Assembly (NCBI GenBank): GCA_016841245.1
Contig: JAENZN010000026.1
Location: 1 to 46,138, forward strand
From: Syntrophomonas sp.
Lineage (GTDB): Bacteria; Bacillota; Syntrophomonadia; Syntrophomonadales; Syntrophomonadaceae
Direction of reading: 5' to 3'
Length of the DNA: 46,138 nucleotides
Program-made: the position numbers and the translations under genes
The notes under the pieces: generated by a model
The model's input: the letters and a program-made list of their open reading frames with translations, nothing else
Told to the model about the DNA's origin: nothing
Databases searched by the model: none
In this document: piece by piece, positions 1 through 46,138 of the stretch
Layout of the letters: every line of letters starts with the position of its first letter
Numbering within the stretch: position 1 is the stretch's first letter

Positions 1-135
1 TATTGCTAGGTTTGCGGGCTTATTTACCCTATTCTGCTTCCGAAAACAAGTATTAACTTATTCTGCTGAATATATCCAGAATATTTAAAACATAATAAAA
101 TAAATGTCGCAATTTACTAATTATGGGAACAACTA

Positions 136-164
136 TTGACATTTGTAAATAATCCTGGTTTAAT
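136..164 (+). promoter_or_regulatory. sigma-A promoter of the fatty-acid operon
   Basis: TTGACA (136-141), a 17-bp spacer and TTTAAT (159-164) lie about 75 bp before fabH. A small dyad GGTT-N4-AACC (157-168) overlaps the -10 box. It could bind a regulator, but it does not clearly match a FapR or FabT box. Bases 1-135 show no recognisable gene. Confidence 0.6.
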
Positions 165-238
165 AACCTATGAAAAATATTTGTGCACAAAGTATGCGCT
201 AAAAGACTTATAATTATGAATCCCAATAAGGTGGTGCT

Positions 239-1228
239 ATGATGAAAGCTTTGGTAAAGGGTATGGGGCATGCCCTGCCCGAACGGATACTTGATAATAA
301 AGAACTGGAGCAGATGGTGGATACCAGTGAAAAGTGGATAATTGAAAGGACTGGTATACGAGAAAGAAGAATCATCGATGAATCGGAAACAACTTCGGAT
401 TTGGCTTATCGAGCTTCGCTTATGGCTATTGAGAATTCTGGAATTAGTATAGAAGAACTGGATTTAATCATCGTTGCTACAGCTACGCCAGATATGTTGT
501 TCCCGGCTACAGCCTGCTTCGTGCAGGAAAAGTTGGGAGCCTGGAACGCAGCAGCTTTTGATGTGTCAGCCGGATGTACTGGATTCGTATATGGAATTAC
601 AGTTGCGGAAAAATTTCTGCTGTCCCCGGAATATAAATATGTTCTGGTCATCGGAGCGGAAGCTATATCCCGAATCATAGATTACAATGATCCGACTACC
701 TGCGTTTTATTTGGTGATGGGGCCGGTGCTGCAGTACTCGGCCGGGGGGATTCTGAAGCAGGTATAATGGCCACTTATCTTGGGACTGATGGAAGGGGAA
801 CTAAGCACCTTTACCTGCCTGGGGGCGGTGCATCCCAGCCGGCCAGCCTGGAAACGATGGAAAAGGGCCTGCATTTCCTTAAAATGAATGGCAATGAGAT
901 ATTCAGGTTTGCAACCAAGATCACGGTAGAAGTCAGTGAGAAGATATTCGCTATGACAGGAATAAAGGCGGAAGATATCGATCTCTTTATACCGCACCAG
1001 TCCAACATGCGTATTATAAAGACTGCGATGAAATGGATGAAGATACCGGAAGAAAAGACCATAGTCACTGTTGATCAGTACGGTAATATGTCAGCTGCTT
1101 GTCTGCCGGTAGGATTATCATTGGCGGTGCAAGAAGGACGACTAAAAGCAGGTGATCTGGTATTAATGGTCGCTTTTGGGGCAGGATTAACTTACGGTGG
1201 AGTATTGCTTCGCTGGGGGAGTGATTGA
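239..1228 (+). CDS. fabH: beta-ketoacyl-ACP synthase III
   Basis: Condenses acetyl-CoA (or a branched acyl-CoA primer) with malonyl-ACP to start type II fatty-acid synthesis in the cytosol. At 329 aa it has the usual family length. The active-site Cys lies in DVSAGCTGF, the His in PHQSN and the Asn in YGNMSAA, so the Cys-His-Asn triad is complete; the GDGAGAAVL glycine loop is also present. The ribosome site AAGGTGGT (228-235) fits ATG 239 or the adjacent ATG 242. First gene of a tightly packed operon; fabK starts 3 bp after its stop. Primer specificity cannot be read from the sequence. Confidence 0.96.
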   Translation: MMKALVKGMGHALPERILDNKELEQMVDTSEKWIIERTGIRERRIIDESETTSDLAYRASLMAIENSGISIEELDLIIVATATPDMLFPATACFVQEKLGAWNAAAFDVSAGCTGFVYGITVAEKFLLSPEYKYVLVIGAEAISRIIDYNDPTTCVLFGDGAGAAVLGRGDSEAGIMATYLGTDGRGTKHLYLPGGGASQPASLETMEKGLHFLKMNGNEIFRFATKITVEVSEKIFAMTGIKAEDIDLFIPHQSNMRIIKTAMKWMKIPEEKTIVTVDQYGNMSAACLPVGLSLAVQEGRLKAGDLVLMVAFGAGLTYGGVLLRWGSD

Positions 1229-1231
1229 AGT

Positions 1232-2179
1232 ATGTTTAAGACTAGACTATGTGATTTGTTAGAGATAGAATACCCTCTTTTGCAGGGAGCTATGGCCTGG
1301 ATTGCCGGAGGGGAACTGGCAGCAGCAGTATCGAAGGCTGGTGGGCTGGGTGTTATAGGTACTGGAAACGCGGACCGCAGCTGGCTTAAGGAGCAGATAG
1401 ACATAGCCAGAACCATGACTGATAAGGCCTTTGCAGTCAATCTTATGTTGGCCTCCCCCCATATCGAAGAAGTAGTAGCTTTAACTATACAAGAAAAAAT
1501 ACCGGTAGTAACTACTGGAGGTGGCAATCCCGGTATTTATATGGAGCGATTTAAGAGTGAGAAAATAAAAGTGATTCCGGTGGTAGCTTCTCTCGCATTG
1601 GCTAAACGTCTGGCTCGCCTGGGTGCAGATGCCATGATTGTAGAAGGAATGGAATCGGGAGGGCATGTCGGGGAGATGACTACTATGTGTCTGGTACCAA
1701 TGGTTGCAGATGCTATTGACATACCCGTTATTGCAGCCGGGGGCATTGCAGATGGAAGAGGTTTTATAGCTGCTCTGGCATTGGGAGCGGAAGGGGTACA
1801 GGTGGGTACCAGATTTGTGTGTGCCCGGGAATGTAATATTCACCTGGCTTATCAGGAAAAAATCATCAAGGCTAGAGACCGGGCTACGGTAGTATGCGGA
1901 ATTACTACTGGTCATCCCGTACGGGCCATACATAATAAATTTACCCGCCAGTATCTGCAGGTCGAGGCGCAGGGGACCAGTAAAGAGGACTTGGAAAAAA
2001 TGGGCCAGGGTAAGTATCCTGCTGCAGCTGTGGACGGTGATGTAGAGTATGGCTCTGTTCTGGCGGGACAGATTTCAGGATTAGTATCGGAAATACAGCC
2101 GGCAGGAGAAATAGTGATGGATATCATTAATGGTGCTGTAGATATAAAACGGCGATTGGAGGGATTGAGGTGCGACTAG
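1232..2179 (+). CDS. fabK: FMN-dependent enoyl-ACP reductase II
   Basis: Reduces trans-2-enoyl-ACP in the last step of each elongation cycle, using a flavin and NAD(P)H. The 315-aa TIM-barrel protein belongs to the nitronate-monooxygenase-like family. FabK-type signatures visible are EGMESGGHVGEMTTM, PVIAAGGIADGRG (phosphate/FMN binding) and GAEGVQVGTRF. No FabI or FabL is seen in the window, so this is probably the main enoyl reductase and would predict weak triclosan sensitivity (known for FabK enzymes). Its end overlaps the fabD start by 10 bp, implying translational coupling. Some family members are nitronate monooxygenases, but the location inside a fab operon supports FabK. Confidence 0.95.
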   Translation: MFKTRLCDLLEIEYPLLQGAMAWIAGGELAAAVSKAGGLGVIGTGNADRSWLKEQIDIARTMTDKAFAVNLMLASPHIEEVVALTIQEKIPVVTTGGGNPGIYMERFKSEKIKVIPVVASLALAKRLARLGADAMIVEGMESGGHVGEMTTMCLVPMVADAIDIPVIAAGGIADGRGFIAALALGAEGVQVGTRFVCARECNIHLAYQEKIIKARDRATVVCGITTGHPVRAIHNKFTRQYLQVEAQGTSKEDLEKMGQGKYPAAAVDGDVEYGSVLAGQISGLVSEIQPAGEIVMDIINGAVDIKRRLEGLRCD

Positions 2180-3090
2180 CATTTATATTTCCTGGTCAGG
2201 GAGCTCAGCACCTGGGAATGGGCAAAGAATTATTTGATAATTACGAGGAAGCAGCGAGTGTTTTTCGCACAGCAGATAGGTTAGCTGGATACCAATTTAG
2301 TTCGCTGTGTTTTAAAGGCCCAGAAGATACATTGAACCAGACCGTGTATGCACAGCCGGCATTACTGGTTACAGGACTGGCAGCATATGAAGTTATTAAA
2401 AGCCAGGGCATAGTTCCGGTTATGATGGCCGGACTGAGCCTGGGAGAATATACAGCCCTGGTTGCTTCAGGAGCCATTTCATTGGAAGACGCTTTTCCTC
2501 TGGTGCAAAATCGGGCCCGCTTGATGCAGGAGGCTGTACCTCTGGGAAAAGGAGCTATGGCTGCCATCTTTGGCCTTGATATCGAGGAGATCCAGGCTGC
2601 CTGTGATAAAGAGCCAGGTATAGTGGATATAGGCAATTATAACTGCCCTGGGCAGGTGGTGATTACTGGGATCAGAGAAGCAGTTGATAATGTTTCCGCT
2701 GGGTTAAAGGAAGCCGGAGCTCGTGTTATCCCACTGGCAGTGAGCGTGCCAGCCCATAGCCCGCTTCTGCATGATGCGGCTATGCATTTAAAACCCCAAT
2801 TAGAAGGGAGCCAATGGAAGGAACCTGAGTGTGGAGTGGTTAGTAACGTAAATGCCAGGGAAAATAAAGCTTCTGAGTTTTCCGATCTGCTGGTGAAGCA
2901 GATTTATTACCCGGTGCTGTGGGAACAAAGTGTGAGATACATGATGGAAAAAGTGGATTATTTTATTGAAGTAGGCCCTGGCTCAACTTTGTCGGGTTTG
3001 ATCAGAAAAATAGACCGGAATCGAGTATTAGGACAGGTCAATAATGTAAAAACTTTAGAAAAAACTTTGGAGAAGGTGAAGTCATTATGA
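2170..3090 (+). CDS. fabD: malonyl-CoA:ACP transacylase
   Basis: Moves malonyl groups from CoA to ACP, supplying the extender unit for FabH and FabF. The 306-aa protein has the N-terminal FPGQGAQ motif, the nucleophile Ser in GLSLGEY, and the catalytic His in SVPAHSPL. The start is GTG 2170, inside the last codons of fabK, with GGATTGAGG just upstream. The stop overlaps the fabG start as ATGA. Length and motifs are ordinary. Confidence 0.96.
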   Translation: MRLAFIFPGQGAQHLGMGKELFDNYEEAASVFRTADRLAGYQFSSLCFKGPEDTLNQTVYAQPALLVTGLAAYEVIKSQGIVPVMMAGLSLGEYTALVASGAISLEDAFPLVQNRARLMQEAVPLGKGAMAAIFGLDIEEIQAACDKEPGIVDIGNYNCPGQVVITGIREAVDNVSAGLKEAGARVIPLAVSVPAHSPLLHDAAMHLKPQLEGSQWKEPECGVVSNVNARENKASEFSDLLVKQIYYPVLWEQSVRYMMEKVDYFIEVGPGSTLSGLIRKIDRNRVLGQVNNVKTLEKTLEKVKSL

Positions 3091-3839
3091 AGGAAAGGGC
3101 AGCTATAGTAACTGGCAGTTCCAGAGGTATAGGCAGGGCCATAGCCATTGAGCTGGCCCGCGAGGGTTACCGGGTGGCAGTTAACTATCACATTAGCCGG
3201 GAGGGAGCCCTGGAGGAGGCCCGGGAGGTACTTGCTCAAATTGAATCCGCTGGGGGTACTGGAATAACTGTTGGAGCTGATGTATCCACTTCTGCAGGAG
3301 CACAGCAATTGGTGGATGAAACACTGGCAGCCTTCGGGCAGGTGGATGTACTGGTAAATAATGTTGGGGTAAATAAAGATCAGTTAATACTTAGAATAAG
3401 CGATGAGGAGTGGCATCAGGTAATCGATACTAATCTCAGCGCTGCTTTCTACTGCAGCCGGGCTGCATTGAAAAGCATGGTCAGGAAACGCTATGGACGG
3501 ATAATAAATATTTCGTCAGTAGTAGGTATTAGTGGAAATGCCGGGCAGGTACATTACGCCGCAGCCAAATCAGGCCTTCTGGGCTTCACCTATTCTATCG
3601 CCCGGGAATATGGCCGACGGGGTATTACCGCCAATGTTATTGCTCCTGGCTACATACAGACTGATATGACCGCTGCCTTGAATGAAGAACAAACAGCTAA
3701 AATAGCTGAAGGAATTGCTGTAGGAAGGCTGGGGACCCCTGAAGATGTAGCCGGAGCAGCAGTTTTTCTAGCTTCTGATCGAGCAGAATATATTAATGCC
3801 CAGGTTATAAGAGTAGATGGAGGCTTAGCCTCTATGTAA
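3087..3839 (+). CDS. fabG: 3-oxoacyl-ACP reductase
   Basis: NADPH-dependent short-chain dehydrogenase that reduces 3-ketoacyl-ACP to the 3-hydroxy form. The 250-aa protein has the Rossmann motif TGSSRGIGRAIA near the N-terminus, NNVG around residue 90, the catalytic Ser of ISSVVG and YAAAK (Tyr and Lys of the triad), and PGYIQTDM. It is coupled to fabD by a 4-bp ATGA overlap. Other SDR functions are possible from sequence alone, but the operon position fixes the role. Confidence 0.95.
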   Translation: MKERAAIVTGSSRGIGRAIAIELAREGYRVAVNYHISREGALEEAREVLAQIESAGGTGITVGADVSTSAGAQQLVDETLAAFGQVDVLVNNVGVNKDQLILRISDEEWHQVIDTNLSAAFYCSRAALKSMVRKRYGRIINISSVVGISGNAGQVHYAAAKSGLLGFTYSIAREYGRRGITANVIAPGYIQTDMTAALNEEQTAKIAEGIAVGRLGTPEDVAGAAVFLASDRAEYINAQVIRVDGGLASM

Positions 3840-3847
3840 TACCCCCG

Positions 3848-3874
3848 GGACAAAGACCGAGTTAGGTTTTGTCC
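3848..3874 (+). promoter_or_regulatory. hairpin between fabG and acpP
   Basis: GGACAAA (3848-3854) pairs with TTTGTCC (3868-3874) over a 13-nt loop, with only a short T stretch. It could be an RNA-processing or stability element that lets acpP be expressed more highly than its neighbours, as ACP usually is. That role is inferred. Confidence 0.4.
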
Positions 3875-3909
3875 TTGAAAGAAATAAAATATTTTAAGGA
3901 GGAATAACT

Positions 3910-4140
3910 ATGTTAGTGTTTGAGGAATTGAGAAAGATAATTGCTGAGATCAAGGATATTCCGGAGGAAGAAATCAAATTGGAATCCAGCTTTGCTGAGG
4001 ATTTAGAAGCCGATTCACTGGATATCGTGGAAATGCTTATGCTACTGGAAGAAAAGTTTGATATCCAGATACCAGAAGAGGAATCAGAGAAAATGAAGAA
4101 GGTTGGGGATGTAGTTAAGTACGTTGAAGCAAGGGTATAA
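3910..4140 (+). CDS. acpP: acyl carrier protein
   Basis: Small acidic carrier (76 aa) that holds growing acyl chains on a 4'-phosphopantetheine arm. The attachment Ser lies in [10 protein letters not shown], within the classic four-helix ACP. A strong AAGGAGGAA ribosome site sits 7 bp before the ATG, consistent with high expression. It stands between fabG and fabF, the common bacterial order. Confidence 0.97.
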
Positions 4141-4169
4141 TAAGAATGGATAAGGTAGAGGTGATAAAG

Positions 4170-5411
4170 TTGCCGGAACGCAGGGTTGTTATAACCGGTA
4201 TGGGAGTAATTTCCTCTATCGGCTTGAATAAAGAAGAATTCTGGGCCAGTCTTATGGCTGGCCGCAGCGGCGTTGTTGAGATCGATCGTTTTGACACCGA
4301 TAATTTTCCAACCAAGGTTGCCGCCCAGGTTCAAGGATTTAATGTTGTGGATTATATCACCCGCAAAGATGCTAGACGTATGGATCTGTTTGTCCAGTAT
4401 GCTTGTGCCGCAGCCCGCATCGCAGTAGAAGATGCCGCCCTGGAAATCAGTGCTGCCAACCAACAGCGTACCGGAGTATGGGTGGGATCAGGCATAGGCG
4501 GAATGGATACTTTTGAAAGCCAGCACCATGCTTTTATAAAGAAAGGTGTGGGGGGAATAAGCCCATTCTTTATTCCGATGATGATTCCTAATATGGCAGC
4601 CGGACAGGTGGCCATTATGCTGGGAGCTAACGGCCCCAACGGCTGTACTGTTACCGCTTGTGCGTCAGGCAGCAATTCAATCGGAGAAGCTTTCCAGATT
4701 ATACGCAATAGTAAGGCTGAGGTAATGATTGCCGGTGGTACAGAAGCTTCTATTACCCCGCTGGCCGTGGGAGGGTTTTGTGCCATGAAAGCGCTTTCCA
4801 CTGCTAATGATGATCCTGCCCGGGCTTGCAAACCGTTTGATATTAACCGGGATGGATTTGTCATGGGTGAAGGGGCAGGAATCCTGGTTCTGGAGGAAAT
4901 GCAGCATGCCTTAAACCGGGGAGCCCATATCTATGCTGAGTTGATCGGATATGGAAGCAGTGGGGATGCAGTTCATATGGTTCAGCCAGATAGTGAAGGA
5001 AGAGGTGCTGCTCTGGCTTTCAGGAGTGCTATTTCCGAGGCAGGTATAAAACCAGAAGAGGTTGATTATATGAATGCTCATGGAACAGGTACCAATTTAA
5101 ATGACCAGGTAGAGACTGCAGCGGTTAAAGAAGTGTTTGGCCTGCATAGCCAAAAAATGTTGATCAGTTCTACTAAAGCAGCTCATGGACATATGCTTGG
5201 AGCTGCTGGAGCGGTAGAGCTTATTGCTGCGATTATGGCTCTTATTAACAATACGGTACCGCCTACTATCAATCTGGAGAATCCTGATCCTCTGTGTGAC
5301 CTGGACTATGTGCCAGGGCAACCCAGACAGCAGGAACTCCGAGTAGCGCTTTCCGATTCTCTCGGTTTTGGAGGCCATAATGCAGCATTATTAGTACGAA
5401 AAATCAGTTAG
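4170..5411 (+). CDS. fabF: beta-ketoacyl-ACP synthase II
   Basis: Elongating condensing enzyme. The active-site Cys is in TACASGSNS, the first His in [11 protein letters not shown] and the second in [12 protein letters not shown], giving the Cys-His-His triad. An ATG at 4146 would give 421 aa but has a poor ribosome site. TTG 4170 follows GAGGTGAT (4158-4165) at ideal distance and makes a protein starting [12 protein letters not shown], as usual for FabF, so I prefer 4170 (413 aa). It lies between acpP and fabZ in the operon. Confidence 0.95.
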
Positions 5412-5421
5412 GAGTTTAACC

Positions 5422-5862
5422 ATGAAAATAGAGGAAATAATGAAAATCCTTCCTCATCGGTATCCCTTTCTTCTGGTAGACCGGATTATCGAGTTAGTAC
5501 CAGGAGAGAAAGCCACCGGAATTAAGAACATAAGTATTAACGAGCCTTATTTTGCCGGCCATTTTCCCGGGCTGCCGGTGATGCCAGGGGTACTGATGAT
5601 TGAAGCCATGGCCCAGGTTGGTGCTTGTGCCCTCTTGTCCGATGACAAATTCCGGGGACAGCTGGCTTATCTGGCTGGCGTGGACAGAATACGTTTTAAG
5701 CGTATGGCAGGACCTGGAGAAACTCTACTTATAACTACAGAATTAAGCAGCATCAAAGGGAGTATAGGTAAAGGGAAAGGCAGAGTAACAGTAGATGGCG
5801 AATTAGTCTGTGGTGGTGAATTCTTATTTGCCCTGACTCAAAGAGAGGGGAGTAATTCATAA
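5422..5862 (+). CDS. fabZ: 3-hydroxyacyl-ACP dehydratase
   Basis: Hot-dog-fold dehydratase that converts 3-hydroxyacyl-ACP to trans-2-enoyl-ACP. The 146-aa protein begins with [13 protein letters not shown] and has the catalytic His in [12 protein letters not shown] and the Glu in IEAMAQ. It starts 10 bp after fabF and ends 2 bp before accD. Length is normal for FabZ; nothing suggests the FabA isomerase branch. Confidence 0.96.
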
Positions 5863-5864
5863 CT

Positions 5865-6725
5865 ATGTTAAAGAGTGCCTTTGGTAAACAGAAATTAATT
5901 CCCATTCCTGACAGCCGAGAATATATGCAAAGTACAGAAAAGGACGTGGGGCGAGAAAAGTGTCCCTCCTGTTCTAGAAGGGTATCGGAATTGGAATTAA
6001 AGGAAAACCACAAGGTTTGCCCTGAATGCCAATATCACTTCTCCATGACTGCCTGGGAACGGATACATTTTATGGCTGATCCGGATACTTTTCAGGAATT
6101 TAATTCTGATTTGAGATCCATAAATATTCTTGATTTCCCAGGATATGATGAAAAACTAGAGTCAGCTATGAAGCAGACTGGTTTAAAGGAAGCTCTAGTA
6201 ACCGGGCAATGCACTATCGGTGGTTACCCGGTTATATTGGGAACTATGGATTCCCGCTTTATGATGGCCAGCATGGGCTCAGTAGCAGGGGAAAAAGTAT
6301 GCCGCGCCGTGGAGAAGGCAATTGATTTGAAAATACCGTTGATATTATGCACTGCATCTGGTGGAGCACGTATGCAGGAAGGCATGCTCTCTTTGATGCA
6401 GATGGCAAAAACAAGTGCAGTTCTGGATAGATTCCATCAGCAGGGTTTATTGTATATGACACTGCTCACTAATCCTACTACCGGCGGGGTATCGGCCAGC
6501 TTTGCATCCCTGGCGGATATAATTCTTGCTGAACCAGGAGCATTGATTGGTTTCGCTGGACCCAGGGTTATTAAACAGACTATCAGCGAAATCTTGCCGG
6601 CTGATTTTCAAAAGGCAGAATTTATGCTTAAACATGGTATGGTAGACAAGATTGTAAACCGCCTGGTATTAAAAGACACAGTGGAGTCCCTACTGAGGCT
6701 GCATCTGGGAGGAAAGAATGGTTAA
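5865..6725 (+). CDS. accD: acetyl-CoA carboxylase carboxyltransferase beta subunit
   Basis: Beta half of the carboxyltransferase that moves CO2 from carboxybiotin to acetyl-CoA to make malonyl-CoA. The 286-aa protein has an N-terminal four-Cys zinc ribbon (CPSC...CPEC, about residues 31-54) followed by the crotonase-like domain with TASGGARMQEG and TNPTTGGVSASFA. Its last 8 bp overlap accA, so the subunits are made together. accB and accC are not in this window and must lie elsewhere. Confidence 0.96.
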   Translation: MLKSAFGKQKLIPIPDSREYMQSTEKDVGREKCPSCSRRVSELELKENHKVCPECQYHFSMTAWERIHFMADPDTFQEFNSDLRSINILDFPGYDEKLESAMKQTGLKEALVTGQCTIGGYPVILGTMDSRFMMASMGSVAGEKVCRAVEKAIDLKIPLILCTASGGARMQEGMLSLMQMAKTSAVLDRFHQQGLLYMTLLTNPTTGGVSASFASLADIILAEPGALIGFAGPRVIKQTISEILPADFQKAEFMLKHGMVDKIVNRLVLKDTVESLLRLHLGGKNG

Positions 6726-7677
6726 AAGACATTTTGATTATGAGGAAAAGTATAAAAACCTGCAGGGTAAATTTGAAGAACTTCAGGAGCTAAGCAAGAA
6801 CCTGCAGTTTGATTTAACCAACGAGTTCAAACTTATGGAAAAAAAGATGAAAGATATCAGAGATAATAAGTACCAGAACCTGACTGCCTGGGAAAAAATT
6901 TTATTGAGTCGTCATCAGGAAAGACCTACGGTCAGGGATTATATAGAGTTCATCTTTGATGATTGGATAGAAATGCATGGCGATCGCTGCTATGGTGATG
7001 ATCGGGCAGTGATTGGGGGAATTGCCAGTCTAAAGGGGATTCCAGTCACTGTTCTGGGACATCAAAAAGGTCGGGGAACCAATGAGAACCTGCACACCAA
7101 TTTTGGTATGCCCCATCCAGAAGGATACCGGAAAGTAGAACGATTGATCCTGCAGGCGGAAAAGTTTAAGCGGCCGGTACTAACCTTAATCGATACTCCG
7201 GGAGCGTATCCGGGTGTAGGGGCTGAGGAAAGGGGGCAGGCGGGAGCTATTGCTCAGGTATTAATGACCCTTTGCAGTTTAAAGGTGCCGATTATTTCTG
7301 CCGTAACCGGTGAAGGCGGTAGCGGCGGAGCACTGGCTCTGGCAGTATGCGACCGCTTGTTGATGCTTTCTAATAGTGTATTTTCGGTGGCTTCGGCCGA
7401 GGCATGTGCCTCCATAATATGGAAGGATGCTGGAAGAGCCGAGGAAATGGCATCAGCTTTAAAACTGACGGCCCAGGACATCAAGGACCTGGGGATTGCT
7501 GATGAGATTATCGAGGAACCTATGGGAGGAGCCCATAAAGACTTTGAAACGATGGCTAAAAAACTGGAGGAATCGTTAGTCAGTAATCTGAAGGAACTGC
7601 TGGCTTTAGAAAGCCATGAATTGAACGAACAGAGGTATAAACGACTTCGACAGATAGGCCGGTTCCAAGAAAACTGA
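6718..7677 (+). CDS. accA: acetyl-CoA carboxylase carboxyltransferase alpha subunit
   Basis: Alpha half of carboxyltransferase (319 aa), partner of AccD. An N-terminal coiled segment (about residues 1-50) precedes the crotonase-like domain with GDRCYGDDRAVIGG, TLIDTPGAYPGVGAEERGQ and GEGGSGGALAL, all hallmark AccA motifs. Last gene of the fatty-acid operon; a GC-rich hairpin region and the terminator at 7887-7936 follow. Confidence 0.96.
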   Translation: MVKRHFDYEEKYKNLQGKFEELQELSKNLQFDLTNEFKLMEKKMKDIRDNKYQNLTAWEKILLSRHQERPTVRDYIEFIFDDWIEMHGDRCYGDDRAVIGGIASLKGIPVTVLGHQKGRGTNENLHTNFGMPHPEGYRKVERLILQAEKFKRPVLTLIDTPGAYPGVGAEERGQAGAIAQVLMTLCSLKVPIISAVTGEGGSGGALALAVCDRLLMLSNSVFSVASAEACASIIWKDAGRAEEMASALKLTAQDIKDLGIADEIIEEPMGGAHKDFETMAKKLEESLVSNLKELLALESHELNEQRYKRLRQIGRFQEN

Positions 7678-7792
7678 ACATGAGAATACATAAGTCAGTG
7701 CCTGGCATCAACTACAGGCTTTGGAGAATTACCAGAGTCTCTGATCGATAACAAAAGCCCCCTCCATTACCCCGGGCCGGGGGAACTGTGAT

Positions 7793-7814
7793 GTGTTATC
7801 GCTAGCGCTAACAC
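7793..7814. promoter_or_regulatory. 22-bp near-perfect palindrome
   Basis: GTGTTA (7793-7798) and TAACAC (7809-7814) flank CGCTAGCG, with a single mismatched pair. It lies between accA and hcp, about 115 bp after the accA stop, and just behind a C4/G4 hairpin around 7769-7783. It could be an operator or an RNA hairpin. No family is assigned. Confidence 0.45.
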
Positions 7815-7886
7815 TGATAAGGGTGTCATGTGTGTTCGCACAAGGCTCACGAATAATTAAGAAATGAATATCTATGTTATTTAATA

Positions 7887-7936
7887 ATCCCGCTCAATCA
7901 ACGTACTCAGGTACGGCTTAATGGCGGGGTTTTTTT
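7887..7936 (+). terminator. terminator of the fab/acc operon
   Basis: Outer stem CCCGC (7889-7893) with GCGGG (7924-7928), an inner CGTAC/GTACG hairpin, then a run of seven T (7930-7936). The loop sequence resembles the hairpin at 31760-31808 in reverse orientation. Confidence 0.75.
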
Positions 7937-8094
7937 CATGCCTTGATCCTCACTTACATATTACTTCGAGCGCAGTGAGCTCAGAAATACATCCTTAATC
8001 TGCTGTGAGCACTGCAAACAAAAATTGTTATGCTATAAATGTACCCTTTATTGTACCGCAATGAAATATGGTTAAATCAGATGTCCCGATTTAG

Positions 8095-8143
8095 CGGGGT
8101 GGTCCTGTGGGCTTCTGTTATCGGTCTGGTAGTTAGCCGACTT
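8095..8143 (+). repeat. dispersed repeat, copy 1
   Basis: CGGGGTGGTCCT (8095-8106), GGGCTTCT (8109-8116) and CCGACTT (8137-8143) occur in the same order in the reverse complement of 34180-34232. The last two blocks are exactly 20 nt apart in both copies. It carries no reading frame and may be a relic of a mobile or REP-like element. Confidence 0.6.
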
Positions 8144-8171
8144 AATTAGTTAGTGCTGGCAGCAATTATTA

Positions 8172-8200
8172 TTGACATGCTGCTGTAAGCAAGCTAGAAT
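8172..8200 (+). promoter_or_regulatory. sigma-A promoter of hcp
   Basis: TTGACA (8172-8177), a 17-bp spacer and TAGAAT (8195-8200), about 85 bp before the hcp start. A TATAAT directly behind (8200-8205) would give a 22-bp spacer and is less likely to be the -10. Confidence 0.6.
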
Positions 8201-8284
8201 ATAATCGTAGACAAAGAAGATAAAAAAAGTCCACAATAAATTTTGGCAAGTAAACAATGCGAATTTGGAAAGGAGAAGTACTTC

Positions 8285-9931
8285 ATGAGTATGTTTTGTT
8301 ATCAGTGTCAGGAAGCGTCTAAAAACAGTGCTTGTACTATTAAAGGGATTTGCGGGAAACAGAATGATTTAGCCAAATTGCAGGACCTTTTGATCTATGT
8401 ATTAAAGGGGATCTCCTTTTATGCGTTACAGGGCAGGCAGAGGGGAATTGAAAACGAAAGAATAAACCGGTTTACTTTTGAAGGGCTATTTATGACCATA
8501 ACCAACACCAATTTTAATAAGGATCGGTTTATAGACCAGATCAAAGAAGGATTAGTTTTAAGAGAAGAATTAAGAAGAAAGATTGCAGGATCTGGTGATA
8601 TCGAAGGAGATATTCCAGAAGCAGCATCCTGGTGGGGAGAAACAGAAGCAGAATTTATGGATAAGTCGGTTGGGGTAGGCATACTGGCTACCGAAAATGA
8701 AGATATCCGCTCCCTGCGGGAATTATTGATTTACGGTATTAAAGGAATGGCAGCTTATACAGAACATGCCTATAATTTGGGTTATGAAGATAACAACTTA
8801 TATCAGTTCATGCATAAAGGTTTAGCAGCAACGCTGGATGATAATTTGGCCAGCGATGATTTAGTAGGGCTGGTGCTCGAATGCGGTAAATACGGGGTGG
8901 ATGCCATGGCATTGCTCGACCAGGCCAATACCTCAAGCTATGGCCAACCCGAGATATCCAGGGTTAATATTGGAGTGCGCAACAATCCTGGTATATTAAT
9001 AAGCGGCCATGACTTAAGAGATATGGAAGAACTCCTGCTGCAGACCGAAGGAACTGGGATAGATGTCTATACTCATTGTGAGATGCTGCCGGCTAATTAC
9101 TATCCCGCTTTTAAAAAGTATGCACATTTTGCAGGCAACTATGGAAACGCATGGTGGCAGCAGAACGAGGAATTTGAAAAATTTAATGGACCCATTCTGA
9201 TGACTACTAACTGCATAATTCCACCCCGGGAAAGCTATAGGGATAGAGTTTACACCACCGGGTCGACTGGGTATGAAGGGATCAAGCACATTGCAGACGG
9301 AAAAGGGTTAGAACCGAAAGATTTTTCGATAATTATCGAACAGGCAAAAAAATGTTTACCCCCGGAAGCGATTGAACAGGGTGAGATTATCGGTGGATTT
9401 GCCCATGCAGCAGTCATGTCACTGGCAGATAAGGTAGTAGAAGCAGTCAAATCGGGGGCCATAAAAAGATTTTTTGTTATGGCGGGCTGTGATGGAAGAA
9501 TGAAGAGCAGATCCTATTATACCGAATTTGCCCGGCAGCTGCCGCCTGATACGGTAATTCTTACCGCAGGCTGTGCTAAATACCGCTATAACAAACTGGC
9601 TTTGGGAGATATTGATGGAATACCCAGAGTATTGGATGCCGGACAATGTAATGATTCATATTCACTGGCGGTAATTGCTCTCAAACTAAAAGAGGTATTT
9701 GAGTTGAAAGATATTAATGATCTGCCGATATCATATAATATTTCCTGGTATGAACAAAAAGCAGTGATAGTACTACTGGCACTATTATACCTGGGGGTTA
9801 AAAACATCCATCTGGGACCGACCCTCCCGGCCTTCCTATCACCTAACGTTATAGATGTTCTAGTTAAGAATTTTGGTATTGCGGGAATCAGCAGCGTGGA
9901 AGAAGATATCGCATTGTTTATGGGAGAATAA
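8285..9931 (+). CDS. hcp: hybrid-cluster protein (hydroxylamine reductase)
   Basis: Cytoplasmic iron-sulfur protein linked in other bacteria to hydroxylamine or nitric-oxide reduction and nitrosative stress. The N-terminal cluster motif is C-x2-C-x8-C-x5-C, the short spacing typical of Hcp from strict anaerobes. Hybrid-cluster segments include [49 protein letters not shown] and [10 protein letters not shown]. The frame opens at 8243, but GGAAAGGAG followed by ATG 8285 ([10 protein letters not shown]) is the better start, giving 548 aa. No hcr reductase gene lies beside it, so the electron donor is unknown. It is monocistronic, with its own promoter and terminator. Confidence 0.95.
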
Positions 9932-9963
9932 AAGTAAGAAAATAAATAAACCTTGATACCAAG

Positions 9964-9997
9964 AGAGGCCCTTTAAGCAGCGGATGAAAGGGCCTCT
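9964..9997. terminator. hairpin terminator after hcp
   Basis: A perfect 11-bp stem AGAGGCCCTTT (9964-9974) / AAAGGGCCTCT (9987-9997) with a 12-nt loop. The T tract is weak on the plus strand. It could also stop transcripts entering from the minus-strand fragment at 10003-10161. Confidence 0.75.
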
Positions 9998-10002
9998 TAC
10001 AA

Positions 10003-10161
10003 TTATTTATTTGGCGTTACTAAACCTGCCTGGTTCCCAAATATGCAATAAGCAGTTATAGTCAGTATAAAGAGAACAATGATAAAATATCCTACTTTCC
10101 TGATGTTTAATTTTATATACCCTTTGGCAGGTGCTTGAATAAATGGTACTAAACCAATAAT
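10003..10161 (-). pseudogene. possible 3' remnant of a membrane protein
   Basis: The minus strand is open from an upstream TAG to the stop at 10003-10005 and encodes a basic segment, a hydrophobic stretch containing YFIIVLFILTITAY, and a short polar tail ending TPNK. There is no ATG, GTG or TTG at a sensible place and no ribosome site. It looks like the last membrane helix of a lost transporter, but chance cannot be excluded. I do not recognise the family. Confidence 0.3.
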
Positions 10162-10184
10162 ATTAAAGGTAGGGGGGGATTTTG

Positions 10185-11078
10185 ATGGCTAAAAGAATAC
10201 TAAGTGTACCAGAAAAATTTAAAAAATTCGTGGAAAATTTACAAATCGATAATGAAGTCATTATCAACCGAAGGTTCAAAAAAATTGCTCAGAAAATAAA
10301 TCTGGATTATTGGAATATTCGTTCAGATTCCAGGAACACCTATTTCATAGGGTCATATGGAAGAGGTACAGCTATTAAAGGAACAGGAACTATAAATATA
10401 CTGGTGGTGCTGCCGCCTGAGCATTTAGAGCGAATTTATAATTGCGAAGGTAATGGTCAATTGTATTTGTTAAGAGAATTACAAGATAAAATGATGGAAA
10501 TATTTCCAGAAACAATAATGAAGGAAGAGGAAAAAGGAGAAGTGATCATTCCCTTTCAGGATGGCATGATTTTTGAAATAATACCAGCTTTCACAAATTC
10601 CCGGGGAAATTATTTTTATCCTAATATAGCCGAGGGCGGCAGTTGGAATGAATTTAATCCCCTTAAGGAAATCGAAGCTGTTAATTCTATGAACTATGAA
10701 TACGCAGGTAAGATAAAGCATCTGGCCAGAATGATGAGAGCCTGGAAACATGCCAATAATGTTCCGCTGCCTGGAATGCTGCTGGATACGCTGGTAATGA
10801 ATTTTATGGAAGAATGGGAAGGCAAGGAGAGATCCTATCTATTTTACGGTAGCATGATCCTGGCTTTTTTTGAATACCTGGCCGGTAAAAGAGATGACCA
10901 GGAACACTGGTATGCTAAAGGGAGCAACCGAGAGTTGATAAGAACCGGGTTATTTGGAGATGCGGCCAATACTGCTTATAAAGAGATAGTAGAGGTACTG
11001 AATTGTGAAGAAGAAGGGGATTATGTTCGTGCTGATGCTGGTTGGACTCAAATTTTCGGGCGCTATTTCCCATCTTGA
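10185..11078 (+). CDS. orphan CD-NTase-fold (SMODS-type) protein, catalytic Asp residues replaced
   Basis: A 297-aa protein with the architecture of the cGAS/DncV-like nucleotidyltransferases that make cyclic (oligo)nucleotide signals in CBASS-type defence. Visible are the GSYGRGTAIKG glycine-serine motif (residues 56-66), FEIIPAF, GGSWNEFNP, an Arg/Lys-rich helix with RMMRAWKH, LPGMLLDTLV, and a C-terminal W-x-x-I-F-G segment. In active relatives the motif continues with D-h-D metal ligands; here those positions read T69-I70-N71 (codons at 10389-10397), so catalysis is probably lost. The start ATG 10185 follows AGGTAGGGGGG. No effector, SAVED, HORMA or ubiquitin-like gene lies next to it. 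Function is unknown; it may bind nucleotides or be decaying. Confidence 0.8.
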   Translation: MAKRILSVPEKFKKFVENLQIDNEVIINRRFKKIAQKINLDYWNIRSDSRNTYFIGSYGRGTAIKGTGTINILVVLPPEHLERIYNCEGNGQLYLLRELQDKMMEIFPETIMKEEEKGEVIIPFQDGMIFEIIPAFTNSRGNYFYPNIAEGGSWNEFNPLKEIEAVNSMNYEYAGKIKHLARMMRAWKHANNVPLPGMLLDTLVMNFMEEWEGKERSYLFYGSMILAFFEYLAGKRDDQEHWYAKGSNRELIRTGLFGDAANTAYKEIVEVLNCEEEGDYVRADAGWTQIFGRYFPS

Positions 11079-11145
11079 GGCGTACCCATTGTACGGAATA
11101 ACATTCTTAATTACATAATCGCAAGTTAATCAGTGAAACATAATA

Positions 11146-11182
11146 AACAAAACCGAGTCAGGGTGTACTCGGTTTTGTTTTT
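11146..11182. terminator. strong bidirectional terminator
   Basis: A 13-bp stem AACAAAACCGAGT (11146-11158) / ACTCGGTTTTGTT (11167-11179), 8-nt loop, then T residues. It separates the CD-NTase-like gene from the convergent DUF5320 gene. Confidence 0.9.
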
Positions 11183-11294
11183 AAAAAGGAGGAAAAGTAA
11201 AGAGAAATAATATTTCCTATCTGTTTCCATCATAAGTCACAGTGATTAATCAACCCCTCTTTTACTTAGGAAGGGGGATGTATATAATGGATCT

Positions 11295-11564
11295 CTATTT
11301 AGTTTCTTCCAGTTCCAGCTTTACCTGTTTTAATTCTTCTTCTAAATAATTCCGGTATTCTTTTAAGTTTGCTTCATCAATAGTTCTTCCAGCGGGTTGA
11401 ACACCTCTGCCGGTACCAAAGAATCCACGACCAAAGCCAAATCCACGGCCCCAACCGCAACCTCTGCGTCCACCCCGACTTCCGGTATACCCCTGGCAAA
11501 TTCCTAAACCTCTACCTGTACGGGGGCCTGCTCCCAAAGGTCCACTGCCATCTCTTCCTGGCAT
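11295..11564 (-). CDS. DUF5320 family Gly/Arg-rich small protein
   Basis: An 89-aa protein beginning MPGRDGSGPLGAGPRTGRG, then a glycine/phenylalanine/arginine-rich middle with two Cys, and an acidic, probably coiled C-terminal helix (about residues 62-89). This matches the DUF5320 family, often found near NifX/dinitrogenase iron-molybdenum cofactor-binding proteins in anaerobes; no such gene is adjacent here. The ribosome site GAGGAGGTG is 6 bp before the ATG. Function is unknown. It has its own consensus promoter with dyads. Confidence 0.85.
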   Translation of the reverse strand: MPGRDGSGPLGAGPRTGRGLGICQGYTGSRGGRRGCGWGRGFGFGRGFFGTGRGVQPAGRTIDEANLKEYRNYLEEELKQVKLELEETK

Positions 11565-11610
11565 AGCTACACCTCCTCACAATAATTGATATGGGCATAT
11601 GCACACTATT

Positions 11611-11639
11611 ATTATAGAATCATTTCGGACATATGTCAA
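11611..11639 (-). promoter_or_regulatory. consensus sigma-A promoter of the DUF5320 gene
   Basis: On the minus strand TTGACA (11634-11639) and TATAAT (11611-11616) are 17 bp apart, a perfect match. Two palindromes flank the start region: GACATATGTC (11628-11637) over the -35, and GCATATGC (11595-11602) downstream, with centres 34 bp apart. Such an arrangement suggests a repressor. Confidence 0.75.
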
Positions 11640-11745
11640 CAATAATTGGATATAAAAATATCAATTGGGTGGAGAATATAGTAAAACAAGTATCTAATAA
11701 GGATTATAAGGTGTTTCCCCGCTGATTTTGACGTGGAGGAGCGGA

Positions 11746-11959
11746 CAACCTTTCAGGGAAGCTGCAGAATGCGTTTTGTCGGTAGATGACCAGGGGCGCG
11801 GAATCCATCTTGATATTTTGGGAGAAATCGAAACGTCATTTATTACGACTAAAGAAGAAGGAAGCGGTCTGGGGGGTACCTGTATGGTGCAGTATAGCTG
11901 CCCGGTATAATGCTGCCATAGAAATTGAATCAGGTAATGGAGGAACTACTTCTTCGTAA
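11746..11959 (+). pseudogene. decayed histidine-kinase ATPase (HATPase_c) tail
   Basis: The frame from 11728 contains CVLSVDDQGRGI (G1 box-like) and ETSFITTKEEGSGLG (F and G2 boxes). After a run of six G (11872-11877) the expected continuation, SIAARYNAAIEIESG followed by NGGTTSS, lies one frame away and ends with TAA at 11957. Deleting one G restores a continuous tail. The sensor, DHp domain and N-box are absent upstream, so this is a fragment of a PAS-type histidine kinase rather than a sequencing slip alone. Confidence 0.75.
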
Positions 11960-11994
11960 GATTTAAGATACCTGCAGGTATTTAACGGTTTAGA

Positions 11995-12423
11995 TTACTT
12001 TACGGTTTTAACATTTTGTTTACTAACGGAGTGCTGCAACAGATTATTAGCAAAATCGATTCTATCAAAATAAAGCCTGAGATTATGGATTTTGTTACAT
12101 TGATCAAATTCTAAGACCTCGGCCTGCCTGGATTGAATTTTTAATCCCCCGTTGGTTACTGCGTTTAAGGCGTATTCCTCAAATAGTATATTATCCTTTA
12201 CAATCACATTAATAATTACAAATCTTATTTCCTCGATATTCTCAAACAGCCAAGTTAGCCATTCATTTACACCTTCCCGGCCCTTTAATGTGATGCCTAA
12301 GAGTTCTATCTGGCAATCATCAGAAAAATATGAGGGGAGTTTTTCCAGGTTTTTAGATTCCAGGTCATTATCGAAGTTCATAGCCAGCTTAATAATCTGA
12401 TTTTCTCTTCTGTCATTTCCCAT
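11995..12423 (-). CDS. SnoaL-like / NTF2-fold protein
   Basis: A 142-aa protein with the layout of small NTF2-like polyketide-cyclase/isomerase proteins: an N-terminal helix (IIKLAMNFDNDLESKNLEKL), YFSDDCQIELLG, GREGVNEWL and a C-terminal beta region (LEFDQCNKIHNLRLYFD). AAGGAGGGT sits 6 bp before the ATG. These domains bind small hydrophobic ligands; the substrate is unknown. It is flanked on both sides by decayed genes and stands as a single gene. Confidence 0.75.
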   Translation of the reverse strand: MGNDRRENQIIKLAMNFDNDLESKNLEKLPSYFSDDCQIELLGITLKGREGVNEWLTWLFENIEEIRFVIINVIVKDNILFEEYALNAVTNGGLKIQSRQAEVLEFDQCNKIHNLRLYFDRIDFANNLLQHSVSKQNVKTVK

Positions 12424-12626
12424 ATAGCTACCCTCCTTATATCAAGCTCAAGACAACCAGTTGATACAACATCTGCTTGCCTATATTTTACCACTTTTAG
12501 GAGATATTTTATAAGTATTCACAACCGTGTTTCTGCCTAACTTACATTTCTGCTCCAGTGTCTCCGGCTTAAGGGGAAGCAGTAGACATACTTTAATTTG
12601 TTAATCGTGTAGGTAAGACTTATTAT

Positions 12627-13457
12627 TCATATTTCTCCTCTGCCAAGTTCGTATAAGACCATTGCAAGAAGTGCGGCCCTTTCCAATAAACTGTGATGTA
12701 AGATAAATTCCTGTTCATTATGCTGCCTGCTTCCCAGTGGTCCCATCCCGTCAACAGACGGAATGCGGTCATCCAAAAAACATATATCAGCGGAACTCCA
12801 GCGATGTTCTTCGATTAACCGGATATCGAGTTTATTAGCGATATTAAATATGGTTCTAATGAGAGATGCCGAATGTTCTGTTGGTTCCATCGGTGGGCGT
12901 CTTATTCCCCCTTCTATTTGGAAATCTAGAAGATGGCGGTATTTTTTACTGGGGATAATCTTGTTAATCTTCTGGTCGATGGTTTTCATCTGGTTAGAGT
13001 CATTAAACCTGATACTAAGAGAAGCATCACCATGGGCATACAGTTGCATGATGTTGGTATTCATCACAGCTTCCCTGGGAGCGACTACCAGTCCGCTGGC
13101 GGTATCGGTCAATTCTGACCACTGAGTAATGACCTCAGAGAAAACACGCATGGCCAGGGCAACATCTTCAGCCTTTTTAGGGTTGCGCAGGTTCTATAAA
13201 CTGCAGCTCCTGATCTGGAGGTGACGATGGCTCCATCGAGAGAACATCCGATCCTCTTCCAGGACCCGGGGCATAAATTCCTGCAGCTGCTGAATAACGT
13301 GCATATTCCCATCGATGACAGCCACGTTATGACCTGCTGATTCTAGAGCCGAAGCCACATTGTTTACGATTTCAGGATTATAAACCTCTTTATTCTGCAT
13401 ACTCAATTGGTTGATTACACCTGTAAAATCCTGGTTGTATATAATAGCGACTTTCAA
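12627..13457 (-). pseudogene. remnant of an ATP-grasp (D-Ala-D-Ala ligase-like) and M20 peptidase locus
   Basis: The 5' part (13457 to about 13240; TTG start) encodes MKVAIIYNQDF and a Rossmann-like segment up to MPRVLEEDR, as in the N-terminus of D-Ala-D-Ala ligase-like ATP-grasp proteins. It then jumps to SRSGAAVYR in another frame, and after a further shift to NPKKAEDVALAMRVFSE and the C-terminal M20 metallopeptidase region with GGIRRPPMEPTEHS, HRWSSADICF and IPSVDGMGPLGS. The ATP-binding core and the zinc-binding half of M20 are missing, so a large internal deletion and at least two frameshifts occurred. Whether the ancestor was one fused gene or two is unclear. Confidence 0.75.
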
Positions 13458-13693
13458 TTTCCAAGTCTCCCCATCTAGTTAATAATATAGTATCTTTGAA
13501 GATAACAAAATTATCTTACCCGTTATCAGCAAAAGCGGATCGTTTTTTTAATCCAGTGATAATAAACTATCAGCATGAATTTCTTTTGTCAAAGGAATTT
13601 TTCGGACCATTTTGTATTCTAAGGGAGTATGGGGGGCTCGGAGGATAAGCTGAATTTTATCTCAGGTGAAACAAAAAGTTCAGAAAGGTTCGA

Positions 13694-16600
13694 TTATCCA
13701 GCTTCACTGGGCATTATAAGCTTGTCTTTTCTTATAAGTTTGATGAACAGCCGGGCCAGGCTCGGATCGAATTGGGTACCGGCACACCGGTGGATTTCTT
13801 GCAGGGCTTCATCAACAGTTATTTTTTCCTGGTAAGGTCGTCCGTGCAGCATAACATCATAGGCATCGGCAATCGCCAATATACGTGATAGGAGAGGTGT
13901 ATTAGTTTCTTCCAGCCCCAGTGGATAACCGTTGCCATCCCAGCGTTCATGATGGGTCAATATACACTCGGCTATGGCTGTCAGCTCTGGAGAAGACATG
14001 GCAATACGATAGCCTGTTTCAGGATGCTTCTTCATCATTTCCCATTCATCAGAAGTGAGTTTATCCGTCTTATCCAGTATACTGTTCGGTATAGCTATTT
14101 TTCCTATATCGTGTAAAGCTGCCAGTAAGGTCAAGTTATTAATTTCGCTGCTGTCCAGCTCTAGAGCGTTGCCGATCTCTGAAACCAGCTTGCGCAGACG
14201 GTCGGTATGGTTCTGAGTTTCATGGCTGCGGGTCCAGAGGGTTTTTTCCAGGGACCGTATAAATGTACTGCGATTGCTCTTACTTTCCAGCAGCTTGTTG
14301 CGGTACATTTTATCTTCTGCTTCTCTACTGATTTCTGTCATTTTCTGTTGTGGTTCAGTTTTAGTAGATGCACCTAGAGAAATACTCACCTGCAGCGGGA
14401 ATTCTTTTTGGCCATTAATAATACTGGTTATTTTATCACATATTGCTGATACGCTTTTTCCTTCAGTGCGGGGCAGTAATATGACAAACTCATCTCCCCC
14501 CCAGCGGGCTATTAGATCTCTTTTCCGGCAGCAGGATTTAAGTGAATCAGCCACCATATTCAGCAATCGATCACCCTGATGATGGCCCAGAGCATCATTT
14601 ATCATCTTTAGTCCATTTACATCCCCCATTATGATACTTAAGGGCAGGTGGTTCCCATCGTCTAATTCTGTAAGCTTTTCTTCCAGAAAAGCCCGATTGA
14701 AAAGACCGGTTAAGCGGTCATGATAACTGAGGAATTTAATCTGATCCATAGATCTTTTGCGTTCGGTAATATCTATACCTACTCCCAGAGAGGCTGGTTG
14801 GTTATTAAAATTAATAATACTAACTGCAACTTCGATCCAAATCGAATCTCCATTTTTACTCAAAATGATTGTTTCATAACGATCAGGAACATCTTCTCCC
14901 CGTTGGCGGGCCAAAGTAATATCGGTTACCCACTCCCTGTGATCAGGATGAATAAATTCCCATTTCTTCATATTGACCAGTTCTTCTCGGGTGTAACCGC
15001 TGACCCGTTCAGTCTCCAGGTTGAAGAATACCAGATCACTTCCTTGTATTACATAAATTAGGGCAGGAGCGGTTTCTGCCAGCTGGCGGAAGCTTGACTC
15101 ACTATTTTCCAGAGCTACCTGCAGCTTATGGTTATCCGTTACATCATAGGCGGTACCTATTATGGCCTGCTTACCCTGATATTCAATGGCGCGGGCCGAA
15201 AAATCAATCCAATATTCTTGCCCGTCTTTATTTATCATCTTAATTGTTTGACGGGAAATACTGATTTCACCGGATTGTATCCTGGCCAGGTTATCTTTAA
15301 CAATTTCCCTGAATTCAGGATGAACAGTATCAAGAGAATTCATATACTGCAGCTCATGGCGGCTGAATTTGGTAATAGCTCGAAACATTGAGTTAACATA
15401 TATGTACCGGTATTGATGGATAACAAAGATCAAGGCGGAAACCGTATCAGTAAGGGCGCGGAAGTTTTCTTCGCTATTTCTCAATGCGTTTTCCAGTTCC
15501 TTTTTAGCCGTAATATCATAAGCGGTAGCGATAACCGCAGGTTTTCCTTCATAATCGATAATATCAGCTGATACATCCATCCAGTATTCCTGTCCGCTTT
15601 TACTGAAAATAATGATGTCATGGCGAAAATCTGATATTTCTCCGAACTGCAGTTTCAGCAGGCTAGTTTCTACCAGGGTCTTAAAATCTGGGTGAACGAT
15701 ATCTAGAGCATTTAATTCCTGGATGTCATAGGCGTTATATTGAGTGACATTAGTAAAGATAGTATTAACATATCGGAAACTATATTTCTGGATTACCAAA
15801 ATTAAAGCAGGAGCTGTATTGGCAAGGGTGCGGAAGTTCTTTTCACTATTCGTGAGGGCATTTGCCAGTTTCTTTTTTAAGGTAATATCATAGCCAGTTC
15901 CAATGATAGCAGGTTGGCCCTCGTATTCGATTAGGGCAGCAGAGAAATCAATCCAGATTGCTCTGCCATTTTTGGTATTAATTATAAACTCATAGTGGGC
16001 TTCCAATTTGGCGCCCTGCTGCCTGGCCAGACCACGTTCTCTTACCAGGTCTCGATAGTCAGTATGAATTATATCCCAGTAATTCATACTCAGCAATTCT
16101 TCTTCTCTGTAGTCGGTTAGTTTTTCGAAGGTGGGGTTAACATACTTATAGCTGTTTCCCTGTACAACAACTATAAAAGCAGGAGATGTCTCGGCCATTT
16201 TTCGAAATTTAGCTTCGCTTTCCCGCAGGGCGTCCTCAGTATGCTTGCGCTCGGTAATATCTCGAGCTATACCCATTATGGCATAAGGCTGGTTTTCCTG
16301 ATATTTTAACCGGGAGCTTATTTCCAGAGTCCGCATCTCTCCGCCTGCTCTGATTACCGGGATTTCATAATTAGTATGCTGTTCATTGTCTAGTTTGACT
16401 TTGAGCATTTCCCTGACCAGCTGGTACTTCTGAGGCACTATAATATCGAAAATAGATCTGCCCTTTAGAGTTCCGGGTTCAAATCCCAATATTTTTTCCC
16501 CATTCTTATTAATGTGCAGCAAGACGCCATCGAAATCATGGGAGTACATAATTTCGTTAGCTTTATCAAATAATTCATAATAGTCCTGTTCCGCCTGCCT

Positions 16601-17116
16601 GTACCGTAGGATTTCAGTATGCAGATTTTGTCTAGTCTGGTCAAGAACTTTTTCAAAAAGTTTTTGCTTAGAAATGTCTTTTCCTACCAGCTGAACTTCA
16701 ACCAGGTTATGATCTTTAAAAAGGCCGCGTATTTTCCAATTTTTATAACCAAGGGTATGGTTTATGGCAGGCAGGCCTTTTCCGCAATTTATTACCTGAT
16801 TTTCGGGGGAGAGGAGAGTTATCAAATACTTTAGTTCCTTGTTATATTGTGGCGTTATTATCTTATCAATATTAACTGAGACTAAATCTTCAAAGGGTGT
16901 ACCAAAATAAAGTCCTCCGGCTGGATTCATAAATAATATGGTACCATCAGGTGCCAAGCGGGCTATTATCTCACTGTGATCTTCGATAAATGGACTGAAA
17001 TCATGTTCCGGGGGATAAAATGGGGTAGACCTATTTTGCAGCAGCAGTAATTGCTTGTTAAGATCCTCAATTTCATTCAATAAATTTTCTCTGGTCATAT
17101 TTGCATATTCTTTCAT
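13694..17116 (-). CDS. six-PAS sensor with GGDEF and HD-GYP domains (c-di-GMP turnover)
   Basis: An 1140-aa soluble protein with a short N-terminal coiled coil (about 5-30), six PAS domains (about 40-150, 178-290, 302-415, 426-540, 549-662, 673-787), a GGDEF domain (about 798-945) and an HD-GYP domain (about 950-1130). GGDEF is intact at 873-877, with the RxxD inhibitory site as RKRD (864-867). HD-GYP keeps HDIGK (1002-1003) and HHERWDGNGYP (GYP 1063-1065). It could therefore both make and break c-di-GMP under sensory control. PAS 3-6 are close to one another and probably arose by tandem duplication. The start ATG follows GGGAGAGGAA. No membrane segment is seen. Confidence 0.93.
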   Translation of the reverse strand: MKEYANMTRENLLNEIEDLNKQLLLLQNRSTPFYPPEHDFSPFIEDHSEIIARLAPDGTILFMNPAGGLYFGTPFEDLVSVNIDKIITPQYNKELKYLITLLSPENQVINCGKGLPAINHTLGYKNWKIRGLFKDHNLVEVQLVGKDISKQKLFEKVLDQTRQNLHTEILRYRQAEQDYYELFDKANEIMYSHDFDGVLLHINKNGEKILGFEPGTLKGRSIFDIIVPQKYQLVREMLKVKLDNEQHTNYEIPVIRAGGEMRTLEISSRLKYQENQPYAIMGIARDITERKHTEDALRESEAKFRKMAETSPAFIVVVQGNSYKYVNPTFEKLTDYREEELLSMNYWDIIHTDYRDLVRERGLARQQGAKLEAHYEFIINTKNGRAIWIDFSAALIEYEGQPAIIGTGYDITLKKKLANALTNSEKNFRTLANTAPALILVIQKYSFRYVNTIFTNVTQYNAYDIQELNALDIVHPDFKTLVETSLLKLQFGEISDFRHDIIIFSKSGQEYWMDVSADIIDYEGKPAVIATAYDITAKKELENALRNSEENFRALTDTVSALIFVIHQYRYIYVNSMFRAITKFSRHELQYMNSLDTVHPEFREIVKDNLARIQSGEISISRQTIKMINKDGQEYWIDFSARAIEYQGKQAIIGTAYDVTDNHKLQVALENSESSFRQLAETAPALIYVIQGSDLVFFNLETERVSGYTREELVNMKKWEFIHPDHREWVTDITLARQRGEDVPDRYETIILSKNGDSIWIEVAVSIINFNNQPASLGVGIDITERKRSMDQIKFLSYHDRLTGLFNRAFLEEKLTELDDGNHLPLSIIMGDVNGLKMINDALGHHQGDRLLNMVADSLKSCCRKRDLIARWGGDEFVILLPRTEGKSVSAICDKITSIINGQKEFPLQVSISLGASTKTEPQQKMTEISREAEDKMYRNKLLESKSNRSTFIRSLEKTLWTRSHETQNHTDRLRKLVSEIGNALELDSSEINNLTLLAALHDIGKIAIPNSILDKTDKLTSDEWEMMKKHPETGYRIAMSSPELTAIAECILTHHERWDGNGYPLGLEETNTPLLSRILAIADAYDVMLHGRPYQEKITVDEALQEIHRCAGTQFDPSLARLFIKLIRKDKLIMPSEAG

Positions 17117-17387
17117 GTAATTCCTCTCCCTGCTGGTTAGTAAATCTAATGGGATAGAGTATATTGGCTGACTTCTAAATGATATGCATACACAAACAGA
17201 CTTATTTTTGTTTATTAACCATTATTTTATATACTAATTACTAACTTATCATATTTTTAACAAAAAAAAAGTCGAAAAAAATAAAAAGGCAAATTTAATT
17301 AGGAATAAAGTATTATCATGCTTAATAAATCAGGACGGCTGCCCGGTCCTATTGGAGGATAGTATTTAGGTGAGGCCGAAACAATTG

Positions 17388-17417
17388 TTGACATGATTTG
17401 AATGAAAGTGCTATAGT
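17388..17417 (+). promoter_or_regulatory. sigma-A promoter of the trpBA leader
   Basis: TTGACA (17388-17393), an 18-bp spacer, TATAGT (17412-17417). Transcription would start near 17424, about 15 nt before the first (G/T)AG triplet and roughly 500 nt before trpB. Confidence 0.7.
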
Positions 17418-17438
17418 ACAGAAAAATAATATTATGAT

Positions 17439-17483
17439 GAGACGAGATGAGCCGAGTTTAGAGACGAGATGAGATTAGATTAG
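17439..17483 (+). promoter_or_regulatory. probable TRAP (MtrB) binding site: nine (G/U)AG triplets
   Basis: GAG/TAG triplets start at 17439, 17444, 17449, 17454, 17459, then 17466, 17471, 17476 and 17481: seven or eight at exact 5-nt spacing (2-nt spacers) with one 4-nt spacer. A GAG overlapping at 17461 would keep a 2-nt register with the second half. This is the known pattern for the trp RNA-binding attenuation protein, an 11-mer that wraps such RNA when tryptophan is plentiful. The segment AGATGAGC (17445-17452) can pair with GCTCATTT (17510-17517) in the following terminator, which would make an antiterminator. Confidence 0.8.
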
Positions 17484-17503
17484 TTCAGGTAATGATTTTT
17501 ATT

Positions 17504-17540
17504 GCCGGTGCTCATTTATGCAGCGGTTTTGCTTTTTTCT
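17504..17540 (+). terminator. trp leader attenuator terminator
   Basis: CCGGTGC (17505-17511) pairs with GCAGCGG (17520-17526) with one G-G mismatch around the loop TCATTTAT, followed by TTTTGCTTTTTT. It would end transcription when TRAP occupies the triplets. The region 17541-17822 after it is AT-rich and shows no other clear element. Confidence 0.65.
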
Positions 17541-17822
17541 GTTCTTAATTTTATACCAGACCAGATCAATTGGGTATTCAAATCTTATTAATCATGCTTT
17601 ATGTTCCTGAACCTCGGCACTTCTAAAATGTTCTTAAATGATCAATTTCAAATTATACTTTATTCCTAAATAATACTGGATACGGAATGGATTATATGTT
17701 TATTGGTATTTTGTCCATAATAAATCCTATTTTAATTTCCAGGACTTGTTTGGACTTATTGGATACAGACACCCGGCTGCGCAGCAGGCTATATAAGCAG
17801 TGAGTTAGGAGGCATCCACAAC

Positions 17823-17891
17823 ATGAAGACTTGTGTTATGATGCGATGGCCCCTCAGGGCCTGGTCGTTCTTAATTGAGGTGGAAAGCTGA
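17823..17891 (+). CDS. 22-codon leader ORF with two Trp codons before trpB
   Basis: The ATG at 17823 follows TTAGGAGG at good distance. The ORF has 22 codons with Trp at positions 9 (17847) and 14 (17862). The bases between form a perfect hairpin GGCCC-CTCA-GGGCC (17848-17861), so each Trp codon sits at an edge of the stem. The stop TGA (17889-17891) is directly followed by another ATG in the same frame. It resembles a Trp-sensing leader peptide; that role is inferred. Confidence 0.55.
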   Translation: MKTCVMMRWPLRAWSFLIEVES

Positions 17892-17921
17892 ATGTGTGTT
17901 GATTTAAAGGAGGCAAATTAG
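17892..17921 (+). CDS. 9-codon leader ORF abutting trpB
   Basis: ATG 17892 to TAG 17921 encodes MCVDLKEAN. It touches the previous ORF's stop and the trpB start, all in one frame, and it contains the AAAGGAGG ribosome site of trpB. It may serve for termination-reinitiation or just reflect the chance absence of stops between signals. Confidence 0.35.
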   Translation: MCVDLKEAN

Positions 17922-19121
17922 ATGTTAAATTCAGGGATGCCCGCCAAAGGCGGTTACTTTGATAAATATGGGGGGAGGTTCATGCCGGAAACCCTTATGC
18001 CAGCGCTGCAGGAACTTGAAACAGCTTATTTGGAAACCCAAAAAGATAAGGGTTTCACCAGGGATGTAACCTGGTATTTGAATAATTATGTGGGTCGTCC
18101 TTCGCTGCTGTATCCTGCTCAGCGCTTGAGTAAATACTTGGGTGGAGCCCAGATTTATCTGAAACGTGAAGATTTGAACCATACCGGTTCTCATAAAATA
18201 AATAACACCATGGGCCAGGCTCTCCTGGCTCAGCGTATGGGTAAAACCCGGCTTATTGCCGAGACCGGAGCTGGTCAGCATGGGGTGGCTACAGCTACTG
18301 TAGCTGCACTGCTGGGCTTTGAATGTGTTATATATATGGGAGAAGAGGATACGGTGAGACAGCATCTCAATGTATCCCGGATGAAACTTTTGGGCGCAGA
18401 AGTGATACCAGTAAAATCTGGCAGCCGAACGCTTAAGGATGCCATGAACGAAGCCATCCGAGATTGGGTTAGTAATGTTGATAATACCTATTACCTGCTG
18501 GGTTCGGTAGGTGGGCCTCATCCTTATCCCATGATGGTAAGGGATTTTCAGACAGTCATAGGAAGAGAAACCCGGCAGCAGATCATTGAACACACCGGGA
18601 GGTTACCGGATGCGGTAGTTGCCTGTGTAGGAGGAGGATCTAATGCGATAGGTATTTTTTACCCATTTTTGCAGGACACAGAGGTGCAGTTGGTGGGTGT
18701 TGAAGCAGGGGGAGAAGGTCTTGACAGCGGCAGGCACTCGGCAACCATTAATAAGGGGCGCCCGGGTGTACTGCACGGTTCATTAAGCTATGTTTTACAG
18801 GATATAGAGGGACAAATCAGTGAGGTTCATTCTATTGCTCCAGGATTGGATTACCCGGGAGTTGGTCCTGAACATGCGTATTTGAAGGACATCGGCAGGG
18901 TAAGGTATACCAGTGCAACTGATAGTGAAGCTCTGGAGGCTTTCAAACTGCTCAGTTTTACTGAAGGCATACTGCCTGCCATAGAAAGTGCTCATGCTCT
19001 GGTAGAGGCAGTTCGCATGGCATCGAGTATGTTGGCAGATAAAATAGTGGTGATAAATCTATCGGGCCGGGGTGATAAAGATGTCGAGAGTATAGTTCAA
19101 CACAAGGGGGAGCATATATGA
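17922..19121 (+). CDS. trpB: tryptophan synthase beta chain
   Basis: PLP enzyme that joins indole and serine to make tryptophan. The 399-aa protein has the PLP-binding Lys in [30 protein letters not shown] and the phosphate-binding GGGSNAIG loop. It is the classical TrpB1 type. AAAGGAGG precedes the ATG, and its end overlaps trpA by the ATGA arrangement. The other trp genes are not in the window, so trpBA forms a separate operon under its own TRAP-type leader. Confidence 0.97.
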
Positions 19122-19897
19122 GCATAATTACTGAAAGACTTAGAAACCTGGTCAGCTGCGGGGAAAAAGGGCTGATTACCTATATGACCGGTGGGGATCC
19201 TGATATGAAAAGCAGCCAGGAGATAATGCTTTCCATGGCCAAAGCAGGAGCTGATATCATAGAGGTAGGATTGCCTTTCTCAGATCCGGTAGCTGATGGA
19301 CCGGTTATACAGGCTGCTTCCAATCGAGCCCTGGCCAACGGTGCTGCAGTAGGGAAAATCTTACAGATGATTGCCGATGTTTGCCAGGAAGTCGCTGTTC
19401 CGATAGTTATAATGAGCTACTATAATCCTATCCTTCAGTTTGGTCTTCAAGAGTTCTGTGCTCAAGCCCAAGCATGCGGAGTAAATGGAATGATCATACC
19501 CGATCTTCCCTATGAAGAAAGCGAACGTCTGCGCAATTATGCCGATGGGTACCAGCTGGACTTAATACCTATGGTAGCCCCTACTACTACTCCTGAACGC
19601 TTGGAGGCCATATGCAGTTCGGCTCGGGGCTTCATCTATTGTGTATCAGTTGCCGGAGTTACTGGGGTACGAGATCATATTCAAACAGATCTGGATTTAT
19701 TAAGCTCAGCTGTGCGCAGGTATACCGATCTGCCGCTGGCGATAGGATTTGGAGTATCTGGTCCTGACCGGGCCAGGGATATGGCACCGTTCTGTGATGC
19801 GGTTATTGTCGGCAGTGCTCTGGTAGAGCTGATTGCAGAGCAAAAATATAAAGAGATGGAGAAACTTACAGAAGATATCAAAACTGCATTACGTTAA
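19118..19897 (+). CDS. trpA: tryptophan synthase alpha chain
   Basis: TIM-barrel subunit (259 aa) that cleaves indole-3-glycerol phosphate and passes indole to TrpB through the tunnel. The catalytic Glu and Asp lie in [15 protein letters not shown]; the phosphate site is in [10 protein letters not shown] and VIVGSALVE. Coupled to trpB by a 4-bp overlap. Ordinary length. Confidence 0.97.
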
Positions 19898-19910
19898 ACG
19901 ACTAAAACTA

Positions 19911-20032
19911 TGGGGTCAGGCACTAACTTACTAACTTATGGGACACGGGGACAGGTTCCTTTTCCCTACTATTATTTGGAACGGGACAAGGAACCTGTCC
20001 CCGCGTCCCATAAACTATGGTGCCTGACCCCA
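19911..20032. repeat. about 120-bp nested inverted repeat (REP-like)
   Basis: Outer arms TGGGGTCAGGCAC (19911-19923) and GTGCCTGACCCCA (20020-20032) enclose inner arms TTATGGGAC-x-CGGGGACAGG... (19937 onward) and its near-perfect complement ending near 20012. The whole block can fold into one long hairpin between the convergent trpA and thioesterase genes. Similar GGGGTCAGGCAC repeats are, as I recall, frequent in related Firmicutes. It could also act as a bidirectional terminator. Confidence 0.8.
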
Positions 20033-20037
20033 CTAAA

Positions 20038-20511
20038 TTACTTGCGGGCGGATTTCTTCATTATTTCTATGCGCTGTTTGGCAGCTTCCAGGCATTTTTC
20101 TTGTTTTTCACTTTCTATTAAAAGCGGTGGTACCTTGCTGGGACGCCCGTTGCGATCCAGGGCTACCATGAAAAAATAACCTTCTGAAACCTGGCGGGTG
20201 ACTCCTTTTTCCATATCTTCTGCCTTGACGCACACATGAACCTCCAAGGATGTAGTGCCGGTATAAGTGAGTTCCGCTTTGCAGATTACTAGATCTCCTA
20301 CAAAGACCGGCTCAATAAAAGAAAGATTGGTTACACTGGCAGTAACCACATTGCACCGGCTGTGTCTGGCTGCTGCTACTCCAGCGGCCGAATCCATCAT
20401 TTTCATGACTTCACCCCCATGCATATTGCCGGCTACATTGGCCTGGAAGGGGAGTACTATCTGGGTTAGTGATACTGCTGAAGCTGAACTTGGTTTGGGC
20501 TTAGAGGCCAT
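20038..20511 (-). CDS. acyl-CoA thioesterase (hot-dog, YkhA/YciA type)
   Basis: A cytosolic hot-dog thioesterase of about 157 aa that would hydrolyse acyl-CoAs. NVAGNMHGGEVMKMMD carries the family's conserved Asn/His-Gly-Gly and Asp region; the second half has VCKAELTYTG and a final EGYFFMVALD. The frame opens at 20553, but CAGGAG before ATG 20511 (MASKPKPSS) is the better start. Its stop nearly touches the repeat at 19911-20032. It may tune free CoA in a fatty-acid-using anaerobe (inference). Confidence 0.9.
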   Translation of the reverse strand: MASKPKPSSASAVSLTQIVLPFQANVAGNMHGGEVMKMMDSAAGVAAARHSRCNVVTASVTNLSFIEPVFVGDLVICKAELTYTGTTSLEVHVCVKAEDMEKGVTRQVSEGYFFMVALDRNGRPSKVPPLLIESEKQEKCLEAAKQRIEIMKKSARK

Positions 20512-20708
20512 AAATATCAACTCCTGTATTTTGATTATTAGTAAGTATAGCATTTATTGGTAAAATGCAGTTAAATAATATGTAAAGAGCAGGACAATCA
20601 AAAACTATGGAAAATCCTGCGGGTGCGGCGATATCGCAGGACATTTTCTTGTTTTCAGTGAATATACTGAGTATAATGAACCGTAGTAAAATTTCGGGAG
20701 GGACTCTA

Positions 20709-21734
20709 TTGGGAAATATTTTGTATTATTTTCTGCCCGCGATTCTCTTCAGTTTCTATTTTGAATATACTGGCCAAGAGATAGCGGTGTTTTTTTCCGC
20801 TTGTCTGTCTATTATCCCCCTGGCAGGTATTATGGGTGAAGCTACCGATAACCTATCCTGTTATGTGGGTGAAAAGGTGGGAGGCCTGCTCAATGCCACT
20901 TTTGGTAATGCCACCGAGCTTTTGATAACACTGTTTGCACTTAAAGCAGGTCTGTTTTCGGTGGTTAAAGCTTCTATAGCCGGTAGTATTCTTGGAAATA
21001 TTCTGCTGGTTTTAGGGCTTTCTATTCTGGTGGGAGGGATCAAAAATGGCATTCAGTCTTTTGATCGGGTACATATTACCAATCAGACCAGTCTGATGTT
21101 TCTTTCTGTGATTGCCTTGATTATCCCGGCAGTCTTCTTTCATAATCAGGCCGGATATGCACTGCGGGAGTTTAGTCTGCTGGTAGCGGTTATTCTTTTT
21201 GTCATTTATTTTCTGGGATTGTTCTTCAGTATGCGGCGTCAGGATATGGTTTGTGAAATGACTGAAACTTCTAGTCGGTGGAGCAAACGTAAGTCCTTGA
21301 TATTGCTGGGATTGAGTACGATATTTATAGCGGTAGAGAGTGAGTTTTTGGTTAGTGGTATAGAACCGGTCACCCAGACCCTGGGCTGGTCAGAATTCTT
21401 TATAGGAATAATTATCATACCAGTGATAGGTAATGCTGCTGAGCATTTTGCCGCGGTATTAATGGCCTTTAAGAATAAGATGGATCTGGCCTTTGAAATA
21501 GCCATCGGTTCCAGTACCCAGATTGCACTCCTGGTGACCCCCGTACTCATATTTATTAGTTTTTTATTGGGAACTCCCATGACCATTGAATTTAATTATT
21601 ATGAAATTGTGGCCGTTGGATTGGCAGTTGTAATTGCCCAGTTTATAAGCCTGGATGGAGAGTCAAACTGGCTGGAAGGATGTTTGCTGCTGGGAGCATA
21701 TGCTATTGTAGGCTTTGGTTTTTATTTGGTGTAG
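20709..21734 (+). CDS. Ca2+/H+ antiporter of the CaCA/CAX family
   Basis: An integral membrane cation/proton exchanger. The two inverted repeats are seen as ATFGNATELLITLFAL in the first half and IGNAAEHFAAVLMAF in the second, each carrying the acidic cation-binding residue, with about 11 membrane segments. An ATG at 20607 opens the frame, but GGGAGG 7 bp before TTG 20709 gives a protein starting MGNILYYFLPAIL with the first helix at its N-terminus, so I prefer 20709 (341 aa). ATG 20676 is a further option. Single gene. Confidence 0.9.
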   Translation: MGNILYYFLPAILFSFYFEYTGQEIAVFFSACLSIIPLAGIMGEATDNLSCYVGEKVGGLLNATFGNATELLITLFALKAGLFSVVKASIAGSILGNILLVLGLSILVGGIKNGIQSFDRVHITNQTSLMFLSVIALIIPAVFFHNQAGYALREFSLLVAVILFVIYFLGLFFSMRRQDMVCEMTETSSRWSKRKSLILLGLSTIFIAVESEFLVSGIEPVTQTLGWSEFFIGIIIIPVIGNAAEHFAAVLMAFKNKMDLAFEIAIGSSTQIALLVTPVLIFISFLLGTPMTIEFNYYEIVAVGLAVVIAQFISLDGESNWLEGCLLLGAYAIVGFGFYLV

Positions 21735-21856
21735 ATATTTAGTTCCTGGTTCCGGTGAGTTTTTGAATAATTATCAGGACAGTTTCGGAGATGATCAACA
21801 AATGGTCATTCATGCCCAAGAACGGAGTTTAGTGTGGTTAACTTCCACAAACCCAA

Positions 21857-21898
21857 GCCGATGACAGAATCCCCCCAGGGGGGGCTTCTGTCATCGGC
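21857..21898. terminator. long hairpin between convergent genes
   Basis: GCCGATGACAGAA (21857-21869) pairs perfectly with TTCTGTCATCGGC (21886-21898), and the loop holds a C6/G7 extension. There is no T run on either side, so it is either a bidirectional stop or an RNA-stability hairpin. Confidence 0.65.
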
Positions 21899-21943
21899 CT
21901 ATTGACTATGGTTCCAACTTATTAGATTACTGGCATTTATTAA

Positions 21944-22258
21944 CTACTGCATAGGCTGAGAGAAATTCTGCTGCTGCTGCTGCTGCACAGCCTGATGGCC
22001 CTGTTCTACCTTTTGCTGCTCGTTTTGATTCAGCATATAAAGCAGCTGCTGCAGTTCTCCTACATGTCGGCGTTCTTCATCAGCTATATGGCTCAAGACT
22101 TTTTTGACTCGAGGATCAGGTGAAGCGGCAATATGTGCTTCGTATCCTATGATTGCTTCTAGTTCGCCGGCCAAGTCGACCCGCAAAGCCTGCATAAGTT
22201 CATCATTGGATAGCTGTTTAGGAATATTGCCAACAAAAGGGTCACCCAGTTGGGCCAT
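21944..22258 (-). CDS. short ferritin-like protein (EncFtn/rubrerythrin-like)
   Basis: A 104-aa two-helix ferritin-like protein. GELEAIIGYEAHIAAS and HIADEERRHVGELQQLL hold the Glu and Glu-x-x-His ligands expected when two subunits build a di-iron site, as in encapsulated ferritins and related short COG1633-type proteins. The spacing (ELEA...DPRVKKVLSH..DEE.xH) is close to EncFtn. The C-terminal 25 residues are Gln-rich with a run of five Gln. No encapsulin shell gene is nearby. The frame opens at GTG 22267, but GAGGAG fits ATG 22258. Iron storage or peroxide protection is inferred. Confidence 0.75.
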   Translation of the reverse strand: MAQLGDPFVGNIPKQLSNDELMQALRVDLAGELEAIIGYEAHIAASPDPRVKKVLSHIADEERRHVGELQQLLYMLNQNEQQKVEQGHQAVQQQQQQNFSQPMQ

Positions 22259-22350
22259 TTTGATCACTCCTCGCTGTTATTATAGAGTTATCTTTTGTTT
22301 TTAAGATTAATAATATACCCGGCTGCCTTGGGAAATGTTAATAGCTGGTA

Positions 22351-23277
22351 CTAAAGGGAATCTGCTTCCAGGTCTTCTTCAAATACCGTATGTTCCATTT
22401 CGCCAGCAGCTGTTGCACTTTCTTCCAACAGTGAGGTTAATGTCTGGGAGTCGATTTTCCATTTCGAATTGCTTTGAATAGTCTTGATAAGGAGATTTTT
22501 ATTATATGAAGTGGCTGAATTATTATATATTAGTCTTACTTCAACTTGGAAGGTATTATCATCGATGGGAGAGATTTTATAAGATTTTATATCAGTGATA
22601 CTAGCCAGGTTCAGCAGCAGCAAAGTGTTACTGCTTCCTGTGTCCAATAACTTGCCGGCAATAATTATTTCTCCCTGGTCAACTGCCGCCAGGAAGACAT
22701 CTATAGTGTCGATGGCTTCCAATGAATTTATATGCTGATCTACTATATCGGCTGATTTCCATATCATTAACTGGTGGGCAGTATCTACTTTGCGACTTCC
22801 GTGAGTTTTGCTATCTTTGAAATGAATACAGAAGTGTCCATCAAAATTGTTGTCTCCAATATTACCCAGGCCATGGGGCATTCCGTTCATTGAGGCAGCT
22901 ATCTTCCGACCGCTATCAAGTTCAACTATTACTGCCCGCCTTTTCCAGCTCCACTTATCTTGATAAATTGTTTTCATAACTGCAGTATCTTCAGTGGTTA
23001 ACGGCTGCACATCGGCATGGTAGGTTCCACCTCTCCTTTGAATCATAAAACACCAGCCAGTTTCAAGGTCAATTACTCTTGCATCGCAATATTTAGGAAA
23101 CAGATCATTCACATCATCCCAGCCTAAATATTCCCCATATAGGACAGAATCTTTTATTTCCGGCTGCTGATTTTTGGAGTTATTATTCGGCCACATAAAA
23201 TATAATATGGAGGATAATACTCCTATTACGAAAGCTGCTGCTATGGCAGTCCGGTATTTATAGACGTTTATAATCAA
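22351..23277 (-). CDS. membrane-anchored extracytoplasmic protein of unknown function
   Basis: A 308-aa protein with one N-terminal helix (about residues 9-29, AIAAAFVIGVLSSILYFMW) and a large outer domain. The central region has QRRGGTYHADVQPLTTEDT, WSWKRRAV, AASMNGMPHG and NNFDGHFCIHF followed by a SKTHGS motif. I recognise this block as recurring in Firmicute surface proteins, with conserved His and Cys that suggest an enzyme, possibly like L,D-transpeptidase; the assignment is not secure. The C-terminal 100 residues look like a separate beta domain. The gene stands alone on the minus strand. Confidence 0.65.
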   Translation of the reverse strand: MIINVYKYRTAIAAAFVIGVLSSILYFMWPNNNSKNQQPEIKDSVLYGEYLGWDDVNDLFPKYCDARVIDLETGWCFMIQRRGGTYHADVQPLTTEDTAVMKTIYQDKWSWKRRAVIVELDSGRKIAASMNGMPHGLGNIGDNNFDGHFCIHFKDSKTHGSRKVDTAHQLMIWKSADIVDQHINSLEAIDTIDVFLAAVDQGEIIIAGKLLDTGSSNTLLLLNLASITDIKSYKISPIDDNTFQVEVRLIYNNSATSYNKNLLIKTIQSNSKWKIDSQTLTSLLEESATAAGEMEHTVFEEDLEADSL

Positions 23278-23457
23278 TTCCCAAGGCCTCCTTTTTTATT
23301 ATCCATAAATAAATATGTTGGTAGTAAACAGGTATAGTACCCAGCCAATAACTTTATTCTTTTTGCAGGCATTATATACATCAGCTTATATAACAGCTAA
23401 TTTTTTACTGCCAGATGGAAATAATAATTCATAATATTGATGTTTTTGGAGGTAGGC

Positions 23458-24079
23458 ATGCTGAGTGGACAACATTATATCTGGTCTTTTTCAGGAGCCT
23501 TGTTGGGTTCGATTATTACCGCCATGATAACTCCGGCGGTTATAAATTTTACTATTGATAAAATAATCCGCAGCTTGATGACAGGAACAGCAGACAAAAA
23601 TTCTTTGCTATCTTATCTATATCATAATATTCCAATCATGCGGATATTGGATATCACTCACCGCGCTAATTCAGGAATGCCGCTGCTTAAGTCATTTGAA
23701 CATTATAGAAGAACTCCATCATTGGATAATATTCTGTTTAACCCTGCCCAGCTGTCAGAGCAGTCATTAGAAGATTCCAGTTCAGTTGATGCCCGGGTAA
23801 TCCTTGGTATTAAAACTGAGCTGCCGTTAGAATTATAGCATCCTCTTCTTATTGCTGCTCCATCAACCGGGCTGCAGCTAAGTCATCAGGTTCGTTCAAT
23901 ATTGATAAGTGCTGCTAATAGGAGCAATTTACCACTTGTGATAGGTGAACAGAATTTCTCAAAACAGGAAATCGGGGATATGCACCAAGCGATTTATACT
24001 ATAAGCGACTACGATATTACAAGGTAACTTGGATGTAGTAAATCAGGCCGCTATGATAGAGATAAAGTTAGGGCAGGGT
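23458..24079 (+). pseudogene. decayed FMN-binding glutamate-synthase-like gene
   Basis: GGAGGTAGGC precedes ATG 23458. The first frame carries PSLDNILFNPAQLSEQSLE and VDARVILGIKTELPLEL, typical of glutamate-synthase-type flavoproteins. An in-frame TAG (23836-23838) follows, after which the same frame continues with HPLLIAAPSTG to a TAA near 24027. One frame over, DVVNQAAMIEIKLGQG follows, where the family has its FGQGA motif. The C-terminal catalytic half is gone; similarity ends around 24079, where the minus-strand NUDIX remnant begins. Confidence 0.75.
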
Positions 24080-24132
24080 ACGACGTCGTCTTCTGCCTGC
24101 ACCATAAAACGTGAAGACGGAGATGTACAGGC

Positions 24133-24459
24133 TTACCTGCCCAGATTATATAACCTTAGAAGTAAACGGGAATTTGGAAAACTGGTCAAACAATTAAAAA
24201 AACTTAGGTCAAAGTAGGATAACTCATCCAGATCGTCGCCTGCTGATATACTGCCACCGGTAATTCTTGCTAAAAACCAGATCCCTTCATTATGCATAGC
24301 CGGGTCATGGAAATTGGATTGAACAGTAAATAGAGCATAAAAGCAGTAACCACAGCTAATACAGGTTAAACGGGGTTCATCCTTATAATAACGGCATTCA
24401 AGTTTCGCCGAGCATTTAGGACAGAAATTAAAGCATTGTTGTTCCTGAGACAGAGAAAA
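24133..24459 (-). pseudogene. decayed NUDIX hydrolase with zinc ribbon
   Basis: The open minus-strand frame has CPKCSAKLECRYYKDEPR and LTCISCGYCFY, the four-Cys ribbon that precedes many NUDIX domains, and then directly the end of a NUDIX domain (GIWFLARITGGSISAGDD, LDELSYFDLS). The NUDIX box itself (GX5EX7REUXEEXGU) is deleted and no start codon is present. It abuts the plus-strand remnant tail to tail. Confidence 0.7.
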
Positions 24460-24523
24460 TCACCTGCCCTCATTCAAGTTGGATATAGTGAAAGAATACA
24501 GTAATATCAACACTTTTTCTAGT

Positions 24524-25040
24524 TCATATAGATTGGCTTAAAACAAAATAGAAGGCGGCCAGGCCTGTTATCAGTGACTCTATCAGCATTAATAGGCTGG
24601 AAATTGTGCTTAGAGGCTTTGAGGGGTGTAAACCTGATATAGATTTAGTTGTACTCAAAAATAAAGCGGGTTGTTTATGATTTAGAACCTGTGCTACTTT
24701 AATATCCCGGGTCTTATAGAGATTAATCTCCTTATCGGCCACGGCCATCTTCAGGTTGGAATCACAAATAATCCTTACCGATGGAAGAGTGGGAACCTGA
24801 GGATGAACATTAACCACTAGTGCTAATTCACCAGAATTTAGTATGACAATACTATTAACTGCGCAATGATGCTGTCGGTAAAGGCATCCACTACTTTGCG
24901 ATCAAAATAATAATCAGACATGGTAGTTATATACTCTACCGCCTCGTCAAAGGTATATGCTGGACAGTATGGTCTATCAGAGGTAAGAGCTGAAAAAATC
25001 TGCCGCAGCTGCTATTCTTGCATATTCATGGATCACTTTT
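24524..25040 (-). pseudogene. decayed HD-GYP domain gene (3' part)
   Basis: Three frames each carry consecutive pieces of an HD-GYP c-di-GMP phosphodiesterase: HEYARIAAAADFF (about 25005-25040), then FSALTSDRPYCPAY with DEAVEYITTMSDYYFD, then LNSGELALVVNVHPQ and EINLYKTRDIKVAQVL, followed by one hydrophobic stretch. At least two frameshifts separate them, and the HD and GYP motifs lie in the lost 5' part. No start remains. A third HD-GYP gene in the window, but inactive. Confidence 0.7.
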
Positions 25041-25131
25041 TATAATACTTTTATCGATGATTCTAAATGGAAGATCAGAACCCATATTTAATATTAACCA
25101 TTAGCTTGTAACCACCTTTTCTTCATAAATA

Positions 25132-25362
25132 CTATGAAGCCACCAGTGTTCCTTGTCTGATCAAATCAAGTATAAACCTCAGATTTAAATCCATAGCTTC
25201 GGAGATTTCTGCAGCGGTTTGGCCTGGGTGATTTCTTAAATATTGACGTACTGCTGATAATTTTTTCTGCTGTTCGCTGTTGCACTCAAAACAGAGATTA
25301 TTGTCATGTTTAGCAATAAAGAGACAGCCGCATTCTTTGCAGTTGCTGAGTTCGCCGGTCAT
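25132..25362 (-). CDS. zinc-ribbon plus helix-turn-helix small protein (YvyF-like)
   Basis: A 76-aa protein with two CxxC pairs (CKEC...CFEC) near the N-terminus and a winged-helix-like tail (TAAEISEAMDLNLRFILDLIRQG). This is the layout of the flagellar-operon YvyF family, though no flagellar genes are nearby. AGGAGTG before ATG 25362 (MTGELSNCK) fits better than the upstream in-frame start at 25398. Probably a small regulator; the target is unknown. Confidence 0.75.
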   Translation of the reverse strand: MTGELSNCKECGCLFIAKHDNNLCFECNSEQQKKLSAVRQYLRNHPGQTAAEISEAMDLNLRFILDLIRQGTLVAS

Positions 25363-25398
25363 AAAAATCACTCCTAAATAACTATTTTTATGATTCAA

Positions 25399-25661
25399 CC
25401 TTCAAATCATTCTAAGGAATATATTTACTGCTGGGTAAATAATAGTGTATATAATAATGCGTAAGGATTTTTTGATTTTAGGGGTCAATAAGTCCCGTTA
25501 ATTGTAATGATATAATAAATATATAAAAATATCAATCCTAAAGTCCCAAAAAATAATAGGACCCAAGGTCTGGGGTGTGGTTGGTCATGCCTGAGTAATA
25601 TGCTTTTGCAGCAGGGTGAGTGGTAATAAATATTGAGAGTAAAGCAGGCGGCAAAAAAATA
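25399..25661. other. AT-rich spacer without a gene
   Basis: No supported reading frame. An 11-bp direct repeat AATATTGAGAG occurs at about 25630 and 25659; the second copy includes the -35 box of the Moco-riboswitch transcript. Confidence 0.5.
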
Positions 25662-25690
25662 TTGAGAGTTTTAAATTCTTGTTATAGTAT
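25662..25690 (+). promoter_or_regulatory. promoter of the Moco riboswitch operon
   Basis: TTGAGA (25662-25667), 17-bp spacer, TAGTAT (25685-25690). It puts the transcript start about 35 nt before the riboswitch. Confidence 0.5.
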
Positions 25691-25730
25691 TAATAGTACT
25701 TAGGGTCAAAATAGGCCCACAATAATAATA

Positions 25731-25825
25731 TGTCTCCGAGACTTTAAACCTAAGGCACATGCTATGGTTTACTGGCCGGGGTATAGCTGGAAACGGCTGT
25801 GCCTTCCGTGTTTGTAAAGGAGATC
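25731..25825 (+). ncRNA. molybdenum cofactor (Moco) riboswitch
   Basis: P1 pairs TCTCC (25733-25737) with GGAGA (25819-25823); P2 pairs GGCACA (25754-25759) with TGTGCC (25798-25803). Inside lie GCTAT/ATAGC and a GGAAAC segment. The 3' part, CCTTCCGTG...AAAGGAG, matches the conserved end of the Moco motif. It is upstream of mobB, a molybdenum-cofactor gene, which fits the known distribution of this RNA. The assignment rests on pattern memory and needs a covariance search. Confidence 0.75.
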
Positions 25826-25853
25826 AGGAAGAAGCATAATGATTTTTCTGATC

Positions 25854-25879
25854 GTACCTTCGGGTGCTATTTTGTTTTT
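25854..25879 (+). terminator. attenuator of the Moco riboswitch
   Basis: GTACC-UUCG-GGTGC (25854-25867), a stable UUCG-capped stem, followed by TATTTTGTTTTT. A second hairpin, GATCAG...CTGATC (25822-25853), overlaps the 3' side of riboswitch P1 and could act as the switching strand. Confidence 0.65.
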
Positions 25880-25960
25880 ATGGAAATACCTGGGTTGTTC
25901 TCCCTGCTTGCACGGATACGGATACGGCTATATATAAAAAATTATTGAGGTGATATTCGG

Positions 25961-26170
25961 GTGTTAGTATGGAGAGAGAGTGAACTGGGGAAATTTCAAT
26001 ATACAGGAGGTAAAGAGGACTGGGAAGAAGTGATTAAAATAGCCGCAGGCTGTGATGAGTTCTTAATTGATGACGAAGATGAGCTGGTCTCTGATGAGGA
26101 CCGGTCATGCTATAATTGCCGATTCAGGCGATGGACCAAGGACTCATTTATTTGCATGAGGTCTAAGTGA
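25961..26170 (+). CDS. small acidic Cys-containing protein in the Moco operon
   Basis: A 69-aa acidic protein starting at GTG 25961 behind GAGGTGAT. The N-terminal half (WRESELGKFQYTGGKEDWEE) looks like a small alpha/beta unit, the middle is strongly acidic, and the C-terminal third holds C-x2-C and a further Cys (SCYNCRFRR, FICMRS), as in a metal site. I do not recognise the family. Its position directly after a Moco riboswitch and before mobB links it to molybdenum or tungsten cofactor use. Confidence 0.7.
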   Translation: MLVWRESELGKFQYTGGKEDWEEVIKIAAGCDEFLIDDEDELVSDEDRSCYNCRFRRWTKDSFICMRSK

Positions 26171-26195
26171 TAGATAACTGCAGGAGGTGTTGATA

Positions 26196-26936
26196 ATGGA
26201 AATCTATGTAGGAATCGATGACTTTCATAGTTGTGATGGTGCAGGAGCAGGTGAAACCGCTTCTCTATTTACCAGAGTCATAGAAGAAAACAGGTGGGGA
26301 CAAGCTAAGTTACCCAGCCGACATCGCCTTTATCAACACCCGGATACCGGTTGCAGGAAACACAATACGGCCCGGAGTTTTTCGGCACAAATTGAAGAGC
26401 AGTATCTACCGGTTTTTATTGATTATGCTTGTAAAGTGGTTTGGAGAGATTCATCTCCTGATTCTAATGCCGGTCTGGTTATTGCAATTCCTGAACGCAT
26501 GACCAATACTGATGAGATTATTGCTTATGCCAGCAGGGTAAAAGAAGGATTAGTCAGCAGAGATGAAACAAACCGGATGATCGGAAAGCCAGGTCTTCAT
26601 GTATTTGTACTAAGTGGAAACGGAAAGGGCATAATTGGGGCTCTGGCCGCCGCCGGGCTTCGCATGACTGGAAATGATGGGCAATTTCGCGGAAAATTGC
26701 AGCTCGGGTCAGGGGATGGGTATATAGCAACAGTACAGGAAATCATGGAGAATACTTATGTGGAGCAGATTAAAAACATGGATTTAGAAAATATTGATAA
26801 GGATCAGTCTGTGCGAATGGGAGAAAAAGTAAAAGTAGTACTGCTTGAAAACAAATATTCTCTAATGGTCTTTCCCACCGAACTCCAGTATCCCAGATGG
26901 CAAACCAGCACCACCCATATGCTGCGCATGTTTTAA
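26196..26936 (+). CDS. TiaS-N-terminal-like protein in the Moco operon
   Basis: A 246-aa protein starting EIYVGIDDFHSCDGAGAGET, resembling the N-terminal domain of archaeal TiaS (YVGIDDTDS...). The second block RLYQHPDTGCRKHNTARSF parallels the RLxPxxPxKTRGNAA region, and GIIGALAAAGLR parallels a later glycine-rich turn. The tRNA-modification C-terminus of TiaS is absent. AGGAGG precedes ATG 26196; the frame opens at 26187. The substrate is unknown; operon context suggests a step in molybdopterin chemistry or a Moco-enzyme accessory role (inference). Confidence 0.65.
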   Translation: MEIYVGIDDFHSCDGAGAGETASLFTRVIEENRWGQAKLPSRHRLYQHPDTGCRKHNTARSFSAQIEEQYLPVFIDYACKVVWRDSSPDSNAGLVIAIPERMTNTDEIIAYASRVKEGLVSRDETNRMIGKPGLHVFVLSGNGKGIIGALAAAGLRMTGNDGQFRGKLQLGSGDGYIATVQEIMENTYVEQIKNMDLENIDKDQSVRMGEKVKVVLLENKYSLMVFPTELQYPRWQTSTTHMLRMF

Positions 26937-26969
26937 ATAATTAACGATTTTATTCAGGAGGATCACGGT

Positions 26970-27455
26970 ATGACAAGAGTTATAGGTTTTACTGGTTATT
27001 CCAATTCGGGTAAGACTACAGTTATTTCTAATTTGATAAGGATATTCAATGATCGGGGCTTGAAAGTGGCAGCGGTAAAGCATGCTTCACATGGCTATGA
27101 GTTAGACACTCCAGGTAAAGATTCCTGGCTGCATTATAATTCTGGCGCGGCCAGGGTTATAGTAATGGGTCCGGATTCCATTACTACTCATCAACGTTTA
27201 ACTACCCGCCCCCCACTGCAAGAAATTCTGGATAGTATTACCGATACAGATCTTATTCTGGTAGAAGGGCTTAAACAGGAAGTAAATCCCAGAATACTTG
27301 TTTATCGACCAGAGGATCAAGATGAGCCGGTTTTTCCGCCGGGAAGTTATGCGGCCGTTATTTCAGACCTCGGGATTCCCCTTGAGATCCCGCATTTTCG
27401 CTTCGATGAACTTGAACAGGTAGCTGATTTTATTATTAATCTCAGCAATCAATAA
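26970..27455 (+). CDS. mobB: molybdopterin-guanine dinucleotide biosynthesis protein B
   Basis: A 161-aa P-loop GTPase-like protein that assists MobA in attaching GMP to molybdopterin. Walker A is GYSNSGKTT (residues 9-17), followed by VAAVKHASHG and D-rich LILVEGLKQE, all MobB signatures. CAGGAGGATCACGGT precedes the ATG. Last gene of the riboswitch operon; a terminator follows at 27498. Confidence 0.93.
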   Translation: MTRVIGFTGYSNSGKTTVISNLIRIFNDRGLKVAAVKHASHGYELDTPGKDSWLHYNSGAARVIVMGPDSITTHQRLTTRPPLQEILDSITDTDLILVEGLKQEVNPRILVYRPEDQDEPVFPPGSYAAVISDLGIPLEIPHFRFDELEQVADFIINLSNQ

Positions 27456-27497
27456 CCTTGTAGTACTTTGAATAAAAAATAAAAGCTTGATTAGAAC

Positions 27498-27535
27498 AAC
27501 ACCGCCGGTAAATTAGAACCAGGGGGTGTTTTTGT
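27498..27535 (+). terminator. terminator after mobB
   Basis: AACACC (27498-27503) with GGTGTT (27525-27530), extended by CC/GG after a 1-nt bulge, then TTTTTGTT. The remaining bases to 27721 show nothing clear. Confidence 0.75.
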
Positions 27536-27721
27536 TATGGAAAAAACGGACTGGATCACGTCTATAGGGATAATATTCATTAATCAACTGGCGGCAGGTA
27601 TTTAGGAAAAATCTTAATGCAAATGATAGCGAAAATTAGCAAGCAGGTTCATCAGCTAAGGAACATTTTTCTTATTCAGGTAATAAAATGTAGTAAATAA
27701 ATAGAAAGGAGATGAAAGACT

Positions 27722-28504
27722 ATGTTTCTGAATATTCTTCATCCTAATGAAGATGCCTATATATCACAGTATTATGCCAATTCGAATTTTGGGGGAGTAC
27801 CCTATTTGTACACCAATCGATACCATGGACCTGGAGATGAATATCAGTCACTGCTCAGATTTGACGGATTTGATGGATTTGATGGATTTGATGGATTTGA
27901 TGGATTTGATAGATTTGATAACAGATTTGACAATAATCAGCACCATCGTCGTCCATCCAGATTTCAATCTCAACTGCGTTTAAAGATATATCGTAATGAA
28001 ATACCTTCTGCTACTACCTTATTAGTCCATCGAGTTATAGGTAACTGGAATGAATCAAATGTTACCTGGAACAATCGGCCGGCAATAGACGCGGTACCGA
28101 TAGGATCAGCAGTAATATATGCAGGATATTTTGGTTGGGTAGACATTAACCTTACTGATTCTGCAGACCATGTGTTTAATAACGGCCTGCTCCTGAAATG
28201 CGATGAAACTTTTAACAGTCTCCTGGGTTTCTATGGCCGTGGATTTGGTGATTCCAGCTACTGGCCCCAATTAATACCTGTTTCTGCTCCGGTATCTGAT
28301 GTTGAGAAGCCTGTTGTTAGAGTTCAGCCTGCTCCAAGTGTAGTACTCCCATCTAATTTGGTGAGAGTACGACCTGATCGTAAAGAACGCAGATTTTCGA
28401 GACACAATAATAACTTTCCTTCCAGGTGCCGATTTGATGATTGTGGAGAACGCAGAGTTTTCGGATCTACTAACAACTTTCCTGTCAGGCGCCGTTTTAT
28501 TTAA
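27722..28504 (+). CDS. DNRLRE-domain protein with a Gly-Phe-Asp repeat
   Basis: A 260-aa protein with a DNRLRE (beta-sandwich) domain: N-terminal ILHPNEDAYISQYYANSNFG, then YQSLLRFD, LRLKIYRNE, WNESNVTWNNRP and a GLLLKC segment. It has no signal peptide. Between the first strands sits a run of GFD units (residues about 48-66) encoded by a 9-bp tandem repeat. The C-terminal 70 residues are Arg/Asn/Phe-rich with two similar RRFSRHNNNFPSR-type blocks. AAAGGAGATG precedes the ATG. It shares the domain with the gene at 32282-33154. A spore-surface or cell-surface role is possible but unproven. Confidence 0.75.
   Translation: MFLNILHPNEDAYISQYYANSNFGGVPYLYTNRYHGPGDEYQSLLRFDGFDGFDGFDGFDGFDRFDNRFDNNQHHRRPSRFQSQLRLKIYRNEIPSATTLLVHRVIGNWNESNVTWNNRPAIDAVPIGSAVIYAGYFGWVDINLTDSADHVFNNGLLLKCDETFNSLLGFYGRGFGDSSYWPQLIPVSAPVSDVEKPVVRVQPAPSVVLPSNLVRVRPDRKERRFSRHNNNFPSRCRFDDCGERRVFGSTNNFPVRRRFI
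27866..27910 (+). repeat. 9-bp tandem repeat, five units
   Basis: GGATTTGAT is repeated five times exactly, flanked by degenerate units (from about 27857 and to about 27919). Each unit encodes Gly-Phe-Asp, so copy-number changes keep the frame. Confidence 0.95.
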
Positions 28505-28517
28505 TAATAAACACATT

Positions 28518-28546
28518 GAGGCTGGGGTTTAAACGCTCCGGCCTCT
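28518..28546 (+). terminator. weak terminator after the DNRLRE gene
   Basis: GAGGC (28518-28522) and GCCTC (28542-28546) enclose a GC-rich interior; the T tract is poor. The following stretch to 28803 has another perfect-looking hairpin, TTAGATGGG-TTG-CCTATCTAA (28623-28643), and no gene. Confidence 0.4.
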
Positions 28547-28803
28547 ATCTACTGAAAACATTTAAAGTTCTCATTAAATGCTTAGCTTCTCGATTGTTCA
28601 ATATGGGTCAGTATTATATTCGTTAGATGGGTTGCCTATCTAAATGGAGTTTTCCTCTGATCGATTCTTTCCATTCCGGCCAAATCGATTTAGACACGAT
28701 TGTTTGTATCCTGCTTAGATGTCAGTATTCTTGAAAGCTGACTGTCTACGTAATAATCAGCTATGGTTTGACTCGGCTTGGATTTGAATGATATGATATC
28801 TAG

Positions 28804-28832
28804 TTGTAAATACTTCTTCTCCCTGATATAAT
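28804..28832 (+). promoter_or_regulatory. promoter of typA
   Basis: TTGTAA (28804-28809), 17-bp spacer, TATAAT (28827-28832), about 67 bp before the typA start. Confidence 0.6.
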
Positions 28833-28899
28833 TGCTACGTTGCCCAAAAGCAGATGTCTACGATAAATTAGTAGATGATATAAATGGAGAGGGAAGATA

Positions 28900-30723
28900 A
28901 TGTCAGAAAAATTACTGCGCAATATTGCTATTATTGCCCATGTAGATCATGGTAAAACTACTCTGGTGGATCAGTTGTTGAAACAATCCGGGTATTTTAG
29001 GGTTAACCAGTCCGTTCCTGAACGTGTAATGGACAGTAATGACCTGGAACGGGAAAGAGGTATTACTATTCTTTCTAAAAATACTAGCATTGTTTATCAG
29101 GATACTAAAATAAACATTGTCGATACTCCCGGTCATGCAGATTTCGGTGGGGAAGTTGAAAGAATTGTGGAAATGGTAGACGGAGTTCTGCTTCTGGTCG
29201 ATGCCTACGAAGGACCCATGCCCCAGACTCGATTTGTGCTCAAAAAGGCGCTGCAGGCAGGTTTAAAACCCCTGGTAGTTATAAATAAGATTGACCGAAG
29301 CGGTGTAAGTATTGATAAAGTCAATGATGAATTGTTAGACCTTTTTATTGACCTGGAAGCAGATGAAAACCAGCTTGATTTTCCGGTGGTATTAGCTTCT
29401 GCCCGGGACGGTTATGCCAAAGATAGCATGGATGAATGGTCAGATGACATGAAACCACTTCTGGATGCCATACTCCAGTACATTCCAGCACCATCCGGTG
29501 ATCCTACGGGAGAACTGCAGTTGGGAATATCCTCTATAAGTTATGACCCCTATGTAGGTAGAATAGGGGTTGGGAAAATTTCTCGAGGTACCATTCAAAA
29601 AGGGCAGGAGTATATTCTATGCAATTCCAGTTTGGACCAACAGCGGGTAAGGATTAATACCCTATACACCTTTGAGGGCCTACAGCGAAGCGAAGTTGAA
29701 AATGCATCAGCAGGTGAAATCATAGCTGTATCAGGAATTGAAAATATTAATATCGGGGATACTATCTGTTCACCATTTAACGTAACTCCTGTTAATTTTG
29801 TTAAAATTGATGAGCCAACCATATCTATGAATTTCGTAGTAAATGATAGTCCTATGGCTGGATTAGAAGGCAGGTATCTAACTAGTCGACATCTTCGGGA
29901 TCGATTAATGAGGGAATTACTGTCCAATGTCGCTTTGAGAGTAGAAGAATTAAGCCCGGATACTTTCAAGGTTTCAGGTCGGGGAGAACTGCATTTATCA
30001 ATTTTGATTGAAACCATGCGCCGTCAGGGTTATGAATTTGCAGTTACCCGCCCGGAAGTTATTTTTAAGCATGAAGACGGGTTAATTAAAGAACCTATAG
30101 AAGAGCTATTTATCGAAGTCCCAGAGCTATATGTAGGTACAGTAATTGAAAAGGTTAGCAGCCGTAAAGGGGAACTTTCCAATATGGTTAACTCGAACAG
30201 CGGAACCGTTAAACTTGAATTTAACATACCCGCCCGGGGACTTATTGGATTGCGCTCTGAATTTTTAACTGATACCAGAGGAAATGGAATTATGCATCAC
30301 ATCTTTTCTTCTTATGAATCCTACCGGGGTGAAATACCAGGACGCACTCGGGGATCACTGGTTGCCTCAGAAAGCGGCACTGCAGTAACTTATGGATTAT
30401 ATAATGCCCAGGATAGAGGAATCCTTTTTATAGGCCCGGGAACCGCTGTATATGAAGGTATGATCGTAGGTGAAAACAGCCGTAAAGAGGATATAGCTAT
30501 AAACGTATGCAAGAAGAAGCATCTAACCAATACTCGTTCCTCCGGGGCAGATGAAGCACTGCGTCTGGTCACTCGCACTACTATGAGTCTTGAAAAGTGC
30601 CTGGAATTCATCGCTGAAGATGAGCTGCTGGAGGTAACTCCTACTGCTCTGCGACTTAGAAAAATGACTCTTGATAAGGTGAGAAGGGAACGAATGGCTA
30701 AACAAAAAACGCAAGTATTATAA
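28900..30723 (+). CDS. typA: ribosome-associated GTPase TypA/BipA
   Basis: A 607-aa translational GTPase that binds the ribosome and affects assembly of the large subunit, cold growth and stress responses. G1 is AHVDHGKTT, switch/G2 RGITI, G3 DTPGHADF and G4 NKIDR, followed by EF-G-like domains II, III and V and the TypA-specific C-terminus with RGLIGLRSEFLTDTRG and KKHLTNTRSSGADEAL. GAGAGGGAAG precedes the ATG. Single gene with its own promoter and terminator. Confidence 0.97.
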   Translation: MSEKLLRNIAIIAHVDHGKTTLVDQLLKQSGYFRVNQSVPERVMDSNDLERERGITILSKNTSIVYQDTKINIVDTPGHADFGGEVERIVEMVDGVLLLVDAYEGPMPQTRFVLKKALQAGLKPLVVINKIDRSGVSIDKVNDELLDLFIDLEADENQLDFPVVLASARDGYAKDSMDEWSDDMKPLLDAILQYIPAPSGDPTGELQLGISSISYDPYVGRIGVGKISRGTIQKGQEYILCNSSLDQQRVRINTLYTFEGLQRSEVENASAGEIIAVSGIENINIGDTICSPFNVTPVNFVKIDEPTISMNFVVNDSPMAGLEGRYLTSRHLRDRLMRELLSNVALRVEELSPDTFKVSGRGELHLSILIETMRRQGYEFAVTRPEVIFKHEDGLIKEPIEELFIEVPELYVGTVIEKVSSRKGELSNMVNSNSGTVKLEFNIPARGLIGLRSEFLTDTRGNGIMHHIFSSYESYRGEIPGRTRGSLVASESGTAVTYGLYNAQDRGILFIGPGTAVYEGMIVGENSRKEDIAINVCKKKHLTNTRSSGADEALRLVTRTTMSLEKCLEFIAEDELLEVTPTALRLRKMTLDKVRRERMAKQKTQVL

Positions 30724-30765
30724 AGCTTTAAAAAAAGACTTTAAAATATTCATAAAAATTCTATG

Positions 30766-30791
30766 CTGCCGGTATTTGCCCGGCAGTTTTT
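30766..30791 (+). terminator. terminator of typA
   Basis: CTGCCGG (30766-30772) / CCGGCAG (30780-30786), 7-nt loop, five T. The bases 30792-31047 hold no recognisable gene. Confidence 0.85.
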
Positions 30792-31047
30792 CATTAGAAT
30801 ATTACTGTTGTTTAAAGTGGGTGGGGGAACGCTAATTGGATCATGGCTAATGAGTAAGAAATTTAAAAGGAGTTGTGCTGTAATCATTGCCATAAAGATA
30901 GGTATTGACCTGAACCTTATGTATCGTAGATAGAATAGCAGATAAATTTCACCGATGGGAGTATTGAGTTTCATTACTTGTGAGGATTTTATGTGGTGGA
31001 AGTTATAAATAAAGGCTGTAATTTGGGCGTAGTATGCTGAAAATAAA

Positions 31048-31079
31048 AAATGGGTTAGTATGAAAATACTAACCCATTT
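31048..31079 (-). terminator. terminator of the zinc-ribbon gene
   Basis: A perfect 14-bp stem (31048-31061 with 31066-31079) around a GAAA/TTTC tetraloop. On the minus strand it ends in CCCATTTTTTATTTT, so it serves the gene at 31094. Confidence 0.9.
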
Positions 31080-31093
31080 AAATGTCTAGCTGT

Positions 31094-31399
31094 TTACCTG
31101 TAGCTGCTGTTCCGTCTAGCCTGGAAACAATCTCTGCAGTAAACTGGTCTATCACCGGTGGGCTCAAATGGTACTGTAGTCTCTTGACCGCAAGAAGCAC
31201 AGATAGTCTTAAACATCTGACGATCTTCTCTGCCGCGTGAGTTACCGTAGCCATTGCGCTGCTGTTTGCGTGCTTTTCTACACGATGGACACCGACCCGG
31301 TTCATTTTCAAAGCCTTTTTCTGCGTAAAATTCTTGTTCGGATGCTGAGAATAAAAATTCATTCCCGCAATCTTTACATACTAAATACTTATCTTCCAT
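31094..31399 (-). CDS. double zinc-ribbon CxxC protein
   Basis: A 101-aa basic protein with four CxxC pairs: CKDCGNEF, CPSCRKARKQQR, CASCGQE and CRDCFQAR, i.e. two zinc ribbons joined by a Gly/Arg/Asn linker. It belongs to the small probable-zinc-ribbon family with FSASEQEFYAEKGF. GAAGGGAG lies before ATG 31399 (MEDKYLVCKDCG); a TTG at 31411 is too close to the ribosome site. Nucleic-acid binding is likely; the exact role is unknown. Confidence 0.85.
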   Translation of the reverse strand: MEDKYLVCKDCGNEFLFSASEQEFYAEKGFENEPGRCPSCRKARKQQRNGYGNSRGREDRQMFKTICASCGQETTVPFEPTGDRPVYCRDCFQARRNSSYR

Positions 31400-31759
31400 G
31401 AATATAGTCAACTCCCTTCAGGTAGTACTCTTGGACTTCGTTACCCGAAAAGGAGTAAGCGTCAAGAACAAGGCACTAGTATCATAATCTAACTGAATGA
31501 CATTGTCAAGTCAAACCACCTGATTTTAAAGATTTTCTTTAACTTACAGCTCATTGTCTATTGAGTTTAACTCCTGTTAATCACCAGAACTTATATTCTG
31601 GAATAACAGAATCGCCGAGTGCTATTTTATTCCATACTTTCAGGGGAACAAATATTGGAACAAAAATAAGTGAATCTGGGCTCTTACCGACTTTTTCAAC
31701 AAGGAGCCGAGGTATACCCTGCCAGGGTGAGCAAAAAAGGTCAAGAGCAAGGCAATTAG

Positions 31760-31808
31760 AAGGCCCCTGATGAGGCGTGCATGAGTACGTCGATTGAGGG
31801 GGCGCCTT
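31760..31808 (+). repeat. structured hairpin sharing its core with 7887-7936
   Basis: AAGGC/GCCTT and CCCT/AGGG form the outer stem and CGTGC-ATGA-GTACG (31776-31789) the inner hairpin. On the opposite strand the core reads CTCAATCGACGTACTCA, nearly identical to CTCAATCAACGTACTCA at 7893-7909. A TTTTGTATT tract follows on the plus strand. The rest of 31412-31935 contains no convincing gene. Confidence 0.6.
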
Positions 31809-31935
31809 TTGTATTAACGCAGCTATTGGCCTTTTTTGACGGTCTGAGCCTGGTGTAAATTACCACGGCTAAGGTTTTTGAAATGCTAATAGCATTTAGC
31901 ATAAAGTTTTTTTGGATAAGGATTCCTATCGGATA

Positions 31936-32136
31936 TTATGAAAGAAGCTGCACGTTAGAAGCTTGCTGCCCCTTGGGTCCCATGGTAACCTCGAACTGTA
32001 CCTGCTGTCCTTCACTTAAAGATCTTAAGCCAGAGGTTTGTAGAGCCGATTGATGCACAAAAACATCGGTGCCCTGTTCAGTTCCAATAAAACCATAACC
32101 TTTACTGTCATCAAACCATTTTACTGTTCCAATCAA
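31936..32136 (-). CDS. csp: cold-shock domain protein
   Basis: A 66-aa OB-fold nucleic-acid chaperone. RNP1 is KGYGFI and RNP2 is VFVHQSAL, and the N-terminus [16 protein letters not shown] is typical of CspA/CspB/CspD. The start is TTG 32136 behind AGGAGGG at good spacing; there is no nearby ATG. It probably melts RNA structure during cold or growth transitions. Confidence 0.95.
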
Positions 32137-32281
32137 ATTAATCCCTCCTATTAAAAAAACAATCTGCTGATATTATTCCCGAATAGAACATTAAGATTGC
32201 ACGTAGATTAATCCATAAGAGTAAATAAATTCAATTGTGTTTATCCCTAAGTTTAAATTTATTTCATATTTTAATCTCTAA

Positions 32282-33154
32282 TTAAAGTTCTTTAGTCCTT
32301 GGATATACTATTAGAGTTTCATTTCCTTCTCCCCAGAACAGGACTCGAGCATATTCTGCTGCCTCGGAAGTCGAAATAGCTATAGCTTCTCCCGGGTATC
32401 CCTGAGGTTCCAGGCAATGCCAGGGGCCAGCATCAAAAAAGAACGCATCAGGATCATTATTAAAGCTCAGTTGAATTTTAACTTTCACATGTGATGAATC
32501 AGAATTATTGAGAATCATAAAGGTAGCCTTTTTTCTTGGCCCCAAAGCAATTGGCTTTGATTCAACAATAGGAGTATCGGGACTTACTGGTATTATTATT
32601 TCCTCCTCATCTTGTATTTCCAATATGCCATCAACGAACTTAATAGCCAGTTTGGGCCAGTCATTACTATACAAATAGTTGGTGCTTCTAAACGCAATCA
32701 GGTTGTTTTTATCCTCACTACCAGCCAGCAATAAACCATTATTAGGAATCGAGCCATCATACCATCCACTGACCAAATTGCTTATATCAATGCTCTGGAG
32801 GCCGAGCGGCATTGATGGGTCAATACTCAGATCACCATCCCGGAATGGACTGAAGGGGGGGTGGGTGTTCCAGGTTACAGTAGGATCAGACCATTTATTT
32901 AATAGGCGATGGACACTAACAGATATAGGATAAGATGAAACTTCATTTCGATACAGAGTGAGCAGCAACTCGGCTTTTTCAATGGTACTGGTCTTTGGAA
33001 TACTGCTTAAATCAAACTGTAGTAAAGATCTGTATTTATCTCCGGTTTGTTGAAACTGGCTAACAAAAAGAGCCTGGCTGTAAGCAAAATTCTGACCAGC
33101 ATACCATTCTGATATATAGGTATCCATATTAGGGAGGAAGGTAATGGATGCCAC
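32282..33154 (-). CDS. DNRLRE-domain protein with a DUF6385-like C-terminus
   Basis: A 290-aa protein. The N-terminal DNRLRE domain (about 1-170) shows FLPNMDTYISEWYAGQNF, YRSLLQFDLSSIP, AELLLTLYRNE and WSDPTVTWNTHPP. An acidic linker (EIQDEEEIIIP) leads to a second beta domain (about 205-290, RKKATFMILNNSDSS... EAAEYARVLFWGEG) resembling DUF6385. There is no signal peptide. GAGGGG favours GTG 33154 (MASITFLPN) over ATG 33163. It is related to the gene at 27722-28504. The family is common in spore-forming anaerobes; the role is unknown. Confidence 0.8.
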   Translation of the reverse strand: MASITFLPNMDTYISEWYAGQNFAYSQALFVSQFQQTGDKYRSLLQFDLSSIPKTSTIEKAELLLTLYRNEVSSYPISVSVHRLLNKWSDPTVTWNTHPPFSPFRDGDLSIDPSMPLGLQSIDISNLVSGWYDGSIPNNGLLLAGSEDKNNLIAFRSTNYLYSNDWPKLAIKFVDGILEIQDEEEIIIPVSPDTPIVESKPIALGPRKKATFMILNNSDSSHVKVKIQLSFNNDPDAFFFDAGPWHCLEPQGYPGEAIAISTSEAAEYARVLFWGEGNETLIVYPRTKEL

Positions 33155-33405
33155 GGTAATCATCCCCTCTCTTTCATATAATATAAAATATTACATAGGA
33201 AGGAATAGTGTTAATCAAATTTATCGATTGAAGTTTTCTGCCAGAAGTATACAGCCTTTTCTTTTCGTTTATTGAAAAAAAGATTTAGTTTATTGTAACA
33301 GGTTTTAGGCGATTGAATAAATTATTGTATCAAATGGTAATATTAACAATCTAAACCATTTACTATTCAAAGGTTATTATAAACAATTATTAGGAGGTAT
33401 TATTT

Positions 33406-34011
33406 ATGTCAAATTACAAATTACCTGAAGAAGATAACGGTTGTTTTCGCCAAGATTATCATGATCCACACCTTCCCCAAGGCACCCATGGTCCCAAATT
33501 AGTTTTGAATTGTGGAAACGGTACCGGGTTGACTCTTCCGATAGATTCTAGAGGTGGTTGTAAAACGTCCTTTGTTGCAGGTACAGTATCGGTTGATGCC
33601 AGCGGAATATCTTGCCCTAAGATTAAAATTGATTTTTCCTCTATGATTAATTTTAAAGCAGAAAGTAGGGATGGAGAATTTTTCATCCGGCTTATCTTCC
33701 AATTAAGCCGAGCTTGCGATTGTGGTCAGAAGATTCCTCTAAGCACTTGGGTCTATGAAAAGGAAGTAGATCTAGACAGGTGCAGGCGGATTGGTGTCGC
33801 CAATGGCGGTGAACCTAGCCAGATTAATTTTAATGGTGGCAGTTATTCAGAGGTGGAAGTGGATTTTAAGGAGTCTTTTGGATTTACCTGGTGTGAGTGC
33901 AATAATTGCTCGGGTTGCTGCCTTTATGTGGTGGAAATTATTGATATAGATACAGATAATATCAGGTGTTTGTCGCTTACCAATATAGGGATCAATGCCC
34001 TGGCATCATAA
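33406..34011 (+). CDS. DUF4489 family protein
   Basis: A 201-aa protein with DUF4489 features: VSVDASGISCPKIKIDFSS, FQLSRACDCGQKIPL, and a Cys-rich end FTWCECNNCSGCCLYVVEI. No signal peptide or membrane segment. TTAGGAGG precedes the ATG. This family is found mainly in clostridia, often in several copies; function unknown. It sits divergently from the DNRLRE/DUF6385 gene, sharing a 250-bp AT-rich intergenic region, which suggests co-regulation. Confidence 0.85.
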   Translation: MSNYKLPEEDNGCFRQDYHDPHLPQGTHGPKLVLNCGNGTGLTLPIDSRGGCKTSFVAGTVSVDASGISCPKIKIDFSSMINFKAESRDGEFFIRLIFQLSRACDCGQKIPLSTWVYEKEVDLDRCRRIGVANGGEPSQINFNGGSYSEVEVDFKESFGFTWCECNNCSGCCLYVVEIIDIDTDNIRCLSLTNIGINALAS

Positions 34012-34141
34012 CTCCATCCAATGTGATTCAAGCAGATAGCCAGTTCGTTTTCAGCAAATCAACCTATCCCCAGTTTCCTTAGCCGATTGATCAGCAATTG
34101 CTTTATATTTGATGAAACCAGGATAAGAAGACTATTAAGTG

Positions 34142-34162
34142 ACCGCAGAACATATCTGCGGT
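34142..34162. repeat. hairpin with the same stem as the tRNA-Leu terminator
   Basis: ACCGCAGA-ACATA-TCTGCGGT. The identical 8-bp stem with a different 5-nt loop occurs at 36067-36087. Here no T run follows on the plus strand. Confidence 0.6.
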
Positions 34163-34179
34163 TGCTTAGGTTATCGACA

Positions 34180-34232
34180 AAGTCGGAAGCCTTCCAGGCC
34201 CAGGATAGAAGCCCCTTTTAAGGACCACCCCG
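34180..34232 (-). repeat. dispersed repeat, copy 2
   Basis: Reverse complement of the block at 8095-8143: CGGGGTGGTCCT, GGGCTTCT, then after exactly 20 nt CCGACTT. The stretch 34012-34404 around it has no gene. Confidence 0.6.
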
Positions 34233-34404
34233 TTCTTGCTTAATGTCTGGTTCTATAATATTTCCCCACTATCCCACTCGAGAAAAAATAGCCGAATAAT
34301 ATATAATTTAACCTGTCCATAATTTTTTGTGATAAAATATATCCTAGTTTGAATGATACTATTTAGCTTAAGCTACAAAACAAAAATATGGGGGAGTAGT
34401 AAAC

Positions 34405-34902
34405 TTGAGAGGAGATCATATTAAAGTATTCCGTTATTTTTATTTTCATCATGCTATCGATATGGGTGATGGTACCTGCATACATTTTACTGGTGAACCG
34501 TTTAAGAAATTTGATTCCTATATCCAGAGAACAGATATGAATGTATTTTTAAAAGGTGGAACTAAAAAGACGGTTGTATATTGTGAAAGCAAAGATGTAG
34601 ATGAAGTAGTTACTACTGCATTATCTTATGTTGGACAAGCAGGCTATCACTTGGTATGGAATAATTGCTATCATTTTGCCCGATACTGTAAGACGGGCAT
34701 ACCTATGCCGCTTAAATTTCATGAACTAAATCAAAAGGCAGCATCTTTTACCGGATTTAGCCCCTTAATGGTAGGGCCATCAAGGTGTCAACCGGAAATG
34801 ACCGTGAACAGTTTTAGCGCCCAGCTGCATATGGCGGTTGAGACACTAAGAAATTTCAATAAGTCACTAGTAAACAAGATAATTAATGGCTTTAAATTTT
34901 AA
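34405..34902 (+). CDS. LRAT-like (NlpC/P60 superfamily) protein
   Basis: A 165-aa protein whose N-terminal YFHHAIDMGDGTCIHFTG gives the paired His and the conserved D-G turn of LRAT/H-rev107-type domains, with the catalytic Cys in WNNCYHFARYCKTG. Such permuted papain-fold enzymes act as thioesterases or acyltransferases on lipids. The C-terminal 55 residues are not recognised. The start TTG 34405 lies 8 bp after GGGGGAG. Bacterial members are little studied; the substrate is unknown. A terminator follows. Confidence 0.8.
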   Translation: MRGDHIKVFRYFYFHHAIDMGDGTCIHFTGEPFKKFDSYIQRTDMNVFLKGGTKKTVVYCESKDVDEVVTTALSYVGQAGYHLVWNNCYHFARYCKTGIPMPLKFHELNQKAASFTGFSPLMVGPSRCQPEMTVNSFSAQLHMAVETLRNFNKSLVNKIINGFKF

Positions 34903-34932
34903 AGATTATAGTATTTATAAATCCAGAAAAAT

Positions 34933-34970
34933 AAACCGATAGTGTCCAATCTGATTGAGCTATCGGTTTT
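34933..34970 (+). terminator. terminator of the LRAT-like gene
   Basis: AAACCGATAG (34933-34942) / CTATCGGTTT (34960-34969) with a 17-nt loop, followed by TATTA. Confidence 0.75.
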
Positions 34971-35107
34971 ATTACTTCTGATTATTACTTGGGCAGCTTT
35001 ATAAGATTATAAAAGGGGTGTAAGGTTCTTCTCTATAAGTATATACTCAAAAATTTCTAGCAGGTGGGCGGTCAAAGTAAATGCAACCCTCAAGAAGCTG
35101 GTAAAAA

Positions 35108-35721
35108 TTAGGTGCCTTGTGGGAAAATGAACACTATTTTTTCAATAAAGTAGATGGATTTATCGCTTACCCGAAATTCATTGCGGTTATTTACGACAAT
35201 GTGATGAACAGATTGGCCTTTCAAAATGAGAGGGCTAACAAACTCGTTTAACAACAAAAGTTCATCTTCAGAAATATTAGCTCCAGTTCTTGACTGCACC
35301 AACGTTTCGCGGTACGCTTTATGCGCCTGATGGTGGAGATAGGACCTTTTTCGCAAGGTACACAGGCGTTCGTCGGTGCAGACATAAGGCTGCACCGACA
35401 GTTTTATGCAGACGTCTTCTTCAAAGTCAGGGCAGAGGTCGTTACACAGTCGACAAGAACGACAAATCCTGGTGCAATCGGCTTATCTTCACAAAGATAA
35501 CGTCTATTACAATCATGTTGTTTAATACAGCGATTAGGTATTCTATGGGGAGCGGATTTGTCACTGGAAACAGCATGGGCGCGTATTTCCCTCGAGATTG
35601 TAGATGTGCTTTTACCAAGCTTCGCAGCAATTTGCTTGATCGAAACCCGTTCTTTAAGCAAACGTTCAATATGTAGGCGTTCTTCATCTGTTAAATGTTT
35701 ATTTTTAGGCATAATACACAC
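35108..35721 (-). mobile_element. IS30-family transposase remnant
   Basis: The first frame (35721-35404) has the IS30 N-terminal HTH: HLTDEERLHIERLLKERVS and IAAKLGKSTSTISREI. A frameshift near 35445 moves the continuation (CRLCNDLCPDFEEDVC, QPYVCTDERLC, NISEDELLLLNEFVSPLI) to the second frame, which ends at 35108. The DDE catalytic domain is missing, so the element is dead. TAAATGCAACCCT at 35078-35090 and related repeats at 35785-35836 may be remains of its ends. Confidence 0.8.
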
Positions 35722-35784
35722 TCCTGATCGTCCCGCAAGACATTAAAATAATACCTCACTCAGGACAATCAGAAGATATTTATA

Positions 35785-35836
35785 TTTGTAAGATTAAATG
35801 CATCCTTTACTTTGTAAGATTAAACGCAACCCTTTT
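35785..35836. repeat. tandem 26-bp direct repeat beside the IS30 remnant
   Basis: Two head-to-tail units starting TTTGTAAGATTAAA (35785-35810 and 35811-35836), differing by a few bases. The shared TAAAYGCAACCCT-type core also occurs at 35078-35090 on the other side of the transposase remnant. Confidence 0.75.
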
Positions 35837-35908
35837 CTCTTGGCAGGGTCGTATTTATTTTGTCTATTGAGGCAATTTCTAGTAGACGCTACTTGAAGGT
35901 AAAGACGA

Positions 35909-35938
35909 TTGACATAAACCTCAAAACTATTGTATAAT
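35909..35938 (+). promoter_or_regulatory. promoter of tRNA-Leu
   Basis: TTGACA (35909-35914), 18-bp spacer, TATAAT (35933-35938), 31 bp before the tRNA 5' end. Confidence 0.8.
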
Positions 35939-35969
35939 ACCGTGTGTCGGCAACGACAGCACTACTTGT

Positions 35970-36054
35970 GTCGGAGTGGTGGAACCGGCAGACACGTACG
36001 TTTGAGGGGCGTATGCCGAAAGGTGTGCGGGTTCAAGTCCCGCCTCCGACACCA
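35970..36054 (+). tRNA. tRNA-Leu(GAG)
   Basis: An 85-nt tRNA with encoded CCA. Acceptor GTCGGAG/CTCCGAC, discriminator A, D-arm with GTGGAAC, anticodon loop TTGAGGG (anticodon GAG at 36004-36006), a long variable arm TGCCGAAAGGTGT as in class II tRNAs, and the T-loop GGTTCAAGTCC. It reads CUC/CUU codons. Confidence 0.96.
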
Positions 36055-36065
36055 AAACAAAAACT

Positions 36066-36091
36066 AACCGCAGAGATGATCTGCGGTTTTG
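36066..36091 (+). terminator. terminator of tRNA-Leu
   Basis: AACCGCAGA-GATGA-TCTGCGGTT (36066-36088) followed by TTGTATTTT. The stem is shared with the hairpin at 34142-34162. Confidence 0.85.
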
Positions 36092-36149
36092 TATTTTCTA
36101 TCTAAGTGCACATGCAAGTCAAGAATCGTCCTTGCATGTGAAGAGCGTA

Positions 36150-36833
36150 TTATGGTTGGCTAGCTTTTTTACGGGCTATTTCCTGGTCCTGTTTTTCATA
36201 GAGCATTTTACATAAACGGGCAACAACTGAATCGGATAGCTTGGTGACCGGACGACCACTTGTAAGAGCATAATAATAGGTGCGAGAAATCTTTTCAAAA
36301 AGCTCTACATTGCGATAGGCATCTTCAATTGATATTCCCAGGCTTAGAGCTCCATGGTTTTGAATAATATAACAGTTACAGCGGTTTTTTAATCGGGGCA
36401 CCAAGTTTTCCGATAACTGATGACTGCCTGATAAGGCATAAGGGATGATATCAATAATATGTCCGGTATTAAAGGTTACCTCATCAAAAAGAGCTGGAAT
36501 TGGTTCATTGATTAAAGCGAATATGCTGGCATATATTTGATGAGTGTGAATGATGGCATTAACATCACGCCGCTGTTTATAAACTTCTATATGCATTTCG
36601 GTTTCAAGGGAAGGCTTAAATTTTCCTTCCAACACATTCATTTCAAAGTCAACTATGCATATGTCATCGACGTGAATACCAAAGTAGTCCATACTGGTTG
36701 GAGTTATTGCCACAACATTTTCCCCTTCGATCAGCATGGATATATTACCGCCAGTACCAACTGTATAGCCTTTCTGCGATAAAAGCTGACTGTAGTGTAA
36801 AACTGATTCTTTGTAAGCTTGATACTTACTCAA
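36150..36833 (-). CDS. class II aldolase/adducin family protein
   Basis: A zinc-dependent aldolase-type protein of about 227 aa, like L-fuculose-phosphate or related sugar-phosphate aldolases. Seen are GYTVGTGGNIS (phosphate loop), the metal-binding HTHQ pair and later QNHGALSLG with the third His, and SLETEMHIEVY with the catalytic Glu. The frame opens at ATG 36881 without a ribosome site; TTG 36833 (MSKYQAYKES) lies 9 nt after GAAGGA, so I prefer it. No sugar-kinase or transport genes are adjacent, so the substrate is unknown. Confidence 0.85.
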   Translation of the reverse strand: MSKYQAYKESVLHYSQLLSQKGYTVGTGGNISMLIEGENVVAITPTSMDYFGIHVDDICIVDFEMNVLEGKFKPSLETEMHIEVYKQRRDVNAIIHTHQIYASIFALINEPIPALFDEVTFNTGHIIDIIPYALSGSHQLSENLVPRLKNRCNCYIIQNHGALSLGISIEDAYRNVELFEKISRTYYYALTSGRPVTKLSDSVVARLCKMLYEKQDQEIARKKASQP

Positions 36834-37103
36834 TTTTGATGTTCCTTCTTTCCTATAAATATTTTCAAATTTCTTAAACATAATATTATCATAATAAAAA
36901 CTGCTTTTGAAATAAATCCGAAAAACTTCCCATGTTTCATGATGTACTGGACCAGGCAGCAGGCTGTATTGGTATTTGAATTAGTTAGAATATGTCATGG
37001 ATGTGAGTATACATTGGCATATCAATGGTGGTACAACTTCCTTGATACCGTGCTGTACTGGGGGAAGGGTAATTTTAGTCAACGTTCTTGAGGAGGTTGG
37101 ATA

Positions 37104-37307
37104 ATGTTAGCAAAGCAATCTCTTAACCCATTAACAAGCCTGGCCCTGAGAGGTTATTTTATACGGCAGTCACTACCAGCCTTTAGCCAAAAAGATCTGC
37201 AAAATACCTGCTTTGATAATATATGCTTTGGCAAATCGGCAATATATGATGGATATTCAGCCTTTTCCGTTCCTTTGTTGCAGCATATCTACAAACAAAT
37301 CTGCTAA
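37104..37307 (+). CDS. small ORF of doubtful reality
   Basis: A 67-codon frame with an excellent ribosome site (GAGGAGG, 7 bp before the ATG), but its last 51 bp run antisense to the 3' end of the FIST-GGDEF-HD-GYP gene and the product resembles nothing I know. It may be the start of a lost gene cut off by rearrangement. Confidence 0.25.
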   Translation: MLAKQSLNPLTSLALRGYFIRQSLPAFSQKDLQNTCFDNICFGKSAIYDGYSAFSVPLLQHIYKQIC

Positions 37308-39596
37308 ATCCGGATCAAACTGAATACCGGCACAGCGCCTTATTTCATCGACCGCATTTTGGTGACTCATGGCCTTACGGTATGGACGGTCGTTAATCAT
37401 GGCATCGTAAGCATCTACGATAGCCAACATTCTGCATTCGAGGGGAATATCCGTTCCCTTCAAACCCAGGGGATAGCCCTGGCCGTTCCACCACTCATGG
37501 TGTTTCAAAATCCAGCCGGCGATAGGCTGAAGATCGGCTGAAGATCGGGCAATACGTTGGCCGATCTCACAGTGTCTCTGCATTTCTTTTCTTTCCTCCA
37601 TGCTTAGCGGTCCTGGTTTAAATAGAATATAATCTGAGATGCCTACTTTGCCGATGTCATGAAAATGGGCCAGTAGGCCTAAATCAGCCCAGCTGCTCTG
37701 GAGCATTCCGCTATGCAGGGCAAAGGCCAGCAATAAATCCTGTAAACGCCGGCTGTGATCCTCGGTAATAATGTCCCTTGCTTCGAGAGTCCTCATTAGA
37801 GTCTGTACCAGATCGCTGTGAGTGCTCTGGTTGCGGTGTAGTTTTTCCCTATACATTTTATCGTCGGCATCCTTAAAAAGCATTCTAATGCTGGTTGACT
37901 TATCTTCCGAGCAGGAAAAACCAAGCGATATACTTAATGGGACGGCGGGATTTTCCAGGTTATACAGGTCCACTGCCTTGCGAACTCTACGGCAATGTTT
38001 TTCAATATCGGATCGCGAAATATTGGATAAGAGGATGGAAAACTCATCTCCGCCAATCCTGGCTACCACGTTTCCAGGGTCAGATGTGGATCTTAAGATG
38101 TTGGCGGCTGCAATTAAAATTGCATCCCCCATATTATGACCAAAAGTGTCATTAATCAATTTGAGGCCGTCCACATCACATATGATGATACCTGGTGAAG
38201 CATCTTCTAGCTGAATCAGTTGCTGCTCAAAATAGCCACGGTTAAAAAGCCCGGTAAGCGCATCGTGCATACTGGTATATTGTAATTGTTCATTCGCCAT
38301 CTGCAGTTCGGAGGTTCTCTCATTTAGTTCACTGGTTACGGTGTTGACAAGGCAGGTCAGTGCTCTGAGTATCCCTATGTTTCTGGTGGTAACGTTATCT
38401 ACTGTTTCAGTAATCTGGGCATTTACTGGTTTAGGATCAATGTCCATATTTCGTTGAGTTTTAGAATTCTTTTTGATACTTCCCGGTTCGGATAGGGCCA
38501 TGGTAGTCATGGTATTGTTAAGTAATTGGTTGCTGTTATCCACATGGAAGAATTCGCCGCTGGTAAAAAAACCGGCCGTAGGGGCAATAGTTTGCAGAGG
38601 AAGTGTTTCGATCTGGGCAGACTCCTGAAGAAAGCTCCGGCGGGCAGCACAGGAATATACAAATATGCTCTCGACCGGTTGTTGACGGATGGTTTGCAGC
38701 AGGAATTCTATTTGTTCGAGAATCAAATTAATGTGGCCAAAACTAAAACGCACCTTTTCACCCGGGGCTATATCACCAAAAAAAGCCAGTGAATCGTCAT
38801 CATATCGGTGAAATGGTGATCTGCCAATATAAAGATCATGCTTGCAGATAGTCAGTGGAAATTCAATTCCGTTAAGGATATCGAATTCCTCGTTGGCCCC
38901 CAGGTAGTGGCGGTAAAGCTCATAGGCCGGTATATGATCAATCGTATATACCCGTGAGCCTTCAGATCGGGTGATTGTCATTTCTTTGCCTATGGGCTGC
39001 CAGCCCAGGTGACTGTGCCGGATAACCGTTAAACCTCTGCCCTTGAGAAGGGCCCCCACCGCCCCGCAATCCGTGATGTCTTGATTGGCAAATACAAAAC
39101 ATTGTTTATTGTTAAGATTGTCTCCTGCAATACCTCCCGCTACTGGTAAGCAAGCACTTACCGATTGAACGCCTTTTATTAATTCAGTACCATTTACTGT
39201 CACCCCGGTCGCAAACAGGATCAATACCTTTGCTTGATCAAGGTTTAGGTTGGATGCGATCAATCGACCCAACTCATGGTCAGCAACCTTATTCTTGTCC
39301 ATGAAAACTACCTGAACATCACTGTATTGAAAAACGGAAAAGGAAAGCACGATGGTTAACCCGCTTACCACTCCGTTTATAATCTCTCCATTGGTGGTTG
39401 CGCCAATAATTTGGGCCTGAGGAATCAACTCGCGAATCTGTTTTGATATGGCGATTAGGACATTTTTTTCAGCAATGCCGGCAAAAACTTGTACCAGAAC
39501 AGCTTTATTGTTTGGATCTAAAAGTAGATCTCTATGGTCGTTAACGAACTGTATCAAACCATGCTGACTTTTGTAATATGTATTGATGGTATGCAT
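37257..39596 (-). CDS. FIST sensor with GGDEF and HD-GYP domains
   Basis: A 779-aa protein. The FIST N domain (about 25-215, with GATTNGEI and VAGGIAGDN) and FIST C domain (about 220-365, with FHVDNSNQL close by) form a ligand-sensing module thought to bind amino acids or other small molecules. A linker with a coiled segment (400-440) leads to GGDEF (motif 515-519) and HD-GYP (HD 646-647, GYP 706-708). The RxxD inhibitory site five residues before GGDEF is DPGN, so product feedback at the I-site is likely lost, unlike the PAS protein at 13694-17116. Both active sites look intact. A 21-bp palindrome lies over its promoter region. Confidence 0.92.
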   Translation of the reverse strand: MHTINTYYKSQHGLIQFVNDHRDLLLDPNNKAVLVQVFAGIAEKNVLIAISKQIRELIPQAQIIGATTNGEIINGVVSGLTIVLSFSVFQYSDVQVVFMDKNKVADHELGRLIASNLNLDQAKVLILFATGVTVNGTELIKGVQSVSACLPVAGGIAGDNLNNKQCFVFANQDITDCGAVGALLKGRGLTVIRHSHLGWQPIGKEMTITRSEGSRVYTIDHIPAYELYRHYLGANEEFDILNGIEFPLTICKHDLYIGRSPFHRYDDDSLAFFGDIAPGEKVRFSFGHINLILEQIEFLLQTIRQQPVESIFVYSCAARRSFLQESAQIETLPLQTIAPTAGFFTSGEFFHVDNSNQLLNNTMTTMALSEPGSIKKNSKTQRNMDIDPKPVNAQITETVDNVTTRNIGILRALTCLVNTVTSELNERTSELQMANEQLQYTSMHDALTGLFNRGYFEQQLIQLEDASPGIIICDVDGLKLINDTFGHNMGDAILIAAANILRSTSDPGNVVARIGGDEFSILLSNISRSDIEKHCRRVRKAVDLYNLENPAVPLSISLGFSCSEDKSTSIRMLFKDADDKMYREKLHRNQSTHSDLVQTLMRTLEARDIITEDHSRRLQDLLLAFALHSGMLQSSWADLGLLAHFHDIGKVGISDYILFKPGPLSMEERKEMQRHCEIGQRIARSSADLQPIAGWILKHHEWWNGQGYPLGLKGTDIPLECRMLAIVDAYDAMINDRPYRKAMSHQNAVDEIRRCAGIQFDPDLADLFVDMLQQRNGKG

Positions 39597-39673
39597 ATCT
39601 GGCCTCCATTATATCGTATTAACATGAAAATATTCCTGTAAATGGATCAAGTGGTACTTTATATTATATCGTT

Positions 39674-39694
39674 CTAATGTAACGCTTACATTAG
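39674..39694. promoter_or_regulatory. 21-bp palindromic operator upstream of the FIST gene
   Basis: CTAATGTAA-CGC-TTACATTAG: perfect 9-bp arms around 3 bp. It lies immediately upstream of a minus-strand TATAAT (39663-39668), where the -35 region would be, about 70 bp before the FIST gene. It is a likely repressor or activator site, TetR- or MerR-like in form. 39695-39907 beyond it has no clear gene. Confidence 0.6.
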
Positions 39695-39907
39695 ATGTAA
39701 TACAAGGTATAATGAAGATTGCAGCTTTATCAGGGTCAGTTGGATAAATTTGCACATCAGGCGAAGTCTATGCTGCCGAAGGTTATCCAGATTAAATGTG
39801 GTGGGTAGATGGGGAAGCAGCCCCTATTTGTCCAGGAGAATGAAGACAATAGAGAATAGTATGTGATCCTGCTAACCCTTGTTTCCCGAAGTACATTGTA
39901 AACTTCT

Positions 39908-40393
39908 CTAATTCTCGTCACAATAATTTTCTTTGAATTGTCTAAGCTTTTCAAGGAATTCTGGAAAACTCGTAAAAAAGTCGTTCAATATTTTTACGTT
40001 TTTAAGAGTATCAATGCTCAGATAGTGCTCGATGAGTTCGGTTTCAAGCAATACAGTATCCTCCTGAACCCCGATATATCTTAAAAATACTTCAACAGTG
40101 TCATGGCGATCCAGGAGAAATGCTCCCATCATTTCACCTTTCGGTGTCAGCTGAATGATGCCGTATTTTTCATATGCAAGATATCCCAACGCTGACAACT
40201 TACTTACAGTCTTGGAAGCTGAAGATGCCTTGACATTTAGCTGATCGGCCAGTTGGTTAACACGAACGTAGCCTTCTCCCTGACAATTTCTATAGATCAT
40301 TTCCAGGTAGTCTTCCATGCTTGGAGTGAGATGATCTTGGTTTTTTTTTATGATTTCATAACCACGGAAGGTATGGAACTCTTTGTTATCCAC
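39908..40393 (-). CDS. DtxR/MntR-family metal-dependent regulator
   Basis: A winged-helix regulator (161 aa) with SMEDYLEMIYR at the start of the HTH, VRVNQLADQLNVKASSASKTVSKLS as the recognition helix region and a dimerisation/metal part with HDTVEVFLRYIGV, ETELIEHYLS. AAAGGAAG 9 nt before GTG 40393 supports that start over TTG 40414. It is divergent from feoAB and probably responds to Fe2+ (or Mn2+) to control iron uptake. No SH3-like C-terminal domain, so it is the short MntR-like form. Confidence 0.88.
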   Translation of the reverse strand: MDNKEFHTFRGYEIIKKNQDHLTPSMEDYLEMIYRNCQGEGYVRVNQLADQLNVKASSASKTVSKLSALGYLAYEKYGIIQLTPKGEMMGAFLLDRHDTVEVFLRYIGVQEDTVLLETELIEHYLSIDTLKNVKILNDFFTSFPEFLEKLRQFKENYCDEN

Positions 40394-40571
40394 TTTTCTC
40401 TTCCTTTCTCCCAAGGCTTCCCGTTCATGTCCGTGCGATTATTAGTGCTTAGATGAATAGATGTAACCGATTAACTCTTTGGCTCATAGAATGAGACGGG
40501 GGAAAAAAAATTTCCCTAGTCTAACTTATGTTTACTTATATTAAAGCATGAATATATCAGGGGGTTGGTTT

Positions 40572-40808
40572 ATGGAAAGGTTAATTCCGCTGCATCATTT
40601 GTCGCTCGGCGCTTTTGGAAAGGTCAGGCATTTGACCGCAGATGGCAATACCAGGAGGAGGATGCTTGATTTGGGTTTGATCTGCGGTACAAGAGTGGAA
40701 GCTTTGCAAAAAAGTCCTTCAGGGGATCCAATTGCTTATGAAATCCGCGGAGCGGTCATCGCACTGCGCTCTGAAGAGGCCAGTAAAATACTCGTAGAAG
40801 TGCTTTAA
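40572..40808 (+). CDS. feoA: ferrous iron transport protein A
   Basis: A 78-aa SH3-like cytoplasmic protein that supports FeoB. Features: PLHHLSLGAFGKVRHL, RRRMLDLGLICGTRVE, DPIAYEIRGAVIALR. The frame opens at ATG 40548, but GGGGG before ATG 40572 (MERLIPLHH) is the better start. It is 26 bp before feoB and divergent from a DtxR-type regulator. Confidence 0.93.
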   Translation: MERLIPLHHLSLGAFGKVRHLTADGNTRRRMLDLGLICGTRVEALQKSPSGDPIAYEIRGAVIALRSEEASKILVEVL

Positions 40809-40834
40809 AACTGCGAAGTGGAGGACTATAAACC

Positions 40835-42976
40835 GTGAGCGTCAGGCAAGTGACCAGGGAGCGAATGGAGAAGGAAATGTTCCAGATAAATATGCAACAT
40901 GAGGAATTGCTTATTGCATTAGCTGGCAATCCCAACACAGGCAAAAGTACGGTCTTCAATAGTTTGACCGGGTTAAACCAGCATACTGGTAACTGGCCAG
41001 GAAAGACGGTGACTAATGCTCAGGGTAAGTATATTCATAAGCATTGCAAATTTATCCTGGTTGATTTACCTGGAACCTATTCTCTATTCGCTAACTCGGT
41101 AGATGAGGAAGTCGCCCGTGATTTTATCTGCTCTGGAGAACCACGGGCAACGGTGGTAGTTACCGATGCGACCTGTCTGGAAAGAAACTTGAATTTAGTA
41201 TTGCAGGTAATGGAGATCACTGATAATGTTATACTTTGTGTAAATCTGCTGGATGAAGCGAAGCGGAAGAAAATTCAGGTTGATTTGTCAACCCTTTCAA
41301 AAATACTCGGCGTACCTGTAATTGGAACCAATGCCAGGGACGGAGTGGGCTTGGAAACCCTGAAAGATGCAATTTATCAGGTAGCGCTGGGAAATTCAAA
41401 AAACACCCCTTTGCGTGTCAGCTATGGTGATGTGGTGGAAAAATGTATTCACATACTTGAACCATATTTACAGGCAATTATAAAAGACCAAGTTAAGAGC
41501 AGGTGGGTAGCGCTTCGGCTGCTGGATGGAGATAGTAATATCGAAGCTTTGCTTGTACAGTATCCCTTTTTAAGGACTGGTGAAACCGGTGAAATCTCGG
41601 GTGCTTTGGAAATTGTTGATCAAATGCTTCTGGAGGATCATCTGGAGAGAGACACCCTGCGTGACCATATTGTCACCTGCCTTGTTACCCAGGCTGAAGA
41701 AATAACTCAAAAAGTGCTTAGCTATGAGAAGCAAAATTACAATGGTATGGACCGTAGGATAGACAGCATTCTTACCTCCCCAATATGGGGTATTCCGGTT
41801 ATGCTTACTCTGTTGGGATTGGTCTTCTGGATCACCATTAAGGGTGCAAATTATCCTTCACAAGTATTGGCCATTGGCTTGTTCTGGGTGGAGGAGCGCT
41901 TGACGCATTTATTTTTGTCTGCGGGCTGGCCGGATTGGCTGCATGGGTTACTGGTTTTGGGGATGTATCGAACTCTGGCCTGGGTAATATCAGTTATGCT
42001 GCCCCCGATGGCCATTTTTTTCCCCTTGTTCACCCTTTTAGAAGATTTAGGTTATCTTCCCCGCATCGCATTCAATCTGGATAACTATTTCAAGAAGGCT
42101 TGCGCCCATGGCAAGCAAGCTTTAACCATGTGTATGGGATTCGGATGTAATGCAGCAGGGGTGATTGCATGCAGGATCATCGATTCGCCCCGGGAACGAC
42201 TTATCGCCATTATTACCAACAACTTCGTGCCCTGTAATGGACGTTTTCCGACCTTGATTGCTCTGGCTACCATTTTTATCGCTGGGGCGATGGGAAGCTG
42301 GCAATCCGTTGTAGCTTCCGTAAGTATCCTAGCAGCGATTGTTTTAGGTGTTGTGATCACCCTCATGGTATCGAAATTATTATCAAAGACAATTTTGCAA
42401 GGGCTTCCCTCTTCTTTTGCTCTGGAACTTCCCCCTTACCGTAAACCTCAGTTAGGGAGAATTATTGTCCGTTCGATCTATGACCGTACCCTGTTCGTCC
42501 TTGCTAGAGCTATAATCGTTGCTGCCCCGGCGGGTATGATCACCTGGGCTTTCGCCAATATATATGTAGGAGAGCTCAGTGTTTTACAGCACGGAGCGAA
42601 GCTGCTGGAGCCTTTCGCTAATTTATTAGGGATGGATGGATTTATATTAATGGCATTTATCCTTGGTTTGCCAGCCAATGAGATTGTCATTCCCATCCTG
42701 GTAATGAGCTACATGTCTGCTGGACAGATGATTGAATTAGACAGCCTGCAGACCCTGCGAGCCCTTTTTCTTGCTAATGGGTGGACCTGGTTAACGGCGG
42801 TATGTACGATGCTATTCTGCTTGAACCATTTTCCCTGTGGAACGACGCTGATTACGATTAAGAAGGAAACCCAGAGTACGAAATGGACCCTAGTAACCTT
42901 TGCTGTAACGACTATCACCGGGATAATTTTGTGTTTTATTGTGGCCCAAAGTGCTCGCCTGTTGGGACTCGTCTAA
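40835..42976 (+). CDS. feoB: ferrous iron transporter B
   Basis: A 713-aa GTP-gated Fe2+ transporter of the inner membrane. The G-domain has G1 GNPNTGKST, G3 DLPGTYS and a G4-like NLLDEAK; the membrane half has the two Gate regions (PIWGIPVMLTLLG..., SIYDRTLFVLARA...) and the conserved GFGCNAAGV and NNFVPCNGRFPT segments with Cys. The start is GTG 40835, 10 bp after GTGGAGG; the N-terminus before the G1 box is about 30 residues, slightly long. No FeoC is seen. Confidence 0.96.
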   Translation: MSVRQVTRERMEKEMFQINMQHEELLIALAGNPNTGKSTVFNSLTGLNQHTGNWPGKTVTNAQGKYIHKHCKFILVDLPGTYSLFANSVDEEVARDFICSGEPRATVVVTDATCLERNLNLVLQVMEITDNVILCVNLLDEAKRKKIQVDLSTLSKILGVPVIGTNARDGVGLETLKDAIYQVALGNSKNTPLRVSYGDVVEKCIHILEPYLQAIIKDQVKSRWVALRLLDGDSNIEALLVQYPFLRTGETGEISGALEIVDQMLLEDHLERDTLRDHIVTCLVTQAEEITQKVLSYEKQNYNGMDRRIDSILTSPIWGIPVMLTLLGLVFWITIKGANYPSQVLAIGLFWVEERLTHLFLSAGWPDWLHGLLVLGMYRTLAWVISVMLPPMAIFFPLFTLLEDLGYLPRIAFNLDNYFKKACAHGKQALTMCMGFGCNAAGVIACRIIDSPRERLIAIITNNFVPCNGRFPTLIALATIFIAGAMGSWQSVVASVSILAAIVLGVVITLMVSKLLSKTILQGLPSSFALELPPYRKPQLGRIIVRSIYDRTLFVLARAIIVAAPAGMITWAFANIYVGELSVLQHGAKLLEPFANLLGMDGFILMAFILGLPANEIVIPILVMSYMSAGQMIELDSLQTLRALFLANGWTWLTAVCTMLFCLNHFPCGTTLITIKKETQSTKWTLVTFAVTTITGIILCFIVAQSARLLGLV

Positions 42977-43082
42977 GAACAGGAAAAAATATACCTGGAT
43001 TTCAATGGGAAGCACAGATGATACCGCTACGGGATTTACAATTAAGGTTGTTATGAGAATAGAACTCCTTGTTGCCGGTACA

Positions 43083-43111
43083 TTGCAATAGTGCTTTTTG
43101 TCCCTTATAAT
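43083..43111 (+). promoter_or_regulatory. promoter of the rrf2 gene
   Basis: TTGCAA (43083-43088), 17-bp spacer, TATAAT (43106-43111). Transcription would start near 43118, just before the palindrome at 43124. Confidence 0.6.
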
Positions 43112-43123
43112 AACAGTAGACAA

Positions 43124-43144
43124 AGTGGATATAATATATCCACT
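43124..43144. promoter_or_regulatory. 21-bp perfect palindrome, probable Rrf2 operator
   Basis: AGTGGATATA-A-TATATCCACT, perfect apart from its unpaired centre, located between the promoter and the rrf2 start (43160). Its place suggests autorepression by the adjacent regulator. Confidence 0.7.
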
Positions 43145-43159
43145 ATAGGAGATGAGGCT

Positions 43160-43567
43160 ATGCAAATTACGAGACAAACCGAATATGCTATAAGGACCAT
43201 GCTGGAGCTGGCTTCCAGGCCCAGGGGTGAAGTGCTGCAGGTGAAGATAATTTCGGAGCGACAGGGTATACCGGTAGAATTTCTAAAAAAAACGGTTCAG
43301 CTTTTATCACTGGCGGGACTGGTGAAGACTCGCAGGGGGGTTCAGGGAGGCATCATGCTTGCCAAAGCTCCGGAGGATGTTAATATGGCTGATATTGTTA
43401 AGGCCATAGAGGGACCGATAGCATTTAACATATGTTTGGAACCAGGTTATATCTGTCCTAACCGTGATATCTGTCCAGTTTCTCCAGTACTGGCCAGGGC
43501 CCAAGCGGCTTTCCTGCAGGAGTTAAAACGGGAAAGCCTGGCCGATTTGGTGAAAAAACATGATTGA
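43160..43567 (+). CDS. Rrf2-family iron-sulfur-type regulator
   Basis: A 135-aa winged-helix regulator starting MQITRQTEYAIRTMLELA, with the HTH at IPVEFLKKTVQLLSLAGLV and the wing RGVQGGIMLAK. Three Cys in C-x6-C-x5-C (NICLEPGYICPNRDICP) match the cluster-binding site of IscR/NsrR-like members. The frame opens at 43091, but AGGAGATGAGG fits ATG 43160. It probably senses Fe-S status, NO or redox and may repress itself and the CGGC gene that follows 56 bp later. No isc or suf genes are adjacent. Confidence 0.9.
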   Translation: MQITRQTEYAIRTMLELASRPRGEVLQVKIISERQGIPVEFLKKTVQLLSLAGLVKTRRGVQGGIMLAKAPEDVNMADIVKAIEGPIAFNICLEPGYICPNRDICPVSPVLARAQAAFLQELKRESLADLVKKHD

Positions 43568-43623
43568 ATCCTGACTAATAATGCTTATTCATAGCGATAC
43601 TATTCACTAGCAGGAAAAGAGGG

Positions 43624-44142
43624 ATGGGAATGCGTTGGACCGAGGAGGCCCGTATGGAGATCCAGAAAGTACCTGGTTTTGTCAGGAAGATGGCCGTCAA
43701 AGCAGTTGAAAATGATGTAAAGGCCCGGGGTCAAGAAGAAGTATATGTTGATGATGTTCGCAGGAGCCGGGAGCAATATATTAAGTTTGCCGAAAAAAGC
43801 GCGGATGATAATGAAAAGACTTGTATTGCGATTGTAAGGTGTGAGACCGTGGCTGAGGTATGTCCGGGTATTGCCTGTTTTAAGGCTTTCAATAAACGGC
43901 GCCAGCATTTTGAGCAGTACGGTGATAATGTTGAAATTTTAGGATATTTTACATGTGGGGGGTGCCCGGGTCGACGGGTATCCAGGCTGGTTGATACCCT
44001 GTTAAAATATGACCTGGATGTGGTCCATCTGTCTTCCTGTATGGTTATGGAGGGAGACTATCCCGAGTGTCCCCATAAAGAGGAGATAAAAAAGTGCATT
44101 GAAAGTAAAGGAATAAAGGTGGTCGAAGGAACCCATCACTGA
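43624..44142 (+). CDS. PCP_red-like plus CGGC-domain protein
   Basis: A 172-aa protein. Residues about 4-50 (WTEEARMEIQKVPGFVRK, AVENDVKARG) match the small PCP_red module found at the end of light-independent protochlorophyllide reductase subunits and in other redox proteins. Residues about 65-170 form a CGGC domain: CIAIVRCETVAEVCPG, GYFTCGGCPGRRVSR, HLSSCMVMEGDYPECPH. The many Cys suggest metal or cluster binding. Start ATG 43624 or 43630. It follows the Rrf2 gene, so redox or iron-linked control is likely (inference). Confidence 0.8.
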   Translation: MGMRWTEEARMEIQKVPGFVRKMAVKAVENDVKARGQEEVYVDDVRRSREQYIKFAEKSADDNEKTCIAIVRCETVAEVCPGIACFKAFNKRRQHFEQYGDNVEILGYFTCGGCPGRRVSRLVDTLLKYDLDVVHLSSCMVMEGDYPECPHKEEIKKCIESKGIKVVEGTHH

Positions 44143-44221
44143 CCAGATTATTTGCCAGCATTTGGCCTGACATCTGCCGCTCTTTAAGTTATATAATGGG
44201 GTTAGGCACAGGTGCTGAGGG

Positions 44222-44260
44222 ATGAGGGAAAGAATTTAAGGTTTCAGGTCGGTCCCTCAT
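44222..44260. terminator. hairpin between convergent genes
   Basis: ATGAGGGA (44222-44229) pairs with TCCCTCAT (44253-44260) over a 23-nt loop. A second small hairpin, CCTG...CAGG, follows at about 44269-44286. T runs are weak. Confidence 0.35.
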
Positions 44261-44299
44261 TTGATATACCTGTCTGCTCAGGCAGGAGATGAGATGCTT

Positions 44300-44815
44300 T
44301 TAATCTATAACTTTCCTTTTTTTTAGCCTTGGCTCTTCAAGGCTCCTTTTTTGTCCATGTTTTTCCATATCATAATCGAGATCAGGTTTTAATAATGCAG
44401 TTGATGGATAACGAATGCTGATGGAATCCAAAAAATCGTGAATATTTTCGAATAAAAGACCGGCTATGAACCAGAAGGGGAAAAAATCCAAACGGATAAA
44501 GCCATCCACTACATAAGGACTAAACCCTGAATAATCCCAGGGGCAGAAGCCTATACCATTACTGAGCAGCCATCCGCTAATATATTCGATAAAGAATATT
44601 AAAGAAACCCAAATGACTCCCCGGATGGGCCAGGGAGCTAACCTGATTCTGTTATGCACCGGCTCCAATAATACTGCCATCCCATAAATAGGGAACATCC
44701 ACAGGTAGGTGTATCCGGTCAGGCTCAGTGAGCCCCGTAGTAGTGAACCAGTTCCTGTGAATACTATTTCAAATATCCAACCTACGAAACCATAGATAAT
44801 AAATCTTTTCATCAT
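44300..44815 (-). CDS. putative ABC-transporter-type membrane protein (CmpB/PF06541 family)
   Basis: A 171-aa membrane protein with about four hydrophobic segments. GFVGWIFEIVFTG, LWMFPIYGMAVLLEPVHNR, FIEYISGWLL and WDYSGFSPYVVDGFIRLDFF match the PF06541 family, annotated as putative ABC-transporter permease but without a partner ATPase here. The C-terminal tail is basic and cytosolic. Two adjacent ATGs at 44815 and 44812 with a weak ribosome site. Function is unproven. Confidence 0.8.
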   Translation of the reverse strand: MMKRFIIYGFVGWIFEIVFTGTGSLLRGSLSLTGYTYLWMFPIYGMAVLLEPVHNRIRLAPWPIRGVIWVSLIFFIEYISGWLLSNGIGFCPWDYSGFSPYVVDGFIRLDFFPFWFIAGLLFENIHDFLDSISIRYPSTALLKPDLDYDMEKHGQKRSLEEPRLKKRKVID

Positions 44816-44871
44816 AGATATAGTTTGTATAATGCAGTATGTTTCATTACCTGTTAATTAGTGGTATTATT

Positions 44872-45336
44872 CTAGGGTATCAATGGAGACGGTTCTTTCG
44901 TCTTATGTTTGGAAAACAGGCAGGAGGCGGCATAACAGATGGTCAGGGCTGCAATAAGCCGGGCTATTTGAACTGGAATAATAAAGGCTCCCAGAGCCAT
45001 CCAGATAATAGTATCTTCCACCAGGCCATGGCAGATTACTAAAAACAGGTTTATAACATAGATTTCATCTGCATCCAGGTACCCGCTGCGTCCCGAGTCG
45101 ATGATTACCGCAGCGCCATAACTTATGCCTAAGAAGGTACCGGCCAGCAGAGGCAGGTTACCGGCCTGCGGCAGCTTGAGCAGCCGGGTAATCGGTGAGG
45201 CTAGAGCAGTCAAACGATGCAGAATCTTATATTTCTGCATAAGCTCAACCGCTATCATCACCGAAGTTATAATGAATCCCAGTTCTACAACTAGTTTTAG
45301 GCTGTTTTTGAAGATTTCCCAAGCAATGGCTGTCAT
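44872..45336 (-). CDS. nucleoside-recognition (Gate) domain membrane protein, second of a pair
   Basis: A 154-aa membrane protein with hydrophobic segments and the Gate-type pattern LLAGTFLGISYGAAVIID...SGYLDADEIYVINLFLVICHGLVEDT. It has a good ribosome site (GTGGAG) and starts 12 bp after its partner at 45349, so the two are co-transcribed. Together they resemble SpmA/SpmB-type pairs or the Gate halves of FeoB and nucleoside transporters. The substrate is unknown. Confidence 0.8.
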   Translation of the reverse strand: MTAIAWEIFKNSLKLVVELGFIITSVMIAVELMQKYKILHRLTALASPITRLLKLPQAGNLPLLAGTFLGISYGAAVIIDSGRSGYLDADEIYVINLFLVICHGLVEDTIIWMALGAFIIPVQIARLIAALTICYAASCLFSKHKTKEPSPLIP

Positions 45337-45348
45337 TATTTATCTCCA

Positions 45349-45780
45349 CTATAAAATATAATTAATTCCTATTCCGAAAGCACAGGCTGCTATTACCCGA
45401 ATAATTATAAGGGAAGTTATTCTGCTGCCGCTTTTCTTGCTTACCGCAGCTTCTATAGGAAGGTCATGGGCCAAGAGCAGCATGGCTGCCACAATAGTTA
45501 GTTCTCTGGGGGCGAGACCCAGAGGCACGACTGCTCCTACTCCAGCGTAAAAGCTGACCAGAGATCCCAATACCAGCGGCAGGGCCGCTTCTCCCGGCAA
45601 TCCTAGAAGATTCATAAAAGGGGATAGTGAGTCTGATAGCCAGGGTATGACTGGTGTATAATTGAGCAGGGATACAATTATATAGACCGGCAGTACTATC
45701 TTAATAACCAGTTCCCAGGTCAAATTTAATCCTTTTTTAGCCCCGCGGGACAGAATTTCCAGCATAATTTCAGTTTCCAT
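45349..45780 (-). CDS. nucleoside-recognition (Gate) domain membrane protein, first of a pair
   Basis: A membrane protein of about 143 aa with LNLTWELVIKIVLPVYIIVSLL, PLVLGSLVSFYAGVGAVVPLGL and ELTIVAAMLLLAHDLPIEAAV, the first Gate half that pairs with the gene at 44872. The frame extends to ATG 45807; 45780 (METEIMLEIL) is chosen because it keeps the usual short N-terminus, but ribosome sites are weak for both. Transport or a spore-maturation role is possible from the family. Confidence 0.75.
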   Translation of the reverse strand: METEIMLEILSRGAKKGLNLTWELVIKIVLPVYIIVSLLNYTPVIPWLSDSLSPFMNLLGLPGEAALPLVLGSLVSFYAGVGAVVPLGLAPRELTIVAAMLLLAHDLPIEAAVSKKSGSRITSLIIIRVIAACAFGIGINYIL

Positions 45781-45807
45781 TCTTTGACAATATAAAATCG
45801 GATTCAT

Positions 45808-46138
45808 TCAACAACAGCCTTATTATACATCAAGTTGAGGGTTGCTGCTGGAATTTAGCTTGTGTCATGGGGACGCAAGTATGATTCTGGATTATAGCTC
45901 GATTTCGTTGTGGCAGTAGGGACTGATTGGTCATGCTTCAAGAGCGAGGATGGCCTGGCATTACAAAAGACTACTTCCATAAATAGAGCTAATATTTAAA
46001 TGATTTTTTTAAGGGAATTATAGTAATATGTTAATTAGGTTCAGATAGATATAACTAGCGATAAGTATAGCTTGTACATAGAGGGAGCATTCCTGTAATC
46101 CTTAAGAATGGTCTTTGAAAAAAGAGACGCCAATCAAT
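45808..46138. other. terminal AT-rich region without a gene
   Basis: No supported reading frame, RNA or strong hairpin was found between the Gate-protein gene and the window end. Confidence 0.5.

Follow-up and report, generated by a model that had tools for sequence, protein, structure and literature searches.

A predicted TRAP attenuator preceding a stand-alone trpBA operon in Syntrophomonas sp., and its place in a split tryptophan regulon

The window considered here, by which is meant the entire 46,138-nucleotide stretch of contig JAENZN010000026.1 from Syntrophomonas sp., carries on its plus strand two overlapping genes for tryptophan synthase: trpB, encoding the beta chain (17922-19121; TIGR00263, 621 bits against a cut-off of 392), and trpA, encoding the alpha chain (19118-19897; TIGR00262, 274 bits against a cut-off of 102), which share 4 nt. 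No further trp genes adjoining this pair were found in the window. The leader, on the same strand, begins with a promoter that was called strong (TTGACA-18-TATAGT, 17388-17417; 11 of 12 matches, with a TG that makes an extended -10), followed by a predicted TRAP-binding array (17439-17488) of nine (G/T)AG triplets and one CAG at 17486. As had been anticipated, an intrinsic terminator, the predicted attenuator, lies downstream of the triplets and before the first gene (17504-17538), being supported by constrained folds and by a conserved stem. It consists of GCCGGTGC, an 8-nt loop and GCAGCGGT (stem 17504-17511/17520-17527, with one G.G mismatch), and continues into TTTGCTTTTTT, the T tract that reaches 17538; the mismatch is the reason why a consensus terminator scan overlooked it. 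Closer to trpB, a small open reading frame with two Trp codons (MKTCVMMRWPLRAWSFLIEVES, 17823-17891), conserved among relatives, is preceded by a GGAGG Shine-Dalgarno motif at 17808-17812, and contains a hairpin, GGCCC-CTCA-GGGCC (17848-17861), that begins in the first of the Trp codons, which stand at 17847-17849 and 17862-17864. On the 3' side of trpA, a long inverted repeat occupies 19913-20035, with arms GGGGTCAGGCAC and GGGACAGGTTCC, and pieces of its motif recur on contig 31, on either side of the gene that lies upstream of trpE, in the manner of mobile palindromic repeats. All Rfam matches in the trpBA region belonged to miRNA families and fell below the gathering score, the strongest lying on this inverted repeat.

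The triplets start at 17439, 17444, 17449, 17454, 17459, 17466, 17471, 17476 and 17481, an overlapping GAG at 17461 offering an alternative to the one at 17459. The original prediction had described nine such triplets, directly after a promoter, at a period of 5 nt; their count and position stand, while strict periodicity does not, the array being interrupted by one central 7-nt step (one 4-nt spacer, the rest being mainly of 2 nt). The array thus includes at least seven (G/U)AG repeats with mainly 2-nt spacers, and since RNAs with seven or more triplets are bound by TRAP (PMC4027176), nine should suffice. Its score of 8.6 compares with a mean of 3.6 and a maximum of 5.5 in 200 windows simulated by a first-order Markov model of equal composition, and was reached in none of 5000 local simulations.

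Orthologous leaders are available from two congeners, G003 (TrpB 96% identical) and G001 (89%), and from two genomes of another family, G039 and G041 (TrpB about 70%). Promoter, array and terminator are retained in both congeners, while most of the surrounding and following leader has diverged; G039 and G041 display the identical order of array, terminator and trpB, and the stem of their terminator, CCAATGC...GCATTGG, is perfect. The stem carries one mismatch in the present genome (G000) and in G003, and among the three congeners it has undergone one two-sided and two one-sided changes. Stem cells are paired in 92% of cases, against 17-58% in slid versions of the alignment, a difference that, with three sequences, is not significant by shuffling. 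Triplets and spacing are thus conserved in all four trpB leaders, and the lack of conservation that had been named as evidence against the prediction was not seen.

The regulator that such an array calls for is encoded elsewhere in the genome, where a search of 3.9 Mb in 56 contigs revealed a single mtrB (C6:28124-28321, locus L001; E 7.9e-37), so that its absence, likewise named in advance as damaging, was not observed. The gene product scores 131.4 bits as an equivalog match to NCBIfam NF009724 (cut-off 117), and also matches solved TRAP structures. In a comparison of 18 positions with Bacillus subtilis TRAP, whose sequence was checked against PDB 1wap, the residues described as contacting each triplet, Glu36, Lys37, Lys56 and Arg58 (PMC4027176), are all retained. 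The sole difference, Phe32 to Leu, is peculiar to this MtrB among the 31 compared, Phe being present in the other 30 relatives and in B. subtilis.

Within the whole genome, arrays of at least five regularly spaced triplets occur at four sites only, namely trpBA, trpE, trpD and trpB2; lowering the threshold to four triplets adds two stray sites (contigs C24 and C38), neither at a trp gene. The trpE array spans the start region of its gene (TTAGACGAGACGAGACGAGATGAGATTAGAAGAGGAGAGAACGACGAGATGAGC, in which ATGAGC is the trpE start). That of trpD lies directly 5' of the gene, within a trpEGDCF-aroF cluster that is on a different contig from trpBA. The fourth covers the Shine-Dalgarno sequence and start codon of trpB2 (C43:26621-26642, minus strand, locus L013), which encodes a TrpB-like PLP enzyme (NF009057, 732 bits). 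The suggestion that the tryptophan pathway is split, with each part under its own TRAP site, is thereby borne out. Because the sites at trpE, trpD and trpB2 overlap ribosome-binding sites and are devoid of a terminator arrangement, their mode should differ from the termination proposed for trpBA; a single repeat placed over a ribosome-binding site is reported to be enough for blocking (PMC4347634), and these three sites probably act as translational blocks rather than as attenuators. With TRAP itself and matching sites on other tryptophan genes in the genome, the split pathway appears to be under TRAP control throughout, and the trpBA attenuator appears, on the basis of sequence, to belong to a regulon whose control is mostly translational.

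Related genomes display the same association. An mtrB gene is present in 42 of 61 relatives, so that TRAP outside Bacillus is not in itself surprising. A strict array is found in 32 of the 42 genomes with mtrB and in 3 of the 19 that do not have it (Fisher P 1.4e-5, 61 genomes), and arrays thus track mtrB across this set; a backwards control pattern is not independent of the arrays, because GAK also matches GAG arrays. By an approximate hand count there are 71 distinct arrays, a figure that includes two without locus assignment (G029 C281 and G023 8336), and about 66 of them lie at genes for tryptophan synthesis, transport or related steps. The remaining ones are located in a coding region (G035), in a simple repeat of a genome without mtrB (G050) and at a contig end (G010). 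No array of five triplets was found when 80 loci from named genomes, relatives at the 60-69% level, were searched over their first 6 kb (plus strand).

Two of these 71 arrays, those of G050 and G035, resemble what would be expected of chance or purine-rich, low-complexity stretches without function, and the same could in principle be proposed for the trpBA array. Simulation and conservation rule this out: none of the 200 simulated windows attains the score, the position is conserved, the sister sites are confined to trp genes and mtrB is present, which leaves the proposal with a negligible probability.

Among the targets in relatives, the array at the start codon of trpB2 is conserved in more than 12 genera, and TRAP-type arrays with a terminator precede iorA in five genera (genomes G022, G030, G017, G047 and G058; loci L174, L175, L177, L178 and L179, minus strand, at about positions 1305-1405). 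The latter gene, known from partial sequence, is taken as that for the alpha subunit of indolepyruvate:ferredoxin oxidoreductase by its closest model, TIGR03336, with a score below the cut-off. Arrays with terminators likewise precede a TrpP transporter gene (G052) and an ABC binding-protein gene (G015). In G056 (L139, position 1898), an array and terminator precede a DctP-like binding-protein gene, on a contig that also contains iorA and trpB2, and it is possible that this gene serves the uptake of an indole compound. In G057 (L140, minus-strand position 2489), a TRAP array, a terminator and aroF, encoding DAHP synthase, come after mtrB, an order in which TRAP may attenuate a gene that shares the mtrB transcript. 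A trpDC cluster found in the congeners G001 and G002 (L104 and L109) possesses a separate leader with TRAP array and terminator, as well as a further long leader.

Taken together, these observations point to TRAP-mediated transcription attenuation of the stand-alone trpBA operon, a predicted mechanism to which we assign a probability of roughly 0.93. The mechanism that we infer, which comprises TRAP binding, tryptophan dependence, termination and translational block, would operate as follows. When tryptophan is scarce, TRAP would be inactive, and leader triplets around 17447-17454 would pair with the terminator, at its left arm and loop; with this anti-terminator formed, RNA polymerase would read into trpBA. 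At high tryptophan, Trp-loaded TRAP would wrap nine or ten triplets and block the anti-terminator, the hairpin at 17504-17527 would then form, and transcription would stop near 17538. The same TRAP would cover the ribosome-binding sites of trpE, trpD and trpB2, lowering their output.

Predicted folds are partly consistent with such a switch. When the triplets are barred from pairing, the terminator becomes the minimum-energy structure in G000, so that masking favors the terminator, and in the free RNAs of G000, G039 and G041 the array is predicted to pair with terminator bases in an alternative fold. The proposed 5' side of the anti-terminator is the array segment ATGAGCCG (17447-17454, plus strand), which in a predicted duplex is complementary to CGGTGCTCAT of the left arm and loop of the terminator. 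The pairing of these elements with the triplet region that had been described is possible in this duplex, its strength not exceeding that obtained with shuffled arrays. The GCTCAT:ATGAGC pairing is intact in G003 and includes one G-U in G001, and pairing between array and terminator is feasible in all five trpBA leaders. It is not stronger than that of shuffled purine-rich arrays in G000, G003 and G001; G041 alone rises above them (3/200), with G039 (17/200) and G001 (24/200) being borderline.

The anti-terminator, as modeled, is therefore the weakest link of the TRAP-attenuator reading. TRAP could instead bind the array without an anti-terminator switch of the Bacillus type, bringing about pausing or termination directly or altering RNA stability. 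The terminator is present even in the unconstrained minimum-energy folds of G001 and G003, which, together with a pairing that does not rise above that of shuffled arrays, speaks for direct action, and B. subtilis TRAP is reported to be able to induce termination independently of attenuator RNA (PMC3913778). Array and terminator folds are however mutually exclusive in G000, G039 and G041, and the three congeners retain the loop-complementary GCTC(A/G)T opposite ATGAGC, so that direct action in place of a switch is considered unlikely. The same two observations, on shuffled arrays and on the unconstrained G001 and G003 structures, imply that the switch may need a particular order of folding or direct action of TRAP on the polymerase. 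Attenuation by TRAP is therefore argued here from architecture, regulator and conservation, and not from the fold.

The small open reading frame before trpB evokes the question of a second layer of control. It is present at the same position in five genomes, with an RWP(L/I) or RCWPL core, and its equivalents, read by eye from the alignment, are MKTCVMMRWPLRAWSFFLSMAKLG in G003, MIMKRWPIRAWLLFYLLLAQGKAKVVYIKEAK in G001, where the stop lies 1 nt 5' of the trpB ATG, and MS(L/F)RCWPLAGRKRC... in G039 and G041, with the stop a few nt before it. Each of the five complete leaders in which a stand-alone trpBA is TRAP-attenuated contains the hairpin, which forms in all five predicted folds; its 14-base form is found, among the 61 genomes, only in the trpB leaders of these congeners and at two further sites, of which one or both lie in a coding frame. 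A resemblance to trpF, whose G023 product includes RRWPAWAYLFD, led to the frame being considered as a trpF remnant, and is probably coincidental, because the frame adjoins trpB and its form in G039 and G041 differs.

In such a dual arrangement, TRAP would set transcription, while the frame and hairpin (17823-17891) would add control of trpB translation that depends on tRNA-Trp or on the ribosome. The presence of both elements in all five leaders, and the proximity of the stop to the trpB start in G001, G039 and G041, are in keeping with this proposal, as is the scarcity of other candidates: anti-TRAP (PF15777) was not found above the cut-off in any of the 61 genomes, this one included, nearly all weaker matches falling within frames of 370-420 amino acids that are presumably DnaJ-like, judging by their length and zinc motif. 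A T-box (RF00230) leader at trpBA was rejected, there being no match to this family in the leader or region; the T-boxes of this genome sit on contigs other than those of the trp loci. Another input from uncharged tRNA-Trp would thus make up for the missing anti-TRAP and for the missing T-box at these loci. Less favorable to the proposal are the one or two Trp codons, which are not in tandem, the variable end of the peptide, and predicted folds among which no clear sequestration of the trpB Shine-Dalgarno sequence or start was found; the hairpin may moreover be conserved for another reason, and five sequences are at hand. The role of the frame as a sensor of tRNA-Trp is for these reasons only a suggestion, the frame and hairpin being a speculative candidate for a second layer at trpBA, and dual control being possible, if rather doubtful. 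The broader scenario, in which TRAP of this lineage would run a split tryptophan regulon without anti-TRAP, extending to an indole-using TrpB2 and, among related genomes, to iorA and aroF, with the frame and hairpin supplying the tRNA-Trp input at trpBA in cis, is put forward tentatively, as a rather unlikely whole.

TRAP attenuation itself has long been known, and surveys of how Gram-positive bacteria regulate their trp genes place TRAP in some genomes of Clostridia-like organisms. Within the open literature that was searched, an attenuator for trpBA only within a split regulon, trpB2 and iorA as targets of TRAP, and the small open reading frame appear to be new. The system would extend a textbook RNA switch of Bacillus to a different bacterial group, one RNA-binding ring appearing to employ two modes, termination at trpBA and blocking of start sites at trpE, trpD and trpB2. 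The conserved site on trpB2 speaks for a role of this TrpB-like enzyme, so far poorly understood, in supplying tryptophan, and leaders before iorA suggest that the enzyme there works biosynthetically, under repression by tryptophan. The sensing of charged tRNA-Trp without anti-TRAP also becomes a testable question.

The closest known counterpart is the trp leader of B. subtilis (PMC4027176, PMC4347634), with which the trpBA leader shares a promoter, a (G/U)AG array with two-nucleotide spacing, an overlapping terminator and a TRAP with the same contact residues. It differs in that trpBA alone is controlled, in that nine (G/T)AG triplets and one CAG, with one 7-nt step, replace the 11 triplets of B. 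subtilis, and in that about 380 nt, containing the small open reading frame, separate terminator and trpB, with no recognizable anti-TRAP gene in the genome. The arrays over Shine-Dalgarno sequences and start codons at trpE, trpD and trpB2 resemble the translational TRAP sites of B. subtilis, such as that of trpG (PMC4347634), although the targets differ, and in relatives also include the iorA and aroF leaders. In B. subtilis, anti-TRAP (rtpA), with its T-box and leader peptide (PMC4027176, PMC11255114), gives the TRAP regulon an input from tRNA-Trp, which the small open reading frame would likewise provide; here, where no anti-TRAP was found above the cut-off, the Trp-containing frame lies before trpB itself.
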